A stretch of DNA of 64,000 nucleotides from Aurantiacibacter zhengii (GTDB taxonomy: Bacteria; Pseudomonadota; Alphaproteobacteria; Sphingomonadales; Sphingomonadaceae). The position numbers were made by a program, and so were the translations under genes. The stretch spans positions 434,001-498,000 of the forward strand of contig NZ_QXFL01000001.1 in assembly GCF_003584125.1 (NCBI RefSeq), read 5' to 3'. Within the stretch, counting starts at the first letter, position 1. Each line of letters opens with the position of its first letter. A model generated the notes under the pieces. It did not search any database and was not told the DNA's origin. It saw only the letters and a program-made list of their open reading frames with translations. Positions 1 to 64,000 of the stretch are shown in pieces.

Positions 1-270
1 GGCGGGCGGCAGGCAGCAGACGGAAAGGATCACGAGAGTAAGCAGCACGAGCGCCACCACGCTGAGCAGGAATTCATCGTCCGCGACCTCTGCCTCGAGG
101 AAGAACCCGCCGAAGGCGAGGCTCATCGGCAAGAAAGTGGCAATGCCGGCAGCCCAGATAATGCGCGCCCGTTCTGCCATGCGCGGAAACAGCAGGTGCA
201 TCCCCAAGGCAAGACCGCCGGACATGCCCGCGATCAGGAAAATGGTGAGCAATACCCACAAGAGCCACAT
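1..270 (-). CDS. Hypothetical membrane protein (3' end outside window)
   Basis: An open frame runs on the minus strand from an ATG at 268-270 out of the left edge, giving at least 90 residues. The start MWLLWVLLTIFLIAGMSGG is a strong membrane segment. Two further hydrophobic stretches follow, at about residues 42-60 and 66-86, so this looks like a small integral membrane protein with three or more spans. I recognise no catalytic motif and do not assign a family. It lies just downstream of rimM in the same direction, so it may be the tail of that operon. Confidence 0.6.
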   Translation of the reverse strand, partial: MWLLWVLLTIFLIAGMSGGLALGMHLLFPRMAERARIIWAAGIATFLPMSLAFGGFFLEAEVADDEFLLSVVALVLLTLVILSVCCLPPA

Positions 271-354
271 GGTGTTCTATCCTCAAACTTGCGTCCCGCC
301 AGGTGTGTTAGCGAAGCAAGACGCTTGCCGCAAGGCCGAGAGATTTCCAGTGGC

Positions 355-861
355 TTATTGATCAGCGAACGCGTCGGTGACGGTGAGGGTCGCATCGTCC
401 CAGCCGGGCACGGCCTCTACGCGCATGGGGACCATGAAAGTCTTGCCGGCCTTGCCGTCTTCACCGGGCCGGCGGATTTCCACCACGTCGCCTGCGCCGA
501 AATTCTGTACGTCGATCACTTCGCCCAGCGCTTCTCCGCTGGTCGATACGGCGTTCAGGCCGATCAGGTCGGTATGGTAGTACTCACCCTCTTCCAGCGC
601 GGGAAGGGTTTCGCGCGGAACGGTGAGCGGGGTGCCGCGCAGTTTCTCTGCGGCGGTACGGTTCTCGACTTCGGCGAAGCGGGCGATGGCGCCGCCCTTG
701 TTGTCGTCGCGAACCTTGGTCAGCGTCAGGGCACCGTCGTTGAAGGACTTGTGCCCTTTCAGCGAGGCGAACCCTTCGCCAAACAGTTTCAGGCGGACCT
801 CGCCCGTCACGCCGTGCGCGCCGATGACAGCAGCAAGCGTGACGGGCTTGGAACCGGCCAA
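355..861 (-). CDS. rimM: Ribosome maturation factor RimM
   Basis: RimM binds ribosomal protein S19 and helps assemble the head of the 30S subunit. The 168-residue length is normal. The N-terminal barrel has the typical VTLAAVIGAHGVTGEVRL opening. The PRC-barrel half follows, with the YYHTDLIGLNAV segment near residue 93 and a C-terminal VPGWDD region. The best start is a TTG at 861, two bases after the rpsP stop codon, so the gene is very probably translated by coupling to rpsP. The order ffh-rpsP-rimM is the common proteobacterial arrangement; trmD and rplS would be expected next, but the window shows a membrane protein instead. Confidence 0.93.
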   Translation of the reverse strand: MAGSKPVTLAAVIGAHGVTGEVRLKLFGEGFASLKGHKSFNDGALTLTKVRDDNKGGAIARFAEVENRTAAEKLRGTPLTVPRETLPALEEGEYYHTDLIGLNAVSTSGEALGEVIDVQNFGAGDVVEIRRPGEDGKAGKTFMVPMRVEAVPGWDDATLTVTDAFADQ

Positions 862-863
862 GA

Positions 864-1391
864 TCAGCCTTCCGACTTCTCTTCGGCAGCTTCCTCTGCG
901 GGAGCATCTTCCTTGGCTTCTTCAGCGGTATCCGCAGCTTCGGCAGCAGCACCTTCATCGGCGGCAGCTTCTTCAGCGGGTGCTTCTTCCTCAGCCGGAG
1001 CTTCGGCAGCAGCCTTGGCTTCTTCTTCGGCGGCCTTCTTGGCTTCTTCGGCTTCAGCAGCCTTGGTGGCCTTTTCCTCGGCGCGTTCCTTGGCAGCTTC
1101 GCCGGGCTCGCCCTTCTTGGGGTTGTTCTTCGGAGCACGCTCCAGGATGCCGGCAGCATCGAGGAAACGGTGCACGCGGTCGCTCGGCTGGGCGCCGACG
1201 CTCAGCCAGTAACGCACGCGGTCCTCGATCAGCTTCACGCGATCTTCGGAATCCTTGGGCAGCATCGGGTTGTAGGTGCCCAGCTGCTCCAGGTACTTGC
1301 CGTCACGCGCACGGCGGCTGTCAGCAGCCACGATGCGGTAGTACGGACGCTTCTTGGCGCCGCCACGGGCGAGACGAAGTGAAATTGCCAT
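864..1391 (-). CDS. rpsP: 30S ribosomal protein S16 with long acidic Ala/Glu tail
   Basis: S16 is a primary-binding protein of the small ribosomal subunit. Residues 1-85 are a complete S16 core ([20 protein letters not shown], then the [10 protein letters not shown] and YNPM regions). The protein then continues to 175 residues with a low-complexity tail rich in Ala, Glu and Lys, about twice the usual bacterial S16 length of 80-90. A purine-rich GGAAAGG ribosome site lies upstream of the ATG. Extended S16 tails are known in some alphaproteobacteria; their role is not clear. The gene sits between ffh and rimM. Confidence 0.95.
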
Positions 1392-1428
1392 TGTAACTTA
1401 CCTTTCCAGTCCAAATCTTTGGATAAAC

Positions 1429-2898
1429 TTATTTCTTCTTGAGAAAATCCTGCATTTCGGGGGGCAGTTGCCCGCCGGGTAATCCGGGCATTCCGCCGCC
1501 GGGAAGGCCCGGCGCACCGCTGGGCGAACCGCCGCCAATTCCGCCGCCACCGAACATCGCGGCAAGGCCCTTCAGCCCGCCCATCTTGCGGATCTGCTTC
1601 ATGGCGCGGCCCATCTCCTGATGCATCTTGAGGATCTTGTTGACCTCCTGCACCGAGGTACCGCTGCCCGCCGCCACGCGCTTCTTGCGCTTGGCGTTCA
1701 GCAGCGCCGGGTTCGCACGTTCCTTGGCGGTCATGGAGCCGATGATGGCATCCATGTGCACCAGAACCTTGTCGTCCATGTCGGCATTGGCCATCGCGGC
1801 CTTCGCCTTCTTCATACCCGGCATCATGCCCGCCAGCATGCCGAGGCCGCCCATGTTCTGCATCTGCTGCAACTGCTTGCGAAGGTCGTTCAGGTCGAAC
1901 TTGCCCTTCATCATGCGGTTGGCGAGTTCCTCGGCCTCTTCCGCCTTGATGCTCTCGGCGGCCTTCTCGACCAGGCTGACAACGTCGCCCATGCCGAGGA
2001 TGCGGTCGGCGACGCGCGAGGGGTGGAACCGCTCGATCGCGTCAAGCTTCTCGCCGGTACCGGCAAACTTGATCGGCTTGCCCGTGACAGCGCGCATCGA
2101 AAGCGCCGCACCGCCGCGCGCGTCGCCATCCATGCGGGTCAGCACCACGCCAGTGAGAGGGACTTCGTCGGTAAAGCTCTGCGCAACGTTGACCGCGTCC
2201 TGACCGGTCAGCGCATCCACCACCAGCAGCACTTCGGCAGGGGTGGAAACGCTGGCGACGGCCTTCATTTCGGCCATCAGGGCTTCGTCGACATGCAGGC
2301 GACCCGCAGTATCGAGCAGCAAGACATCGACGTTCTGCAGCTTCGCGCTTTCCAGCGCGCGCTTGGCGATATCCACCGGCTGCTGGCCGGGCACGATCGG
2401 CAAGGTGGCGACACCGGCCTGTTCGCCCAGCACGGCCAGCTGTTCCTGCGCGGCAGGACGATTGACGTCGAGCGAGGCCATCATGGCCTTCTTGCCCTGC
2501 TTTTCCTTCAGCAGCTTCGCGATCTTGGCAGTGCTGGTGGTTTTACCGGAGCCCTGCAGGCCGACCATCATCACCACGGCGGGCGGACGAACGTCGAGAT
2601 TGATGGGCGATGCTTCGCCCGCGTTCGCGTCCTCGCCGCCGAGCATGGTGATCAGCTCGTCGTTGACGATCTTGATGACCTGCTGGCCGGGGGTGACCGA
2701 CTTCAGGACTTCCTGGCCGATGGCACGTTCGGTGACACGGGCAATGAAATCGCGCGCAACTGGCAGCGCCACGTCGGCTTCGAGCAGTGCGATGCGCACC
2801 TCGCGCATGGCATCGCGCACATCCTTCTCGCCCAGCGCCCCGCGACCGCGTAGGCGGTCGAAGACATTGTTCAGGCGATCGGACAGCGTATCGAACAT
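1429..2898 (-). CDS. ffh: Signal recognition particle protein Ffh
   Basis: Ffh is the GTPase of the bacterial signal recognition particle. It binds 4.5S RNA and signal sequences and delivers nascent membrane proteins to FtsY. The 489 residues show the N domain (1-100), the GTPase G domain with P-loop GLQGSGKTT at 113-121, the DTAGRLHVD switch and the TRMDGDARGG motif, then the methionine-rich M domain. The C terminus is a Gly/Pro/Met-rich tail ending in DFLKKK. It is followed by rpsP on the same strand. Length and motifs are fully typical. Confidence 0.97.
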   Translation of the reverse strand: MFDTLSDRLNNVFDRLRGRGALGEKDVRDAMREVRIALLEADVALPVARDFIARVTERAIGQEVLKSVTPGQQVIKIVNDELITMLGGEDANAGEASPINLDVRPPAVVMMVGLQGSGKTTSTAKIAKLLKEKQGKKAMMASLDVNRPAAQEQLAVLGEQAGVATLPIVPGQQPVDIAKRALESAKLQNVDVLLLDTAGRLHVDEALMAEMKAVASVSTPAEVLLVVDALTGQDAVNVAQSFTDEVPLTGVVLTRMDGDARGGAALSMRAVTGKPIKFAGTGEKLDAIERFHPSRVADRILGMGDVVSLVEKAAESIKAEEAEELANRMMKGKFDLNDLRKQLQQMQNMGGLGMLAGMMPGMKKAKAAMANADMDDKVLVHMDAIIGSMTAKERANPALLNAKRKKRVAAGSGTSVQEVNKILKMHQEMGRAMKQIRKMGGLKGLAAMFGGGGIGGGSPSGAPGLPGGGMPGLPGGQLPPEMQDFLKKK

Positions 2899-3000
2899 GC
2901 GCTACTTCAACTCCATTGCGGCGGAAGCCCGCCTGATTGTCAGGTCGCATCCCGAACCGGAAAAATGAAGCCCACTTTTCCTGGGATACTCCCAAACGCG

Positions 3001-3034
3001 AAAAACGCCGGCGGACGAAAACTCGTCGGCCAGC
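3001..3034 (-). terminator. Intrinsic terminator after tRNA-Ala (minus strand)
   Basis: Read on the minus strand, a 12-position stem (11 pairs, one of them G-U, plus one C-C mismatch; arms at 3023-3034 and 3007-3018) closes a 4-base loop and is followed by G and five T. It lies between tRNA-Ala and ffh, so it should end the tRNA transcript and insulate ffh. Confidence 0.7.
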
Positions 3035-3111
3035 GTGAGCCCCAAAACGTGAATGGCGGCCCGTTATGTCTTACCACCAGACCGGAGCCGGGCGGTTTGT
3101 AATTGCTTCGA

Positions 3112-3187
3112 TGGTGGAGCCTAGCGGGATCGAACCGCTGACCTCAACACTGCCAGTGTTGCGCTCTCCCAGCTGAGCTAAGGCCCC
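3112..3187 (-). tRNA. tRNA-Ala (anticodon GGC)
   Basis: On the minus strand a full 76-base cloverleaf including encoded CCA can be drawn. It has acceptor GGGGCCT/AGGCTCC, D stem GCTC/GAGC, anticodon stem CAACA/TGTTG around loop CTGGCAG (anticodon GGC), and T stem AGCGG/CCGCT with TTCGATC. The G3-U70 wobble pair that defines alanine identity is present. The gene reads GCC and GCU codons. Confidence 0.97.
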
Positions 3188-3264
3188 GTTCCATCGATGT
3201 CCGGATCTGTATCAGATGCCGTTTCCCTCTGCCAGTGGAACCCCATCGGCGTCGGGAGGTGGCC

Positions 3265-3293
3265 CTTTATGAGAGGAGTATTCCTTTCGCAAG
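3265..3293 (-). promoter_or_regulatory. Candidate promoter of tRNA-Ala
   Basis: The minus strand carries CTTGCGAAA (3285-3293), containing a -35 element TTGCGA, and about 16 bases later ATAAAG (3265-3270) as a possible -10. The same CTTGCGAAA string precedes tRNA-Val at 45792-45800, which supports a shared stable-RNA promoter element. The implied leader is about 70 bases. Confidence 0.4.
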
Positions 3294-3301
3294 GGTTTTT
3301 T

Positions 3302-3337
3302 CTAGCCCCGCTCCCCTTTAACGGCGAGCGGGGCTAG
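3302..3337. repeat. Perfect 12-bp inverted repeat downstream of FYDLN gene
   Basis: CTAGCCCCGCTC (3302-3313) and GAGCGGGGCTAG (3326-3337) form a perfect 12-bp stem with a 12-base loop, just past the stop codon of the FYDLN-acid gene. Neither strand has a T-run on its 3' side: the six T at 3296-3301 precede the stem on the plus strand. It is therefore not a canonical intrinsic terminator. It may be a 3'-end protecting or Rho-linked hairpin. Confidence 0.6.
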
Positions 3338-3342
3338 GAAAA

Positions 3343-3666
3343 TCAACTATCGTCTTCCTTCTCGTCGTCCGCCGTCTGGACGCCCAGATCGTCGTCGCCG
3401 CCAAGGTCGACATCGTTATCGGGCGAATCGTCGTCGTCATCGACGTCGATATCCAGATCGTCATCGGCCAGATCCGAATCGGCTTCCTTCTTCTCGTCCT
3501 TCTTCTCTTCCTCGAACGGGATCGGCTGCTTCGTCTTCAGCACCGGTTCGGGCGTCCACTCGTTGCCGCATTCGATGCAGGTAACCGGGTCTTCCTTGCC
3601 CAGGTCATAGAAGCGTTCACCGCATTTGGGGCAGGTGCGCTTGGTGCCCCATTCTGCCTTCGCCAT
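3343..3666 (-). CDS. TIGR02300-type FYDLN acid protein
   Basis: This 107-residue protein has a zinc-ribbon-like start with cysteine pairs C12-x2-C15 and C30-x2-C33, enclosing the FYDL signature (residues 19-22) that names the family. The rest is a strongly acidic Asp/Glu tail. The family is widespread in alphaproteobacteria and its function is unknown. An RNA polymerase-like zinc ribbon and acidic tail suggest nucleic acid or protein binding, which is inference. It is divergent from aroA across a 164-bp gap, a conserved neighbourhood in sphingomonads. Confidence 0.85.
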   Translation of the reverse strand: MAKAEWGTKRTCPKCGERFYDLGKEDPVTCIECGNEWTPEPVLKTKQPIPFEEEKKDEKKEADSDLADDDLDIDVDDDDDSPDNDVDLGGDDDLGVQTADDEKEDDS

Positions 3667-3830
3667 AAGTATATCCTTGTCTCATCCGGCCCGCCCATGA
3701 TCGGGTGAACCGGGTAAATAGCGTTTGTTGCGTTTCAGAGTTGACCCGGAATCGCGAGCGGGCGCGCCTTGCCATAGGGCCATGCCGCTGTCAAAGCACC
3801 GCGCCGTTAGACGATCAGATAGGCAGTCCC

Positions 3831-5174
3831 TTGAGTCATTCCAACCCGCCCTCCCCCAAACGTTTCGAGAGGCCCGGCCCGCTGACCGGTCGTATCCGCG
3901 TGCCGGGCGACAAATCGATCAGCCACCGCTCCATCATGCTGGGCGCGCTGGCCGTGGGCGAGACGCGGGTCACGGGCCTGTTGGAAGGCGAGGATGTGCT
4001 GGCCACCGCCGCCGCCATGCGGGCAATGGGCGCCCAGGTGGAGCGCGGCGAGGATGGCACCTGGCGGATCAACGGCGTGGGTGTCGGTTCGCTGCTGCAA
4101 CCGCAGCAGGCGCTGGACATGGGCAATTCGGGCACCAGCACGCGGCTGCTGATGGGGCTGGTCGCCAGCCACCCGATCACCGCGATGTTCACTGGTGATG
4201 CCAGCCTGTCGAAACGCCCGATGGGCCGCGTGATCGAGCCGCTCTCGCAAATGGGCGCCTCGTTCGAGGCAAGTCCCGGTGGGCGCCTGCCGCTGATGCT
4301 GCGCGGCATCTCTCCGGCGGTGCCGATCACCTATCGCCTTCCTGTGGCCTCAGCGCAGGTGAAAAGCGCCGTGCTGCTCGCTGGCCTGAACACCGCCGGG
4401 ACCACCACGGTGATCGAGCCGGTGCCCACCCGCGACCATTCCGAGCGGATGCTGCGCGGTTTCGGCGCCTCGCTGGAGGTGAGCGAGGAGAACGGGGAGC
4501 GGGTGATTGCCATTCAGGGCGAAGCCGAACTGAAGCCGCAGGGTATCGTCGTGCCCGGCGATCCGTCCTCTGCCGCCTTCTTCGTCGTGGCGGCGCTGCT
4601 GGTGCCGGGCAGCGACCTCGTGATCGAGAACGTGGGCCTCAATCCGACCCGCGCCGCGCTGTTCGACGTGCTGCGCGACATGGGCGGTAACATCGAGGAA
4701 CTGGATCGGCGCGAAATCGGCGGGGAGCCGGTGGCGGACCTGCGCGTGCGGCATTCGGCGCTGAGCGGCGTAGAGGTGGACCCTGCCGTCGTGCCAGCCA
4801 TGGTGGACGAATTTCCCGTACTGTTCGTCGCCGCCTCGTTCGCGCAGGGCACGACCACCACCACCGGCCTTGAAGAACTGCGCGTCAAGGAATCCGACCG
4901 CATCACCGCCATGGCCGAGGCCCTGACGCTGGCGGGCGCGCGGGTGGAAGAGCGCGAGGATGGCCTTGTCATTCACGGCACCGGTGGCGATCCGCTGCCC
5001 GGCACGCCCGAAGACGCAGAGGTCACGACGCACCTCGACCACCGCATCGCCATGGCCATGGCGGTGGCAGGGCTCGCCAGCCACAATGGCGTGACGGTGG
5101 ACGACACCGCGCCCATCGCCACCAGCTTTCCCACATTCGAGACCTTGCTGGCCTCGGCGTCAGGCACCAGCTAG
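3831..5174 (+). CDS. aroA: 3-phosphoshikimate 1-carboxyvinyltransferase (EPSP synthase)
   Basis: AroA joins phosphoenolpyruvate to shikimate 3-phosphate in the shikimate pathway to aromatic amino acids. From the chosen start it is 447 residues. GDKSISHRS (lysine 28) binds substrate near the N terminus, GNSGTSTR lies at 98-105, LRVKESDR is in the second lobe, and [10 protein letters not shown] is near the end. The open frame extends upstream to 3705, but that stretch has no family similarity. The TTG at 3831, which begins [12 protein letters not shown], gives the normal N terminus, although its ribosome site is weak. It starts a chain with cmk and rpsA, as in many proteobacteria. Confidence 0.95.
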
Positions 5175-5201
5175 GCTGTGCCGAACCGGAGACTACAGCT
5201 C

Positions 5202-5654
5202 ATGACCACCCGATCCTTCCGCCGCTTCGTGGCACCTGCGCTGCTCGCGCTGGCTGCCTGCTCCGGCGCTGCCCAGGCCGCAACGTATACGATGTTCAAG
5301 GACCCGAACTGCGGCTGCTGCGACCACTGGGCCGACCACGTTCGCGAAGGCATGGATACCGAGGTCGCCGTAACCCAGAGCACCGACATGCTGGCAGTGA
5401 AGGACGAACACGGCGTGCCCGCCCGGCTTCGCTCCTGTCACACCATGATCGTCGATGTCTACGTGATCGAGGGCCACGTGCCCGCCGCCGATATCGAACG
5501 CCTGCTGGCAGAGCGGCCCGAGGGTGTGCGCGGTCTTGCCGTGCCGGGAATGCCCGTCGGTTCACCCGGCATGGAGATGGGTGACCGCACGCAGCCCTAT
5601 CAGGTGATCGCGTTCGGCGATGCGGGCCTGTCCATCTTCGCAAGCTACGAGTGA
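5202..5654 (+). CDS. DUF411 family secreted metal-binding protein
   Basis: The 150-residue product has a signal peptide (MTTRSFRRFVAPALLALAA..) ending near AQA-ATY. The mature domain carries the DUF411 signature KDPNCGCCDHW and a later SCHTM motif, which could bind copper or another soft metal. The family is often linked to copper handling in the periplasm; that role is inferred from the cysteines and family reports. An ATG at 5202 with GGAG 11 bases upstream is preferred to the GTG at 5178. It lies 27 bp after aroA and may be cotranscribed. Confidence 0.8.
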   Translation: MTTRSFRRFVAPALLALAACSGAAQAATYTMFKDPNCGCCDHWADHVREGMDTEVAVTQSTDMLAVKDEHGVPARLRSCHTMIVDVYVIEGHVPAADIERLLAERPEGVRGLAVPGMPVGSPGMEMGDRTQPYQVIAFGDAGLSIFASYE

Positions 5655-5666
5655 TCTGAACTTCGC

Positions 5667-5945
5667 ATGGGTCCGGATCTCGACATATTCGCCTTCATCG
5701 GCTTCATCGGCACTGCCTGTATCATCGGCGCCTACTTCTACCTGACGGCGGTCGACAAGCCGAACCCGTGGCTGCTCCACGGCACGAACCTTATCGGCGC
5801 GGCGCTGCTTTTTACGTCGCTGCTGGTGCACACCAACTGGCCCAGCCTGATCCTTGAAGGGTTCTGGGCCGCCATCGCCATCTGGGGCCTGACCAAGGCA
5901 CTGCGCGGACGCAGGCGCACCGAAGAAGGAGCGCGTGAGGCATGA
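5667..5945 (+). CDS. CBU_0592-like small membrane protein
   Basis: A 92-residue protein with three predicted membrane spans (about residues 8-26, 39-54 and 60-77) and a basic C-terminal tail RGRRRTEEGA. The layout resembles the CBU_0592 family of small permease-like proteins of unknown function; the assignment is by pattern memory. Its stop codon overlaps the cmk start (ATGA at 5942-5945), so it is translationally coupled to cmk. Confidence 0.65.
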   Translation: MGPDLDIFAFIGFIGTACIIGAYFYLTAVDKPNPWLLHGTNLIGAALLFTSLLVHTNWPSLILEGFWAAIAIWGLTKALRGRRRTEEGAREA

Positions 5946-6577
5946 TCATCGCGGTCGACGGACCCACTGCTTCCGGCAAGGGCACCATTGCGAAGGCGCT
6001 GGCACGGCATTTCGGTCTGCCGCATCTCGATACCGGCCTGCTTTATCGCGCCGTGGGTTATCAGGTCTCGCTCTACGATGGTGATCCGGACGATCCGGCA
6101 GAGGCGCTGGCTGCGACGCGCTTCGCCGACGAATTGCTGGGCCACCCCGAACTGCGCAGCGAGGCGACCGGTGGTCTGGCCAGCCGTGTCTCGGTCCATC
6201 CCGGCGTGCGCAAGGCTTTGCTGGAACGGCAGCAGGCCTTTGCCGGCCAGCCCGGCGGCGCAGTGCTGGACGGTCGCGATATCGGCACGGTCATTGCGCC
6301 AAATGCCGATGTGAAGCTGTTCGTCACCGCCAGCGTGGAAGCGCGCGCGCAGCGGCGCTGGCAGGAAATGCGCGACCGGGGCGAGAGCCACACCCTGCTG
6401 GAGATCGAGGACGACCTGCGCCGCCGCGACGAGCGCGACCGCACCCGCGCAACGGCTCCGCTCGTCGTGCCGGACGACGCCTTCGTGCTCGACACCACCG
6501 CGCTGGACAAGGACGCCAGCATTGCCGCTGCAATCGATGCAGTGCTGGAAGCGACCGGGCAGAAGCCCTGCCCTTGA
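5942..6577 (+). CDS. cmk: Cytidylate kinase
   Basis: Cmk phosphorylates CMP and dCMP to the diphosphates in the cytoplasm. The 211 residues include P-loop GPTASGKGT at 7-15, the HLDTGLLYRAVG substrate region, and the LDGRDIGTVIAPNAD motif. A later RDERDRTRA arginine-rich segment is the lid/NMP-binding region. Length is typical. It overlaps the small membrane gene upstream and the YjdF-like gene downstream by four bases each, so the three form one translational unit. Confidence 0.95.
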   Translation: MIIAVDGPTASGKGTIAKALARHFGLPHLDTGLLYRAVGYQVSLYDGDPDDPAEALAATRFADELLGHPELRSEATGGLASRVSVHPGVRKALLERQQAFAGQPGGAVLDGRDIGTVIAPNADVKLFVTASVEARAQRRWQEMRDRGESHTLLEIEDDLRRRDERDRTRATAPLVVPDDAFVLDTTALDKDASIAAAIDAVLEATGQKPCP

Positions 6578-7179
6578 ACTACACGCGCGCCCTGGCCTTG
6601 CTGTCGGCAATCTGGGCGGTGATGCTGGCATGGTCCGGCTGGGCCCCTTTCGACCGCGCGACATGGCTGATGGAGGTGGCGCCAGTCCTGATCGCCTTGC
6701 CGGTCCTGTGGCTGACGCGAAAGGCATTCCCGCTAACGCCGCTGGCACTGGTGCTGACCGGCCTTCACGGCATCGTGCTGATGCTGGGCGGCGCCTACAC
6801 CTATGCCCGCGTGCCCATCGGTTTCGAAGTGCAGGAATGGCTGGGTCTCGCGCGCAATCCGTATGACCGGTTCGGCCATCTCATGCAGGGCTTCGTGCCC
6901 GCCATCGTGTTTCGCGAGATGTTGCTGCGTCTATCCGTGCTGCGTCCCGGATTGCTGCTGACCGTCTTGCTGCTGGCATGCTGCCTTGCCGTCAGCGCCA
7001 GTTACGAACTGATCGAATTCGGTGCCGCCATGGCGCTGGGCCAGGGCGCGGAGGAGTTTCTGGGTACGCAGGGCGACCCGTGGGATACGCAGTGGGACAT
7101 GCTGATGTGCCTGATCGGCGCGGCTCTGGCCCTACTGGCCCTCTCGCCCCTGCATGACCGGCAATTGTCGCGGCTCTAG
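6574..7179 (+). CDS. DUF2238 / YjdF-like membrane protein
   Basis: The 201-residue protein is hydrophobic along most of its length, with about five or six spans. It contains YDRFGHLMQGFVPA and the later SASYELIEFGAA and GDPWDTQWDM segments that mark the DUF2238 family (E. coli YjdF). Function is unknown. The start is a TTG overlapping the cmk stop. Its end overlaps by four bases the convergent Mpo1-like gene. Confidence 0.82.
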   Translation: MNYTRALALLSAIWAVMLAWSGWAPFDRATWLMEVAPVLIALPVLWLTRKAFPLTPLALVLTGLHGIVLMLGGAYTYARVPIGFEVQEWLGLARNPYDRFGHLMQGFVPAIVFREMLLRLSVLRPGLLLTVLLLACCLAVSASYELIEFGAAMALGQGAEEFLGTQGDPWDTQWDMLMCLIGAALALLALSPLHDRQLSRL

Positions 7180-7682
7180 CCTTCGACCTCGCGTCGCAGG
7201 TCGCTCATCAGGCCCAGCGCGAAAAGCCCCTCCACCACCAGGAACAGCGGGCCGACAAGGAAGCTGCGCAGATCGTCTACGAAGGCCGGTTTGCGCCCTT
7301 CGAACTTATGACCCACCAACTGGAATATCCACCCCACGACGAACAGCCCGATGCCTCCGCCCAGCCATGCAGCCTGCGACATCCAGGCGACGGCATGGCC
7401 CACGGCGACGAAAACCGCGAGCAACAGCGCCATCAACGCGCCGATGGCAAGGTTCAGGCGCAGGTAGAACACGGCAGCCAGGGCAGAGAGGAGGATCGCC
7501 GGCGTCAGGGTAATGTCCGCCCATCCCGATACGGCGATTTCCACCGCGGGCCGGGCAAGCAGCGTCATGATCGACAAGACGATCAGCGGAATGCCCACCA
7601 CGTGCGTCAGCACATTGCGATGGTCATGGTGATAATCGCGGTATTTCGCGAGTTGCCGGGCGAGGGAATTGTCGGGTGTCAT
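7176..7682 (-). CDS. Mpo1-like / DUF962 family membrane protein
   Basis: The 168-residue protein begins with the family pattern LAKYRDYHHDHRNVLTHVVG, whose histidines are the likely iron ligands in yeast Mpo1, a 2-hydroxy fatty acid dioxygenase. Four hydrophobic segments follow, and a second histidine motif appears in FQLVGHKFEGRKPA. In yeast the enzyme acts in phytosphingosine breakdown. Sphingomonads make sphingolipids, so a related lipid role is plausible but inferred. The gene is inserted against the cmk-rpsA direction. Confidence 0.75.
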   Translation of the reverse strand: MTPDNSLARQLAKYRDYHHDHRNVLTHVVGIPLIVLSIMTLLARPAVEIAVSGWADITLTPAILLSALAAVFYLRLNLAIGALMALLLAVFVAVGHAVAWMSQAAWLGGGIGLFVVGWIFQLVGHKFEGRKPAFVDDLRSFLVGPLFLVVEGLFALGLMSDLRREVEG

Positions 7683-8150
7683 CCCCCTTCCCTACACCGG
7701 ATTTCAAACGGCACAAAATGGGTATGACGACCCACGCAAACCGACTGGCGATATGCAGGGAATGGATTGGCCGGGATGGCCGGTAAGGTTTTCCCCTTCA
7801 GAACAGTGTTCCAGGTGTTCCAGGTTAGCGCTTCCCTGCCCCCTCGCGGAGTCGCTTTAACCTTGCCAAACTGCGCATTTTCGCATAGGCGCCCGCTCGT
7901 TCGACGGACGGATCACATGTCCGCGAGCGTGCAAACCAGCATGGTCGGCTTTCCACCGGGGCGCAACGACGCCTTTGCCTGCTGCATTTCACGCCCGCTC
8001 TCATGCCATTCGAAGAGCGCCCGTGTCGGCATCCGGCCGCATGGGCAGTTCGGCCCTTTTGCCCGCCTCTCGCAATCCCGCGAGGCGCGGAGACAAGACC
8101 CCCGGATCAACCGGGTGGCCGGAAAAAACGTGAAGTAGGAACTTAGAAAC
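7683..8150 (+). promoter_or_regulatory. 468-bp gap holding the rpsA leader
   Basis: No credible gene is seen here; a minus-strand open frame across the region is only the shadow of rpsA. The last 90 bases look like a structured 5' leader. CGCCTC (8064-8069) can pair with GAGGCG (8082-8087), and CCCGG (8101-8105) with CCGGG (8111-8115). A ribosome site AGGA (8137-8140) precedes the rpsA ATG. Autogenous control of rpsA through its leader is known in gammaproteobacteria; whether this leader acts similarly is inference. No convincing promoter was identified. Confidence 0.45.
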
Positions 8151-9854
8151 ATGGCAACATCTGCCAATCCCAGCCGCGACGATTTCGCGGCTCTCCTTGA
8201 TGAACAGCTCGGCGGCGCCGAGGGCGGCTTCGAAGGCCGCGTCGTCAAGGGCACCGTTACCGCAATCGAAAACGGCATGGCCGTTATCGACGTTGGTCTG
8301 AAGAGCGAAGGCCGCGTCAACCTCAAGGAATTCAGCCGCGTCGATGGCGAGCACGGCCTGAGCGTCGGCAGCGAAGTCGAAGTCTTCGTCGACCGCGTCG
8401 AAAATGCCGACGGCGAAGCCATGCTGAGCCGCGACCGCGCCCGCCGCGAAGCTGCCTGGGACAAGCTGGAAAGCGAGTTCGGCGAAGGCAAGCGCGTGGA
8501 AGGCCGTATCTTCGGCCGTGTGAAGGGCGGCTTCACCGTCGACCTCGACGGCGCCGTGGCCTTCCTGCCCGGCAGCCAGGTCGACATCCGCCCCGTGCGT
8601 GACGTGACCCCGCTGATGGACGTGCCGCAGCCCTTCCAGATCCTGAAGATGGACCGTCGCCGCGGCAACATCGTCGTCTCGCGCCGTGCCGTGCTGGAAG
8701 AAACCCGCGCGGAACAGCGCAGCGAACTGATCGACAAGCTGGCCGAAGGCGAAATCACCGATGGCGTGGTGAAGAACATCACCGACTACGGTGCCTTCGT
8801 GGACCTGGGCGGTATCGACGGCCTGCTGCACGTGACCGACATGAGCTACAAGCGCGTCAATCACCCCAGCGAAGTGATCGAGATCGGCCAGACCGTGACC
8901 GTGCAGATCATCCGCATCAATGCCGATACGCAGCGCATCTCGCTGGGCATGAAGCAGCTGGAAAGCGATCCCTGGGAAGGCGTCGGCGCCAAGTACCCGG
9001 TGGGCGCGAAGGTTACCGGCCAGGTCACCAACATCACCGAATACGGTGCGTTCGTGGAACTGGAGCCTGGCATCGAAGGCCTGGTCCACGTTTCCGAAAT
9101 GTCCTGGACCAAGAAGAACGTGCACCCCGGCAAGATCGTCTCCACCTCGCAGGAAGTGGAAGTCATGGTGCTGGAAGTGGATTCCGAGAAGCGTCGCATT
9201 TCGCTCGGCCTCAAGCAGGCCCAGTCGAACCCGTGGGACGACTTCGCAGAGAAGTTCCCGGTCGGCTCCACCGTCCAGGGCGAAGTCAAGAACGCTACCG
9301 AGTTCGGCCTGTTCATCGGCCTGCCCGGCGACGTGGACGGCATGGTTCACATGTCCGACATCGCCTGGGGCATCTCGGGTGAAGACGCGCTGGCCCTGCA
9401 CCGCAAGGGCGAGGAAGTCGAAGCCGTGGTTCTCGATGTCGACGTCGACAAGGAACGCATCAGCCTCGGCATGAAGCAGCTTGAAAAGGGTGCTCCCTCG
9501 GCTGAAGGCGCTGCTGGCGCTGGTTCGCTGCGTCGCGGCGAAGTCGTCACCGTTACCGTGCTGGAAGTCCGCGATGGCGGCCTCGAAGTTCAGGTTGGCG
9601 ACGACGGCGCAACCGGCTTCATCAAGCGTTCGGACCTGGGCCGCGACCGTGACGAACAGCGTCCCGACCGTTTCCAGACCGGCCAGAAGGTGGATGCCAT
9701 GGTCACCGGCTTCGACCGTTCGAAGAAGCCGAACTTCTCGATCAAGGCCTACCAGATCGCCGAAGAGAAGGAAGCCGTGGCACAGTTCGGCTCCGCCGAC
9801 TCCGGCGCCTCGCTGGGCGACATCCTGGGCGAAGCCCTGAAGAAGAACGACTAA
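8151..9854 (+). CDS. rpsA: 30S ribosomal protein S1
   Basis: S1 holds mRNA on the 30S subunit and helps start translation of structured messages. The 567-residue protein is a string of S1 (OB-fold) repeats. The first covers about residues 25-90. Later ones are marked by repeated VKNITDYGAFVDLGGIDGLLH, VTNITEYGAFVELEPG and VKNATEFGLFIGLPG patterns, each followed by a KRISLGLKQ-like end. The length matches six repeats. The aroA-cmk-rpsA order is standard, here interrupted by two membrane genes. Confidence 0.96.
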   Translation: MATSANPSRDDFAALLDEQLGGAEGGFEGRVVKGTVTAIENGMAVIDVGLKSEGRVNLKEFSRVDGEHGLSVGSEVEVFVDRVENADGEAMLSRDRARREAAWDKLESEFGEGKRVEGRIFGRVKGGFTVDLDGAVAFLPGSQVDIRPVRDVTPLMDVPQPFQILKMDRRRGNIVVSRRAVLEETRAEQRSELIDKLAEGEITDGVVKNITDYGAFVDLGGIDGLLHVTDMSYKRVNHPSEVIEIGQTVTVQIIRINADTQRISLGMKQLESDPWEGVGAKYPVGAKVTGQVTNITEYGAFVELEPGIEGLVHVSEMSWTKKNVHPGKIVSTSQEVEVMVLEVDSEKRRISLGLKQAQSNPWDDFAEKFPVGSTVQGEVKNATEFGLFIGLPGDVDGMVHMSDIAWGISGEDALALHRKGEEVEAVVLDVDVDKERISLGMKQLEKGAPSAEGAAGAGSLRRGEVVTVTVLEVRDGGLEVQVGDDGATGFIKRSDLGRDRDEQRPDRFQTGQKVDAMVTGFDRSKKPNFSIKAYQIAEEKEAVAQFGSADSGASLGDILGEALKKND

Positions 9855-9882
9855 GCTCTTCGTTCCCTGCGAGGGAATTTGG

Positions 9883-9919
9883 AAAAGGCCCGTCCGGAGC
9901 GATCTGGGCGGGCCTTTCC
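9883..9919 (+). terminator. Intrinsic terminator after rpsA
   Basis: AAAAGGCCCGTCC (9883-9895) pairs with GGGCGGGCCTTT (9906-9917) with one unpaired base in the stem, followed by a short T/C-rich tail. It lies between the rpsA stop and gloB and should end the rpsA transcript. Confidence 0.65.
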
Positions 9920-9940
9920 TACATCTGGTGGTCGTGTAGA

Positions 9941-10708
9941 ATGGCGCCCATGCTCAAGGTTCACCAGTTCCCCTGCCTGTCCGACAACTACGGCTTCCTG
10001 CTGCACGATCCTGTCAGCGGAGAGACCGCCTGCATCGATACGCCCGATGGCGAGGCGTACCTGCGCGAGGCGAAAGCCATGGGCTGGACCATTACGCAGA
10101 TCTGGAACACCCACTGGCATCCGGACCACGCCGGAGGGAACGAGGCGATCAAGGCGGCCACGGGGTGCACCGTGATCGCTCCCTTGGTCGATGCTGAGAA
10201 AATCCCGGCTGTCGACCGTACCGTGCGCGACGGAGATTTCGTGAAACTGGGCGAGCACAGCGCCTGGGTGATCGACGTAAGCGGTCACACCATGGGTCAC
10301 ATCGCCTATCACCTGCCTGACAGCGGCATGGCCTTCGTGGGTGACAGCGTGTTCGCGCTGGGCTGCGGCCGCATGTTCGAAGGCACGGCTCCGCAGTTCT
10401 GGGACAGCCTCTCGCGCATCAGGCGACTGCCGAGCGACACGACCCTTTACTGCGCGCACGAATACACGCAGGCCAATGCGAAGTTCGCCCTGCATGCCGA
10501 TCCGGAGAACAAGGCATTGAAGGATTATGCGAGGGAGATTGACGAGAAGCGGGCGGCAGACAAACCCACCGTTCCTTTCCCGCTCGCGCGCGAGTTGAAG
10601 ACCAATCCCTTCCTGCGCGCCGACGATCCGGACATGCAGGCACGGTGGGGTGGTGACGCCCCGCACGAGACGTTTGCCACCTTGCGAGAGGCGAAAGACA
10701 ACTTTTGA
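9941..10708 (+). CDS. gloB: Hydroxyacylglutathione hydrolase (glyoxalase II)
   Basis: GloB hydrolyses S-lactoylglutathione to lactate and glutathione, the second step of methylglyoxal detoxification. The 255 residues carry the metallo-beta-lactamase metal motif THWHPDH (residues 57-63), the HTMGH motif, the VGDSVFALGCGR segment and a C-terminal CAHEYTQAN histidine. A second ATG three codons downstream (9950, MLKVHQFP) matches the usual family start equally well. The grpB-type gene overlaps its stop. Confidence 0.93.
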   Translation: MAPMLKVHQFPCLSDNYGFLLHDPVSGETACIDTPDGEAYLREAKAMGWTITQIWNTHWHPDHAGGNEAIKAATGCTVIAPLVDAEKIPAVDRTVRDGDFVKLGEHSAWVIDVSGHTMGHIAYHLPDSGMAFVGDSVFALGCGRMFEGTAPQFWDSLSRIRRLPSDTTLYCAHEYTQANAKFALHADPENKALKDYAREIDEKRAADKPTVPFPLARELKTNPFLRADDPDMQARWGGDAPHETFATLREAKDNF

Positions 10709-11220
10709 CCGGCGCCGTCACTCTTCTTCCCTATGACGCAGAGTGGAAGTTGCAGTTCGAACGGGAAGCGTGCCTGGTTCGAGGCGCCCTTGGCGAGGCA
10801 CTGCTGGCAATTCATCACATCGGCAGTACCAGCGTACCCGGCCTGCTTGCCAAACCGCTGATCGACATGCTGTTCGTTTTTCGCAGTCCCGAAGCGATAG
10901 AAAAGCGCGCGCCGACATTGGCCAGGCTCGGCTACGAAGCACGCGGCGAATACGGCATCGCGGGGCGGCAGTACTTCGTGAAGCGGGGCACCGGTGGAGA
11001 AAGCACGCATCACCTGCATGGCTACCAGGAGGGTTCGCCGCACATCACGCGCCACTTGGCCTTTCGCGACCTGTTACGCACAGACCCATCGACTGCGGCG
11101 CAATACGCAGCGCTGAAGAGCGCGATTGTCACTGGCGAAGCGGTGACGCGCGACGATTACCAACGCGCTAAGGCCAGTTTCATTGATCGGTGCGAACGTG
11201 AGGCGTTGAGAAGACGCTGA
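10705..11220 (+). CDS. GrpB family protein (UPF0157 nucleotidyltransferase-like)
   Basis: The 171-residue protein has the GrpB pattern: VTLLPYDAEWKLQFERE at the start, HHIGSTSVPGLLAKPLIDM, and a later HLHGYQEG and HLAFRDLLR. The GSTSVPGL-x4-PLIDM stretch resembles the nucleotidyltransferase active site, but the substrate is unknown. It starts with TTG overlapping the gloB stop (TTGA at 10705-10708), which indicates coupling to gloB. Confidence 0.85.
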   Translation: MTGAVTLLPYDAEWKLQFEREACLVRGALGEALLAIHHIGSTSVPGLLAKPLIDMLFVFRSPEAIEKRAPTLARLGYEARGEYGIAGRQYFVKRGTGGESTHHLHGYQEGSPHITRHLAFRDLLRTDPSTAAQYAALKSAIVTGEAVTRDDYQRAKASFIDRCEREALRRR

Positions 11221-11224
11221 ACGT

Positions 11225-11260
11225 AAAAACGCCGCAACCCGTGAAGGCGCGGCGTTTTCT
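11225..11260. terminator. Terminator between grpB gene and atp operon
   Basis: AAAAACGCCGC (11225-11235) and GCGGCGTTTT (11249-11258) form a strong hairpin flanked by A-run and T-run, so it can terminate in both directions. It serves the convergent grpB-type gene (plus) and the atp operon (minus). Confidence 0.8.
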
Positions 11261-11292
11261 TATTCTGTAGCTGTCGGTTGACTTGCGCAGGC

Positions 11293-11889
11293 TCAGAGCC
11301 CCGCGATTACCTCGTCGGCCAGCGCCTTGTCGGCAGCGGCGTTATGCTTGGCGCGGATCAGCTGCGCGGAAGCTGCGGTGGAGGCGTCGGCGGCCTTGGC
11401 ACGCAGGTCAGCAAGGGCCTGCCGTTCTGCGGCAGCGATCTTGTCCTGCGCCATGCGTTCGCGGCGTGCGATCATCGCGGCGGTGTCTTCCTCGGCCTTT
11501 GCGACAATGCCGTCGGCCTCGCGGCGGGCATTGTCGAGCATGGCTTCAGCGTCCTTCTCGGCACCAGCGATCTTGGCGGCGTATTTCTCGCGCAGGCCCT
11601 CGGCTTCGGCGCGAAGCTGCTTGGCTTCATCCAGATTGTCGCGAATGGCCTTGATCTTGGCGTCCAGACCGCCGGTGATCGACTTGTGCACCTTGGCGCC
11701 GGCAAAGGCGATCAGCAGCAGCACGGCCATCGCGATCGAGACCCACTGAAAGGGTACCAGACCCAGCAGTTCGGGCTCGGCATGGGTCGCAGCGCCGTGT
11801 TCGTCCGAAACCTCGATCATCGCCTCTTGCGTGGAGAAAACTTCGGGCATCTGCTCGGTCGTCTCAGGGATAGTGGTCGCATTACCCAT
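11293..11889 (-). CDS. atpF: ATP synthase F0 subunit b
   Basis: Subunit b forms the peripheral stalk that ties F1 to the membrane sector. The 198 residues have an unusual N-terminal stretch of about 45 residues rich in Glu/Thr, then one membrane span (VSIAMAVLLLIAFAGA), then a long Ala/Glu/Lys coiled coil. The N-terminal extension is seen in other alphaproteobacterial b subunits. It overlaps the b' gene by eight bases and is the last gene of the F0 operon. Confidence 0.9.
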   Translation of the reverse strand: MGNATTIPETTEQMPEVFSTQEAMIEVSDEHGAATHAEPELLGLVPFQWVSIAMAVLLLIAFAGAKVHKSITGGLDAKIKAIRDNLDEAKQLRAEAEGLREKYAAKIAGAEKDAEAMLDNARREADGIVAKAEEDTAAMIARRERMAQDKIAAAERQALADLRAKAADASTAASAQLIRAKHNAAADKALADEVIAGL

Positions 11890-12376
11890 GGGCCATCGCC
11901 TTCTGCACTGCCGAGCGGGCTTCAGTCTCGGTCACGGTCACGTTGGCAAGGCGAGCGGTGATGTCCTGCGCAGCCTCTGCCGCAACGCTTTCGATCTCCG
12001 CCGCAGCCGCTGCACGGCTTTCCTCGATACGGGCTTCGGCGTCGGCCAGCTGAGCATCGATGCGAGCTTGCACTTCGGCCAGCTTGCCTTCGGTTGAAAC
12101 CTGGGCCTTGCCCTTGGCTTTGCTCACCAGCGCCTGCGCTGCCTCGCGGTTGGCGTTCTCACGCTTGCGCCAGGCTTCCTCGGCCTCGTCCGCCGCATCG
12201 CGGGCTGCCTGGGCAGCGGAAAGATCGTCGGCAATCTGCTTGTCGCGCAGGCCCACGGTGTCCATCACCTTGGGCACCATGCCGCGGCCGACGACGAAAT
12301 AGACGAAGCCGAAGATCACCAGCAGCCAGAAGATCTGGCTGGCATAGGTTTCGGCCAATTGGGCTATCTGGGGCAT
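11882..12376 (-). CDS. atpG: ATP synthase F0 subunit b'
   Basis: This is the second, diverged b-type subunit that pairs with b in alphaproteobacteria and photosynthetic bacteria. The 164 residues have one N-terminal membrane span (IFWLLVIFGFVYFVVGRGMVP) and then a long Ala-rich coiled coil. It lies between the c and b genes, the standard place. The symbol atpF' or atpG is used for this subunit by different authors. Confidence 0.9.
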   Translation of the reverse strand: MPQIAQLAETYASQIFWLLVIFGFVYFVVGRGMVPKVMDTVGLRDKQIADDLSAAQAARDAADEAEEAWRKRENANREAAQALVSKAKGKAQVSTEGKLAEVQARIDAQLADAEARIEESRAAAAAEIESVAAEAAQDITARLANVTVTETEARSAVQKAMAHG

Positions 12377-12462
12377 GGACGGATTCCGCCTATCTGCGCG
12401 AGATTACAAATTACAGGCCAGCCGGGCGCAACTACACCCGGCCAGCCGATGATCGAAGTCGA

Positions 12463-12690
12463 TCAGGCGACGAAGATCAGGATCATCGCCACGACGAACG
12501 CCAGCAGGCCGAGAAGTTCGGCAGCGGCGAAGCCGATGAACAGGCGACCCTGCTGGCCGTCAGCGGCACCGGGGTTGCGCAGGGCGGATTCGAGGAACGA
12601 ACCGAACACGTTACCCACACCGATGGCGGCCATACCGGCACCGATTGCAGCAAGACCGGCACCGATCAGCTTGGCAGCTTCCATATCCAT
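12463..12690 (-). CDS. atpE: ATP synthase F0 subunit c
   Basis: Subunit c forms the rotating ring. The 75-residue hairpin has two membrane helices joined by the polar RNPGA loop (residues 38-42). The proton-carrying acid is glutamate 58 within GFAAAELLG. Length and sequence are typical of alphaproteobacteria. Confidence 0.96.
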   Translation of the reverse strand: MDMEAAKLIGAGLAAIGAGMAAIGVGNVFGSFLESALRNPGAADGQQGRLFIGFAAAELLGLLAFVVAMILIFVA

Positions 12691-12736
12691 GAGATTATCC
12701 TTTCAAGAGAATTCGTTACTTAGAGTGATTGCGAGA

Positions 12737-13522
12737 TTAGTGCAGGTTCTCGGCGTCGTTGATGTAGAGCGACGAGAGAAGTGCAAAAACGTATGCCTGG
12801 ATTGCGGCAACCAGAAGTTCCAGCGCGCAGATGCCGATCATCAGCAGGAAGCTGGGAACACCAACCAGAAGCCCGAAACCGGCGCCGGCGTTCCAGCCGT
12901 CGATCACGAAGCTGGACAGCACTTCCAGCAGCACGTGACCGGCCATCATGGCGACGAACAGTCGCAGGCCGAGGCTGAAGGGGCGCACGAGGAACGAGAT
13001 AAGCTCGATCGGGAAGATGATCGGGATCATCGGCAGCGGCGTGCCGTGGGGCACGAACAGGCTGAAGAAGTGGAAGCCATGCTTCCAGAAACCCACGATC
13101 AGCACGATCGAGAAGGAAAGGATCGCCAGCACGCCTGTGACGGTGAAGTGGCTGGTGAAGGTGAACGGGTGCAGACCCACGATACCCAGCGGGAGCAGGC
13201 CGAGAAGGTTCGCGAACAGGATGAACATGAAGAGGCTGAAGATATAGGGCACGTACTTGCGCCCTTCCTTGCCGACGTTGGCTTCCAGCATGTCGTCGAT
13301 GAAGCCGGTGAAGGTTTCCACCGTCATCTGCCAGCGACCGGGCACCAGCTCGCGCTTCATGCCGCCCAGCATGAAGACCCACAGCACGACGGCCGTGATC
13401 AGCATCCACAAGGCGGAATTCGTGAAGGCGATATTGAATCCGGCCACATCCATGTTCGCACCGAGCAGCGGCTCGATGGTGAACTGGTGCATCGGATCAA
13501 CCTTGGCGGTTTCGGCTGCCAC
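12737..13522 (-). CDS. atpB: ATP synthase F0 subunit a
   Basis: Subunit a forms the proton half-channels beside the c ring. The 261-residue protein has five or six membrane helices. The essential arginine lies in PFSLGLRLFVAMMAGH, and the last helix has the AAIQAYVFALL motif. It begins MAAETAKVDPMHQF and is preceded by atpI and followed by atpE. Confidence 0.95.
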   Translation of the reverse strand: MAAETAKVDPMHQFTIEPLLGANMDVAGFNIAFTNSALWMLITAVVLWVFMLGGMKRELVPGRWQMTVETFTGFIDDMLEANVGKEGRKYVPYIFSLFMFILFANLLGLLPLGIVGLHPFTFTSHFTVTGVLAILSFSIVLIVGFWKHGFHFFSLFVPHGTPLPMIPIIFPIELISFLVRPFSLGLRLFVAMMAGHVLLEVLSSFVIDGWNAGAGFGLLVGVPSFLLMIGICALELLVAAIQAYVFALLSSLYINDAENLH

Positions 13523-13553
13523 GTCTCTGTAAACCCTTGCGTTTCTAGTCCGT

Positions 13554-13877
13554 TCAGTCGCCCGAAGGCGGCTGGCTGGAAGACCGGATGATGTTCCTGA
13601 AGGCGACCACGATCCCGAGGAAAAGGCCGATCAACAGAGCCCAGGGATTGGTGTCGGTAAGCCATCCGATGGCATAACCGACGACCGCTCCACCGAGAAT
13701 CCCACCTAACAGGTCTGCCAGCACCTTGTTACCAGCCCTGTAGCTGGCATCGGAGCCTTTGACCTGCGGCGCGTTGCGCTTCTCTTCTCGCTCGCGTGCG
13801 GCTTTCAACCGCCCTTCGAGCGCATCGATCCGCGCATCTTCGCCGTTGGGTTCCCGTGCAGGTTTGTCGTCACTCAT
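13554..13877 (-). CDS. AtpI-like / F0F1 assembly protein
   Basis: The 107-residue protein has a charged N terminus (coiled-coil-like, about residues 1-45) and two membrane helices (LGGILGGAVVGYAIGWLTD and WALLIGLFLGIVVAF), the AtpI/alphaproteobacterial gene-1 layout. AtpI helps assemble the c ring and handles magnesium or calcium in some bacteria. A strong AGGAGG lies just upstream of the ATG at 13877, so this start is preferred over an upstream in-frame codon at 13913. It leads the F0 operon. Confidence 0.85.
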   Translation of the reverse strand: MSDDKPAREPNGEDARIDALEGRLKAAREREEKRNAPQVKGSDASYRAGNKVLADLLGGILGGAVVGYAIGWLTDTNPWALLIGLFLGIVVAFRNIIRSSSQPPSGD

Positions 13878-13940
13878 GCCGCCTCCTGTAGGTGAAGGAA
13901 ATGACACGCGCAACGCGCTACCCGCCGAGGGCGCCGCCCC

Positions 13941-13968
13941 CTTAGATGGGGGGGTATGGTCGAGTCAA
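13941..13968 (-). promoter_or_regulatory. Candidate promoter of the F0 atp operon
   Basis: On the minus strand TTGACT (13963-13968) and TCTAAG (13941-13946) are separated by 16 bases, a reasonable sigma70-type pair. Transcription would start near 13934, about 57 bases before the AtpI start. Confidence 0.45.
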
Positions 13969-14118
13969 CCGGTGGAGGGGTCGGTTTTGCCGATATCTTC
14001 GCGATTGCAGCATGGTCGCGGCGAGGAAGCGGCGCCCCATGCTTCACTGGCCAACAGTGCGTCTTGCTCCTCTCTCATAGAGTGATAGCATATCGACCAG
14101 GCTTTGGGGGAAGCACGC

Positions 14119-14859
14119 ATGACCAGAATTGCCAGAGAGCGATGGCTCCATTTCGCACTGGCGGTATTTATCTCGGGCTGCGTCTATTGGGGTTTCTTCT
14201 ACACCTATATCGGCCCCTGGATTGCAGCAGGTCCGGCACAAGAATTGTCGCTGGCCGTCCATGTTCACGGGGTCAGCTTCCTCGCGTGGTACGCACTGCT
14301 TTTCGTACAGGCTTCGCTGGCGATGGCCCGTTCGATGAAACTCCATCGGTTGCTGGGCTATGCAAGCATCGCGCTTGTCATCGTGATGGTTGGTTCGGGC
14401 ATGCTGGTGCTGGGCGTGCGGATGCGCGCAGGTCTCGGCGGCAGCGAGCCTTTCTGGGCAAGCTTCAGCCTTGCGATACTTTCGGGCCTCTTGCTGTTCG
14501 GCGCCTATTACGTGCTGGCTTTGCTGCGGCGGAACAGGCCTTCGGAGCATCGCCGGCTGATCGTAATTGCGGCCGCTACCGGCAGCGGCGCTGCGATCTT
14601 CCGCATCTTCATGGTGAACTTCGGATTTTCCGACACCGTTACGGTGCTCGGGATCCTTGCCACCAACCTGTTCATCGTCGCGGCTGCTGTCGGAGACAAG
14701 GCCATCACCGGCAAGGTGCACCGTACCTACAAGATCGGCCTGGCGGTCGCGCTGTCATTCGAAATTGCTATGCTTGGACTGGCTCTCACCGAACCCGGAG
14801 TAGCATTGCAGCGCGCGATCGTGCGCGTGCTGGAGCCTGCGCTGGTGCTGGCACAATAG
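14119..14859 (+). CDS. Hypothetical multi-span membrane protein
   Basis: The 246-residue protein has about seven hydrophobic segments with polar links. A HRLLGYASIALV segment with conserved-looking His (LHRLLGY) and a later SEHRRLIVIAAA segment recall heme-binding or DUF2306-like membrane proteins, but I cannot name the family with confidence. GGGGGAAG upstream supports the ATG at 14119 over a TTG at 14104. A possible promoter TTGCTC-16-TAGCAT lies at 14064-14091. It stands alone between the atp operon and the ydbL-type gene. Confidence 0.75.
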   Translation: MTRIARERWLHFALAVFISGCVYWGFFYTYIGPWIAAGPAQELSLAVHVHGVSFLAWYALLFVQASLAMARSMKLHRLLGYASIALVIVMVGSGMLVLGVRMRAGLGGSEPFWASFSLAILSGLLLFGAYYVLALLRRNRPSEHRRLIVIAAATGSGAAIFRIFMVNFGFSDTVTVLGILATNLFIVAAAVGDKAITGKVHRTYKIGLAVALSFEIAMLGLALTEPGVALQRAIVRVLEPALVLAQ

Positions 14860-14883
14860 GCCCCATTCAGAGTCTCGAAGGTG

Positions 14884-15270
14884 TCAGGGGCAGCGCGGAT
14901 CACGCCGGGGCGGACCGTTTCCGCGCTGCTGCCACGTGCCGTCGGGCGCCTGGTACATTTCGCCGGGCGAGGTACGCGAGATGGCGAGGCAGCCCGCGGT
15001 AAAGGCATATTCCTCCAGCGTGGCGTTGTTCGCCTGCGCCTGCTCGGCATAAACCGCGCGGCGGCGATTGTTGATGTCGTTGACCATGGCCTGCAAGGCA
15101 GGCGAGGCAGCGCCCACGATACCGAGATAGCCGTCCATCTTCTCGCCAACCTGGCCGCTTTCGCGGGCCGCCTGGTAGGCCGGGTCGCGCTGCGCGGCGG
15201 CGGGGGACGCGAGCATGCCCAGCATCGCGGTTGCCCCGGCGATCTTCAAGAGTGTCTTCCCAATCATCAT
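14884..15270 (-). CDS. YdbL family periplasmic protein (DUF1318)
   Basis: The 128-residue protein has a signal peptide ending in ASPAAAQ and a mature part with the YdbL pattern: RDPAYQAARESGQVGEKMDGYLG, then INNRRRAVYAEQAQ and an EEYAFTAGCLA segment. YdbL works with YdbH and YnbE in lipid transport between the inner and outer membranes; in E. coli it appears to modulate YdbH-YnbE assembly. It lies at the end of a ydbH-ynbE-ydbL operon with the same gene order as E. coli. Confidence 0.85.
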   Translation of the reverse strand: MMIGKTLLKIAGATAMLGMLASPAAAQRDPAYQAARESGQVGEKMDGYLGIVGAASPALQAMVNDINNRRRAVYAEQAQANNATLEEYAFTAGCLAISRTSPGEMYQAPDGTWQQRGNGPPRRDPRCP

Positions 15271-15298
15271 TTTCGTCGCTCCCTGCGGGATGCCCCGA

Positions 15299-15493
15299 TC
15301 AGAAGATCGAGGAATTGTCTTCTATTGTCTGCTCGGCATCGTCTGCCAGGCGGTAGATCACTTCCTGCGTAATGTTGATGTTCAGTTCGATCACGATCGG
15401 CTCGTCAGGTGCTTCCAACGTGATGCACCCACCGAGCGAGATCGTTGCCGCCATCGCCACCACTGCGACCAGCCTGTGCCCTGCCCCTTTCAT
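15299..15493 (-). CDS. YnbE-like outer-membrane lipoprotein
   Basis: From the ATG at 15493 this is a 64-residue lipoprotein with signal sequence MKGAGHRLVAVVAMAATISL and lipobox LGGC. The mature part IVIELNINITQEVIYRLADDA is the YnbE hallmark. YnbE multimers continue the YdbH bridge to the outer membrane. The frame is open up to an ATG at 15544 that overlaps the YdbH stop (ATGA), so translation may begin there and add 17 residues. The shorter form matches the family length, but has no clear ribosome site. Confidence 0.82.
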   Translation of the reverse strand: MKGAGHRLVAVVAMAATISLGGCITLEAPDEPIVIELNINITQEVIYRLADDAEQTIEDNSSIF

Positions 15494-15540
15494 GGAGGGA
15501 CTATGCACAGCACAGTCGGAATTCGTCAATTTCGGCATGG

Positions 15541-18500
15541 TCATGGCACAGGCTCGCTTTCCTGGGGCTGAATATCGGTTTCATCGTTTTCGAGAGCTTC
15601 GCGCAGGCGACGCTCGTCTTCCGCGGCTTCGGCGGCATCACGTTCGTCTACGGCTTGCTGGTCCACCGATTCCTGCAGTCGCACGCCATCGTCGTTGATC
15701 AGGCCAAGGCTACGGGGATCGCGCACGGCCGACGGATCGTAGAGGCTGCGCAGCGACGTAATCAGTTGGTAGAACGGAGCGCGGATATTGATGCGCAGTT
15801 CGATGGGCAGGTCGTCGATGGCACGGGTGATCAGGTTGCTCTTCGCGGTCTCGCCCTGCCCGATGCCCTCGAATCGCACCCGCGTCACCAGTTCGCCGGT
15901 AAGCGGACCGTCCATCAGGATCTGCATCTCATCATAACTGAGATCGCGCAGTGCGCTGAAGGCGTAATTGGCGAAGAACCCCATATCTTCGTAGGTTAGT
16001 TCGCCGATATAGGCGACGTTCCCGCCCGGCGGGCGCGATGTCAGCACGCCATTTTCCAGCCTGCCGTTACCGTTTTCGTCGAAGATGATCGGCACCACCC
16101 CGTCGAACACGCCGGTGGCGGCAAGGTTGCCCAGTTCCATCTGCTGCACGAATTGCGAGGCTTCCAGCCCCTCTATCACCAGCACGTAGCTGCGCACTTC
16201 CTCCACCCCGAAGCGGATATCGACCGGGCGCATCGTCAGCGTTCCGCCCATGAACGGCCAGGTACCGCCCTGCAGCTGCAGAAGTTCCCCGTTGCTCAGC
16301 TGGAATGTGACGACGCCGTCGTAGACTTCGATCCCGGGATTGACCCGGTCGATGGTGATGCGCTGGTTCGGCGCCGTCGTGAGGGCGAGCAGGTCGGTGA
16401 ACCGGATCGTACCTCGCGCGCCATAAACCGGGCCGAATGCCGCCGCGAGATCGATACCGTCGGTGGTGAAACTTCCGCTGGAGGTAACGGCGTCCGCGTT
16501 CCAGTCGATCCTGCCGGTGCCCCGGACACTGCCCTGTACGTCGCTAACAACGCCCAGCGCCAGGCAGGTGAGGCCACGCGGGCGCTGCTGCGTGCCTGCC
16601 TCCTCCAGACATTGGCTGTAGGTAGGAGCAGGCTGCAGCGAATCGTCGAACACGAGGTTGTCGACGTTCAGATCCGCATGGCCGGTGCCGGTCGCCAGAT
16701 CGTGGACGATTTGCACCTGCGTGATTTCGCGGTCCAGCACCGGCTCGCGCAATATGGCATCGGCGGTGATACGGTTGTCGAACAGCCAAAGGCTGGCATC
16801 GCGGGCGATCAGCGGCTCGAACCGGTTGTTCTCCTGACGGTCCTCAACCCGCAGCGCGGCATCGGTTATCGTCAGGCGATTGTCGTCATAGCGCCAGCTG
16901 CCCGCAGCGTCGAATATATCGAGCGGCACGGAGGCGAGGAACACGTCGGCCCCCTGGAAAGCACCGACGATGGTGTCTGCGGAGAGGTTTGCGCGAAGAT
17001 CGGTGATGGTAAAGCGCTGCCCACTGTCCGCCGGACCGAGACGGATGTCGAGATCGCTCGCCGCAAGGGTGCCTGGCCAGGCAACACCAACCGGACCCGA
17101 GCGCACGGAGATTGGTGTTTCGGCCAGTCGTCCTGTCAGATCGAGCGCGTTGGCGCCCGCGGCAAATTGCAGACCGCCGGTGCCATAGCGCAGGATCGGC
17201 TTGCCGGAGGGCGGGCACAGCGTCAGCGATTCGCGCCCGAGTTGAAGGTTGGCAATCGTCAGCCGGTCGAACCGCACGTCGCGGCAGCCGCGCCACATGC
17301 TGAAGCTGCCATTGGCTGCCATGATGGCATCAAGCGGTAGCTCGAGCCCGGATACCATGCCGCCCGGTATAGCTCCGTCGGCGTAGGCGCGGCCATTCAC
17401 GGCAATCTCTCCGCCGCGCCCTTGCAACAGGCGCACGTCGGACAGGGCAAGGGATGCGTTGCCCGCCGTGTATTCCCGCATTGCCATGCGCAGTTCCAGC
17501 GCGCCGCCGGGCGTTTGCTCCATGCGTCCCGAGATACGGGGCAGTCCCGCTCCGCCTGTCTGGAAATTGCCCGAAAAGAGCGGCAGTCCGCCCTCCCCCA
17601 TGTCCACTTGCCCGCGTGAAAGCGCGAGCAGGGTTTCACCACTGCCGCCGCGCAGGCGAGCCTCCGGTATGGAGATGGTGGATCGCCCATCGCGCTGCCG
17701 CGCGGTAAAGCTGGCTTGCAACTGGCTGCCGCGCAGATCCCGCGCCAGGTTCAGGCCGATGCGATTGAGCAAGGGCTGGAGCAAGGTTCCGCCGGTCGCC
17801 TCGGCAGCGGCGGCTATGGCGCCATCGATATCGGGCCCCATGCGAACGTCTTCGCCTGCGATTTCGCCTTCCACTTCGAGCTGGCCGAAGTTTTCCAGCG
17901 CCCTCACCCTGCCTTCGACAGCCAGGTCGCCGAAGGCAGCGAAAGGCGTGTCGGCATCGACGGCGGCAAGATCGTAGCGAACGTTAAGGTCGCCATCGCG
18001 CCAGATGAAGCGACCGTCACCGCGAAGGCCCGCGCGAATATCGGCAAGGGCGACCGAATCGACATCGAAAGCTATATCGCTGGCGAAGTCGACAAGGTTG
18101 CGTTCGGCTTTCAGGTTCAAGTTCACGCTGGCATCGCGCAGTTCCAGCCCGCTACTCTCGCAATCCAGCGCAGCAATGCGCAAGGGACCGCGCAGCACGG
18201 GCCGTTCGGCATCGATTGCCACCCGTCCATAGAGCGTCACGTCCTGCGCCGCACAGTCGCCCGAGGCGAGCGAGGGCGCTACCGCCGCCAGTTCACCAGT
18301 GAAACCGCCCCGCAGATGGCCGCTGCCCGAAAGTTTCAGCCCGACCCGGCCATATTCGCTGTCCAGCAGGGCACGCCCGTCGTCGATTGCCAGACGCAAG
18401 CTGGGAAATTCGAAAGGACCGTCCTCGCCGCCATAAATGAACGGGTCAAGCGCCCCGAAACTCACCCGCCCATTCTGCAAAGTGCCGAACAGGCGCGGAC

Positions 18501-18840
18501 GGATCAGGCGGACTTCGGTGATGTCCGGCAATCCCAGCCTGGGGGTGATCAGCACCTCGACGCGCTCAACAGTCAGGTCCGGCAGTTCGGGATCGCCGAT
18601 CACGATATTGGCGAACACCTGCTTGCGCGGGGAGATTTGCACGATGTCGTAGATGGCGGGCACGCCCTGGTCGGCAAACGTATCGGCAATGAAATCGTCG
18701 GCGATTTCCTCGCGCTGCAACCAACCCAGCACTGCGGCGACCAGCAAGGTGACGATCGTCACGCGGAAACCCGCCCGCAAGGCGCGCCGCTTGCGCCCCC
18801 GTGGGCGATCGTTTCCGGTCTCTTGCGGGGGCTGCGACAT
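15541..18840 (-). CDS. YdbH family AsmA-like intermembrane lipid transporter
   Basis: This 1099-residue protein has a basic N terminus (RGRKRRALRAGFR), one membrane helix (VTIVTLLVAAVLGWL), and a very long beta-rich periplasmic part without other spans, the shape of the AsmA/TamB/YdbH bridge proteins. The C-terminal end carries the YdbH-like region (NGRLENGVLTSRPPGGNVAY, DLSYDEMQILMDGPL) and an acidic tail. Such proteins form a hydrophobic groove that carries phospholipids to the outer membrane. The ATG at 18840 (MSQPPQET) is preferred over the upstream open frame, which overlaps radC on the other strand. The ynbE- and ydbL-type genes follow. Confidence 0.88.
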   Translation of the reverse strand: MSQPPQETGNDRPRGRKRRALRAGFRVTIVTLLVAAVLGWLQREEIADDFIADTFADQGVPAIYDIVQISPRKQVFANIVIGDPELPDLTVERVEVLITPRLGLPDITEVRLIRPRLFGTLQNGRVSFGALDPFIYGGEDGPFEFPSLRLAIDDGRALLDSEYGRVGLKLSGSGHLRGGFTGELAAVAPSLASGDCAAQDVTLYGRVAIDAERPVLRGPLRIAALDCESSGLELRDASVNLNLKAERNLVDFASDIAFDVDSVALADIRAGLRGDGRFIWRDGDLNVRYDLAAVDADTPFAAFGDLAVEGRVRALENFGQLEVEGEIAGEDVRMGPDIDGAIAAAAEATGGTLLQPLLNRIGLNLARDLRGSQLQASFTARQRDGRSTISIPEARLRGGSGETLLALSRGQVDMGEGGLPLFSGNFQTGGAGLPRISGRMEQTPGGALELRMAMREYTAGNASLALSDVRLLQGRGGEIAVNGRAYADGAIPGGMVSGLELPLDAIMAANGSFSMWRGCRDVRFDRLTIANLQLGRESLTLCPPSGKPILRYGTGGLQFAAGANALDLTGRLAETPISVRSGPVGVAWPGTLAASDLDIRLGPADSGQRFTITDLRANLSADTIVGAFQGADVFLASVPLDIFDAAGSWRYDDNRLTITDAALRVEDRQENNRFEPLIARDASLWLFDNRITADAILREPVLDREITQVQIVHDLATGTGHADLNVDNLVFDDSLQPAPTYSQCLEEAGTQQRPRGLTCLALGVVSDVQGSVRGTGRIDWNADAVTSSGSFTTDGIDLAAAFGPVYGARGTIRFTDLLALTTAPNQRITIDRVNPGIEVYDGVVTFQLSNGELLQLQGGTWPFMGGTLTMRPVDIRFGVEEVRSYVLVIEGLEASQFVQQMELGNLAATGVFDGVVPIIFDENGNGRLENGVLTSRPPGGNVAYIGELTYEDMGFFANYAFSALRDLSYDEMQILMDGPLTGELVTRVRFEGIGQGETAKSNLITRAIDDLPIELRINIRAPFYQLITSLRSLYDPSAVRDPRSLGLINDDGVRLQESVDQQAVDERDAAEAAEDERRLREALENDETDIQPQESEPVP

Positions 18841-18908
18841 TGCACCGCCACACTTGCGCGAGAGCGGCGACAAAGGCAATGCACCGCGTAAGGGAGTGAA
18901 AGCCTTTC

Positions 18909-19607
18909 GTGTCGCAGGATATTCAAAATTCAGCAAAATCATCTGCCGCGGGCCATCGCGCCCGGTTGCGGGAGCGATTGCTGGGCGGCGGTGCGGAGGC
19001 GCTGGCCGACTATGAGGTGCTGGAATACCTGCTGTTCGGCGCGCTTGCGCGGGGCGATACCAAGCCGCAGGCAAAGGCATTGCTCGCACGTTTTGGCACC
19101 CTTGCAGGCGTGCTGAACGCAGAAGCTGCCGCCCTGAAACAGGTGAAGGGGGTGAGCGACGCCAGTGTCGGCCAGATCAAGATCGCCGCACTGGTGGCCC
19201 GGCGCATGGCGCGTAGCCAGGTGCAGGATACGCCTGTGCTGGGAAGCTGGCAGGCACTGCTGGATTACCTCGCCATCGACATGGCGCACCTGACCACGGA
19301 ACGCGTGCGCGTGCTCTATCTCAATGCGCGCAACCGCCTGCTGCTGGACCACCACTTTGGCGATGGCACGGTGGATGAGGCGGCGATCCATCCGCGCGAG
19401 GTCATCAAGCGCGGGCTCGACCTGGGCGCATCGGCCATGATCCTGGTGCACAACCACCCCAGCGGCAATCCGGAGCCGAGCCGGGCCGATATCCAGATCA
19501 CCCGGCGTATTGCCGATGCGGGCAGACCGCTGGGACTGACAGTGCACGACCACGTGATCGTGGGGCGCGAGGGGCACGTTTCCATGCGCGCCAAGGGGCT
19601 GATCTGA
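18909..19607 (+). CDS. radC: RadC family JAB-domain protein
   Basis: The 232 residues have a helix-hairpin-helix-like N terminus (FGTLAGVLNAEAAALKQVKGV) and a C-terminal JAMM/MPN domain. The metal site HNHPSGNPEPSRAD has H181, H183 and D194. The name comes from a DNA repair phenotype that was later questioned, so the real function is uncertain. The start is GTG at 18909 after AAGGGAGTGAAAG. It is divergent from the YdbH gene with about 70 bp between starts. Confidence 0.9.
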   Translation: MSQDIQNSAKSSAAGHRARLRERLLGGGAEALADYEVLEYLLFGALARGDTKPQAKALLARFGTLAGVLNAEAAALKQVKGVSDASVGQIKIAALVARRMARSQVQDTPVLGSWQALLDYLAIDMAHLTTERVRVLYLNARNRLLLDHHFGDGTVDEAAIHPREVIKRGLDLGASAMILVHNHPSGNPEPSRADIQITRRIADAGRPLGLTVHDHVIVGREGHVSMRAKGLI

Positions 19608-19610
19608 TCC

Positions 19611-22403
19611 CTATTGCGGCGCGGTTATCCCGTGCCGGGTATAGAATGCCTCCAGGTGCGGCGCCATGCGAAGGGCGATGGTCAGGTCTTCCTGGGCTCC
19701 ATCAACATCCGCGTGCATCTTGGCCATGGCGCGCAGGTAGTGCGATTCGGAAAGGCCGGGCGATATCGCCAGCGCCCCGTCCAGATCGGCAATCGCGCCT
19801 TCGTAGTCACCCTGGCGGAAGCGGATCAGCGCCCGGCTATCCAGCGCGGCGGCAGCGTTGCTCGCACGCTCGATAGAGCGCGTGCACACGTCCAGCGCAT
19901 CCTCCAGTCCAACGTTCCACAACCCGCGGAACCAGCAATCGGAATTGAGCGCATCGGCACTTTGGGGCGCTTGCGCCACCGCATCGGCCATAAAGTCCTG
20001 CGCATCTTCCAGCTTGCCTTCGGCAGCGGCGATGGTGGCCATCATGGACAGGTGCCAGACCATGTCGTCATCGGTCACTGCCAGCGAGTTCATCAGGTCG
20101 CGCGCCTCATCATACCGGCCATCGTAGGCGAGCATCTGCGCCACTTCGCGCGCCAGCCCGTTGTCGAGGTCGAGTTCGTATGCGGCCTGCATGTCCGACA
20201 GCATCGCCTTCTCGTCGCCCAGCGCGCGGTGCAGCCATGATCGGCTGCTGAATGCCCATGACGACGGCTGTTCCTCGGCCAGCACATCGAAGTCGGCCAA
20301 TGCCGCGTCGAAATCATAGATCGACTGCAGGAACATGGCGCGCGCGATCAGTGGCTGGAAATCGTCCTCGTCGGCAAATTCGATTGCCTTTTCGTATGCC
20401 TCCAGCAGGGGTGCGGCGCGTTCGGCGCGCTGCGCGTCGGAAAGCTCCCAGCGCCAGGTCACGCTTTCGGGCGGAACCAGTTGCAGGGAATGGCTGCTGA
20501 TCTGCCGGGCGGCGCGGCGCGCGTCCGGGAGGTCGTCAGGAGCGATCTCGCCAAGCAGCCCGAAGGTCTCTCCGGTTGCCAGCAGTTCGTCGCCGTCGAT
20601 GCTGGCGGTGCGGGTTATGCGCGTGTTGCCATAGCCCAGTTCGATTTCCGGCTCCCCTTCAAGCGTGAAGCCATCGCCGCCCTCGGGCAGGCGCATACGC
20701 ATGCCGAATGCCTGCCGCATGGGGCCAGGGGTCGCTACGGGAATGTCGCGCCACGCCGGGCGGGCACGGTTGGGGTTGAATTCGCTGACGTCCTCACCGG
20801 CATCGATGTTCGATCGCAGCCTTCCGTCCACCCATTCGAATTGCGCCTGTGCCACGCCGCGCACCTGCAGGCTGGCGACGGCTTCTTCATCGTCGTAGGC
20901 AATGTCCAGCGAACTGACTTGCATCGCCAAGTCGCTTCCGCCGGAAAAGTTACGCGCCATCGATTGCAGCATGGCCGGGTTGTTCGCATCGACCACGGCC
21001 TGCATCTGGGCGGCGGTTGGTCCAACGAACTGGATGTCCATTGTAACCAGCGCGGGAAAGTCTATCCCGGCGGAGTGATCCATCGTCACGTTCGCCCGCA
21101 TCTGCGGCATGGCGAGATCGCGCTGCGTCATCGGTATCAGGTCTGCACCGCCTTCGCGCAGCGGCAGAGCGTAGTGAAACGGCGGCACGTCGGAAAGGGT
21201 CGCCAGCCGCGTGGCGGCGCTGGTCCCGTCCAGCCAGTAGTCGGTGCCATCGATAACGGCGTGGACGATCACATGATCGAACGCGGCGGGCAGCGGCAAC
21301 AGTTCGGGCACCGCATCGCCCATGCGCGAACTGACCAGAACGGGTTCCGCCTCTATGTCCATTTCACGCAGCAGCGCCAGCAGCAGGACCGTTTTCGCCT
21401 TGCAGTCGCCGTAGCGCACCTCCCAGGTCTCATTGGCGGATTGTGGCAGGTAGTTGCCGCCATCCAGGCCGTTGAGCAGATAGCTCACCTCGTCCTGTAC
21501 CAGCCGCACTGCGCGCGCGGCGCGGTCCAGCGGATCGTCCGTCTTGCCCATGATGCCGCGTGCCAGGCCGGCTACGTCGGAATCCGCGCCCACATCGGCA
21601 GCGGCATCGAAATGGGGGGCCATCACGGCTGAAACCTCATTCCAGTCGGCAAAGCTGCCTGCCCGCAAAACCGTGGGACGATGAAACCGTCGCGGAGCAT
21701 CCATCGGCGTCGGATCCGGCTCCGCCAGCGGCAGGTCCACGGTGATGTACTGATACCCGTCACGCAGTTCCGGCTCCGCCAGTTCCACACGCTCTTCCAC
21801 GTCCCAGTAGATTTCCTCATCCGCTGGCCAGCTCAGCACGGCGCGCGCGGTGCCCACCTGCCACGGCTCGCTGGGGAGGTACTGGGTAGCCTGCACTTCG
21901 TCGCCCAGCGCCTGGTCGGAGGTGGACACCGTGTGGGCAATGCGCAGCACGTCACCCTCGCGCAGACCCGGCACGGATACGGTAGCGGTCAGGCTGCCAT
22001 CCAGCAGACGGTCTTCCAGCCCCTGTTCGCGCCGCAGGACATCGAAGGTCACGCCGCGTTCGAGCAGGTCGATCACCTCTCCATCGCGGTAGATCTCCAT
22101 GCTGTGGACGATCAGGTCACCCTTGTCCGGCAGCCATTCCAGCGTTTGCGTGTTGGATTGCATCAGCGACTGGGGATTGTCGATCCGCTGCGCCCAGTCG
22201 ACGTAGGCCCACGCGACCCCGTCCTCCAGCCGGTGCTGCCAGTCGAACAGCAGGGTGGCGGGGCCATCCTGGGCAATGGCAGCGTCGATGTCCGCTTCTT
22301 CGACCCAGGCAGGGGCCGGCTGGTACAGCGGTTCCTCTCCTGCATGGGCGGGCGCGCTCATGACAATGGACACCAGCGGAAGGGCGACGATAGAACGGTA
22401 CAT
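19611..22403 (-). CDS. DUF3857 / transglutaminase-like / TPR protein
   Basis: The 930-residue exported protein has a signal peptide (APAHA-GEE), a DUF3857 domain (about 45-230), a transglutaminase-like domain (about 270-400) and a C-terminal TPR region (about 680-925). The putative catalytic triad is visible: C334 in YGDCKAK, H377 in FDHVIVH and D392 in WLDGTS. The real substrate is unknown; homologues are envelope proteins in Bacteroidetes and Proteobacteria. It is convergent with radC (three bases apart) and divergent from purB. Confidence 0.85.
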   Translation of the reverse strand: MYRSIVALPLVSIVMSAPAHAGEEPLYQPAPAWVEEADIDAAIAQDGPATLLFDWQHRLEDGVAWAYVDWAQRIDNPQSLMQSNTQTLEWLPDKGDLIVHSMEIYRDGEVIDLLERGVTFDVLRREQGLEDRLLDGSLTATVSVPGLREGDVLRIAHTVSTSDQALGDEVQATQYLPSEPWQVGTARAVLSWPADEEIYWDVEERVELAEPELRDGYQYITVDLPLAEPDPTPMDAPRRFHRPTVLRAGSFADWNEVSAVMAPHFDAAADVGADSDVAGLARGIMGKTDDPLDRAARAVRLVQDEVSYLLNGLDGGNYLPQSANETWEVRYGDCKAKTVLLLALLREMDIEAEPVLVSSRMGDAVPELLPLPAAFDHVIVHAVIDGTDYWLDGTSAATRLATLSDVPPFHYALPLREGGADLIPMTQRDLAMPQMRANVTMDHSAGIDFPALVTMDIQFVGPTAAQMQAVVDANNPAMLQSMARNFSGGSDLAMQVSSLDIAYDDEEAVASLQVRGVAQAQFEWVDGRLRSNIDAGEDVSEFNPNRARPAWRDIPVATPGPMRQAFGMRMRLPEGGDGFTLEGEPEIELGYGNTRITRTASIDGDELLATGETFGLLGEIAPDDLPDARRAARQISSHSLQLVPPESVTWRWELSDAQRAERAAPLLEAYEKAIEFADEDDFQPLIARAMFLQSIYDFDAALADFDVLAEEQPSSWAFSSRSWLHRALGDEKAMLSDMQAAYELDLDNGLAREVAQMLAYDGRYDEARDLMNSLAVTDDDMVWHLSMMATIAAAEGKLEDAQDFMADAVAQAPQSADALNSDCWFRGLWNVGLEDALDVCTRSIERASNAAAALDSRALIRFRQGDYEGAIADLDGALAISPGLSESHYLRAMAKMHADVDGAQEDLTIALRMAPHLEAFYTRHGITAPQ

Positions 22404-22566
22404 GAAATTCCCCTGTTTGCCGCACCTGCCGATGTTGCGATCTGCCTGTAATCACACCACGAACCCGGCATGAAAGCAACGTCGGCAATCGCGCGCCTTG
22501 CCATTTTCGGACACACGGCCTAGCCGCGCAGCGACTTTGCCACCCAGATATCATCCGGAGTTCACG

Positions 22567-23880
22567 ATGGTCCCCCGTTACGCCCGCCCCGCCATGACAG
22601 CCATCTGGGAACCGGAAACCAAGTACGAGATCTGGTTCCTGATCGAAGCCCACGCTACGCAGAAGCTGGCCGAGCTGGGCGTGGTGCCCGAAAGCGGGGC
22701 CAAGGCCTTGTGGGACTGGTGGGCAACGAACCCGAAGATCGACGTCGCCGCCATCGACGAGAAAGAGCGTGTGCTGAAGCACGACGTGATCGCCTTCCTC
22801 GACTGGGTGGCGGACGAGGTTGGCCCGGAAGCGCGCTTCATGCACCAGGGCATGACAAGTTCGGACGTGCTCGACACGACGCTGGCGGTCCAGTTGGCGC
22901 GCGCCACCGATATCCTGCTGGAAGACCTCGATGCCCTGCTGGACGCGCTGAAACGCCGCGCGCAGGAGCATAAGTACACCGCCACCATCGGTCGCAGCCA
23001 CGGCATCCATGCAGAGCCTACGACGTTCGGCCTCAAGCTGGCGCAGGCATATGCCGAGTTCGACCGCTGCCGCGATCGCCTGCAGGCCGCGCGGAAGGAA
23101 ATCGCCACCTGCGCCATCAGCGGCGCGGTAGGCACCTTTGCCAATATCGACCCCAGCGTCGAGGAATACGTCGCCGAACAGCTCGGCCTGACGGTAGAGC
23201 CTGTTTCCACACAGGTAATCCCGCGTGACCGTCACGCGATGTATTTCAGCGTGCTGGCCGTCATCGCCTCCTCGATGGAGCGGCTGGCGGTGGAAGTCCG
23301 GCACCTGCAGCGCACCGAAGTGCTGGAAGCGGAGGAATATTTTTCCCCCGGCCAAAAGGGTTCGAGCGCGATGCCACACAAGCGCAACCCGATCCTGACC
23401 GAGAACCTGACCGGCCAGGCGCGCATGATCCGCGGCTATGCCATTCCCGCGCTGGAAAACGTGGCCCTGTGGCACGAGCGCGACATTTCGCACTCTTCCG
23501 TCGAGCGCTTTATCGGCCCCGACGCCACCATCACGCTGGACTTCGCCCTCGCCCGCCTGACCGGCGTCGTGGACAAGCTGCTCGTTTACCCCGAGCGGAT
23601 GCAGAAGAACCTCGACAAGATGGGCGGCCTTGTCCACTCGCAGCGCGTCCTGCTGGCGCTGACGCAGGCCGGCATCACGCGCGACAACGCCTACCGGCTG
23701 GTGCAGCGCAACGCGATGAAGGTGTGGGAATCGGATGGCCAGATGTCGCTGCTCGACCTGCTCAAGGCCGACGCGGAAGTGACTGCCGCGCTATCGGAGA
23801 GCGAGCTCGAGGAGAAGTTCAACCTCGATTACCACTTCAAGCACGTGGACACGATCTTCGACCGCGTTTTTGCAGGGTAG
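22567..23880 (+). CDS. purB: Adenylosuccinate lyase
   Basis: PurB splits fumarate from SAICAR and from adenylosuccinate, two steps of purine synthesis. The 437 residues show the fumarase/aspartase-superfamily signature [11 protein letters not shown] and the [12 protein letters not shown] and [10 protein letters not shown] catalytic regions. The start [10 protein letters not shown] with GGAG upstream (ATG 22567) is the usual one; the frame extends 23 codons further with no family support. Confidence 0.96.
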
Positions 23881-23956
23881 CCGCACCACCCTTCCCATTG
23901 CGGGAACGCTGGCCTAGCATCTCATCCAAATCGCTAACGGGACAGGAAAGAAACGA

Positions 23957-24427
23957 ATGCAGATCGTTCGCACCGTCATCTGGGTACTGCTGCTGGTAGG
24001 CCTGCTGCTGTTTTCCATCGCCAACTGGGATCCAACGGTAACCGTGACCATCTGGGATGGCATCGTGGTCGACACCAAGATCCCGGCAATCGTGATCGTG
24101 TCGTTCGCAATCGGCTTTGTGCCGATGTGGCTTTATCACCGCGCCAGCAAGTGGAAGATGCGGCGCAAGATCGCGAGCCTGGAGAATGCCGCGCGCACGG
24201 CATCCACCACGCCAGTCGCGGCCAGGCAGGATGTCGAGGAAGAACCCGTGCGCACGCAGCCCGACGCGCGCTCCGATCCCGATACACCGCTCAAGCCAAC
24301 CGAACCCGTGGATGACAACGCCGAAACGACGGCGCAGCGCGGCGACGAAACCCGGTCCGCCCCGCTGTTCGGAGACGACATCGGCGATGGCACTCACCGC
24401 GATAACGACAGCGGCAGCAAGCCATGA
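23957..24427 (+). CDS. LapA domain (DUF1049) membrane protein
   Basis: The 156-residue protein has two membrane helices (about 5-21 and 44-62) separated by a short loop with the ANWDPTVTV pattern, as in LapA/YciS, then a basic segment (SKWKMRRKI) and a long acidic, disordered tail. LapA proteins help assemble the lipopolysaccharide transport or regulatory machinery in E. coli; here the role is inferred. The stop overlaps pyrF (ATGA at 24424-24427). Confidence 0.8.
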   Translation: MQIVRTVIWVLLLVGLLLFSIANWDPTVTVTIWDGIVVDTKIPAIVIVSFAIGFVPMWLYHRASKWKMRRKIASLENAARTASTTPVAARQDVEEEPVRTQPDARSDPDTPLKPTEPVDDNAETTAQRGDETRSAPLFGDDIGDGTHRDNDSGSKP

Positions 24428-25098
24428 GCAACCCTGTCTATCTCGCGCTTGACGTGCCGCAACTGGATGCGGCGAAAGCGCTGGTGGAGAAAGTCAGGGG
24501 CCATATCGGCGGGGTCAAGCTGGGTCTGGAATTCTTCTGCGCGCACGGCACCCACGGCGTGCACGAGATCGCGCACCTGGGCTTGCCGATCTTCCTCGAC
24601 CTGAAACTGCACGACATTCCCAACACGGTCGCAGGCGCCATGCAATCGCTGCATGTGGTGGAGCCAGCCATTATGACCGTGCATGCCAGTGGCGGACGCG
24701 CGATGATGGAGGATGCGAAAGCTGCGGCCGGAGAGAACACCAAGGTCGTGGCCGTCACAATGCTCACCAGCCTGGACGAGCGCGATCTCGAGCGTACCGG
24801 CGTCGGCGGCACGCCGCACGATCATGTGATGCGGCTGGCCGAGCTGGCGAAGGACAGCGGCCTCGACGGTATCGTGTGTTCGGGACAGGAAGTGAAGGCG
24901 GTCCACAAGCAGTGGAAGGACGGCTTCTTCGTCGTTCCCGGCCTGCGTCCCGGCGGAAAGGCCACCGGGGACCAGAAGCGCGTAGTGACGCCGCGGCAGG
25001 CGCGCGACGATGGGGCCTCGGTGCTTGTCATCGGCCGCCCCATCAGCCGCGCGGACGATCCGCTTCAGGCCGCCCGCGAGATTGAGGCGACGCTGTAG
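24424..25098 (+). CDS. pyrF: Orotidine 5'-phosphate decarboxylase
   Basis: PyrF makes UMP from OMP in the last step of pyrimidine synthesis. The 224-residue barrel has the catalytic FLDLKLHDIPNTV motif and the C-terminal VIGRPISRADDP phosphate-binding segment. It is coupled to the LapA-like gene upstream and followed 62 bp later by trpF. Confidence 0.96.
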   Translation: MSNPVYLALDVPQLDAAKALVEKVRGHIGGVKLGLEFFCAHGTHGVHEIAHLGLPIFLDLKLHDIPNTVAGAMQSLHVVEPAIMTVHASGGRAMMEDAKAAAGENTKVVAVTMLTSLDERDLERTGVGGTPHDHVMRLAELAKDSGLDGIVCSGQEVKAVHKQWKDGFFVVPGLRPGGKATGDQKRVVTPRQARDDGASVLVIGRPISRADDPLQAAREIEATL

Positions 25099-25169
25099 AA
25101 AATTTTTCTGCATTCGGCAGCGTCGGCTTAACCCTTCACCAACACTGCCCGCTCCACTAAGTGAAGCCT

Positions 25170-25820
25170 ATGTCAGACCAGCTCATAAAGATTTGCGGAC
25201 TCACTACCGGCGACACCATCGATGCCTCAGTCGATGCAGGTGCGACCCATGTCGGCCTCGTCCATTTCGAGAAGTCGCCGCGCCACCTCTCGATCGCGGA
25301 GGCGGCGAAGCTGCGCTCGCGCGTGCCGGACCATGTGCAGGTCGTGCTGCTGACCGTGAACCTACAGCCAAAACCCACATCGGAAGCCCTGCAGGAAATC
25401 CAGCCGGACGTGCTGCAACTGCACGGTGCCGAAAATCCGGAGTGGCTGGCGCTGATTCGCCAGAATTCCAACCTCGAAGTCTGGAAGGCCGTGGGGGTCA
25501 AGGATCGCGGCGCGCTGGAACGTGCGGCGAAATACCGGGACAGCGCGCACCGCCTTCTCTACGATGCTGCCGCTGGCGCGTTGCCGGGGGGAAATGGCCT
25601 TGCGCTCGACTGGCGGCTGTTGCTGAACCATCGCCACGTTCTTCCCTGGGGGCTGGCGGGCGGACTTGGCCCGCACAACGTGGCCGATGCCATCCGCTAC
25701 ACCGGCGCGCCGCTGGTCGATGCCTCGTCTGGGCTGGAAAGCGAGCCCGGCAAGAAGGACCCGGCAAAGATCGCCGCGTTCTGCAAGGCCGCACGCGAAG
25801 CACGCGCCAAGGCAGCCTAG
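25170..25820 (+). CDS. trpF: Phosphoribosylanthranilate isomerase
   Basis: TrpF carries out the Amadori rearrangement in tryptophan synthesis. The 216-residue barrel begins with KICGLTTGDT (catalytic Cys), continues with VLQLHGAE, and ends with the phosphate-binding LAGGLGPHNV and VDASSGLES motifs (catalytic Asp). The ATG at 25170 has AGTGAAG upstream; a GTG three codons earlier is possible. trpB and trpA follow after an inserted minus-strand gene. Confidence 0.96.
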   Translation: MSDQLIKICGLTTGDTIDASVDAGATHVGLVHFEKSPRHLSIAEAAKLRSRVPDHVQVVLLTVNLQPKPTSEALQEIQPDVLQLHGAENPEWLALIRQNSNLEVWKAVGVKDRGALERAAKYRDSAHRLLYDAAAGALPGGNGLALDWRLLLNHRHVLPWGLAGGLGPHNVADAIRYTGAPLVDASSGLESEPGKKDPAKIAAFCKAAREARAKAA

Positions 25821-25837
25821 GTGTAGGGTCAAAGCAG

Positions 25838-25863
25838 AAAGGGCGGCCCGTAAGACCGCCCTT
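25838..25863. terminator. Terminator between trpF and outer-membrane gene
   Basis: AAAGGGCGG (25838-25846) pairs with CCGCCCTT (25856-25863), flanked by A- and T-rich ends. It can end both the trpF transcript and the convergent outer-membrane protein gene. Confidence 0.65.
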
Positions 25864-25883
25864 CCCGCCAGCTACTGATCGGC

Positions 25884-26357
25884 TCAGAAGTTAAAGCCAA
25901 CGCCCACGGTTGCAGCGTTCACATCGATGAAGTCGCTGAAGAAGTGGCGATATTCCGCGCTCACGTAGACGGACTGGCCGACACGGTGGCTGTATCCGGC
26001 GCCAAGGTAGGGTGTGTCCTCGCCATCGCCGAACGCGTAGCCGCCGGCAGCGTAAAGGCGTCCTGCGTCGCTTACGCGGACACCGGCACGTGCGCCAAGA
26101 CCCCAGACGAAGTCGGCACCGTCAGCCAGCAGGTGATCGGCGGACCCTTCAACGCCGATGAAGGCCGAATCGCCAAGGTCGAAATCGTATCCGAGCGCAG
26201 CGCCGGCCACGGCCTCTTCCTGGCCGCTAGCCCAAGCGACACCGCCACGCACTTCGGCGCGGCCCGTGCCCATGGCTTCCTGGGCCTGTGCTGCAGCAGG
26301 TACCGCAACCGCGGCGGCGAGCGTTGCCATTGCGATAGCAATCTTATTGGTATTCAT
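25884..26357 (-). CDS. Small outer-membrane beta-barrel protein
   Basis: The 157-residue product has a signal peptide ending near AQA-QEA and a mature part of alternating hydrophobic/polar strands ending in phenylalanine (GVGFNF), the usual end of outer-membrane barrels. Eight strands of an OmpA/opacity-like barrel are plausible (GGVAWASGQ, ALGYDFDLG, IGVEGSAD, YVSAEYRHF and others). The exact role is unknown. The start at 26357 (MNTNKIAIAM) is preferred; an in-frame ATG lies three codons earlier at 26366. It separates trpF from trpB. Confidence 0.75.
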   Translation of the reverse strand: MNTNKIAIAMATLAAAVAVPAAAQAQEAMGTGRAEVRGGVAWASGQEEAVAGAALGYDFDLGDSAFIGVEGSADHLLADGADFVWGLGARAGVRVSDAGRLYAAGGYAFGDGEDTPYLGAGYSHRVGQSVYVSAEYRHFFSDFIDVNAATVGVGFNF

Positions 26358-26553
26358 GTCTCTCATGTTCTCCAGGACCCCCGAACCCGATGTTCGGACC
26401 CGTCCTGGCGCCTAATTGCGAGCGAGAACATTGTTGGAAAATGAACGAATCGATCAACCGCTAACAGCAAACGACTAGCGCCGCAGGCGATGCAACCATC
26501 CCCGACCAGAGGCCTATCTGGACACCCGCCCCTACCTCTGCCAATCGGCGATC

Positions 26554-27771
26554 ATGACCGAGAACAAACCGAACTCATTCCGCAACCAGCCCGACGATCG
26601 CGGGCACTTTGGCCAGTTCGGCGGCCGCTACGTCGCCGAAACGCTGATGCCGCTGATCCTGGGCCTGGAAAAGGAATACAAGGCCGCGAAGGAAGACCCC
26701 GCGTTCAAGGCGGAGTTCGACGACCTGCTTGAACATTACGTCGGTCGCCCCAGCCCGATGTATTTCGCCCCGCGCCTGACCGAGGAGCTGGGAGGAGCGC
26801 AAATCTGGTTCAAGCGCGACGAGTTGAACCATACCGGCGCACACAAGATCAACAACTGCATCGGCCAGATCCTGCTGGCAATCCGTATGGGTAAGACGCG
26901 CATCATCGCGGAGACCGGCGCGGGCCAGCACGGCGTGGCCACAGCCACCGTCTGCGCGCGCTTCGGCCTGCCCTGCATCGTCTATATGGGCGCAGAGGAC
27001 GTGCGGCGGCAGTCGCCCAATGTGTTCCGCATGAAGCTGCTGGGCGCGGAAGTGCGCCCCGTCACCGCCGGGCGCGGCACGCTGAAAGACGCCATGAACG
27101 AGGCGCTGCGCGACTGGGTCGCGAACGTCCACGACACCTTCTACATCATCGGCACCGCCGCCGGCCCGCACCCCTATCCGGAGCTTGTCCGCGATTTCCA
27201 GAGCGTGATCGGCAAGGAAGCGCGTGCGCAGCTGCTGGATCGCACCGGCAAGCTACCGGACCTGCTGGTAGCGGCCATCGGCGGCGGCTCCAACGCCATC
27301 GGCCTGTTCCACCCCTTCCTCGACGATCCCACGGTGAAGATGCTGGGCGTGGAAGCCGCAGGCCACGGCCTTGATGGTGATGAACACGCTGCAAGCCTCG
27401 CAGGCGGTTTCCCCGGCGTGCTCCACGGCAACAAGACCTACCTGTTGCAGGACGAGGACGGCCAGATCACCGAAGGCCATTCTATATCGGCAGGTCTCGA
27501 CTATCCCGGCATCGGCCCGGAACACGCGTGGCTGAAAGAAACGGGCCGCGTGGAATACACCCACGCCACCGATACCGAGGCGCTGGAAGCCTTCCAGCTG
27601 CTCTGCCGCACCGAAGGCATCATCCCCGCGCTGGAACCCAGCCACGCCATCGCCGCCATCACCAAGGTCGCACCGACGATGCCGAAGGACGCGATTATCT
27701 GCGCAAACCTGTGCGGTCGCGGCGACAAGGACATCTTCACCGTGGCTGAGGCGCTTGGGGTGGAGATGTGA
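26554..27771 (+). CDS. trpB: Tryptophan synthase beta chain
   Basis: TrpB condenses indole with serine using pyridoxal phosphate. The 405 residues include the PLP lysine K98 in HTGAHKIN, the glycine-rich phosphate site [10 protein letters not shown], and the [10 protein letters not shown] indole-channel region. It starts with ATG at 26554 and is followed by a small membrane ORF and trpA, which completes the enzyme. Confidence 0.97.
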
Positions 27772-27953
27772 CCTTCTCCCCCGCCCGTGCTGGCGTGTTC
27801 TTCCTCATCGGCCTGCCTATCGGCTTCGTTCTCTCGGCCCTCGGCTTCGTAGTAAGCGGGCAGGAAATCAGCGCGCCGCAGATTGCGCCGTTCGCCGGTG
27901 GAATTGCCATTGTGATTGCCGTGGCAGCGGGGCTATGGCGCCGGCCATCATGA
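27768..27953 (+). CDS. Small two-span membrane protein within the trp operon
   Basis: A 61-residue frame begins at a GTG overlapping the trpB stop (GTGA at 27768-27771) and ends overlapping the trpA ATG (ATGA at 27950-27953). The peptide has two hydrophobic spans (about 9-28 and 37-56) with a short polar loop, then RRPS. The exact four-base overlaps on both sides argue that it is a real, coupled gene. I do not recognise the family and assign no function. Confidence 0.62.
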
Positions 27954-28726
27954 CCCGTTTTTCCGACACCTTCTCGCGCGGCCCTGCGCTCGTCTGCTTC
28001 ATCACCGCTGGCGATGGCGACACCGCCGCCAATCTTGACGCGCTGGTCGAGGGCGGCGCGGACGTGATCGAGTTGGGGATGCCCTTCACCGATCCCATGG
28101 CCGATGGCCCTGCCATTCAGAACGCCAACATTCGCTCGCTCGGCAAGGGCACCAGGACTGCGGACGTTCTGCAGATGGCCACCGATTTTCGCGCGCGCCA
28201 TCCCGACGTGCCGCTGGTGCTGATGGGCTATGCCAACCCGATGATCCGGCGCGGGCCGGAATGGTTTGCCGATGCTGCCGACAGGGCTGGCATCGATGGC
28301 GTGATCTGCGTCGACCTTGCGCCAGAAGAAGACGAGGATCTTGGTCCTGCCCTGCGCGACAAGGGAATCGCCCCCATCCGCCTTGCCACCCCTACAACCG
28401 ACGATGCACGCCTGCCCACGGTGCTCGATAAGTCAGCGGGCTTTCTCTATTACGTGTCCGTAGCGGGCATCACCGGCAAGCAGCAGGCCGCTGTCGACAC
28501 GATCGAGGCGAACGTCGCCCGCATCAAGCAGCATACCGACCTGCCCATTGCCGTCGGTTTCGGCGTGCGCACGCCCGAACAGGCCGAGGCGATCGCCAAG
28601 GTGGCGGACGGCGTAGTCGTCGGCTCCGCGCTGGTCGAGATTGTCGCCGAGCATGGGGAAAAGGCACCTGAACACCTGCGTGCACTGGTCGAAAAACTTG
28701 CCAATGCAGTGCATTCTGCCCGATAG
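27950..28726 (+). CDS. trpA: Tryptophan synthase alpha chain
   Basis: TrpA cleaves indole-glycerol phosphate to indole, which passes to TrpB. The 258-residue barrel has the catalytic residues E41 and D52 in the ELGMPFTDPMADGP motif, the YYVSVAGITG loop, and the VGFGVRTPEQA phosphate site. The start MTRFSDTF (27950) overlaps the stop of the small ORF and matches the usual family N terminus; a more upstream ATG at 27935 is less likely. Confidence 0.96.
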   Translation: MTRFSDTFSRGPALVCFITAGDGDTAANLDALVEGGADVIELGMPFTDPMADGPAIQNANIRSLGKGTRTADVLQMATDFRARHPDVPLVLMGYANPMIRRGPEWFADAADRAGIDGVICVDLAPEEDEDLGPALRDKGIAPIRLATPTTDDARLPTVLDKSAGFLYYVSVAGITGKQQAAVDTIEANVARIKQHTDLPIAVGFGVRTPEQAEAIAKVADGVVVGSALVEIVAEHGEKAPEHLRALVEKLANAVHSAR

Positions 28727-28735
28727 GCCCCATCC

Positions 28736-29587
28736 ATGAGCTGGCTAACCCGTGTCCGAGAGCGCCTGCCCTTTGGCAACAAGCGCGAATCCCCCGACAA
28801 CCTGTGGATCAAGTGTCCGCGCTGTCAGGAAATGGTCTTCCGTACCGAGTACGAGGAGAACCTGAACGTCTGTCCGCGCTGCGACCATCATGGCCGCATC
28901 GGTGCCGACAAGCGGCTCAGCCAGATCATGGATGGCGACGATTTCGAACTGCTGCCTGCCCCCCAGGTTTCCGAGGATCCCCTGCGGTTCAAGGATACCA
29001 AGCGCTACAGCGATCGCCTGAAGGCGGCGCGCGCCAGCAATCCGCATAACGATGCCTTCACCGCGGCCTTCGGCACGATCGAGGGCAATCCGGCGGTTGT
29101 CGGCGTGCAGGACTTCACCTTTATGGGCGGCTCCATGGGCATGGCCGTGGGCGATGCCTTCTGCAACGCGGCCCAGCGTGCCATCGATGAAAATTGCGGC
29201 TTCGTCTGCGTAACCGCCGCCGGCGGTGCGCGTATGCAGGAGGGCATACTCAGCCTGATGCAGATGCCGCGCGCCACCGTGATGACGCGCCGCCTGCGTG
29301 AAGCGGGCCTGCCCTATATCGTCGTGCTGACCGATCCGACCACGGGCGGCGTTACCGCCAGCTATGCCATGCTGGGCGATGTCCAGATCGCGGAGCCCGA
29401 TGCCCTGATCGGGTTCGCCGGGCAGCGCGTTATCCAGGAAACCATTCGCGAACAGCTGCCCGAAGGGTTCCAGCGCGCCGAATACCTGCACAAGCACGGC
29501 ATGGTGGACATGGTGGTTGCCCGGAAGGACTTGCGCGAAACGCTGGCGCAGTTGCTGGACTATTTGACTCCGGCAAAGGCAGCCTGA
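28736..29587 (+). CDS. accD: Acetyl-CoA carboxylase carboxyltransferase subunit beta
   Basis: AccD is half of the carboxyltransferase that makes malonyl-CoA. The 283 residues carry the N-terminal zinc ribbon with C27, C30, C46 and C49, and the crotonase-like core with [18 protein letters not shown] and the [15 protein letters not shown] motif. The trpA-accD-folC order is very common in proteobacteria. Confidence 0.97.
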
Positions 29588-29602
29588 CCGGCGGGCGAGC
29601 CG

Positions 29603-30943
29603 ATGAAAGACTTCGCCATTTCGGACAATGACGACGTGCAGCGCCAGCTGGATCGCCTGAGCGCTCTTTCGTTGCCGCAAGGGCGCATCGGGCTGGACGT
29701 GATCCGCGCCCTGCTCGATCGGCTTGGCAATCCCGAAAAGCACCTGCCGCCGGTGTTCCATGTCGCGGGCACCAATGGCAAGGGCTCCACCTGCGCTTTC
29801 CTGCGCGCCATGCTGGAGGCAGAGGGGCTTAAAGTCCACGTCGCCACCAAGCCGCACCTCGTCCGCTACAACGAACGCATCCGCATTGGTGGAGACCTGA
29901 TCTCCGACGCCATGCTGGCGCAGCTGCTGGAGGAAGTGCTGGACGTTGCGGGTGACCTCGCGCCCAGTTTCTTCGAGGTCACGGCAGCAGTGACCTTTCT
30001 CGCCTTTTCGCGCGAGCCCGCCGATGCCTGCGTGATCGAAGTTGGCCTGGGTGGTCGTTTCGACGCGACCAATGTCATGGAGCGGCCCGCTGCCTGCGGG
30101 ATTGCCTCGCTGGGTATCGACCACGAACAGTTCCTGCTGAACGAAGACCCCGAAGCGCCCTCGCCTGCCCGGAACCCCATGGTGCGCATCGCATTCGAAA
30201 AGTCGGGCATCGCCCGTCCCGGCTCGCCGCTGGTTACCCAGAACTATTCGCCCGATGTGGAGGCGGAGATCGAGCGGCGCGCGGGTGTTGCTGGCGCGCC
30301 GTTGCATATGCGCGGGCACGATTGGTGGGCAGAGGCAGGCGAGGATTCCATCGCCTATCGCGACCGTCACGGAAGGCTCGACCTGCCACTGCCAACCATG
30401 TCCGGCGCGCACCAGTCGGACAACGCCGCGCTGGCCGTCGCCATGCTGCGTCATCAGGACACGGTGCCGGTTTCAGCCGCCGCCATGGCCGAGGGGATTC
30501 GCAACTGCCGCTGGCCCGCGCGTTTGCAACGCCTCGGCGATGGCCCACTCACCGAACTGCTGCCGCACCGCCATTTCCTGCTGGATGGCGGGCACAATCC
30601 CGATGCGGCCAAGGCGCTCGCCCGGTATCTGGATAATGCACCGAAACCGGTAGATGCCGTGATCGGCATGATGGCCGCAAAGGACGCGCGGCGGTTCCTG
30701 GCGATCGTTGCACCGCAGATCGATTCGATCACGGCAGTGCCGATCCCCGGCAACGATTGCGTCGCGCCCGAAGTTCTCGCTGAACTGGCGCGGGAAGCTG
30801 GTATCGCATCTGTTAGATCGGCGGACGATGTGCCAGCCGCCATCCGCGCCATGACCGAGACCAGCGAAGGCACGGTGCTGATCTTCGGATCCCTCTACCT
30901 TGCGGGCAAGGTCCTCAGCCTCAACCGCGAGCTGCCTGACTAG
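29603..30943 (+). CDS. folC: Folylpolyglutamate synthase / dihydrofolate synthase
   Basis: FolC adds glutamate to dihydropteroate and to folates. The 446 residues include the P-loop GTNGKGST at 56-63, the EVGLGGRFDATN motif, and the late LDGGHNPDAAKAL motif of the Mur-ligase superfamily. It begins 15 bp after accD and ends three bases before the convergent ampG stop. Confidence 0.95.
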   Translation: MKDFAISDNDDVQRQLDRLSALSLPQGRIGLDVIRALLDRLGNPEKHLPPVFHVAGTNGKGSTCAFLRAMLEAEGLKVHVATKPHLVRYNERIRIGGDLISDAMLAQLLEEVLDVAGDLAPSFFEVTAAVTFLAFSREPADACVIEVGLGGRFDATNVMERPAACGIASLGIDHEQFLLNEDPEAPSPARNPMVRIAFEKSGIARPGSPLVTQNYSPDVEAEIERRAGVAGAPLHMRGHDWWAEAGEDSIAYRDRHGRLDLPLPTMSGAHQSDNAALAVAMLRHQDTVPVSAAAMAEGIRNCRWPARLQRLGDGPLTELLPHRHFLLDGGHNPDAAKALARYLDNAPKPVDAVIGMMAAKDARRFLAIVAPQIDSITAVPIPGNDCVAPEVLAELAREAGIASVRSADDVPAAIRAMTETSEGTVLIFGSLYLAGKVLSLNRELPD

Positions 30944-30946
30944 GCG

Positions 30947-32692
30947 CTATTCCGCCGGTTCGGGCGCGGCATCGTGGCGATCAGGCGTAACGACGCCGGA
31001 TTTCGCCCCTGCCCGGCTCACGCGAATCCATTCGAACACGCACAGCACCACGGCAACGAAACCGATCAGCGTCGTCAGGATGAACACGTCGTAATAGCCC
31101 TGGTCTTCGATCATCTCTCCCAGCGCGCCACGACCCAGCGTGCCAACTAGCAGCGTGAGGGAGGACAGCAGCGCATATTGCACGGCGGAGTATTTCTTCG
31201 AGACGATGGAACTCAGCCACGCGACATAGGCCGCCCCTGCGATGCCGATAGCCAGATTCTCCCACATGATCGTAAACGTCAGGCGCGGTAAACCTTCGGA
31301 GCCGAACGGAGCCATGAAGTTGATCAGGGCGGAAAAGCCGATGAAGTCACTGGCCGCCTGCATGTTCGCCCCGCCCGCTGCCATGTCGGCATAGAGCAGG
31401 TTCGTCAGCGCCGCGATCAGCGCCCCGAGAGTAAGCGTCGCCATACGGCCGATAACGGTTAGCAGGTAGCCGCCCAGCGCCAGCCCGGCGATGATTGCGC
31501 CCACGCCGAAGAACTTGGAGGCGAACGCCACCTCGTCGTTCGTATATTCCAGTTCGCCGAGGTAGAACGGATAGGCAAAGGTGCCCCAGATCGCGTCGCA
31601 GATGCGATATGTCAGCACCAGCGAGAGGATCAGCACCAGCGACCAGCCCATGCGGCCCACGAACTCCACCAGCGGCATGACCAGCGCCCGGTAGAGATGG
31701 TCGACCGCGTAGGAATTGCCTGCGCGTTCGGGCAGGTCCTCCGTCATCACATTTTCGCCCTTGGCCTTCTGCGAGGCGAGCCAACCAGCGATCAGCGCGG
31801 GAATCACCACGGTCGCCACGATGATCCACGGGCCGTAATTCACGGTGAAGTCGGTCGGGTTGGGCCGGTCTTCAGGCGCATAGGCCAGCGACATGTACAT
31901 GAAGGTGAGCACTACACCGATAGCGAGCGCCCACAACAGGCCCACCGCGCCCAGCGCCTTTGCGCGCACCGATGGCTTCAGCTCGCCCTTCTTGCGCAGA
32001 CTCAGCAGCAACTCGTCGGTAACGGTGCCGTCCACGTTTTCGCCCGCCTTGCTGTCAGGTGCGAAGAGGCCGGCGATACCGATGGCGAGCAAAATGCCGC
32101 CCATGATGAGATAGGTCTGCGGCCAGCCGATACGAGCCGCAATGATCAGGCCCAATGCCCCGCCCACCAGCGCGGCGAGGCGGTAGCCCATCTGGTACAC
32201 GGTGGAGAGGATATCGAGCGTTGCCTCCTCGTCCGCCACGTCGATGCGCCAGGCGTTGATGGCAATGTCTTGCGTGGCGCTGGCGAGTGCGCCAATCCCT
32301 GCCAGCAGGCTGAACCAGCCAATCGCCTCGTTCGTCGGGTTCGACAGCGAAAGCGCGATCAGGATGACGCCCAGCAGGATCTGCGAGGGCACGATCCACT
32401 GCTTGCGCCGCCCCAGCTTGCGAAAGCCCGGTATCGACACCTTGTCGATCAGCGGCGACCACAGGAACTGGAAGGCATAGGCGAGGCCGATCAGCGAGAA
32501 GACGCCCATCGTCTCCAGCTCCACCTCGGCTTCGGAAAGCCAGGCGTAAAGCGTGCCCAGGAACAATGCGAAAGGCAGGCCGCTGGCAAAGCCGAACAGC
32601 GCCATGTAGCCGCTCTTGGGATTTTTCAGCGATCGCGCCAGCGTGCGCCAGCCGGGCTTGGATTTCTTCGTCTCGGCGGCCGCTTCGGCCAT
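30947..32692 (-). CDS. ampG: AmpG-like muropeptide MFS transporter
   Basis: The 581-residue protein is an MFS-type carrier with about 14 hydrophobic segments. The N-terminal FGFASGLPFALFLGTLYAWL and the LWSPLIDKVSIP and SATQDIAINAWR motifs match AmpG, which brings cell-wall anhydromuropeptides into the cytoplasm for recycling. An insertion of polar sequence around residues 225-260 is present. The start (MAEAAAETKK, 32692) has GGAG about eight bases upstream. Confidence 0.85.
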   Translation of the reverse strand: MAEAAAETKKSKPGWRTLARSLKNPKSGYMALFGFASGLPFALFLGTLYAWLSEAEVELETMGVFSLIGLAYAFQFLWSPLIDKVSIPGFRKLGRRKQWIVPSQILLGVILIALSLSNPTNEAIGWFSLLAGIGALASATQDIAINAWRIDVADEEATLDILSTVYQMGYRLAALVGGALGLIIAARIGWPQTYLIMGGILLAIGIAGLFAPDSKAGENVDGTVTDELLLSLRKKGELKPSVRAKALGAVGLLWALAIGVVLTFMYMSLAYAPEDRPNPTDFTVNYGPWIIVATVVIPALIAGWLASQKAKGENVMTEDLPERAGNSYAVDHLYRALVMPLVEFVGRMGWSLVLILSLVLTYRICDAIWGTFAYPFYLGELEYTNDEVAFASKFFGVGAIIAGLALGGYLLTVIGRMATLTLGALIAALTNLLYADMAAGGANMQAASDFIGFSALINFMAPFGSEGLPRLTFTIMWENLAIGIAGAAYVAWLSSIVSKKYSAVQYALLSSLTLLVGTLGRGALGEMIEDQGYYDVFILTTLIGFVAVVLCVFEWIRVSRAGAKSGVVTPDRHDAAPEPAE

Positions 32693-32790
32693 AAATTGCT
32701 CTCCGCTTTCGTACCTGAGTGTCGGTCTAGCCGTAATCCAGTGCAATGGAAGGCTGGATGAACGGGCTTTCAACGCCTAGAGAGCCGCAA

Positions 32791-33540
32791 ATGTCCAAGG
32801 AAGAACGCCCCGAGGGTGATCGCATCGCCAAACTGCTCGCCCGCGCTGGTGTCGCCAGCCGCCGCGAGATCGAACGCATGATCGATGATCGACGGATCAA
32901 GATCGGCGACGAGTTCGTGACGACACCCGCCACGTTCCTGACCAGCCTGAAAGGCGTGACGGTGGACGGAAAGCCGGTGGCCAAGCCCGAACGCACGCGT
33001 CTGTTCGCTTTTCACAAGCCCACCGGCTTGCTGACGGCGGAACGCGATTTCTCGGGCCGCCCCACCATCTACACCGCGCTGCGCAATGCCTTGCCCAAGG
33101 ATACGCCGCGGCTGATGCCAATCGGGCGGCTGGATATGAACACCGAGGGATTGCTGCTGCTGACCAATGATGGCGAATTCAAGCGGCTGCTTGAATTGCC
33201 CGCAACCGAAGTCTCTCGCACCTATCGGGCGCGCACTTTCGGCGATGTGTCTCAGGAACAGCTCGAATCGCTGATGGACGGGATCGAGATCGAGGGGATG
33301 CGCTATGCCCCCATCGATGCCAACCTGGAGCGGCGCACGGGTCGCAACCAGTGGATCGAGCTGTCGCTGGCCGAAGGCAAGAACCGGGAAGTGCGCCGCG
33401 TGCTGGAGCACCTCGGGCTGGAAGTCAGCCGCCTGATCCGCACCGCCTATGGCCCGTTCGGCCTTGCCGACCTGCCGCGCGGTGCGGCGCAGGAAATCCG
33501 CAAGGAAGATATCGAGCGGTTCCGGAGCAGCCTGAAGTGA
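32791..33540 (+). CDS. 23S rRNA pseudouridine synthase, RluB/RsuA family
   Basis: The 249-residue enzyme has an N-terminal S4 RNA-binding domain (about 8-60) and the RsuA-type catalytic domain with GRLDMNTEGLLLLT (catalytic D115) and the KNREVRRVLEHLGLEV end motif. RluB (position 2605 of 23S rRNA) is the closest guess; RluE/RluF or RsuA remain possible. ATG at 32791 is preferred over the open frame upstream. The stop overlaps rsmD (GTGA). Confidence 0.85.
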   Translation: MSKEERPEGDRIAKLLARAGVASRREIERMIDDRRIKIGDEFVTTPATFLTSLKGVTVDGKPVAKPERTRLFAFHKPTGLLTAERDFSGRPTIYTALRNALPKDTPRLMPIGRLDMNTEGLLLLTNDGEFKRLLELPATEVSRTYRARTFGDVSQEQLESLMDGIEIEGMRYAPIDANLERRTGRNQWIELSLAEGKNREVRRVLEHLGLEVSRLIRTAYGPFGLADLPRGAAQEIRKEDIERFRSSLK

Positions 33541-34085
33541 GAATCATCGCAGGCGACTGGAAACGCCGGCAGCTTCGCGCGCCCACTGGCGAAGCCACGC
33601 GCCCCACGGCAGATCGCACGCGCGAGACGCTGTTCTCCATGCTGGTGAGTCGGCTGGGATCGTTCGAGGGGCTTTCCGTGGCGGACCTGTTCGCCGGTTC
33701 GGGCGCGCTGGGCTTGGAAGCGCTTTCGCGTGGGGCGAACAATTGCCTGTTTGTAGAGCAGGACGCTGCCGCCATTCGCTGTATCCGGCAGAACATCGCA
33801 GCGCTGCGGGCGCAACAGCAGTGCGAAGTGGTCGCCGGATCGGTGATGAGCCTTGGCGCCGCAAAGAGCGCAAGAGACCTCGTGCTGCTGGACCCGCCCT
33901 ATGGCACCAATGCGGGGGCAGTCGCGATAGATCGCCTGACCCGTCTGGGCTGGATCGGCCCTGCGACATGGGTCGCCCTGGAAGTGGGTGCCAAGGAAGA
34001 CGTGAAAATCAAAGCGCTGGAAGTCGATGCAGAGCGCAAGGTCGGCCCGGCAAAGCTGGTGCTGCTGCGCTGGCCCGCGACCTGA
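33537..34085 (+). CDS. rsmD: 16S rRNA (guanine-N2)-methyltransferase RsmD
   Basis: RsmD methylates G966 of 16S rRNA. The 182-residue SAM enzyme has MRIIAGDWKRRQL at the start, the SAM motif DLFAGSGALGLEAL near 50-63, and the catalytic DPPY motif at 119-122. The start is GTG overlapping the pseudouridine synthase stop, so both rRNA modification genes are coupled. Confidence 0.93.
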   Translation: MRIIAGDWKRRQLRAPTGEATRPTADRTRETLFSMLVSRLGSFEGLSVADLFAGSGALGLEALSRGANNCLFVEQDAAAIRCIRQNIAALRAQQQCEVVAGSVMSLGAAKSARDLVLLDPPYGTNAGAVAIDRLTRLGWIGPATWVALEVGAKEDVKIKALEVDAERKVGPAKLVLLRWPAT

Positions 34086-34102
34086 CAGCGGCGAGCAAGG
34101 CG

Positions 34103-34132
34103 AAAGGCCGCCTGCTCTCGCAAACGGCCTTT
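34103..34132 (+). terminator. Possible terminator after rsmD
   Basis: AAAGGCCG (34103-34110) and CGGCCTTT (34125-34132) form a perfect 8-bp stem with a 14-base loop. The T-run is only the three T of the stem, so termination would be weak. It lies between the convergent rsmD and secreted-protein genes. Confidence 0.4.
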
Positions 34133-34157
34133 GGCATCTGGTCAGTCGGTTAGCCGC

Positions 34158-34757
34158 TTAGGAGCGGTCACCCGGCCAGTATTCGAGCGGGCGGTCAACT
34201 CCCGGACCGCGACGTCCGGTGGCCCATGCGTTGATGCAGCTGTCATCAGCATCGCTTTCGCACACGGGATACTCGCCCTGGTGCGGCGCGGGGATGTTCT
34301 GCACCATCGCATTGCTAACGAAACGCATGTTCGAATTCGAATTCGAGTTCGAGTTCGAGTTCATCGCGCTGTTGGTGGTCGTTTGCTGGCTGGCGGGCAT
34401 GGTGCCTTCCATCTGTGCGACCTGCGTCAGGATCGAATTCCAGGCAGCGGAGCGCTGTTCGGCGGGGATCTGGTATACCTGCGAGCGCTGGTTATCGTTC
34501 AGATACCACCACGCTTCCTGCTGGTCGTCGTTCAACGTCCAGTAGTATGTACGTAGATCGTCATTCCAGCCGAAGTAAGTGGTCTTCTGCTCCATCTCGT
34601 AGCTGTCGAACTCGGCCTGATCGGCGGCATCGAGTTCGTCGTACATCATTTGCTGGGCAGCGGTCATTTCCATGTGGTCACCGTTATGGTGATCGGCCAG
34701 GGCAGGCACGGAAATCATCGAAAGCGCCGCGGCAGCGCCAAGAATTACCTTGTTCAT
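34158..34757 (-). CDS. Hypothetical secreted protein with (Ser-Asn) repeat
   Basis: The 199-residue protein has a signal peptide (MNKVILGAAAALSMISVPALA-DHH), a Met/Glu/Asp-rich mature region, a Trp/Tyr-rich segment (TTYFGWNDDLRTYYWTLND, EAWWYLND), a linker with a run of Ser-Asn dipeptides, and a C-terminal segment with two Cys (PVCESDADDSCINAW) that could form a disulphide. I do not recognise the family. CAGGAG lies eight bases upstream of the ATG at 34757. It is convergent with rsmD and divergent from uvrD. Confidence 0.72.
   Translation of the reverse strand: MNKVILGAAAALSMISVPALADHHNGDHMEMTAAQQMMYDELDAADQAEFDSYEMEQKTTYFGWNDDLRTYYWTLNDDQQEAWWYLNDNQRSQVYQIPAEQRSAAWNSILTQVAQMEGTMPASQQTTTNSAMNSNSNSNSNSNMRFVSNAMVQNIPAPHQGEYPVCESDADDSCINAWATGRRGPGVDRPLEYWPGDRS
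34333..34362. repeat. Hexanucleotide tandem repeat coding for Asn-Ser
   Basis: Five uninterrupted copies of a 6-base unit, two GAATTC then three GAGTTC, lie inside the secreted-protein gene and code for the Ser-Asn run on the minus strand. Copy changes would alter length in whole dipeptides without breaking the frame. Confidence 0.9.
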
Positions 34758-34896
34758 CAACTGTCTCCTGTATCGGTTCGCGTCGTTACTATTGCCTTTA
34801 GAACGACGTTATCTTGACCACTGTTCCGAAAAAGTAGGGTTCCCCGGCTCGTCGCTGGCCTTGCACGGTGCGGCTGTGTTCCCTAGTTGTTCACAG

Positions 34897-37206
34897 GTGA
34901 CCCAGCCCCCCTCCGATAGCGACTCCGTTCCAGCCACCGCCGCGCCCGAATGGCTCGCCCATCTCAATGCGCCGCAGCGCGATGCCGTGCTGACGACGGA
35001 AGGACCGGTGCTGATGCTGGCGGGCGCAGGCACGGGAAAAACCGCCGCCCTCACCCACCGCCTCGCCCACATCGTGCGGGAGCGACTGGCATGGCCCAGC
35101 GAGATCCTGTGCGTCACCTTCACCAACAAGGCCGCGCGGGAAATGCGCGAACGCGTTTCCACGCTGACCAACGGTGCGCTGGAAGGCATGCCGTGGCTCG
35201 GCACCTTCCACTCGATCTGCGCGAAGATGCTGCGACGCCATGCGGAACTGGTCGGGCTGGAAAGCAACTTTACCATCATCGATACCGATGACCAGTTGCG
35301 CCTTTTGAAGACGCTGATCCGGGAAAACGATATCGACGAGAAGCGCTGGCCGCCGCGGCAGCTCGCCGGACTGATCGACAGCTGGAAGAACCGCGGCCTC
35401 AATCCCGATGACCTGACGGCGGTCGACAACGAAAGCTATGCCAACGGCAAGGGCGCGGAGATTTATCGTATCTACCAGGAACGGCTGAAAAGCCTGAATG
35501 CCTGCGACTTCGGCGACCTGCTGCTGCATATGCTCAACATCTTCCGCCGCCATACGGACGTGCTGAAAAACTACCAGCAACGCTACAAGTACATTCTCGT
35601 CGACGAATACCAGGACACCAACGCCGTGCAGTACCTGTGGCTGCGGCTGATGGCGCAGGAACGCAAGAACATCTGCGTGGTGGGGGACGACGACCAGTCG
35701 ATCTATTCCTGGCGCGGTGCGGAAGTTGCCAACATCCTGCGGTTCGAAAAGGATTTCCCGGGAGCGAAGGTGGTCAAGCTGGAGCAGAACTATCGCTCCA
35801 CTCCGCAAATCCTTGCCGCTGCCAGCGGACTGATCGAGGCGAACAGCCAGCGCCTAGGCAAGACGCTTTGGACGCAGTTGCCCGAAGGCCAGAAGGTGCG
35901 CGCCATCGGTGTGTGGGATGCGCCGGAGGAGGCGCGCCGCGTGGGGGAGGAACTGGAACGGCTGGAGCGCGAGGGATTGAGCCTTGAACAGGCCGCCATC
36001 CTGGTGCGTGCGCAGTACCAGACCCGCGAGTTCGAGGACCGGTTCATCCAGATCGGCCTTTCCTACCGCATCATCGGCGGTTTCCGTTTCTACGAACGCG
36101 CCGAAATCCGCGACGCGCTGGCCTACCTGCGCGTAATCGCCCAGCCCGCCGACGATCTGGCGTTCGAGCGGATCTACAACCAGCCCAAGCGGGGCCTTGG
36201 CGCCAAGACACTGGAAAAGATGTACCAGCACGCGCGCCGGACGCAGCAGCCGCTGGCAGCCGCCGCGCTGGAACTTGCCGACAGCGACGAACTGCCCGCC
36301 CGCGCCCGCAACACCATTGCCGCGTTGATGAGCGATTTCCTGCGCTGGCGCGAAATGAGCGAGGCAGTCAGCCCTTCCGAATTGATGCGCGCGGTGCTGG
36401 AAGAGAGCGGCTACGACGCCATGCTCAAGGCTGACCGCTCCACCGAAAGCGCTGGGCGGGCGGAAAACCTGATCGAACTTGCCCGTGCGATGGAGGAATA
36501 CGAGACGCTGGGCGATTTCCTCGAACACGTCGGGCTGGTGATGGACAACGATGCCAACGACGACGAGGAAAAGGTCACCATCATGACCATGCACGCCGCG
36601 AAGGGACTGGAATTCGACCATGTGTTCCTGCCCGGCTGGGAAGAAGGCGTGTTCCCCTCGCAGCGCTCGCTAGACGAAGGTGGCCTGGCGTCGCTGGAAG
36701 AGGAACGCCGTCTCGCTTACGTCGCCATCACGCGGGCGAAGCGCCGTTGCACCATCCTCCACGCGGCCAACCGGCGCATCTATGGCCAGTGGACCAGCAG
36801 CATCCCCAGCCGCTTCGTCGAGGAACTGCCGGAAGAGCATATCGAAAGCGAAACCACGATGACCGGTGGCAAGTCGCTCTGGCAAGCCAACTGGAGCGAG
36901 AGCGAGGATCCGTTCGCCCACGTCTCCAGCAACAGGCCCGATCGCTCCAATGCTCGCGGACCGGGCTGGCAGCGTGCACTTGCTACGGGTTACGAGACCA
37001 GGCCTGCCCGCCTGAAGGAACCGGGCCGCAGCGCGGCGAGCTTCGCCGCCAAACCACGCGACGACGTGGAGATCGGCGCACGCGTGTTCCACGAGAAGTT
37101 CGGGTACGGAGAGGTCATCGGGCAGGAGGGCAACAAGCTGGAAATCGATTTTGAGAAGGCAGGCACCAAGCGGGTCATCGACAGCTTCGTTACTTTGGCG
37201 ACCTAG
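34897..37206 (+). CDS. uvrD: UvrD/PcrA-type superfamily 1 DNA helicase
   Basis: UvrD unwinds DNA 3' to 5' in nucleotide excision and mismatch repair. The 769 residues have Walker A GAGTGKT (43-49), the VDEYQDTN motif II, DDQSIYSWRGA motif III, QNYRST, TMHAAKGLEFD and the LAYVAITRAKRR motif VI, then a C-terminal Tudor-like domain (ARVFHEKFGYGEVIG..). The GTG at 34897 gives the normal N terminus (TQPPSDSDS..); the open frame continues upstream into the divergent gene without family support. Confidence 0.93.
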   Translation: MTQPPSDSDSVPATAAPEWLAHLNAPQRDAVLTTEGPVLMLAGAGTGKTAALTHRLAHIVRERLAWPSEILCVTFTNKAAREMRERVSTLTNGALEGMPWLGTFHSICAKMLRRHAELVGLESNFTIIDTDDQLRLLKTLIRENDIDEKRWPPRQLAGLIDSWKNRGLNPDDLTAVDNESYANGKGAEIYRIYQERLKSLNACDFGDLLLHMLNIFRRHTDVLKNYQQRYKYILVDEYQDTNAVQYLWLRLMAQERKNICVVGDDDQSIYSWRGAEVANILRFEKDFPGAKVVKLEQNYRSTPQILAAASGLIEANSQRLGKTLWTQLPEGQKVRAIGVWDAPEEARRVGEELERLEREGLSLEQAAILVRAQYQTREFEDRFIQIGLSYRIIGGFRFYERAEIRDALAYLRVIAQPADDLAFERIYNQPKRGLGAKTLEKMYQHARRTQQPLAAAALELADSDELPARARNTIAALMSDFLRWREMSEAVSPSELMRAVLEESGYDAMLKADRSTESAGRAENLIELARAMEEYETLGDFLEHVGLVMDNDANDDEEKVTIMTMHAAKGLEFDHVFLPGWEEGVFPSQRSLDEGGLASLEEERRLAYVAITRAKRRCTILHAANRRIYGQWTSSIPSRFVEELPEEHIESETTMTGGKSLWQANWSESEDPFAHVSSNRPDRSNARGPGWQRALATGYETRPARLKEPGRSAASFAAKPRDDVEIGARVFHEKFGYGEVIGQEGNKLEIDFEKAGTKRVIDSFVTLAT

Positions 37207-37343
37207 ATCGTTTCCAAGGCCGTCGATCGCCGCCATAAAGATGCGGACGAATATAAATTTGTTATAGAGCGCCGCATTCTTGTGGTTAAATAGCGCTCGG
37301 CCGGGCTGAACGGGGCTTGGCCAAGCTTGGACGGGGCGGAACA

Positions 37344-38117
37344 TTGAAACAGCACGAACGCGATCCATTCGATTCGGCTGGCAGGGGCAGCCTGCCGGAC
37401 ATCTGGAAGTTCCTGGCGTCGATCCGCACACGGTTCGCCTTATCGGAAACCGAGGCCGGGTTGCTCAAAAATGCCATGTGCGAAACCGCCGTGTTTGCGC
37501 CGGGCGAATACCTGGTGCGCGAGGGTGAGCGGATTCACTACTCCTCGCTCATTCTCGAAGGGTTCGCCTGCCGCTGCAAGGACAGCCAGGATGGCGAGCG
37601 GCAGATCATGGAAATCCAGATCCCCGGTGACTTCGTTGACCTGCATTCCTATCCGCTCGAAGTGCTGGACCATGGTATATGCGCCATGTCCGATTGCCGC
37701 ATCGTCAAATTCATGCACACGGATATTTCGCGGCTGATCGACGAGAGCCCGCGGCTTGCGCGTATCCTGTGGTTCGCCACCATGGTGGACGCCTCGATCC
37801 ACCGGGAATGGATCATGAATATCGGCTCCCGTTCGGGCAAGGCGCGCATCGCCCACCTGTTCTGCGAGCTGTACAGCCGGTGCGAGGTGGTGGGCCTCAC
37901 CACCGACCACACCTTCTGGCTGCCGCTAACCCAGACGCAGATCGGCGAGTGCCTCGGTTTCACGCAGATGCATGTGAACCGGATGCTGAAGGAACTGCGC
38001 GAAATGAACCTCGTCACCTTCCAGACGCAGCGGGTACAGATTCATGACTGGGATGGCCTGTGCGAACTTGCCGAGTTCGATCCGGCCTATCTCTACCTCA
38101 CCAGACGCGAAGCCTGA
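37344..38117 (+). CDS. Crp/Fnr family transcriptional regulator
   Basis: The 257-residue regulator has a cyclic-nucleotide-like sensor domain (about 20-140, with FAPGEYLVREGERIHYSSLILEG) and a C-terminal winged helix (LTQTQIGECLGFTQMHVNRMLKELRE). The N terminus lacks the cysteine cluster that holds the Fnr iron-sulphur centre, so it is probably not an oxygen sensor; the ligand is unknown. The TTG at 37344 has GGGGCGGAA upstream; another TTG nine codons earlier is possible. It is a stand-alone gene. Confidence 0.85.
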   Translation: MKQHERDPFDSAGRGSLPDIWKFLASIRTRFALSETEAGLLKNAMCETAVFAPGEYLVREGERIHYSSLILEGFACRCKDSQDGERQIMEIQIPGDFVDLHSYPLEVLDHGICAMSDCRIVKFMHTDISRLIDESPRLARILWFATMVDASIHREWIMNIGSRSGKARIAHLFCELYSRCEVVGLTTDHTFWLPLTQTQIGECLGFTQMHVNRMLKELREMNLVTFQTQRVQIHDWDGLCELAEFDPAYLYLTRREA

Positions 38118-38134
38118 TCCGGCCCGGATTTCGG

Positions 38135-38383
38135 CTACAGCTTATAGGTCGGCTTGAGCGACCATGACTTGTCGGCATGGATGCGCAGTTCGTAGTCGCG
38201 TCCGCGCCAGCAGCGCAGCTCTACATCACCTGCACCGAAATGACGGTTTGCGATGCCGACGGCCTCCACGATGTCCGCGGCCTCGCAGACGATCTCCTCG
38301 TCGGTAGCGGAATCGGCACGCCTGCCGCGAAGACGAAAGCTTGCAGCTTCGGGCTTGCCGCTTGCGCGGTCTCTGCCGGTCAT
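38135..38383 (-). CDS. Small hypothetical protein
   Basis: An 82-residue, rather basic protein, with an acidic central part (ATDEEIVCEAADIVEAVGIANRHF) and a C-terminal VELRCWRGRDYELRIHADKSW. It has no signal or membrane segment. AGGGGG lies eight bases upstream of the ATG. I do not recognise a family. It is convergent with the Crp/Fnr regulator, 17 bp away. Confidence 0.6.
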   Translation of the reverse strand: MTGRDRASGKPEAASFRLRGRRADSATDEEIVCEAADIVEAVGIANRHFGAGDVELRCWRGRDYELRIHADKSWSLKPTYKL

Positions 38384-38563
38384 TTGCGACCCCCTGTTCC
38401 GTCCGTAGAGGCACCGGCCTCTGCGGAAGGGTCATGGCAAAGATGGGGCGTCATGCGCGACAACATAAGTCTATTGCGCGGAACATGGCCAAGCGGCTGC
38501 CTTTGCCCGCCCGGCCGTCACGCAAGCTTTCCCTTGGCCCGGGCGACCTGCTAACGGCCCGTC

Positions 38564-39451
38564 ATGCCCCTGCGCGATATAGCCCTGCTGGTTCTCCTGT
38601 GCCTGATCTGGGCCGCGAATGTGCTGGTCAGCCGCGTGGTGGTGACCGACCTTGCGGTGCCGCCGCTCTGGTATGCCGCGCTGCGTTCGGTCGTAGTCAT
38701 GGCCGCTCTCGCACCCTGGCTGAAATGGCCGGGCCGCGACTGGTGGCGGGTCGCGCTGGTGACCACAGCAGTAAGCGGCGGCGGTTTCGCCCTGCTGTTC
38801 GTCGGCCTGCAGGATGCAACCGCCTCCGCATCTGCCATCGTCCAGCTTTCCGGCGCGCCGATGACGGTGCTGCTGGCGATGGTGATCCTGAAGGAGCAGG
38901 TGCGCTGGCGGCGCGGTATCGGCATTGCCATGGCGCTGGGCGGCGTAGGGCTTGCGGTCGCTTCCCCCTCGGGCTGGGAAAACTCGGCCGGCCTGTTTTT
39001 CGTGTTTGCCGGAGCGCTGGTGGGCGCGCTGGGGTCGGTCTACCTCAAGACTATCGAACTGTCCGCGCTGCGAATGATGGCGTGGGCGGGCTTTTTCTCC
39101 ACTGCGCTCCTGCTACCGCTGAGTTTCATGCTGGAGAGCGGCCAGGTTGCCGTGTCCCTTGCCGCCCCTTGGGAAATGCTCGGCGCGCTGGCCTTCTCGG
39201 GGCTCGTCGTCTCGGTATTCGCTCACACCGCCTATTTCCGCATTTTGCAGAAGAACGAGGCAGGCGTGGTCGCACCGATTACCCTGCTGACGCCGGTCTT
39301 TACCATCCTGATGGGTGCGACACTGGCGAACGAGCCGGTGGGCGCGGTGATGCTGGCCGGTGCTGCCCTGGCGGTTGCCGGGGTGCTGGTTATCGAGGTG
39401 CGTCCCAGCAAGACCATCTTCAAGGGTCTGCTGGTCAGGCCACGGCTCTAG
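38564..39451 (+). CDS. DMT/EamA family transporter
   Basis: The 295-residue membrane protein has ten predicted spans in two EamA-type halves (residues about 5-135 and 145-285). LCLIWAANVLVSRVVV and the later TPVFTILMGATLANEPVGAV are typical of the family, whose members export amino acids or other small metabolites. The substrate cannot be read from the sequence. No strong ribosome site was seen upstream of the ATG. Confidence 0.85.
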   Translation: MPLRDIALLVLLCLIWAANVLVSRVVVTDLAVPPLWYAALRSVVVMAALAPWLKWPGRDWWRVALVTTAVSGGGFALLFVGLQDATASASAIVQLSGAPMTVLLAMVILKEQVRWRRGIGIAMALGGVGLAVASPSGWENSAGLFFVFAGALVGALGSVYLKTIELSALRMMAWAGFFSTALLLPLSFMLESGQVAVSLAAPWEMLGALAFSGLVVSVFAHTAYFRILQKNEAGVVAPITLLTPVFTILMGATLANEPVGAVMLAGAALAVAGVLVIEVRPSKTIFKGLLVRPRL

Positions 39452-39458
39452 CGTCCGG

Positions 39459-40865
39459 TCAGTTGAACCCCACGCCGAGGAAGTCGGGCTTGGGGCCATT
39501 CCATTCGCCAGCGGGTACAGGCTCTTCGTCCTGGTTGCGATGGCGCGACTGGCGCGGCTTTTCTTCCCGCTGCGGCTTGCTCTCGCGCTTTTCCTGGCGC
39601 GGCTTCGGCGTATCCTGCCGGTCATCGTCGCGGCGCGAACGAGAGCGCTTCGGCTTCTCGTCGCGTTCCTCGACGGTGTCGTCCTCAGGTTCTTCCTGCT
39701 TCGGCTTTTCCTGCTTCGGCTGGGCCTTTGGCAGTTCGACGCGAACGTCCTTCTTGCCGAACACGGGCACCTTGTTGCCGGTCAGCTTCTCGACGTTGTC
39801 GATAGCCTCGGCATCTTCGGGGGCGACGAACGTGAATGCGCGGCCCTTGGCCCCGGCACGGCCCGTGCGGCCAATGCGGTGGACATAGTCATCCGGGTGC
39901 CACGGCGTGTCGAAGTTGAACACGTGGCTCACACCCTTGATGTCCAGCCCGCGCGCGGCAACGTCCGACGCGACAAGGATGTTGATCTCGCCCGACTTGA
40001 AGCGGTTCAGTTCGGCATTGCGCTGGTTCTGGTCGATATCGCCGTGGATTTCGCCGCTGGCAAAGCCGTGGCCCTGGAGGCTCTTGTTCAGTTCGCGAAC
40101 CGTCGTCTTGCGGTTGCAGAAGATGATCGCGGTTTCCACCAGATCGTTGCGCAGCAGCCAGCGCAGCGTCTCGCGCTTCTCGCGGCTCTTCACCGGGATC
40201 TTGAACGCGGTAATGTTCTCGTTCGTGGAAGCGGCACGCGTCACCTCGATCCGCTTGGGATTATCGAGGAACTTCTTGGCCAGCTTGGCAATGGGCGGCG
40301 GCATGGTGGCGCTGAACAGCAGCGTCTGGCGCTTTTCCGGCAACTTGTCGCAGATGAACTCGATATCGGGGATGAAGCCCATGTCGAGCATCCGGTCGGC
40401 CTCGTCGATCACCACCAGTTCACAGGCATTCAGCATGATCTTGCCGCGCTCGAACAGATCCATCAGGCGTCCCGGCGTGGCGATCAGCACGTCCACACCG
40501 TCGTTCAGGGCCTTTACCTGCTCGCCCATCTGCACGCCGCCGATCAGCAGCGCCATCTTGAGGTCGTTGTTCTTGCCGTACTTCTCGAAATTCTCGGCAA
40601 CCTGGGCCGCCAGTTCGCGCGTCGGCGCCAGGATCAGGCTGCGCGGCATCAGCGCGCGGCGACGGCCGTTGGAAAGCACATCGATCATCGGCAGCACGAA
40701 ACTGGCGGTCTTGCCGGTGCCCGTCTGCGCAATGCCGAGCACGTCCCTCATCATCAGCACCGCCGGAATCGCCTCCGCCTGGATCGGAGTTGGCTCGGTG
40801 TAGCCAGCCTCCTCGACGGCTTGGAGCAATTCAGGGGAAAGGCCGAGATCGGCGAAAGTGGTCAA
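39459..40865 (-). CDS. DEAD-box RNA helicase, RhlE-like
   Basis: The 468-residue helicase has the Q motif ([14 protein letters not shown]), Walker A AQTGTGKT (46-53), DEAD at 154-157, SATMPPP, and [12 protein letters not shown]-terminal low-complexity tail from about residue 385 is rich in Lys, Glu, Pro, Arg and Gln and likely binds RNA. RhlE-type helicases act in ribosome assembly and RNA turnover. The start is a TTG at 40865 ([14 protein letters not shown]), without a good ribosome site. Confidence 0.9.
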
Positions 40866-40970
40866 TGCGTAAGGTCCGGAAATAAGAGGAGATGCTTGTC
40901 ATGCAGCACAAGGCATGCGCCGCGCCCTATGCAGCAGGCACGCAGAAAGTCAAGATTTACGGGTAAATCG

Positions 40971-41552
40971 TTACTGTCCGCTGACAGCGACCAGGCGGCT
41001 GAAATCGGTCACTTCGCAACTGGCCCCGGCGCGCGATTGCAGCAGGTCGCGCGCAACGCACAGGCGGCCATCCTCGCTTCGCTCGACATAAAACCCGGCA
41101 TAGAAGGCGCGCGCCACACAGCTTTCGCCAAGGCTGGCCGCTAGGATTTGCCGCTGGCGGGTAAACATCAGCAGGCGATTGTCGGTGGTTGGCTGCACGC
41201 CGATGATGTCGTTCACCTCGACACAGTCGCCATGTTCGACTTCCGCAAAGCTCTGGCGCATCGGGCGGCGCGGCAGGTCTGCCATCATCTGCGAACGCGC
41301 GCGGGCGGGCGCGGGAGACACCCGCACGATTACCCGCTGCCGGATGCGTACCTGGTTCTGCTGCTGCGCGCGGTGCGCCTCGTCCAGCAGGGTGGTGGGC
41401 GAAACCTGTGATGGCCCGAAGCCCAGCGGCAGGGCGGATCGCGGCCCGGCCAGTGCGCCAATGTCCTGCGCTGCCACGCGCGCCGGCAACTGCGCCGCCA
41501 CTATGGGGACAAGCAGAGCGACAAGCGCGAGGATGGCGACAAGACGTTTCAT
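40971..41552 (-). CDS. Hypothetical exported protein
   Basis: The 193-residue protein starts with a signal sequence (MKRLVAILALVALLVPIVAA). The mature part is Arg/Gln-rich in the middle and has four cysteines (GDCVEV, ESCVARA, RLCVARD, ASCEVTD) toward the end, which suggests two disulphides in the periplasm. No family is recognised. It follows the divergent start of the FAD dehydrogenase gene. Confidence 0.68.
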   Translation of the reverse strand: MKRLVAILALVALLVPIVAAQLPARVAAQDIGALAGPRSALPLGFGPSQVSPTTLLDEAHRAQQQNQVRIRQRVIVRVSPAPARARSQMMADLPRRPMRQSFAEVEHGDCVEVNDIIGVQPTTDNRLLMFTRQRQILAASLGESCVARAFYAGFYVERSEDGRLCVARDLLQSRAGASCEVTDFSRLVAVSGQ

Positions 41553-41701
41553 GCTGAAATTGGCGTTGGGGACCTGCGTGACGACGATCGGGAACTGGCG
41601 GACTACCGTTACTGCGCTCGGATAGCATGCGGGATTGAATGACGGCTTAACCCTCTCATCGGCCTTTGCAAGTCCAGCCGGTTAGTGGCAACGGAAGGTT
41701 G

Positions 41702-43150
41702 ATGAGCACCAAGGACACATTTCTTTCTGGCGCAGCGCAGCTGCTGGGCGAACGTGGCTTCACCACCGATGCCGACATGATCAGCCCGTGGCTGACCGAC
41801 TGGCGCGGACGGTTCACAGGGCGGGCGCTGGGGATGGCCTCCCCCGCCGACACGCAGCAGGTCGCGGCCCTTGTGCGGCTGTGCGGGGACCACGGCGTGC
41901 CCATCGTGCCGCAGGGCGGCAACAGCGGCATGTCGGGTGGTGCCACGCCGGACAAGACCGGCGATGCGATAGTGCTGTCGCTGCGCCGGATGGACAAGGT
42001 GCGCCGCTTCGATGTCGATGCGCGGCAGATCACCTGCGATGCCGGCATGATCCTGCAGACACTGCACGAAGCCGTGGAAGGGGAAAACCTGCGCTTCCCG
42101 CTGACGCTGGGAGGCAAGGGTTCTGCCACCATCGGCGGGCTGATCTCCACCAATGCCGGGGGAACCCAGGTGCTGCGCCATGGCTCAATGCGGTCCCAGG
42201 TGCTGGGGATCGAAGCGGTGATGGCGGATGGAACCGTGTTCGACTCGCTCCGACCGCTGAAGAAGGACAACCGCGGTTTCGACCTCAAACAGTTGCTGAT
42301 CGGCTCCGAGGGGACGCTGGGCATCGTCACTGCGGCGACGCTGCGCCTGCTGCCTGCGCTGGCCGACCGTGCGGTGCTCTGGGCTGGCCTTGCCGACATT
42401 CGCGATGCGCGCAAGTTGCTGCTGCATGCTGAACGCGTGGCGGGCGATGCGCTGGAGGGCTTCGAAGTCATGCCGCGCCACTCGCTTGATGCCGTTCTGA
42501 CGCACAGCGCCAATGCCCGCGCGCCCCTGCAGGATGCGCACCCGTGGAACGCGCTGATCGAACTGACCGCCGATGCCTCCGGTGCGGACGCCTTGCCCGC
42601 CCTCGCCCAGCAATTGCTGGAAAGCGCGTTTGAGCAAGACCTGGTGGCCGATGCCACGATCGCCCGTAACGAAGCCCAGGCAGAGGCGTTCTGGATGCTG
42701 CGCGACGAGATCGCTCCGGCAGAACGCGCACTTGGCCCTGCGATGCAGCACGATATCTCCGTCCCGGTGGCCGACATGGCGGATTTCGTGGCGGATGCCG
42801 TACCCAAGGTAGAAAGCGCCTTTCCCGGCCACACCGCGGTCGCTTTCGGACACCTTGGTGACGGCAATGTTCACTTCCACGTTCTCGCCCCGCAGGATGC
42901 GACGCCCGGCGAATGGGAAGAGAGTGAGGGCAAGACAATCAGCGCCTTCGTGCACGACCAGGTCACGGCCTGGAAAGGCTCCATCAGCGCTGAACACGGC
43001 ATCGGGCAACTGAAGCGGGATGAGCTGGCAAGGCTGGCCGATCCGGCGCAGCTGGCCATCATGCGACAGGTTAAGCAGGCGCTCGACCCCAGGGGCCTGC
43101 TCAATCCAGGCAAGCTGGTGCCGCTTGAAACGGGGGCAGAACCTCTTTAA
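41702..43150 (+). CDS. FAD-linked D-2-hydroxyacid dehydrogenase (GlcD/D2HGDH type)
   Basis: The 482-residue flavoprotein has an FAD_binding_4 domain with PQGGNSGMSGGATPD, a second FAD contact TLGGKGSATIGGLISTNAGG, and the FAD-oxidase C-terminal domain with the metal-binding FGHLGDGNVHFHV and SAEHGIGQLKRDEL motifs. The family oxidises D-lactate, glycolate or D-2-hydroxyglutarate; which one here is open. The ATG at 41702 has AAGG upstream; the frame extends 12 codons further. Confidence 0.88.
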   Translation: MSTKDTFLSGAAQLLGERGFTTDADMISPWLTDWRGRFTGRALGMASPADTQQVAALVRLCGDHGVPIVPQGGNSGMSGGATPDKTGDAIVLSLRRMDKVRRFDVDARQITCDAGMILQTLHEAVEGENLRFPLTLGGKGSATIGGLISTNAGGTQVLRHGSMRSQVLGIEAVMADGTVFDSLRPLKKDNRGFDLKQLLIGSEGTLGIVTAATLRLLPALADRAVLWAGLADIRDARKLLLHAERVAGDALEGFEVMPRHSLDAVLTHSANARAPLQDAHPWNALIELTADASGADALPALAQQLLESAFEQDLVADATIARNEAQAEAFWMLRDEIAPAERALGPAMQHDISVPVADMADFVADAVPKVESAFPGHTAVAFGHLGDGNVHFHVLAPQDATPGEWEESEGKTISAFVHDQVTAWKGSISAEHGIGQLKRDELARLADPAQLAIMRQVKQALDPRGLLNPGKLVPLETGAEPL

Positions 43151-43235
43151 GGCCGCGCCGGACGAAATTCACGAAAGCCAACTTCGGATGTCGGCCAAGC
43201 TGCCGGAAAATCCGAATGCAACCTGATCGGAGAGT

Positions 43236-44060
43236 ATGATGGCCAGCGCGCCGAAAGCCAGTTTGCCCGTGTTCTACAAGGAACTGATTCCCCTTAACAG
43301 CAACGATCATGGCGACTGGAATGCGCGCACGGTCGACAAGGCACCCTGGGTTGCCGGTCAGCACGCCGTTCCGCTGACCGTTGAGGAATTCCCCTCCGCG
43401 CAGCGCAATTTCCCGATCGTCTTCTCCGCCGGTGACCGCTCCGTGCCGCTGGCGCTGATGGGCCTGAACGAAGGCGTGAACGTTTTCTTCGACGAAGACG
43501 GCGCACCGCGCGACGACACGCCGCCGTACATTCCGGCCTATATCCGCCGCTATCCCTTCCTGCTGGCAAAGCTGGACCAGAATTCCGACAACCTGTCGCT
43601 CTGCTTCGACCCGTCGAGCGATCTTGTCGGCAAGTTCGATGAGGGCCACCCCCTCTTCACCGGCGACAAGGAACCCAGCGAGCACGTGAAGGGCCTGCTG
43701 CAGTTCTGCGAGAAGTTCGAGGAAGCCGGCAACCGCACCCAGTTGTTTATGAAGGAACTGGAAGACCACGACCTGTTGATGGACGGCGAGATCGCGATCA
43801 ACCGGGCCGACAACCCCGAGCAGCCTTTCATCTATCGCGGTTTCCGCATGGTGAACCAGGACAAGCTGCGCGAACTGCGCGGCGACCAGCTGCGAAAGTG
43901 GAACGAGAACGGCCTGCTGCCGCTCATCTTCGCGCACCTGTTCTCGCTCGACCTCATGCGGAACATTTTCGCGCGCCAGGTGGAAATCGGCAAGGGTCCG
44001 CAGGGTATGACCGCAGGCGCAAACGCAGCGCCGGCCGAAACCGCCAAGAAGAAAAAGTAA
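43236..44060 (+). CDS. SapC family protein
   Basis: The 274-residue protein is soluble, without signal peptide, and carries the SapC pattern: FYKELIPLNSNDHGDW near the start, FPIVFSAGDRSVPLALMGL, then YIPAYIRRYPFLLA and CFDPSSDLV. SapC was named from S-layer loci of Campylobacter; in sphingomonads it often sits with TonB receptors and carbohydrate or halogenase genes, but here it stands alone. Function is unclear. Two adjacent ATG codons (43236, 43239) follow GGAG. Confidence 0.85.
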   Translation: MMASAPKASLPVFYKELIPLNSNDHGDWNARTVDKAPWVAGQHAVPLTVEEFPSAQRNFPIVFSAGDRSVPLALMGLNEGVNVFFDEDGAPRDDTPPYIPAYIRRYPFLLAKLDQNSDNLSLCFDPSSDLVGKFDEGHPLFTGDKEPSEHVKGLLQFCEKFEEAGNRTQLFMKELEDHDLLMDGEIAINRADNPEQPFIYRGFRMVNQDKLRELRGDQLRKWNENGLLPLIFAHLFSLDLMRNIFARQVEIGKGPQGMTAGANAAPAETAKKKK

Positions 44061-44113
44061 GCGGGCTTCGGCAGCGCCGACAGGGCGCGCCGATTTCGCG
44101 ACGAAACAGCGAC

Positions 44114-44142
44114 AGGGGCGGCTCTTCGGGGCCGCCCCTTTT
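44114..44142 (+). terminator. Intrinsic terminator of sapC
   Basis: AGGGGCGGC (44114-44122) pairs with GCCGCCCCT (44131-44139) around an 8-base loop and runs into TTTT. This should end the sapC transcript. Confidence 0.85.
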
Positions 44143-44152
44143 GCATGTGATC

Positions 44153-44180
44153 TTGAAACATTTTCCGGCAGGCTTATCTT
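44153..44180 (+). promoter_or_regulatory. Candidate promoter of the small RNA
   Basis: TTGAAA (44153-44158) and TATCTT (44175-44180) are 16 bases apart on the plus strand, starting 11 bases after the sapC terminator. They predict a start near 44187, at the base of the first RNA hairpin. Confidence 0.5.
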
Positions 44181-44186
44181 TGATTT

Positions 44187-44290
44187 GTCCGGCCGGCGCT
44201 CCCCTCATGGCCCGGCCGGATAGGTATGCTTTTGCATACCTCCTCCCTGAACCTTGGCCGCCTCGTGCTTCGCGCACGGGGCGGTTTTTT
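44187..44290 (+). ncRNA. Candidate anti-Shine-Dalgarno small RNA
   Basis: About 104 bases with three stem-loops. SL1 is a perfect 9-bp stem (TCCGGCCGG 44188-44196 with 44212-44220). SL2 is a perfect 8-bp stem with TTTT loop (AGGTATGC 44222-44229 with 44234-44241). SL3 is an 11-bp terminator stem with six T (44258-44290). CCTCCTCCC at 44239-44247, partly single-stranded after SL2, can pair with Shine-Dalgarno sequences. Alphaproteobacterial small RNAs such as the CcsR/cuckoo group carry this motif. A terminator for sapC lies upstream, so the second plus-strand terminator needs its own transcript. No homologue is claimed. Confidence 0.55.
44258..44290 (+). terminator. Intrinsic terminator of the candidate small RNA
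   Basis: CCGCCTCGTGC (44258-44268) pairs with GCACGGGGCGG (44274-44284, one G-U pair) around a TTCGC loop and is followed by six T. The T-run is only on the plus strand, so it does not serve the minus-strand gene that ends at 44296. Confidence 0.85.
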
Positions 44291-44295
44291 CTTGT

Positions 44296-45243
44296 TTATT
44301 CAGCAGCCTGTGCGAAGCCGTTCGCACCCTTCGCAACTTCGTCAGCCAGCCGCAGGACAAGCGCGGAGAGCAGCTGCGAGACGGCCTCGATCCCCTCGCC
44401 CGGCTCCCGCAGCTGGCGATCGAGATAGGTCGTGCGGCACACCTCCAGTTGCATCGCGGAAATTCCACGCGCCGGCGCACCGTGGCGATCCAGCACGTAG
44501 CCGCCAGCGTAGGGCCGGTTGTGGGCAGCGCGCACGCCCCGCTCCTCGAAATGATCGAGCGCGGCAGACACCAGAGTGCTCTCGCAGGAGGCGCCGAAGC
44601 GGTCTCCCACGACATAGTCGACAGCTGCCCCCTCGCCTGCTTTCGGCCCCAGGGGAGGCATCGAATGGAGGTCCAGCAGCAGCGCCCCGCCCCACTTGTC
44701 GCGCAAGGCTTCCAGCATCTGCGACAGGGCAAGGTGATAGGGCGTGTGCACCTGGTCGATCCGCTTCGACAGTTCCGCCGATGGCAGGCGGTGGCGCCAC
44801 AGTTCGCCCAGCCCCGGCAAGCGCCGCGGCACCAGGCCCAGCCCGCTGCGCGACCTGCGTCCTGCCGCAAGGCGCGAGCGCGCGAACCCGGCATGGGAGC
44901 CGGACACCATTTCCCAGTCCACATCCTCCGGCGAGCGATTGAGATCGATCATCGCCCTCGGCGCGCTGGCCACCAGCAGGGTGGCCCCCGTCGCCTCGCC
45001 AACGCCCCTTGCGATCAGGTCGACGTAGCGGTCCTCCAGCCGGGGCGCGGCTTCGGCGGGGTGGCGCATGCGGTTTATAAGGCTGAGCGGATAGTCGCGC
45101 CCTGCATGCGGCACGGCGATCAGCACCGGCAGCGCCAGCGCATTCCTGCGGTGCAGCACGAACGCGGGCTGGCCGTCGCCGCCAGGGATCAGGCCGCCTT
45201 CATGCGCCTGCGAATCGTTCGGGCCGGATGGACTGTGACTCAT
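44296..45243 (-). CDS. N-formylglutamate amidohydrolase family protein
   Basis: The 315-residue enzyme shows the FGase family signs: LIAVPHAGRDYP near the start, MIDLNRSPEDVD, a central HTPYHLALS, LLLDLHSMPP with metal-binding Asp/His, and a late HNRPYAGGYVLDRHG. The family hydrolyses N-formylglutamate in histidine breakdown, but stand-alone members may have other substrates. The ATG at 45243 (MSHSPSG) is chosen; the frame extends 13 codons further and no clear ribosome site decides. It is divergent from cpdR, a pairing often seen in alphaproteobacteria. Confidence 0.85.
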   Translation of the reverse strand: MSHSPSGPNDSQAHEGGLIPGGDGQPAFVLHRRNALALPVLIAVPHAGRDYPLSLINRMRHPAEAAPRLEDRYVDLIARGVGEATGATLLVASAPRAMIDLNRSPEDVDWEMVSGSHAGFARSRLAAGRRSRSGLGLVPRRLPGLGELWRHRLPSAELSKRIDQVHTPYHLALSQMLEALRDKWGGALLLDLHSMPPLGPKAGEGAAVDYVVGDRFGASCESTLVSAALDHFEERGVRAAHNRPYAGGYVLDRHGAPARGISAMQLEVCRTTYLDRQLREPGEGIEAVSQLLSALVLRLADEVAKGANGFAQAAE

Positions 45244-45402
45244 CTGGACATCAGTGCTGGCGGCGAAGGCTGGCCATGTCAAAGGCGGCGTGGATTGCTT
45301 TTGCCTGTCCCATTGCAGGTCAGGTGGTTTCAGGGGGCAGATTTTTAACGGGAATGTGCCTAGAGACGAGTTTCACACAGACTGACTGGAAGAGAAAGAA
45401 GC

Positions 45403-45777
45403 ATGATCCGAATCCTGCTGGCCGAAGACGATACTGCGATGCGCACTTACCTCACGCGCGCGCTGGAGCAGGCTGGCTTTTCGGTCGTCGCCGTTTCCTG
45501 CGGTACCGAGGCGATGCCCCTGCTGGAAACCGAGATCTACGACCTGCTGCTTTCCGACATCGTGATGCCCGAAATGGACGGGATCGAACTGGCCCAGCGC
45601 TGCAACGAACTGAGCCCTTCGACCAAGGTGATGTTCATCACCGGCTTTGCCGCCGTGGCGCTGAAGGCCAATCGCGAAACGCCCCACGCCAAGATGCTCT
45701 CCAAGCCCTTCCACCTGAAGGATCTGGTGCTGGAAGTGGAGCGCATGTTCGAAGATAATGCTGTCGCGTCGCTCTGA
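45403..45777 (+). CDS. cpdR: CpdR-type single-domain response regulator
   Basis: The 124-residue protein is a lone receiver domain with the acidic pair D9-D10, the phospho-acceptor D52 in LLSDIVMPEMDG, T80 in MFITGF and K101 in LSKPF. In Caulobacter, unphosphorylated CpdR primes the ClpXP protease for cell-cycle substrates and is phosphorylated through CckA-ChpT. Sequence and the neighbouring N-formylglutamate amidohydrolase gene fit CpdR well. tRNA-Val follows. Confidence 0.9.
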   Translation: MIRILLAEDDTAMRTYLTRALEQAGFSVVAVSCGTEAMPLLETEIYDLLLSDIVMPEMDGIELAQRCNELSPSTKVMFITGFAAVALKANRETPHAKMLSKPFHLKDLVLEVERMFEDNAVASL

Positions 45778-45791
45778 CGCGAAAGTAGGCT

Positions 45792-45820
45792 CTTGCGAAA
45801 CGGACAAGGCGGCGCTAGAT
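45792..45820 (+). promoter_or_regulatory. Candidate promoter of tRNA-Val
   Basis: CTTGCGAAA (45792-45800) with -35 TTGCGA, then after 16 bases CTAGAT (45815-45820). It shares the CTTGCGAAA string with the tRNA-Ala promoter at 3285-3293. The implied leader is about 37 bases. Confidence 0.4.
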
Positions 45821-45864
45821 GGCCCGCCTGCCGCCCGAACAAGGCGGCAACACCCGAATGGTGT

Positions 45865-45939
45865 GGGCGTATAGCTCAGTGGTAGAGCACTATGTTGACA
45901 TCGTAGGGGTCGCAAGTTCAATCCTTGCTACGCCCACCA
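45865..45939 (+). tRNA. tRNA-Val (anticodon GAC)
   Basis: A complete 75-base cloverleaf with encoded CCA: acceptor GGGCGTA/TACGCCC, D stem GCTC/GAGC, anticodon stem CTATG/CGTAG around TTGACAT (anticodon GAC), and T stem GCAAG/CTTGC with TTCAATC. It reads GUC and GUU codons. Confidence 0.97.
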
Positions 45940-45963
45940 TTCGCACTCCCCTGTCCTGACAGT

Positions 45964-46410
45964 TCAGTTACTGCGGCCGGCCTCGGCCTCGATGCGCTCC
46001 TGCGCTTCGCGATCCATCTGCTCCAGCTCGCGTATGGTCTGTTCGATGGCTTTGTGGTGCTCTTTAAGTTCCACCAAGCGCTCGTTGATGCGCGATTTGA
46101 GGTGCTGCATCTGGCCGATGGTCCCGCTCTCGCCGTCATAGAGCGAGAGAAATTCGCCGATCTCGCGAATACTGAAACCCAGGCGCTTGCCGCGCATGAT
46201 GAGCTGCATGCGGCCCATTTCCCGCCGGGAGTAAACGCGCATGGAGCCGACGCGCCCCGGCTGGATCAGGCCCTTGTCCTCATAGAAGCGCAAGGTGCGC
46301 TGGGTGACCCCCAGGGCTTCGGATGCTTCTGCGATACTCTTCAGGTCGCCCTGCTTCATATCCTCGAAACCGGGCAGGCTGTCGGTGAAGCTTTCCTGCT
46401 CTTCACTCAT
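45964..46410 (-). CDS. MerR family transcriptional regulator
   Basis: The 148-residue regulator has a MerR winged helix at about 25-95 (SIAEASEALGVTQRTLRFYEDKGLI, then SMRVYSRREMGRMQLIMRGKRLG) and a C-terminal dimerising coiled coil. It has no cysteine, so it is not a metal or SoxR-type sensor. The ATG overlaps the fadD stop by four bases, so it is made together with fadD. MerR regulators of the LiuR group control acyl-CoA pathways in proteobacteria; the locus suggests a similar role, with a palindrome at 48191-48204 as likely site. Confidence 0.88.
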   Translation of the reverse strand: MSEEQESFTDSLPGFEDMKQGDLKSIAEASEALGVTQRTLRFYEDKGLIQPGRVGSMRVYSRREMGRMQLIMRGKRLGFSIREIGEFLSLYDGESGTIGQMQHLKSRINERLVELKEHHKAIEQTIRELEQMDREAQERIEAEAGRSN

Positions 46411-48128
46411 GCGCTTTCCTTTCCGGACGCTTCGGCAGCAGCTTCACGCTTGGCCTTCTCTTCTGCCACCAGCGCCTTCTTCTCCAGCTTGCCGACCAGC
46501 GTTTTCGGCAGTTCGTCGCGGAATTCGTAGGCGTCGGGCATTTCGATGGGGTTGAGGCGCATCTTGAGGAACTGGTGGAGCGTCGCCGCGTCCAGCTCCT
46601 CCCCTTCATGCAGGGCGATGAATAACTTTGGCGCCTCGCCCCGGTAGTCATCGGGAATGCCGATGGCGACGGCTTCCTTCACGGCTGGATGCTCATACGC
46701 GGCATCCTCGATCATGCGGGGATAGACGTTATATCCGCTGCACAGGATCAGGTCCTTGATGCGATCAACGATGAAGAGGTAGCCGTCCTCGTCCAGATAA
46801 CCGATATCGCCTGTTCGCAGGGCACCGTCGATGAAGGTCTCATCGGTTGCGCCGGGGCGGTTCCAGTAGCCTTTCATCAGCTGCGGACCGCGCGCGCAGA
46901 TTTCGCCGCGCTCGCCCTGGGGCATGATCTTGCCGGTTTCCGGATCGCGGATTTCCACTACCGTGTGCGGGAATGCAGGCCCGGCGGAATTTTCCTTCAC
47001 CGGCGTGCGCCCGAGCAGGGGATTGCTGGTGATGATCGGAGAAGCCTCGGTCAGGCCATATCCTTCTGAGACAGGTGAACCGGTGCGCTTCTCGTATTGC
47101 AGGCGCACTTCCAGCGGCAGCGGCGCGCCGCCGGAAATACTGGTGCGGACCCCGGAAAGATCGGGCACCTTGTCATCCGGCAGCGAACCCAGCGCGTTGT
47201 AGATGGTGGGCACACCGAACATCATCGTCGGCGGCTTGCGCTTGATGGTGGCCAGAACCTCGTCCATCTCGAAGCGCGGCAGCAGGACCAGCTCTGCAGC
47301 CACTTCAACGCCGAAATTCAGCACGCAGGTAAGCGCGAAGACATGGAACAGTGGCAGCACGCCCAGCGTGCGCTCCTGCTGGTCGCGCTCCTCCCCGATA
47401 TGCAGCAGCATCTGCGCCGAATTGGCGGCAAGGCTGGCGTGGGTAAGCATGGCACCCTTTGGCTGCCCGGTCGTTCCCCCTGTATACTGCAGGACCGCCA
47501 CATCGTGCGGATCCTGCGGAACCTTGCGGAGATTGGCCTTGTGCGCAGCGAGATCGGCGTAATCGGAATAGACGATGCCATCGCGCTTGCTGGCAAGCGA
47601 CGAACGCTTGAGCGTGCGCAGCCCGACACTTTTCCAGAACGGCAGGACATCGGCCATCGAGCACAGCACGACGCGCTCCATCGCGCTGCCTTTGGCGCCC
47701 CAGGCATTGGCGACCTTGGCATGCAGCAACTCCAGGTCGGGAACGGCCACCATCTTGGCGCCGGAGTTCGTAATGAGGAACTCGACCTCGCTATCGGAAT
47801 AGAGCGGGTTCAGCTGCACCACGATCCCCCCGGCGCGAAGGACAGCATAGTACAGGATGATCGAATAGGGCGTGTTGGGCAGGCACAGGCCGAAGCGGTC
47901 GTCCTTCTGAAGCCCCAGGGCCTGAAGCCCCGTGGCAACCCTTTCCACCTCCTGACCGAGTTCGGCGTAGGTGTATTCCCGGCCAAGGAAATCGATGGCC
48001 ACGCGATCGGGAAACTCGCTGATCGCGCGGTCGAACGCTTCGGTCAGCAGACGCGGACGCAGGTTCCCCTCCGCATCCAGGATCCGGCTGGGATCAAGCG
48101 GGTGAGACGTAACCGCCGCGTCGTTCAT
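46407..48128 (-). CDS. fadD: Long-chain fatty acid CoA ligase
   Basis: The 573-residue acyl-CoA synthetase activates fatty acids with ATP and CoA. It has the AMP-binding signature QYTGGTTGQPKGAML, the SEGYGLTEASP motif, RTGDIGYLDEDGY and the C-terminal KTLVGKLEKKAL with the catalytic lysine region. The C terminus is an Ala/Glu/Lys-rich tail. It is the first gene of the minus-strand unit with the MerR regulator, opposite the beta-oxidation genes. Confidence 0.92.
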   Translation of the reverse strand: MNDAAVTSHPLDPSRILDAEGNLRPRLLTEAFDRAISEFPDRVAIDFLGREYTYAELGQEVERVATGLQALGLQKDDRFGLCLPNTPYSIILYYAVLRAGGIVVQLNPLYSDSEVEFLITNSGAKMVAVPDLELLHAKVANAWGAKGSAMERVVLCSMADVLPFWKSVGLRTLKRSSLASKRDGIVYSDYADLAAHKANLRKVPQDPHDVAVLQYTGGTTGQPKGAMLTHASLAANSAQMLLHIGEERDQQERTLGVLPLFHVFALTCVLNFGVEVAAELVLLPRFEMDEVLATIKRKPPTMMFGVPTIYNALGSLPDDKVPDLSGVRTSISGGAPLPLEVRLQYEKRTGSPVSEGYGLTEASPIITSNPLLGRTPVKENSAGPAFPHTVVEIRDPETGKIMPQGERGEICARGPQLMKGYWNRPGATDETFIDGALRTGDIGYLDEDGYLFIVDRIKDLILCSGYNVYPRMIEDAAYEHPAVKEAVAIGIPDDYRGEAPKLFIALHEGEELDAATLHQFLKMRLNPIEMPDAYEFRDELPKTLVGKLEKKALVAEEKAKREAAAEASGKESA

Positions 48129-48189
48129 CGAACATCCTTTCCAAATGTGGCGCAGCTTTTCACCAAACTGCGTCTTGATTTCGCCGTGC

Positions 48190-48220
48190 TTGACGTATAC
48201 GTCAGGCCACAGACTTTATC
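48190..48220 (+). promoter_or_regulatory. Palindromic operator and MerR-like promoter of the fad divergon
   Basis: A perfect 14-bp palindrome TGACGTATACGTCA (48191-48204) lies between fadD and the thiolase gene. It overlaps a -35 element TTGACG (48190-48195). A -10-like TTTATC (48215-48220) follows after 19 bases, the long spacing typical of MerR-controlled promoters. Its place between the two units and the MerR gene in one of them make it the likely operator. Confidence 0.6.
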
Positions 48221-48284
48221 GTAACCATTCGGCGCAAAAGGTCAACAAAGGTCCATGCGCGAAAAAGAAAGGCAGATCAGAACC

Positions 48285-49421
48285 ATGAGTGATGTCGTCA
48301 TTGCAGGATATGTCCGATCCCCGTTCCACCCCGCGCATCGCGGCGCGCTGGCCAAGGTTCGGCCGGACGATCTGGCTGCCAACACCGTAAAGGGCCTGAT
48401 CGAACGCACCGGCGTGAATGCCGAGGATATCGAAGACCTGCTAATGGGCTGCGCCTTCCCCGAAGGCGAGCAGGGCTTCAACATCGCGCGCCTTGTGGTG
48501 CTGCTGGCGGAATTGCCGCTGAGCATCGGCGGCATGACGATGAACCGCTTCTGCGGCTCTTCCATGAGCGCGGTCCACTATGCCGCCGGGCAGATTGCCG
48601 CAGGTGCTGGCGAAGTGTTCATCGCGGCAGGCGTCGAATCGATGAGCCGCGTGCCCATGACCGGCTTCAACCCGATGCCTAACCCCGAACTCGCCAAGCG
48701 CAGCGCCGCCTACATCGGCATGGGCGACACGGCAGAGAACGTGGCGAAGAAGTACGAACTCTCGCGCGAATCGCAGGAAAAGTTTGCGCTCGGCAGCCAG
48801 AAAAAGGCCGGCGAAGCGGTGCAGAAGGGTTCGTTCAAGGACGAAATCATTCCCTACACCCTGCCCGATGGCACGGTAATCGACACCGACGGCACGCCGC
48901 GTCCCGATACCACCGCCGAAGGTCTGGCTGGCCTCAAGCTCTCGTTTGACGAGAATGGCACCGTGACTGCTGGCACCGCTTCCCCCCTCACCGATGGCTG
49001 CGCCGCCCTGCTGGTGTGCAGCGCGGACTATGCCGCGAAGAACGGCCTGAAGGTGATGGCGAAGATCAAGTCGATGGCGATTTCCGGCTGCGCGCCCGAA
49101 GTCATGGGACTCGGTCCGGTCGAATCCTCCAAGAAGGCACTGTCGCGCGCGGGCCTGACCATCGACGATATCGACATCGTCGAACTCAATGAAGCGTTCT
49201 CCAGCCAGTCGCTCGCCTGCATCGGTGACCTCGGCATCAAGGAAGAGCGCATCAACCTGGATGGCGGCGCTATTGCCATCGGTCACCCGCTGGGTGCCAC
49301 CGGCGCGCGTATCGTCGGTAAGGCGGCCAGCCTGCTGCAGCGTGAAGGCAAGACATACGCCCTCTCCACCCAGTGCATCGGTGGCGGTCAGGGCATCGCG
49401 ACCATCCTGGAGAAAGCATAA
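48285..49421 (+). CDS. fadA: Acetyl-CoA acyltransferase (thiolase)
   Basis: The enzyme performs the last, thiolytic step of beta-oxidation. The 378 residues have the acyl-enzyme C90 in MNRFCGSSM, the ELNEAFSSQ motif, the catalytic GHPLGATGAR histidine and the STQCIGGGQG cysteine. ATG at 48285 (MSDVVIAG) is preferred; an in-frame ATG at 48255 adds ten residues. The stop overlaps the start of the next gene (TAATG). Confidence 0.93.
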   Translation: MSDVVIAGYVRSPFHPAHRGALAKVRPDDLAANTVKGLIERTGVNAEDIEDLLMGCAFPEGEQGFNIARLVVLLAELPLSIGGMTMNRFCGSSMSAVHYAAGQIAAGAGEVFIAAGVESMSRVPMTGFNPMPNPELAKRSAAYIGMGDTAENVAKKYELSRESQEKFALGSQKKAGEAVQKGSFKDEIIPYTLPDGTVIDTDGTPRPDTTAEGLAGLKLSFDENGTVTAGTASPLTDGCAALLVCSADYAAKNGLKVMAKIKSMAISGCAPEVMGLGPVESSKKALSRAGLTIDDIDIVELNEAFSSQSLACIGDLGIKEERINLDGGAIAIGHPLGATGARIVGKAASLLQREGKTYALSTQCIGGGQGIATILEKA

Positions 49422-51754
49422 TGGCTGAAGCAACCATCAAGAGAGTCTGCGTGATCGGCGCCGGCACGATGGGTGCCGGTATCGCCGCCCAGATCGCCAA
49501 TGCCGGCGTGCCCGTGCTGCTGCTGGATATCGCCCCCAAAGACGGTGACAACCGCAACGCGATTGCCGAGGGTGCGGTCAAGAAAATGCTCAAGACCGAC
49601 CCTGCCCCGTTCATGGGCAAGCGTCCGGCCAAGCTGGTCGAAACCGGCAATATCGAGGACGACCTTGGCAAGGTGGCAGAGTGCGACTGGGTGGTGGAAG
49701 CCATCATCGAACGGCTGGACATCAAGCAGAACCTCTACGCCAAGCTGGAAGAGGTGCGGAAGGATGGCACTGCTGTTTCCTCCAACACCTCCACCATTCC
49801 GCTGGAGCAGCTGACCGATGGCCGGTCGGATTCGTTCAAGCGCGATTTCCTGATCACCCACTTCTTCAATCCGCCGCGCTACATGCGCCTGATCGAGCTG
49901 GTGGCAGGGCCGAAAACCAATCCCGATACGTTGGAAATGGTCCGCGAATTCGTGGACCGCAAGCTGGGCAAAACCCCGGTGGATGCCGAGGACAGCCCCG
50001 GCTTCATCGCCAACCGCATCGGCACCTTCTGGATCCAGCAGGCGGTGAACTCGGCCTTCGACATGGGCATGACGGTGGAGGAAGTGGACGAGATCGGCGG
50101 CAAGCCGATGGGCGTGCCCAAGACCGGCATTTTCGGCCTGATCGACCTTATCGGTATCGACCTGATGCCGCACCTGATGAAGTCGCTTACCAGCACTCTG
50201 CCCAAGGATGACTGGTACCAGAAGATCGCCCGCAGCGAGCCGCTGATCGAGGAGATGATCGAGAGCGGCTACACCGGGCGCAAGGGCAAGGGCGGCTTCT
50301 ACACCATGGAAAAGGGAGAAGACGGCAAGCGCACCAAGATGGCGAAGGACCTGAAGTCCGGCGAGTACCGCGCCGCCGCGCGCCCCGGCCTGGTCTACGG
50401 TTCCGCCGCCAAGGGCGACCTCGGCAAGCTGATTTCCATGAAGGGCAAGGTCGGCGAATACGCGTGGTCCGTCCTCGGCCCGACGCTATCCTATGCTGCC
50501 AGCATCGTTCCCGAGGCGACCGCCACGGTGGTTGGCGTCGATGACGCGATGAAGCTGGGCTACAACTGGAAGACCGGCCCGTTCGAGATGATCGACAACA
50601 TCGGCGCTGCCAAGCTGGTCGAGCGCCTGGAGGCTGACGACCTGCCGGTGCCCGAGATCCTGAAGATGGCGGGCGACCGCAGCTTCTACCGGATCGAGGA
50701 CGGCAAGCGTCAGTACCTTGGCACCGATGGCGAATACCACGACATCGAACGTGCCGAAGGCGTGCTGTTGCTGGAAGATATCAAGCTGTCCAGCAAGCCG
50801 ATCATGGCCAACGGCTCTGCCGCCCTGTGGGACATCGGCGATGGCGTCGTCGCGCTGGAATTCACCGGCAAGATGAACGCGCTGGACGAGCAGGTAATGA
50901 AGCTGATCCAGAAGGCCATTCCGGTGGTGAAGAAGGATTACAAGGCTTTCGTGGTCTACAACGAAGGGTCCAACTTCTCTGCCGGCGCCAACCTGGGCCT
51001 CGCCATGTTCGCCCTGAACATCGCGGCGTGGAGCGAGGTGGAAAAGAGCATCAAGGGCGGTCAGGATGCCTACAAGGCGCTGAAGTATGCCCCCTTCCCC
51101 GTCGTTTCGGCTCCGGCCGGCATGGCGCTGGGTGGTGGCTGCGAGATCTGTCTCAATTCCGATGCCATCCAGTCCCATGCCGAGACCTATATCGGCCTCG
51201 TCGAATGCGGCGTCGGTATCATCCCCGGCTGGGGCGGCTGCGGCGAATTCATTTCCCGCTGGAAGGACAACAAACGCCATCCCGCTGGCCCAATGCCTGC
51301 CGTATCCAAGGCGTTCGAAACCATTTCCACCGCGACGGTCGCCAAGTCGGCTGCCGAGGCGAAGGAATTGGGCTTCCTGCGCAGCGACGATGGCATCACC
51401 ATGAACCGCGATCGCCTGCTTTACGATGCGAAGCAGCGCGCGCTCGCCATGGTGGATGGATACACAGCACCCGAGAAGCTCGAATACCGCCTGCCCGGCC
51501 CCAGCGGCAAGGCCGCGCTGGAACTGGCGGTCGACAGCTTCCACAAGCAGGGCAAGGCAACCGCACACGATGTGACGGTCGCTGGTGAGCTTGCCTATGT
51601 GCTGACGGGCGGCGATACCGATATCACCGAGATCGTGACCGAAGCCGAAATGCTGAAGCTTGAGAGAGACGCGTTCATGCGCCTCATTCGAAATCCGAAG
51701 ACGCAGGCCCGGATCGAGCACATGCTCGAAACTGGCAAGCCGCTTCGCAACTGA
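49421..51754 (+). CDS. 3-hydroxyacyl-CoA dehydrogenase / enoyl-CoA hydratase fusion
   Basis: The 777-residue enzyme combines two beta-oxidation steps. The NAD-binding dehydrogenase comes first (VIGAGTMGAGIAAQIA, HFFNPPRYMRLIELV, DSPGFIANRI) and the crotonase-type hydratase last (VVYNEGSNFSAGANLG, PVVSAPAGMALGGGCEI). This order is the reverse of E. coli FadB/FadJ and matches the FadN-type enzymes. It follows the thiolase with a one-base overlap. Confidence 0.92.
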   Translation: MAEATIKRVCVIGAGTMGAGIAAQIANAGVPVLLLDIAPKDGDNRNAIAEGAVKKMLKTDPAPFMGKRPAKLVETGNIEDDLGKVAECDWVVEAIIERLDIKQNLYAKLEEVRKDGTAVSSNTSTIPLEQLTDGRSDSFKRDFLITHFFNPPRYMRLIELVAGPKTNPDTLEMVREFVDRKLGKTPVDAEDSPGFIANRIGTFWIQQAVNSAFDMGMTVEEVDEIGGKPMGVPKTGIFGLIDLIGIDLMPHLMKSLTSTLPKDDWYQKIARSEPLIEEMIESGYTGRKGKGGFYTMEKGEDGKRTKMAKDLKSGEYRAAARPGLVYGSAAKGDLGKLISMKGKVGEYAWSVLGPTLSYAASIVPEATATVVGVDDAMKLGYNWKTGPFEMIDNIGAAKLVERLEADDLPVPEILKMAGDRSFYRIEDGKRQYLGTDGEYHDIERAEGVLLLEDIKLSSKPIMANGSAALWDIGDGVVALEFTGKMNALDEQVMKLIQKAIPVVKKDYKAFVVYNEGSNFSAGANLGLAMFALNIAAWSEVEKSIKGGQDAYKALKYAPFPVVSAPAGMALGGGCEICLNSDAIQSHAETYIGLVECGVGIIPGWGGCGEFISRWKDNKRHPAGPMPAVSKAFETISTATVAKSAAEAKELGFLRSDDGITMNRDRLLYDAKQRALAMVDGYTAPEKLEYRLPGPSGKAALELAVDSFHKQGKATAHDVTVAGELAYVLTGGDTDITEIVTEAEMLKLERDAFMRLIRNPKTQARIEHMLETGKPLRN

Positions 51755-51772
51755 TCAGAGAGGATTTGTCCA

Positions 51773-53563
51773 ATGCAAGTCTATGAAGCCCCCATCCGCG
51801 ACATGCTGTTCAACATCAACGAACTGCATGAAGACGACGGTTTCGGCAATCTCGAAGGGTTCGAGGATTTCGACGAGGACGTGACCGTCGCGATCCTTGA
51901 AGAAGCCAACAAGCTTTGCCGCGATGTGCTGCTGCCGATCAACTGGCCCGGCGACCAGGAAGGCTGCCGGATCGAGAACGGCGTCGTCCGCACGCCCAAG
52001 GGCTTCCAGGAAGCCTACAAGCAGTTCTGCGAAGGCGGCTGGGCCGGTCTTGGCGTATCGCAGGAGTGGGGCGGCCAGGGTGCCCCACATTCCCTCGGCA
52101 AGATGGTGGAAGAGATGACCTGCTCGGCCAACCTCTCCTTCGGCCTCTATCCCGGCCTGACCGGTGGCGCGATGGTGGCGCTGGAGGCCTATGGCAGCGA
52201 CGAGCTGAAGAACTTCTACATGCCGAAGATGGCCAGCGGCGAATGGTCCGGCACCATGTGCCTTACCGAACCGCATTGCGGCACGGACCTGGGCATGCTG
52301 CGCACCAAGGCAGAACCGCAGGACGACGGCAGCTACCTCGTCACCGGCAACAAGATTTTCATCAGCGCCGGCGACCATGACCTGACCGATAACATCGTGC
52401 ACCTGGTCCTTGCGCGCCTGCCCGATGCCCCTCCGGGCGTGAAGGGCATCAGCCTGTTCCTTGTGCCGAAGTATCTGCCCAAGGATGACGGATCGCTGGG
52501 CAACCACAACAACGCAGGGCCAACGGCGATCGAGCACAAGATGGGCCTGAAGGCATCGGCAACCTGCCAGATGTCGTTCGAGGATTCGAAAGGCTGGCTG
52601 ATCGGCAAGCCGCACCGCGGTCTTGAAGCCATGTTCGCCATGATGAACACAGAGCGCGTGGCCGTGGGTATCCAGGGCCTGGGTGTGGGTGAAATCGCCT
52701 ACCAGTCGGCGGTGTACTACGCGAAGGACCGCTTGCAGGGCCGTTCGCTGTCGGGCGTGAAGAACCCCGATGGCCCCGCCGATCCGATCATCGTTCACCC
52801 TGACATTCGCCGGATGCTGATGACCATGCGCGCCTACAACGAAGGCAGCCGTGCGGTTTCGGCATGGGTCAGCCGCGCGCTGGATGCAGAGCACGCCTCC
52901 CCCGAACCCGAGGCGCGTGAGCGGGCAAAGGATTTTGTCGCGCTGATGACGCCGGTGGTGAAGGCCCTCTTCACCGACCTTGGCCATGAAAGCGCGCACC
53001 TAGCTGTGCAGGTCTATGGCGGCCACGGCTACATCCAGGAAACGGGTGTGGAACAGTTTGCCCGTGATGCGCGCATTGCGCAGATCTACGAAGGCACCAA
53101 CGGCATCCAGGCGCTGGACCTTGTCGGCCGCAAGCTGCCCGATCGCATGGGCAAGAATCTGCGCAGCTTCTTCCACCCGGTCTCCCAGTTCATCGAAGAC
53201 CACGGCTCGGACGAGAAGATCGGCAAGATGATCGCCGGACTGCAACAGGCTTTCGGCGCGTTGCAGATGTCCACCGGGCACATCGCGCAGAAGGGTATGA
53301 AGGATCCGGAGGAAGCGGCAGCCGCCGCGACCGATTACCTGCGTCTGCTGGGCTTCGTCGCCATGGGTTACTGCTTTGCGAAGGCGGCGAAGATCGCCCA
53401 CGCCAAGCTGGAGGAAGGCACGCAGGAGAAGGACTTCTACGAAGCCAAGATCATCACCGCCCGCTACTTCTTCGATCGGCTGCTGCCGCCCGTGATGGCG
53501 CAGATGATGGCGATCACCAGCGGCAAGTCGAGCATGATGGACATGCCGGCGGAAGCGTTCTGA
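51773..53563 (+). CDS. Acyl-CoA dehydrogenase, C-terminal-domain type
   Basis: The 596-residue flavoenzyme opens beta-oxidation by forming the 2-enoyl-CoA. It has the long form with an extra C-terminal domain (DmdC/AidB-like group), CLTEPHCGTDLG for FAD and substrate contact, and the VYGGHGYIQETGVEQFARDARIAQIYEGTNGIQ region with the likely catalytic glutamate. It ends in a TGATG overlap with the nitronate monooxygenase gene. Confidence 0.92.
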   Translation: MQVYEAPIRDMLFNINELHEDDGFGNLEGFEDFDEDVTVAILEEANKLCRDVLLPINWPGDQEGCRIENGVVRTPKGFQEAYKQFCEGGWAGLGVSQEWGGQGAPHSLGKMVEEMTCSANLSFGLYPGLTGGAMVALEAYGSDELKNFYMPKMASGEWSGTMCLTEPHCGTDLGMLRTKAEPQDDGSYLVTGNKIFISAGDHDLTDNIVHLVLARLPDAPPGVKGISLFLVPKYLPKDDGSLGNHNNAGPTAIEHKMGLKASATCQMSFEDSKGWLIGKPHRGLEAMFAMMNTERVAVGIQGLGVGEIAYQSAVYYAKDRLQGRSLSGVKNPDGPADPIIVHPDIRRMLMTMRAYNEGSRAVSAWVSRALDAEHASPEPEARERAKDFVALMTPVVKALFTDLGHESAHLAVQVYGGHGYIQETGVEQFARDARIAQIYEGTNGIQALDLVGRKLPDRMGKNLRSFFHPVSQFIEDHGSDEKIGKMIAGLQQAFGALQMSTGHIAQKGMKDPEEAAAAATDYLRLLGFVAMGYCFAKAAKIAHAKLEEGTQEKDFYEAKIITARYFFDRLLPPVMAQMMAITSGKSSMMDMPAEAF

Positions 53564-54486
53564 TGAGGAGCGCCGCTAATCCGGCCTTGGACACCTTCGC
53601 TGGCGGGCTGAAAGTGCCCGCCATCGTTGCGCCCATGTTCCTCGTTTCCGGGCCTGACTTGGTGGTGGAAAGCTGCAAGGCCGGGCTTTGCGGCACCTTC
53701 CCTGCGCTCAACCAGCGCACCACCGAGGGGTTCGACGAATGGCTGTGCGAGATTGAGGAGCGGCAGGGTGATGGCGACGCGCCATACGGGGTGAACCTGA
53801 TCGTCCACGGCTCCAACCCCCGGGTTGAGGCCGATCTGGAGGTGTGCATCAAACACAAGGTGCCGCTTATCATAACCTCTTTGGGGGCTGTGCCTGATTT
53901 GGTGAAGGCCGTGCATTCCTACGGGGGGCTGGTGTTCCATGACGTGATCCAGCGCCGCCACGCGGAAAAGGCTGCCGAGGCCGGTGTCGACGGTATCATC
54001 GCCGTTGCCGCGGGTGCTGGCGGCCATGCGGGCACCTTCAGTCCCTTCGCCCTTACCAGCGAAATCCGCGAGTTCTGGGATGGGGCACTGATACTGTCGG
54101 GCTCCATGAGCCACGGCGGGCACATCGCCGCCGCGCAGATGATGGGCTGCGACTTCGCCTATTTCGGCAGCCATTTCATCGCCGCCAAGGAAAGCATGGC
54201 TCCGCAAGGTCAGAAGGACATGATGATCGGCGCCTCTGCGAAAGACGTTACCTACACGAACAAGGTGACCGGCGTGGGCGCGAATTTCCTCACCCCCAGC
54301 CTGGAGGCAGCGAAACTGCATGATGCGCCGGGCGAAATGTCACTGAACGAGGAAGCCAGGGCGTGGAAGACCATCTGGTCTGCCGGGCATGGAACAGGGG
54401 CCGTGCGCGACGTGCGACCGACAAAGGACATTTGCCAGCAGTTGATTGCCGAATACGAAGCAGCACGGTCGAATTTTTGCGGATGA
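53563..54486 (+). CDS. Nitronate monooxygenase family flavoprotein
   Basis: The 307-residue FMN barrel has the 2-nitropropane dioxygenase pattern: APMFLVSGPDLVVESCKAGLCGTFPALN at the start, VAAGAGGHAGTFSPFAL in the flavin site, and the SMSHGGHIAAAQMMGCDFAYFGSHF segment. The family oxidises nitronates, but many members act in other pathways. Its coupling to the acyl-CoA dehydrogenase suggests a link with fatty acid or nitro-fatty acid breakdown, which is inference. Confidence 0.87.
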   Translation: MRSAANPALDTFAGGLKVPAIVAPMFLVSGPDLVVESCKAGLCGTFPALNQRTTEGFDEWLCEIEERQGDGDAPYGVNLIVHGSNPRVEADLEVCIKHKVPLIITSLGAVPDLVKAVHSYGGLVFHDVIQRRHAEKAAEAGVDGIIAVAAGAGGHAGTFSPFALTSEIREFWDGALILSGSMSHGGHIAAAQMMGCDFAYFGSHFIAAKESMAPQGQKDMMIGASAKDVTYTNKVTGVGANFLTPSLEAAKLHDAPGEMSLNEEARAWKTIWSAGHGTGAVRDVRPTKDICQQLIAEYEAARSNFCG

Positions 54487-54524
54487 CCGGCACCTGCGGC
54501 CCGCACGCTCGTTACTCCTGCTGA

Positions 54525-55592
54525 ATGTCACGCACCATTGCCAGCAATGCCCCGCGCATAAACGCCATCGCCACGGCGGTACCGGAATGCGACGTACACA
54601 CGCGCTACACGGAATGGGCCGCGTCCCAGCTTGATGACGAACGCAAGGCGAAGCTGTTTCGCCGGATGGAATCGCGCGGCGGGATATCGCATCGCTATTC
54701 GGTGCTGTCGGGCAAGGACGCCGCTCTCGACTTCGGCAGTTTTTACATGCGCGAGGAAGAACCGGGGACGCGGGCTCGCATGGAACGCTACGCCGCCCAT
54801 GCGCCCGACCTGGCGATGCAGGCCATCGCCGGACTGCCTTCGACAGAGGGCGTGACCCATCTTGTCGTCGCCAGTTGCACCGGGTTCCTGGCCCCGGGCC
54901 TCGATCAAATCATTGCCCGCCGCCTCGGCCTTGCCGCCGGTGTGGAGCGGGTCTCCATCGGTTTCATGGGCTGCTACGCCGGTGTGACGCTCCTTCGCAC
55001 GGCTGCGCACATTGTCCGCTCCGATCCCTCAGCCCGGGTGCTGGCTGTCGCGGTAGAGCTGTGTTCGTTACACCTCCAGCAATCGCAGGACATCCAAAGC
55101 CTGCTGGCCATGGGCCAGTTTGCCGACGGCGCAGCCGCCGTACTGCTCAGCGCCGATGGCGAAGGACTGGCGCTTGGCCAGGGCCTGTCGCTGGCACTGG
55201 AGGAAAGCGGCGACCTGATCACCTGGACCATCGGTAACAGCGGCTTCGTCATGCACCTTTCCGGCGAAGTGCCCGGCAAGCTGGGCGAAGCGCTGGACGA
55301 CCCGGCTGTGCAGGAGACCATTCTAGGCGAAAATCCGCCGACCACATGGGCAGTCCATCCCGGCGGAAGGTCCGTGCTCGACGCGGTCGAGCGCGGCCTT
55401 GCCCTTCCCCCCGACGCACTCGACGCCTCTCGCGGCGTGCTCGACGAGTTCGGCAACATGTCCTCCGCCACTGTCCTCTTCGTGCTCGATCGCCTCGCAC
55501 CGGAAAAGCCCGCCTCCGGCATCGCGCTCGCATTCGGGCCGGGGCTGGCGATGGAAGGGGTGCGTTTTGGCTGGATCGGCAGCGATGCTTGA
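54525..55592 (+). CDS. Type III polyketide synthase
   Basis: The 355-residue chalcone-synthase-like enzyme has the full triad: C118 in VVASCTGFLAPG, H278 in WAVHPGGRSVLD and N311 in FGNMSSATV, plus the GFMGCYAG gatekeeper region. Such enzymes condense malonyl-CoA units on an acyl-CoA starter to give pyrones or resorcinols. The starter cannot be read here, but it lies next to acyl-CoA genes. The downstream methyltransferase start overlaps its end by eight bases. Confidence 0.92.
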   Translation: MSRTIASNAPRINAIATAVPECDVHTRYTEWAASQLDDERKAKLFRRMESRGGISHRYSVLSGKDAALDFGSFYMREEEPGTRARMERYAAHAPDLAMQAIAGLPSTEGVTHLVVASCTGFLAPGLDQIIARRLGLAAGVERVSIGFMGCYAGVTLLRTAAHIVRSDPSARVLAVAVELCSLHLQQSQDIQSLLAMGQFADGAAAVLLSADGEGLALGQGLSLALEESGDLITWTIGNSGFVMHLSGEVPGKLGEALDDPAVQETILGENPPTTWAVHPGGRSVLDAVERGLALPPDALDASRGVLDEFGNMSSATVLFVLDRLAPEKPASGIALAFGPGLAMEGVRFGWIGSDA

Positions 55593-56271
55593 ACAGCGGC
55601 TGGATGCCGAGGAACTGATGGACGATCCGGCTCTGCCGGAAGCGGTCTATCGGCGCGTCCTGGCCGATCTGGCAAAGGTCAACCGCGCGACCCTCGCCTA
55701 TCGTCCCACGCTTGAATTTATTGCCAAGGCGCTTGCGGGGCGCACGGAATTCACGCTGCTCGATGTCGGATTCGGCCAGGGCGACACCCTGCGGGAAATT
55801 GCCGGCTTCGCGGCGAAACGGGGCATCAAGGCAAAACTGGTCGGCGTGGACCTCAACCCCCGCAGCGAAAAAGCTGCGCGAGACGTAACCGATCCATCGC
55901 TGCCGATAACCTACATCACCGGGGACTATGCCGACCTGATGAGCGACAAGTGGGACTTCATCGTCTCCAGCCTCGTGGCGCACCACATGAGCAGGGACGA
56001 ACTGCTGCTGTTCCTGCAGGTGATGGAAAGCGAGGCCCGGCTTGGGTGGTTCGTCAACGACCTGCACCGCCATGGCCTCAGCTACCTTGGCTACCCCATC
56101 CTCGCGCAGCTGGCCGGGTGGCATCGCATCGTGCGCATGGACGGACAGACCTCGATCGCCCGCAGCTTCCGCCGCCAGGAATGGCTCGCGCTGCTGGACG
56201 AGGCCGGTGTCGAAAAGGCGCAGGTCACCAGAAAATTTCCGTTCAGGCTGTGCGTATCCCGGATCCGCTGA
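55585..56271 (+). CDS. Class I SAM-dependent methyltransferase of the polyketide cluster
   Basis: The 228-residue enzyme has the SAM motif TLLDVGFGQGDTL, VGVDLNPRSEKAA for the ribose contact, and a VSSLVAHHMSRDE loop. It probably methylates the polyketide product, inferred from its place: ATG 55585 lies inside the synthase gene and the stop lies inside the flavoprotein gene. An open frame further upstream has no support. Confidence 0.87.
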   Translation: MLEQRLDAEELMDDPALPEAVYRRVLADLAKVNRATLAYRPTLEFIAKALAGRTEFTLLDVGFGQGDTLREIAGFAAKRGIKAKLVGVDLNPRSEKAARDVTDPSLPITYITGDYADLMSDKWDFIVSSLVAHHMSRDELLLFLQVMESEARLGWFVNDLHRHGLSYLGYPILAQLAGWHRIVRMDGQTSIARSFRRQEWLALLDEAGVEKAQVTRKFPFRLCVSRIR

Positions 56272-57347
56272 TCCTCGGCGCCGGCCCGGCCGGCTGTGCG
56301 GCAGCCATCGAACTGGCACGGGCGGGCGCGGAGCCCTTGCTGCTGGACCGGAACGAGGAAGTTGGCGATCCGCTTTGCGGCGGGTTCATGAGCTGGCGCA
56401 CACTGGCACAACTGGATGCCATGGGGGTGCACACAGGTTCACTAGGTGGGCAGAAAGTGGACCACCTGCGCATCTTCGCGCACGGACGGGAAGCGCATAC
56501 TCCCCTGCCCCAACCGGCGCTGGGACTGTCGCGGCACGCCCTCGATTGCGCCATGCGCAAGGCCGCAGTCGCCAGCGGTGCCCGGCTGGAAATCGATACG
56601 ATTCGCTCGCTGAGTGACGGTTGCCTCCACGGGCAGGAGCGGGACTGGCAGGCAGATTGCGTCTTTCTTGCCAGCGGCAAACACGACATCCGCGGCCAGG
56701 CTCGCCCTCGCACGGCGAGCGATCCGGCACTCGGCCTGCGTATTCGTCTCCCCGCCAGCACAGAGCGAACCGCGCTGATCGGCTCTGCCATCGAACTGCA
56801 CCTGTTTACCGGCGGCTACGCCGGGATCGTCCTTCAGGAAGGCGGATCGTGCAACATCTGCCTCGCCCTGCGGAAATCGGCACTTGCCGATGGGGGCGGC
56901 GATCCTGTGTCGCTGCTGGCGTGGGTAGCATCTCGCAACCGGCATTTCGCCCAGCGCCTCGGAAACGACTGGAAAAACAGTCGGATAGAGACGATTGGCG
57001 CAGTCCCCTACGGCTGGATAGCGCAGGAAACCGCGACGGGCCTTTACCGCCTTGGCGATCAGGCGGCCGTTATTCCCTCACTCGCCGGCGAAGGCATGTC
57101 CATCGCCGTGGCAAGCGGGAGAATGGCCGCGCGCTATTGGCTGCGTGACGGCGCCGACGGCGCGCCGGCCTACCAGCGCGCCTTTGCGGCAAGAGCCTAT
57201 CCACCGGTGCAAATGGCAAAAGCGGTGCGGACGCTGGGCGAGACATGGCTGGGAAGCGAGGCCGCGCTGATGCTCTCGGCCATTTCGCCAGCTCTTGTAT
57301 CGCACCTCGCCGAGCGCTGCCGAATTTCCATGGACAGCGCAGACTGA
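56250..57347 (+). CDS. FAD-dependent oxidoreductase of the polyketide cluster
   Basis: The 365-residue flavoprotein has the Rossmann start LILGAGPAGCAAAIELARAG, the CGGFMSW loop, and the late GDQAAVIPSLAGEGMSIAVASG motif typical of the geranylgeranyl-reductase/aromatic hydroxylase superfamily. It probably oxidises or reduces the polyketide. The start is GTG at 56250, overlapping the methyltransferase by 22 bases. Confidence 0.85.
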   Translation: MRIPDPLILGAGPAGCAAAIELARAGAEPLLLDRNEEVGDPLCGGFMSWRTLAQLDAMGVHTGSLGGQKVDHLRIFAHGREAHTPLPQPALGLSRHALDCAMRKAAVASGARLEIDTIRSLSDGCLHGQERDWQADCVFLASGKHDIRGQARPRTASDPALGLRIRLPASTERTALIGSAIELHLFTGGYAGIVLQEGGSCNICLALRKSALADGGGDPVSLLAWVASRNRHFAQRLGNDWKNSRIETIGAVPYGWIAQETATGLYRLGDQAAVIPSLAGEGMSIAVASGRMAARYWLRDGADGAPAYQRAFAARAYPPVQMAKAVRTLGETWLGSEAALMLSAISPALVSHLAERCRISMDSAD

Positions 57348-57427
57348 CCCCTTGGCTTGCACCGGCGTGCGTCCCTGCTAAGAGGCCCGCAAACAGTTTC
57401 GAACTCCACCAATAGACAGGACCCCCC

Positions 57428-58657
57428 ATGGCGAAAATTCAGGTCAAGAACCCCATTGTAGAGATCGACGGCGACGAGATGACCAAGATCATCTGGCAGT
57501 GGATCCGCGAACGGCTGATCCTGCCCTACCTCGATGTGGACCTGAAGTACTACGATCTCTCCGTCGAAAAGCGCGACGAAACCGACGACCAGATCACTGT
57601 CGATGCCGCCAAGGCCATCCAGCAGTACGGCGTTGGCGTGAAGTGCGCAACGATCACCCCTGACGAAGCGCGCGTCGAGGAATTCGACCTCAAGCAGATG
57701 TGGCGCTCGCCCAACGGGACGATCCGCAACATCCTTGGCGGCACGATTTTCCGCGAGCCTATCGTGATCGACAACGTGCCGCGCCTTGTTCCGGGCTGGA
57801 CCGATCCCATCGTGGTCGGCCGTCACGCCTTTGGCGACCAGTATCGCGCCACCGACACCCTGATCCCCGGCGCGGGCAAGCTGCGCATGGTGTTCGAGGG
57901 TGATGATGGCCAGAACATCGACCTGGAAGTGCACACCTTCGACCAGCCCGGCGTGGCAATGACGATGTACAACCACGACGAGTCCATCCGCGACTTCGCC
58001 CGTGCCAGCTTCAACTACGGCCTCGACCGTGGCTGGCCGGTGTACCTGTCCACCAAGAACACCATCATGAAAAAGTACGATGGCCGCTTCAAGGACCTGT
58101 TTCAGGAAGTTTTCGATACCGAAGGCTTCAAGGAAAAGTTCGAAGCCGCCGACATCGGCTACGAGCACCGCCTGATCGACGACATGGTCGCCGCCGCTCT
58201 GAAGTGGAACGGCAAGTTCGTATGGGCCTGCAAGAACTACGATGGTGACGTGCAGTCGGACATCGTGGCACAGGGCTTCGGCTCGCTGGGTCTGATGACT
58301 TCCGTGCTCATGACCCCCGATGGCAAGACCGTAGAGGCCGAAGCCGCTCACGGCACCGTGACGCGCCACTACCGCCAGCACCAGCAGGGCAAGGCCACCA
58401 GCACCAATCCGATCGCCTCCATCTTCGCGTGGACCCGCGGCCTGATGTATCGCGGCCGTTTCGACAACACGCCGGACGTGGTCGCCTTCGCGGAATCGCT
58501 GGAAAAGGTCTGCATCAGCTGTGTCGAAAACGGCAAGATGACGAAGGACCTGGCCTTGCTCATCGGCCCCAGCCAGAGCTGGATGACCACCGAGCAGTTC
58601 TTCGAAGCCATCGTCGATGGTCTCGAAGCCGAAATGAAGAAGCAGGGGCTCGTTTGA
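57428..58657 (+). CDS. icd: NADP-dependent isocitrate dehydrogenase
   Basis: The 409-residue enzyme of the citric acid cycle is of the eukaryote-like homodimeric type, as usual in alphaproteobacteria ([19 protein letters not shown].., [47 protein letters not shown]). It oxidises isocitrate to 2-oxoglutarate with NADP. It stands alone, with a terminator right behind it. Confidence 0.97.
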
Positions 58658-58687
58658 GCCACTGATTTCACCAGAGTGGAAACGAAA

Positions 58688-58728
58688 CCTCCGTTGCGCC
58701 ATTAATCCGGCGTAACGGGGGCTTTTAT
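58688..58728 (+). terminator. Intrinsic terminator of icd
   Basis: CCTCCGTTGCGCC (58688-58700) pairs with GGCGTAACGGGGG (58709-58721), with some wobble pairs and mismatches, and runs into CTTTTAT. It ends two bases before the next gene. Confidence 0.75.
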
Positions 58729-58730
58729 CT

Positions 58731-60335
58731 ATGACCAAGGCACGTCTCGAAGTCCGTCAGGCTGAAACTGGCGATATCCGCCGGATCGCGGCGCTGGCGA
58801 AGCGTGTTTACGAGGATTTTGCGCCTTACACCCAGAGCGAAATCCGCGGACAGCTGAACAACTACCCGGAAGGTTGCTTCGTCGCCCTGCTGGACGACAA
58901 GCTGATCGGCTATTGCGCCACCATGCGCATCGGCGGTGACAAGGCGCTGCGCCCACACGGCTGGGACGAGATCACCGGCAACGGATACGGCAGCCGCCAC
59001 GACCCCAAGGGCGACTGGCTCTATGGATATGAACTCTGCGTCGATCCCAAAACGCGCGGTACGCGCATCGGGCGGCGCCTGTACGAGGAACGCCGCGCGC
59101 TGGCGGAGCAACTCGAACTGAAGGGCATTGTCTTTGGCGGGCGCATGCCGAACCTGTCGCGCAGCTGGCGACGGGTCGACGGGCCGGAAGATTACCTCGA
59201 AAAGGTCATAGCCGGGAAGATCCACGACCCGGTGGTGCGCTTCCAGCTCGCCAACGGATTCGAGCCTGTCGGCGTACTCAAGAACTACCTGCCCGAAGAC
59301 AAGCGCAGCCGCGCCTTTGCCACGCACATGGTGTGGCGCAATCCCTTTGTGGACCAGGAAGCCAGCCCCAAGGCCCGCGTGCCGCGCGGGGTGGAGAACG
59401 TGCGCGTCGCCACGTGCCAGATGCAGGCCCGCGCGGTGAAGGACTTCGACGAATTCATGCGCCAGGTGCGCTATTTCGTCGATGTTGCAGCCGATTATGA
59501 GGCGGACTTCATCCTCTTTCCAGAGATGTTCACGCTGATGCTGCTGAGCGCCGAGGAAAAGGAACTCTCCCCGCTGGAAAGCATCGAGCGACTTTCCGAG
59601 TACACACCGCGCATCCGCAAGGCGCTGTCGGAGATGGCGCTCAAGTTCAACATCAACATCATCGGCGGCTCACACCCCACGCGCATGGACGATGGCGACA
59701 TCCACAACGTCGCAATGGTGTGCCTGCGCGATGGATCTATTCACGAGCAGGAAAAGATCCATCCCACGCCCAACGAGGCCTACTGGTGGAACATCCACGG
59801 TGGCGACACCGTCGACGTGATCCAGACCGACTGCGGTCCAGTCGGCGTGCTGATCTGCTACGACAGCGAGTTTCCCGAACTCGCCCGCAGGCTGGCGGAC
59901 GAAGGCGCGAGGATCATCTTCGTGCCGTTCTGCACCGATAGCCGCCAAGGCTACATGCGCGTGCGGTACTGCTCTGCCGCCCGCGCGATCGAGAACCAGT
60001 GCTACATGGTGCTAAGCGGCAACGTCGGGAACCTGCCCAACGTGGCGAACATGGATATCCAGTACGCACAAAGCTGTATCCTGACGCCGTGCGACTTCCC
60101 CTTCGCCCGCGATGGCATCGCGGCGGAAGCCACCGAGAACGTCGAAACGCTGACGATCAGCGACGTGAATCTGGCCGACCTGGCGTGGGCACGTGCGGAA
60201 GGCACAGTTCGCAACCTCGCGGATCGCCGGTTCGACCTCTACCGCATCGAATGGGAGCAAAAGGGCTCTGGCGGCGATGCGACTGACATCAGCGGACCTC
60301 CCCCAACGCGGCAGCATGGACCGGGTGGGGGTTAA
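58731..60335 (+). CDS. GNAT acetyltransferase / carbon-nitrogen hydrolase fusion
   Basis: The 534-residue protein has a GNAT domain (about 5-200, with ELCVDPKTRGTRIGRRLYEE for acetyl-CoA) joined to a nitrilase-superfamily domain from about 222. The hydrolase triad is E265 in ILFPEMF, K342 in EKIHPTPNE and C376 in LICYDSEF. Bacillus YhcX has the same fusion. The substrate is unknown. The ATG starts two bases after the icd terminator. Confidence 0.9.
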   Translation: MTKARLEVRQAETGDIRRIAALAKRVYEDFAPYTQSEIRGQLNNYPEGCFVALLDDKLIGYCATMRIGGDKALRPHGWDEITGNGYGSRHDPKGDWLYGYELCVDPKTRGTRIGRRLYEERRALAEQLELKGIVFGGRMPNLSRSWRRVDGPEDYLEKVIAGKIHDPVVRFQLANGFEPVGVLKNYLPEDKRSRAFATHMVWRNPFVDQEASPKARVPRGVENVRVATCQMQARAVKDFDEFMRQVRYFVDVAADYEADFILFPEMFTLMLLSAEEKELSPLESIERLSEYTPRIRKALSEMALKFNINIIGGSHPTRMDDGDIHNVAMVCLRDGSIHEQEKIHPTPNEAYWWNIHGGDTVDVIQTDCGPVGVLICYDSEFPELARRLADEGARIIFVPFCTDSRQGYMRVRYCSAARAIENQCYMVLSGNVGNLPNVANMDIQYAQSCILTPCDFPFARDGIAAEATENVETLTISDVNLADLAWARAEGTVRNLADRRFDLYRIEWEQKGSGGDATDISGPPPTRQHGPGGG

Positions 60336-61045
60336 GCTGGATTCTCACTGACGAGTTTGGACTGATCTCCGCTAACGCGAGTATATGCACCGCCATCGCC
60401 GTCGGCCGTAAACTCAATGAAGACCTCGACAGTGCGCTCGCAAATTGTGATGGGCCAGATTTCGGACCAACTGCCAGCATAGCGCCCTCCGAACACATCA
60501 GGACCAAGGTCGCTTCCCTCGTTTGCCACGCGTGTCACGCCAAGAGTGTGGGAAGCTTCTGTAGCGCATCCGACACCTGCGCTTCGCAAGGTGGCCAAGG
60601 CTCCCAATCGTGCCAGCGGAAGCGTATCGACGAAGAGGGAATCCCAAGCAATCGAGTCCCCGCGATTGACGCGGATGGTTCGAAGGTCTTCGTCCGCGTC
60701 CCTGATTACCATGAAGCGAACCGGCGCGTTATCGCACCCCGGAAGGCTTGCTGTAACAAACCAGGCGTTTCTGAGAGTTCCATTCAATACGCCTGTGAAT
60801 ACATATCGATCAGCCGTAGCGGGCCGCACGTCGCGGAGGGCGACCTGCGTATCTTGGCAGCCCCCATCCGGCCCATAGATTTCAGCGGCCGTTGTGAGTA
60901 CCTCCTGCTCAAGTAGAGCATTATCGGGGCTGGGTGCGGCCTCGTTCCACTCGGTCAGCTTCTGCACAATAATGGGGTGTTGAGCACCAGCTGGATTCGC
61001 GAAGAATATCAGCGTGATAAATCCGACCAGGCGCAGATGAGACAA
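60332..61045 (-). CDS. Hypothetical secreted protein
   Basis: The 237-residue protein has a signal peptide ending in PAGAQ and a mature part with four separate cysteines (GCQDTQ, GCDNAP, GCATEA, ICERTV), which may form two disulphides. No family is recognised. Its DNA is visibly less G+C rich than that of its neighbours, which hints at acquisition or fast evolution. The stop overlaps the end of the GNAT-nitrilase gene by four bases (convergent). Confidence 0.7.
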   Translation of the reverse strand: MSHLRLVGFITLIFFANPAGAQHPIIVQKLTEWNEAAPSPDNALLEQEVLTTAAEIYGPDGGCQDTQVALRDVRPATADRYVFTGVLNGTLRNAWFVTASLPGCDNAPVRFMVIRDADEDLRTIRVNRGDSIAWDSLFVDTLPLARLGALATLRSAGVGCATEASHTLGVTRVANEGSDLGPDVFGGRYAGSWSEIWPITICERTVEVFIEFTADGDGGAYTRVSGDQSKLVSENPA

Positions 61046-61088
61046 TGACGATCTCCTGAAAGGACCGAATTAACCCGAGATTCTGAGG

Positions 61089-62558
61089 TCAAGCAACAGC
61101 AACCGCAGGCTCTTTCGTAGTCGCCTTGCTCACCAGCCAGATCGCCAGCCAGGAAGCTGCGAAGCCCGGGATGATCTCGTAGATGCCGGGGCCGCCCAGG
61201 AACTCGCTGTTCCAGCCGAGGGCGATCCACGCCATCACCACGCCCGCGCCCACCACCAGGCCTGCGACCGCACCTGCGCCGGTCATGCGCTTCCATGTTA
61301 GCGAAAGAATGATCAGCGGACCAAAGGCTGCACCGAAGCCCGCCCAGGCATTGGCGACCAGGGCCAGCACGCCGCTCTCCGGATCGCTTGCAATCACGAT
61401 AGCCGCAACGGCTACCAGGGCCGTACTGATGCGTCCCACGGTCACAGCTTCGCGCTCGCTGGCGTCTTTTTTCAGGAACAGGCGATAGAAATCCTCGGTC
61501 AGAGAGCTGGAACTCACCAGCAGCTGGCTCGAGATCGTCGACATGATCGCGGCCAGCAATGCTGCCAGCAGGAAACCGGTCACGAACGGGTGGAACAGGG
61601 TGTTGGCAAGCAGGATGAAGATCGTCTCCGAATTCTCCAGCGTAAGGCCATTCATCTCCACGTGCGCACGGCCCGCAAGGCCTACGCCCAGCGCACCGAT
61701 CAGCGCCACGAACATCCATGCGAGGCCGATGTTGCGCGCAGCTTTCACGCCGCCCTCGCGAATGGCCATGAAGCGCACGATGATGTGCGGTTGGCCAAAA
61801 TATCCCAGCCCCCAGGCAATGGCGGAGAGGAACCCGATCGTCGTAAGACCGCCGAACCAGCTGAGGAAATCGGGATCAACCGCCCGCAGCGCATCGCCCG
61901 TCGCGGCCCAACCATCTCCGAACAGCACCACCAGTGGCATGACCACCAGAGCCACCACCATGATGCAGCCCTGCACGAAGTCGGTCAGGCTGACAGCCAG
62001 GAATCCGCCGACCATGGTATAGGCCAGCACCACCAGCGCCGTGAGCAGGACGCCCGCCATGTAGGGACTGAAGCCCATCACCGGCGCGTCGATGAACGTG
62101 CTCTCGAACAGCAACCCGCCCCCGACAAGTCCAGCGGCGGAATAGACCGCGAAGAACACCACGATGATGATGGCAGATGTCACCCGCAGCGCCACTGCCT
62201 TGTCCGGAAAGCGATTGGCCAGGAACTGCGGTATGGTAAGGGCATTGCCATATTCAACGGTCTGCCGCCGCAGCCGGGGGGCAACCACGATCCAGTTCAC
62301 CACCGCACCGACGAAAAGGCCGATGCCGATCCATGCTTCGACCAGGCCCGACAGGTAAAGCGCCCCGGGCAAACCCAGCAGCAGCCAGCCCGACATGTCG
62401 GATGCGCCAGCGGACAGGGCCGCCACCGCCGGCGGCAGGTTCCGCCCGCCCAGCAGGTAGCCTTCGCTATCCTCGGTCGAGCGTTTCCAGGCATAGAGTC
62501 CGATGCCGAGCATCAGGATGAAATAGAGAGCGAGTGCGATCAGTGTCGGTGTCTGCAT
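61089..62558 (-). CDS. putP: Sodium/proline symporter
   Basis: The 489-residue SSS-family carrier has 13 predicted spans, the ASDMSGWLLLGLPGALYLSG motif for sodium and proline, the YTMVGGFLAVSLTDFVQG region and the STISSQLLVSSSSLTEDFY segment, all typical of PutP. It imports proline as nutrient or osmolyte. ATG 62558 has a GGCGG upstream; 62567 is an alternative. Confidence 0.88.
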   Translation of the reverse strand: MQTPTLIALALYFILMLGIGLYAWKRSTEDSEGYLLGGRNLPPAVAALSAGASDMSGWLLLGLPGALYLSGLVEAWIGIGLFVGAVVNWIVVAPRLRRQTVEYGNALTIPQFLANRFPDKAVALRVTSAIIIVVFFAVYSAAGLVGGGLLFESTFIDAPVMGFSPYMAGVLLTALVVLAYTMVGGFLAVSLTDFVQGCIMVVALVVMPLVVLFGDGWAATGDALRAVDPDFLSWFGGLTTIGFLSAIAWGLGYFGQPHIIVRFMAIREGGVKAARNIGLAWMFVALIGALGVGLAGRAHVEMNGLTLENSETIFILLANTLFHPFVTGFLLAALLAAIMSTISSQLLVSSSSLTEDFYRLFLKKDASEREAVTVGRISTALVAVAAIVIASDPESGVLALVANAWAGFGAAFGPLIILSLTWKRMTGAGAVAGLVVGAGVVMAWIALGWNSEFLGGPGIYEIIPGFAASWLAIWLVSKATTKEPAVAVA

Positions 62559-62681
62559 GGCCGCCATCCATACATGACAGGCAAGCGATGTGAACAGGTG
62601 GCAGCAAGTTTGCCAGACCCTTTCGCGGCGAGCCGCTGCAACGCAATATAGCGGTTGTTAAACTATCGCCAATCTTCGATA

Positions 62682-64000
62682 ATGACGCCAATGCACGGTG
62701 CCGAAGCCATCTCCCCGATCATGAAGGACGCGTTGGTTATCCTCGGCGCGGCCGGTATTGTCATACCCCTTTTCGCCAGATTTCGCGTCACACCGATCAT
62801 CGGGTTCATCCTGATAGGACTGCTTGTCGGGCCTTACGGGCTCGGCCGAATGGTGATCGAGCACGAATGGCTCTCGTATGTGACAATCACCGATCAGGAG
62901 CGGCTGGAGCCCTTCGCCGAATTCGGCATTATCCTGCTGCTGTTCGCGATCGGGCTGGAACTGAGCTTCAAGCGACTGTGGCAACTGCGCAGGCTGGTTT
63001 TCGGTCTCGGCGCGCTGGAATTGCTGGTGATCGGTTCGCTGATGGCAGCAATCCTTTCCATGATGGGGCAGTACTGGACCGGCGCCCTGGCGCTCGGCCT
63101 TGCCCTCGCCTTCTCCTCCACCGCTCTTGTCCTCCCCATCTCTGGCACCAACACGCCGGTAGGCCGCGCAGCCCTGTCGATGTTGCTGTTCGAGGACATC
63201 ATGATCGTGCCGGTAATCTTTCTGCTGGGTGCGTTGGCGCCCTTCGCGCAGGAAGAAGGCGCGGTCAGCCTGATGGACACCCTGTGGCAGGGCCTTCTGG
63301 TGGTCTTCGTCATGATGGTAGCCGGTCGGCTCCTGCTGCCCCGCCTGTTCGCCCAGGCAGCGCGCACGAAGAGCCCGGAACTGTTCCTTGCGGCCAGCCT
63401 CTTGGTGGTAATCGGGGCCAGCCTCGCCACGGCATTCGTGGGCCTGTCGCCCATCGTCGGGGCACTGATTGCCGGCCTGCTGATCGCGGAAACGGAATAC
63501 CATACCGAAGTCGAAGGCATCATGGAGCCGTTCAAGGGCCTGGCGCTTGGTATCTTCCTGATCACCGTCGGCATGAGCATCGATCTTGCGACCATCTGGA
63601 ACAACCTGTGGCTAATCCTTGGGGCGGTCGTCGGCGTGTTGACCCTGAAGGCCGTGGTAACAGGCGTGCTCCTGCGGCTGATGGGCGCGCGCCGCAGCAC
63701 GGCGACGGAGACCGGGATCCTCATGGCCAGCCCGTCGGAAACGACGCTGATCGTGCTCGCGGCCGCTACCAATGCGCTGCTGATCCAGCCCGGCACCGCT
63801 CAATTCTGGCAAATCGTCACCGCTATCGGCCTAACCATCACACCGCTGCTTGCGCTGCTGGGCCGTCACGTGGCTGGGAGGGTGGAGCCTGCGCCTTCGC
63901 TGGAAGAGATGGACGGCGATTCTGGAACCCCTCGCGTCATCATCGTGGGCTTCGGCCGCGTCGGCAGGCTGGTGGCGCAGATGCTGGACATGCACGGAAA
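62682..64000 (+). CDS. Kef-type monovalent cation:proton antiporter (CPA2), 3' end missing
   Basis: The frame starts with ATG at 62682 and is open to the window end, at least 439 residues. It has the Na+/H+ exchanger domain of the KefB/KefC type with about 12 spans (FILIGLLVGPYGLG, LLLFAIGLELSF, LAFSSTALVLP, LLFEDIMIVP). After about residue 420 a TrkA-N nucleotide-binding domain begins (VIIVGFGRVGRLVAQM) and is cut. It probably handles potassium; KefB, KefC or a related protein cannot be told apart here. Confidence 0.87.
   Translation, partial: MTPMHGAEAISPIMKDALVILGAAGIVIPLFARFRVTPIIGFILIGLLVGPYGLGRMVIEHEWLSYVTITDQERLEPFAEFGIILLLFAIGLELSFKRLWQLRRLVFGLGALELLVIGSLMAAILSMMGQYWTGALALGLALAFSSTALVLPISGTNTPVGRAALSMLLFEDIMIVPVIFLLGALAPFAQEEGAVSLMDTLWQGLLVVFVMMVAGRLLLPRLFAQAARTKSPELFLAASLLVVIGASLATAFVGLSPIVGALIAGLLIAETEYHTEVEGIMEPFKGLALGIFLITVGMSIDLATIWNNLWLILGAVVGVLTLKAVVTGVLLRLMGARRSTATETGILMASPSETTLIVLAAATNALLIQPGTAQFWQIVTAIGLTITPLLALLGRHVAGRVEPAPSLEEMDGDSGTPRVIIVGFGRVGRLVAQMLDMHG

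Follow-up and report, generated by a model that had tools for sequence, protein, structure and literature searches.

A conserved small RNA gene between sapC and an N-formylglutamate amidohydrolase gene of Aurantiacibacter zhengii, a probable diverged member of the αr8 (MmgR/SuhB) family

The αr8 small RNAs are described as nearly universal in alphaproteobacteria; in Caulobacter they take part in the feast-to-famine switch, and elsewhere in storage or catabolite control. RNAs of the CcsR/cuckoo type (Rhodobacter) sit downstream of a DUF1127 gene. According to the available part of the Caulobacter SisA study (PMC12559287), αr8 sRNAs occur in all Alphaproteobacteria except Rickettsiales, most species have one copy adjacent to the gene for N-formylglutamate amidohydrolase (FGase), and the hallmarks of the family are a terminator and an internal UUUCCUCCCU located downstream of a weak hairpin. 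The same portion of the study describes repression of transporter and metabolic mRNAs by SisA together with Hfq, which for one mRNA was directly shown to act via the 10-mer. In the accessible sections of two further papers, Sphingopyxis granuli SuhB works together with Hfq at the thnR 5' UTR (PMC6563040) and MmgR limits storage granules (PMC7143759). MmgR (Sinorhizobium meliloti), SuhB (S. granuli TFA) and SisA-D (Caulobacter) were used as the αr8 comparison set; TFA SuhB was placed in αr8 by its name and by Rfam family RF00519, and it may correspond either to the FGase-linked copy or to the sibling described below. The sphingomonad form dealt with here was not seen among the papers listed in literature searches, and may be included in the αr8 phylogeny (reference 42 of PMC12559287) or in the original TFA SuhB paper; in the main text of a Zymomonas sRNA paper, as far as it was available (PMC6970203), suhB, SapC and formylglutamate were all absent.

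The locus and its predicted transcript

The stretch of DNA that was analysed (64,000 nt, the window) contains a gap of 235 nt between sapC and the convergent FGase gene, and this gap houses the whole predicted RNA gene. The features of the locus are collated in Table 1. An Rfam scan of the whole window at the curated cut-offs returned two tRNAs only.

Table 1. Predicted features of the sapC–FGase locus and the related RNA copy elsewhere in the same genome (window positions unless a contig is given).
Feature	Position	Strand	Remarks
sapC (SapC, PF07277), upstream of the RNA	43236..44060	+	Pfam 228 bits
Hairpin with TTTT, probable sapC terminator	44115..44142 (stem 44115-44139)	+	read from the sequence; omitted by the scanner
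-35 box TTGAAA	44153..44158	+	CTTG invariant in 30/30 same-genus loci
-10 box TATCTT	44175..44180	+	A invariant, flanking Ts kept in at least 80% (alignment of 30)
Predicted 104-nt RNA, probable sphingomonad form of the FGase-linked αr8	44187..44290	+	5' end placed from the -10 box
Hairpin 1, one-base bulge, covarying stem	44187..44221	+	
Loop 1 CCCCTCAT, second candidate seed	44201..44208	+	predicted unpaired probability at least 0.98
Hairpin 2, at the site of the weak hairpin of αr8	44222..44241	+	
Candidate single-stranded seed CCTCCCTGAACCTT, αr8 core	44242..44255	+	predicted unpaired probability at least 0.92
Intrinsic terminator, 13 pairs	stem 44256-44286, T-run to 44290	+	prediction and conservation
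FGase (PF05013), convergent	44296..45282	-	Pfam 209 bits
Response regulator, divergent from FGase	45403..45777		
suhB-type sibling	G000:C22:336262-336338 (L145:1263-1339)		54.6 bits; flanked by CoA-transferase and CDC48-type AAA genes

An earlier reading made from the sequence alone (the sequence-only reading) had proposed a separate sRNA gene at 44143-44290, ending at the second of two strong intrinsic terminators in series, with no coding frame between the two and with a fitting TTGAAA-16-TATCTT promoter. The sigma-70-like promoter was recovered at 44153-44180 (1 found versus 0.1 expected in shuffled sequences) and was conserved; in 44 of 46 other-genus loci the 53 nt examined also contained TTGA or TTGC, which is a loose test. 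The second terminator is supported by its conservation. As a bare consensus match it was not above chance (2 rows, both the same hairpin, versus 1.5 +/- 1.6 in shuffles), and it is considered credible because it is conserved and not because of the consensus scan. The hairpin on the sapC side is present, is followed by only four Ts and was not listed by the scanner.

ORFs of at least 40 aa do overlap 44143-44290 and are regarded as chance frames. The one that opens at the loop 1 ATG does not stay intact in relatives: a small protein translated from this ATG was rejected on the basis of a stop at codon 3 in 4 of 30 loci and, in 7 of the 30, a loop-to-core distance that does not fit the common frame. 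One other plus-strand frame was stop-free across about 108 nt in 27 of the 30 loci; it was taken as chance, because a conserved start was not seen, the stems covary and the sequence is GC-rich and largely invariant.

Folding of 44143-44295 gave -66.9 kcal/mol (shuffled sequences -47.6 +/- 3.8 kcal/mol; z -5.1), and the predicted 104-nt RNA folded with -61.7 kcal/mol, leaving loop 1 and the spacer between hairpin 2 and the terminator open. Both of the hairpins that had been described as perfect are present; hairpin 1 is not perfect, since it carries a one-base bulge. The motif CCTCCTCCC at 44239-44247 had been taken for a loop, and this had to be corrected: the 3' arm of hairpin 2 takes in its first three bases, and it is the spacer at 44242-44255 that stays open. 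By itself CCTCCTCCC is ordinary, with 20 copies in the genome versus 29 for the backwards pattern.

Conservation, covariation and occurrence

A BLAST search with 44143-44295 gave matches in 37 of 61 genomes, comprising all 37 genomes of the same genus (the genome under study included) and none of the 24 genomes from other families of the order. The match was restricted to the 3' third of the query in three cases (G004, G015 and G031). Thirty of the 37 same-genus copies were aligned (alignment A1), the other seven being left out. The -35 CTTG, the loop 1 sequence CCCTCATG (44202-44209) and the spacer CCTCCC were invariant in 30/30, the stems being variable; within the spacer, 13 of 14 columns were invariant and the remaining column was kept in at least 90% of the sequences. 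The sapC gene adjoined the RNA in all 30 loci, and a convergent FGase was present in 37/37 same-genus genomes.

A covariance model (R1) was built from the window's genus, and 46 other-genus loci, made up of 27 taken from the best-scoring matches and 19 picked from lower ranks among the 161 matching genomes outside the genus, were aligned on it (alignment A2). Stem covariation, which the sequence-only reading had proposed as a check, was found in both alignments. In A1, 19 of 31 pairs had changed on both sides, with 97.7% of cells paired; none of 500 shuffles matched any of the five measures, and the paired fraction dropped to 34-45% when the structure was slid along the alignment. For A2 the values were 26 of 31 pairs, 96.8% paired and 0/500 shuffles, although this alignment leans towards R1 because it was fitted to it. 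Changes on both sides were seen in 6/10 pairs of hairpin 1 (10/10 in A2) and 8/8 pairs of hairpin 2 in A1, and 100% of the cells of the terminator stem were paired (A1). R1 matched 165 of 199 genomes sampled from the family (83 of 96 genera), G000, G008 and G010 of the 199 belonging also to its training set. A chance structure was rejected on the basis of the fold energy and the stem covariation in both alignments. Judged by these comparisons, 44187-44290 is a conserved RNA gene, the product of which is most likely a genuine small regulatory RNA; the sequence-only reading was right about a separate sRNA gene with its own promoter, terminator and anti-Shine-Dalgarno stretch.

Named genomes were scanned with the exact 18-letter core, which gave at least 120 loci, 80 of those listed carrying titles. 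Among the matches listed, the titles were mostly Sphingomonas, Novosphingobium, Erythrobacter, Sphingobium, Croceicoccus, Tsuneonella and kin; a few were broad bin labels, and one read 'Actinobacteria bacterium'. A convergent FGase lay at most 600 nt away in 106 of the 120 listed loci, and SapC was found within the fetched stretch in 101. Of the 14 listed loci without FGase, five have less than 600 nt of downstream sequence and four are also without SapC. In three of the listed Sphingobium loci (L180, L221 and L242) the RNA core and SapC were kept, and FGase was not found in the fetched stretch. The response regulator beyond FGase, presumably CpdR-like, had a similar counterpart in 62 of the 80 titled loci among the matches listed, and a response regulator occupied this place in 11 of 20 FGase-linked loci chosen outside the family.

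The RNA might instead be a fragment of the sapC 3' end, or part of a terminator relay, rather than an independent gene; sapC lies upstream in most of the relatives examined, and its own hairpin is followed by only four Ts. Such an origin is very unlikely, given that a conserved promoter precedes hairpin 1 and that all 14 FGase-linked loci detected by R1 in other families of the order have the RNA but no SapC match in their 3-kb stretches.

Probable assignment to the αr8 family

The RF00519 (suhB/MmgR) model matched the window RNA over its full length with 31.6 bits, compared with a gathering threshold of 41 bits that is a curation threshold and not a biological feature; the E value was 5.5e-5 in 271 bases and 1.8e-4 in the whole genome. 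Two of the 37 same-genus copies at the FGase locus passed the threshold (G016, 44.1 bits; G004, 42.2 bits). In a search at E 0.1, 7 of 14 control genomes also matched, one of them (Caulobacter) over the cut-off, so weak matches to RF00519 can arise by chance.

In the other families of the order, an RF00519 copy was located beside FGase in 17 of 24 genomes, over the cut-off in all 17, and was not found there in the other seven (G037, G041, G044, G047, G049, G053 and G058). R1, applied at E up to 1, matched 21 of these 24 genomes, often weakly (9e-6 to 0.99). Its match coincided with the FGase-linked place in 14 of the 17 (E up to 0.5 among those 14), the exact αr8 10-mer being present in all 14 loci; the place was missed in G045, G051 and G054. 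At class level, RF00519 at 1e-5 matched 21 of 39 genomes, with no match in the other 18, and a convergent FGase was found in the 3-kb stretch, sometimes 500-800 nt off, in 14 of the 19 matching genomes outside the family.

Since position, anatomy and core agree, the gene at 44187-44290 is assigned with high, though not full, confidence to the FGase-linked αr8 sRNAs (the group that includes MmgR, SuhB and SisA of Caulobacter), of which it would be a diverged sphingomonad form spread through the bacterial family. It shares with αr8 the FGase neighbour, the terminator and a hairpin with single-stranded UCCUCCCU after it; many class-level αr8 loci likewise have a 5' hairpin before the Rfam core. 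It departs from αr8 in its low score, in SapC as second neighbour, in the invariant C-rich loop 1 and in the core, where the window 10-mer CCUCCUCCCU has 8 of the 10 αr8 letters and starts with three letters that are for the most part paired within hairpin 2, which is strong where the described one is weak. The score below the Rfam cut-off, the two changed letters and the strong hairpin 2 weigh against the assignment, as does a higher-scoring copy elsewhere in the genome without FGase.

This sibling is the better αr8 by sequence alone, with 54.6 versus 31.6 bits, and carries CCUCUCCC where the window RNA carries CCUCCUCCC. An RF00519 copy over the cut-off was found at another locus in 36 of the 37 same-genus genomes, and the FGase-linked copy is therefore the diverged one in the genus. 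Both neighbours of the sibling were found in 18 of the 19 same-genus sibling-type loci examined, and the CoA transferase in all 19. In some genomes suhB-type RNAs stand in tandem (two or three, about 220-290 nt apart), as at G019:C3:222982-223524 and G020:C65:7374-7670; further arrays were seen at G025:C36:199062-199367 and G276:C7:54432-55030. As the FGase-linked copy stays under the RF00519 threshold in 35 of the 37 same-genus genomes, annotation by threshold would find the sibling and miss the FGase-linked gene, a fault that could easily be mended with the alignment and covariance model.

A separate Sphingomonadales sRNA family could have replaced αr8 beside FGase, in which case the anti-Shine-Dalgarno motif and the terminator would be convergent. 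The sub-threshold score of the window copy, the departure of hairpin 2 and loop 1 from the αr8 consensus and the persistence of a canonical αr8 elsewhere in the genome would all fit such a replacement. It is nevertheless quite unlikely: graded intermediates occur at the same place, including the exact 10-mer in 4 of the 46 other-genus family loci; R1, built from the window's genus, detects the FGase-linked αr8 of 14 genomes in other families; and the order of elements (5' hairpin, hairpin 2, CCUCCCUGAAC, terminator) is shared. The FGase neighbour, the core, the RF00519 match and the continuity with the FGase-linked loci of other families place the RNA in αr8, and the label 'undescribed', given to it by the sequence-only reading, is not retained.

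That reading had also framed the RNA as CcsR/cuckoo-like, and had itself voiced doubt because no DUF1127 gene adjoins it. The doubt was justified: the neighbours are SapC and FGase, and nothing was found that links the RNA to CcsR. The RNA does carry CUCCUCCC, as CcsR does, but in a spacer and not in a loop. Membership in the CcsR/cuckoo group or in αr14/NfeR1 (RF02344), RNAs with anti-Shine-Dalgarno loops, is extremely unlikely. SorX and SorY reached 13-15 bits, and no CcsR/cuckoo row was among the 21 Rfam rows, a collection that may or may not include such a family. The ar14 model, whose hairpins likewise bear C-rich anti-Shine-Dalgarno letters, matched over its full length; its 30.3 bits are far under the 58.8-bit cut-off, nine pairs of the middle hairpin are mismatched and the spacer anti-Shine-Dalgarno motif lies outside the loops. 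In αr14 the motif is found in all three loops, according to the part of PMC7143759 available, whereas the window RNA has one C-rich loop and one spacer. CcsR, SorX/SorY and ar14 were rejected on scores, neighbours and architecture; ncS025, PyrR, HepC_CRE and the other weak Rfam rows were treated as chance.

AbcR1/AbcR2 (αr15, S. meliloti) resemble the window RNA in having two anti-Shine-Dalgarno elements, namely CUCCUCCC and UUCCCCUC in AbcR and CUCCUCCC and CUCCCCUC in the window RNA, the latter forming part of loop 1 and resembling the second AbcR motif. The two AbcR elements act independently, as stated in the available part of PMC8844928. Their arrangement is reversed: in AbcR the 5' loop bears CUCCUCCC, and UUCCCCUC stands between the stems. 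The neighbours also differ. A separate αr15 score was not seen among the Rfam rows, where clan overlap may hide one.

Candidate seeds, targets and the FGase transcript

The C-rich loop 1, CCCUCAUG, is invariant in the genus on a stem that covaries, and therefore resembles a pairing site. In the 46 other-genus loci, loop 1 read CCCUCAUG in 27 and CCCCCUUU in 13, and the six remaining variants, determined by eye, were CCCCUCAUA, CCCCCCUUG, CCCCCUCAG, CCCCCG, CCCCUCCC and CCCCCUCUC. That the 5' hairpin itself is a sphingomonad invention was rejected on account of the 5' hairpins of class-level αr8 loci; only its conserved C-rich loop looks lineage-specific, and C-rich loops also occur in some other-family loci (e.g., L121, L128 and L139). 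What looks new in the sphingomonad form is the combination of a diverged hairpin 2, two changes in the 10-mer and an invariant C-rich 5' loop.

The following course of action is proposed for the RNA. A housekeeping promoter would give a transcript of about 104 nt ending at the terminator, with Hfq probably bound at the 3' end. The RNA should act like its αr8 relatives through its open spacer CCUCCCUGAACC, which would stop the translation of many mRNAs by pairing with their Shine-Dalgarno regions; the invariant C-rich loop of hairpin 1 possibly does the same, so that this second conserved loop may give the RNA extra targets. Nutrient uptake and metabolism would be tuned in this way, with the canonical sibling presumably sharing the family role.

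Target prediction, likewise proposed by the sequence-only reading, yielded candidate sites and weak leads only. AGGGAGGA at 2-10 nt before ATG gave 9 genome sites (one being the antisense of the RNA itself) versus 4 for the reversed pattern, AGGGAGG with 3-10 nt gave 37 versus 15, and the loop 1 complement TGAGGGGA gave 9 versus 2. Twenty-nine sites were translated (9 for AGGGAGGA, 9 for TGAGGGGA and 11 chosen of the 37 for AGGGAGG); the frame was at least 150 aa long in 10 and shorter than 100 aa in 19. Ten proteins were subjected to a family scan, from which one 182-aa frame (L352) was left out. The leads were a ClpB-type AAA protein, TraE and a photosynthetic reaction-centre protein for loop 1, and a Band 7 protein, DUF2497, a TrbI-like protein, a fatty acid hydroxylase, TraN and a low-molecular-weight phosphatase for the spacer; one of the ten had no family, and no TonB-dependent receptor was among them. 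No target is claimed, because reversed patterns are a poor control for a Shine-Dalgarno sequence. Ahead of the ClpB-type gene, TGAGGGGA was found by script in 2 of 20 loci. TGAGGG, the complement of the loop 1 core CCCUCA, was seen by eye before the ClpB-type start in 12 of 19 same-genus loci (L365-L383). The photosynthetic reaction-centre gene of the window's genome (L349:140-1111) has TGAGGGGA ahead of its ATG.

The FGase stop codon sits 5 nt past the T-run of the RNA. For the 72 listed titled loci with a convergent FGase, the median distance between T-run and FGase stop was 13 nt (71 measured, -4 to 275). Beyond the FGase stop, the FGase strand has no stretch of at least four Ts in 44170-44295, an interval that covers the whole RNA, and a T-run between the stop and loop 1 was present in 1 of the 72 listed titled loci (T-runs were scored, not hairpins). 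Transcription of FGase may therefore continue through the RNA in antisense, although the lack of a T-run is weak evidence and Rho could end the transcript earlier. In sphingomonads the FGase-linked αr8 might be a two-seed regulator, with the invariant loop 1 picking targets of its own, and the FGase mRNA an antisense sponge that relieves αr8 repression; we regard this combined proposal as speculative and rather unlikely.

With the invariant C-rich loop 1, it becomes directly testable whether a single sRNA family has acquired a second targeting site, as in AbcR. If the sponge proposal were true, the linkage to FGase would itself be functional, in that expression of FGase would relieve repression by αr8.
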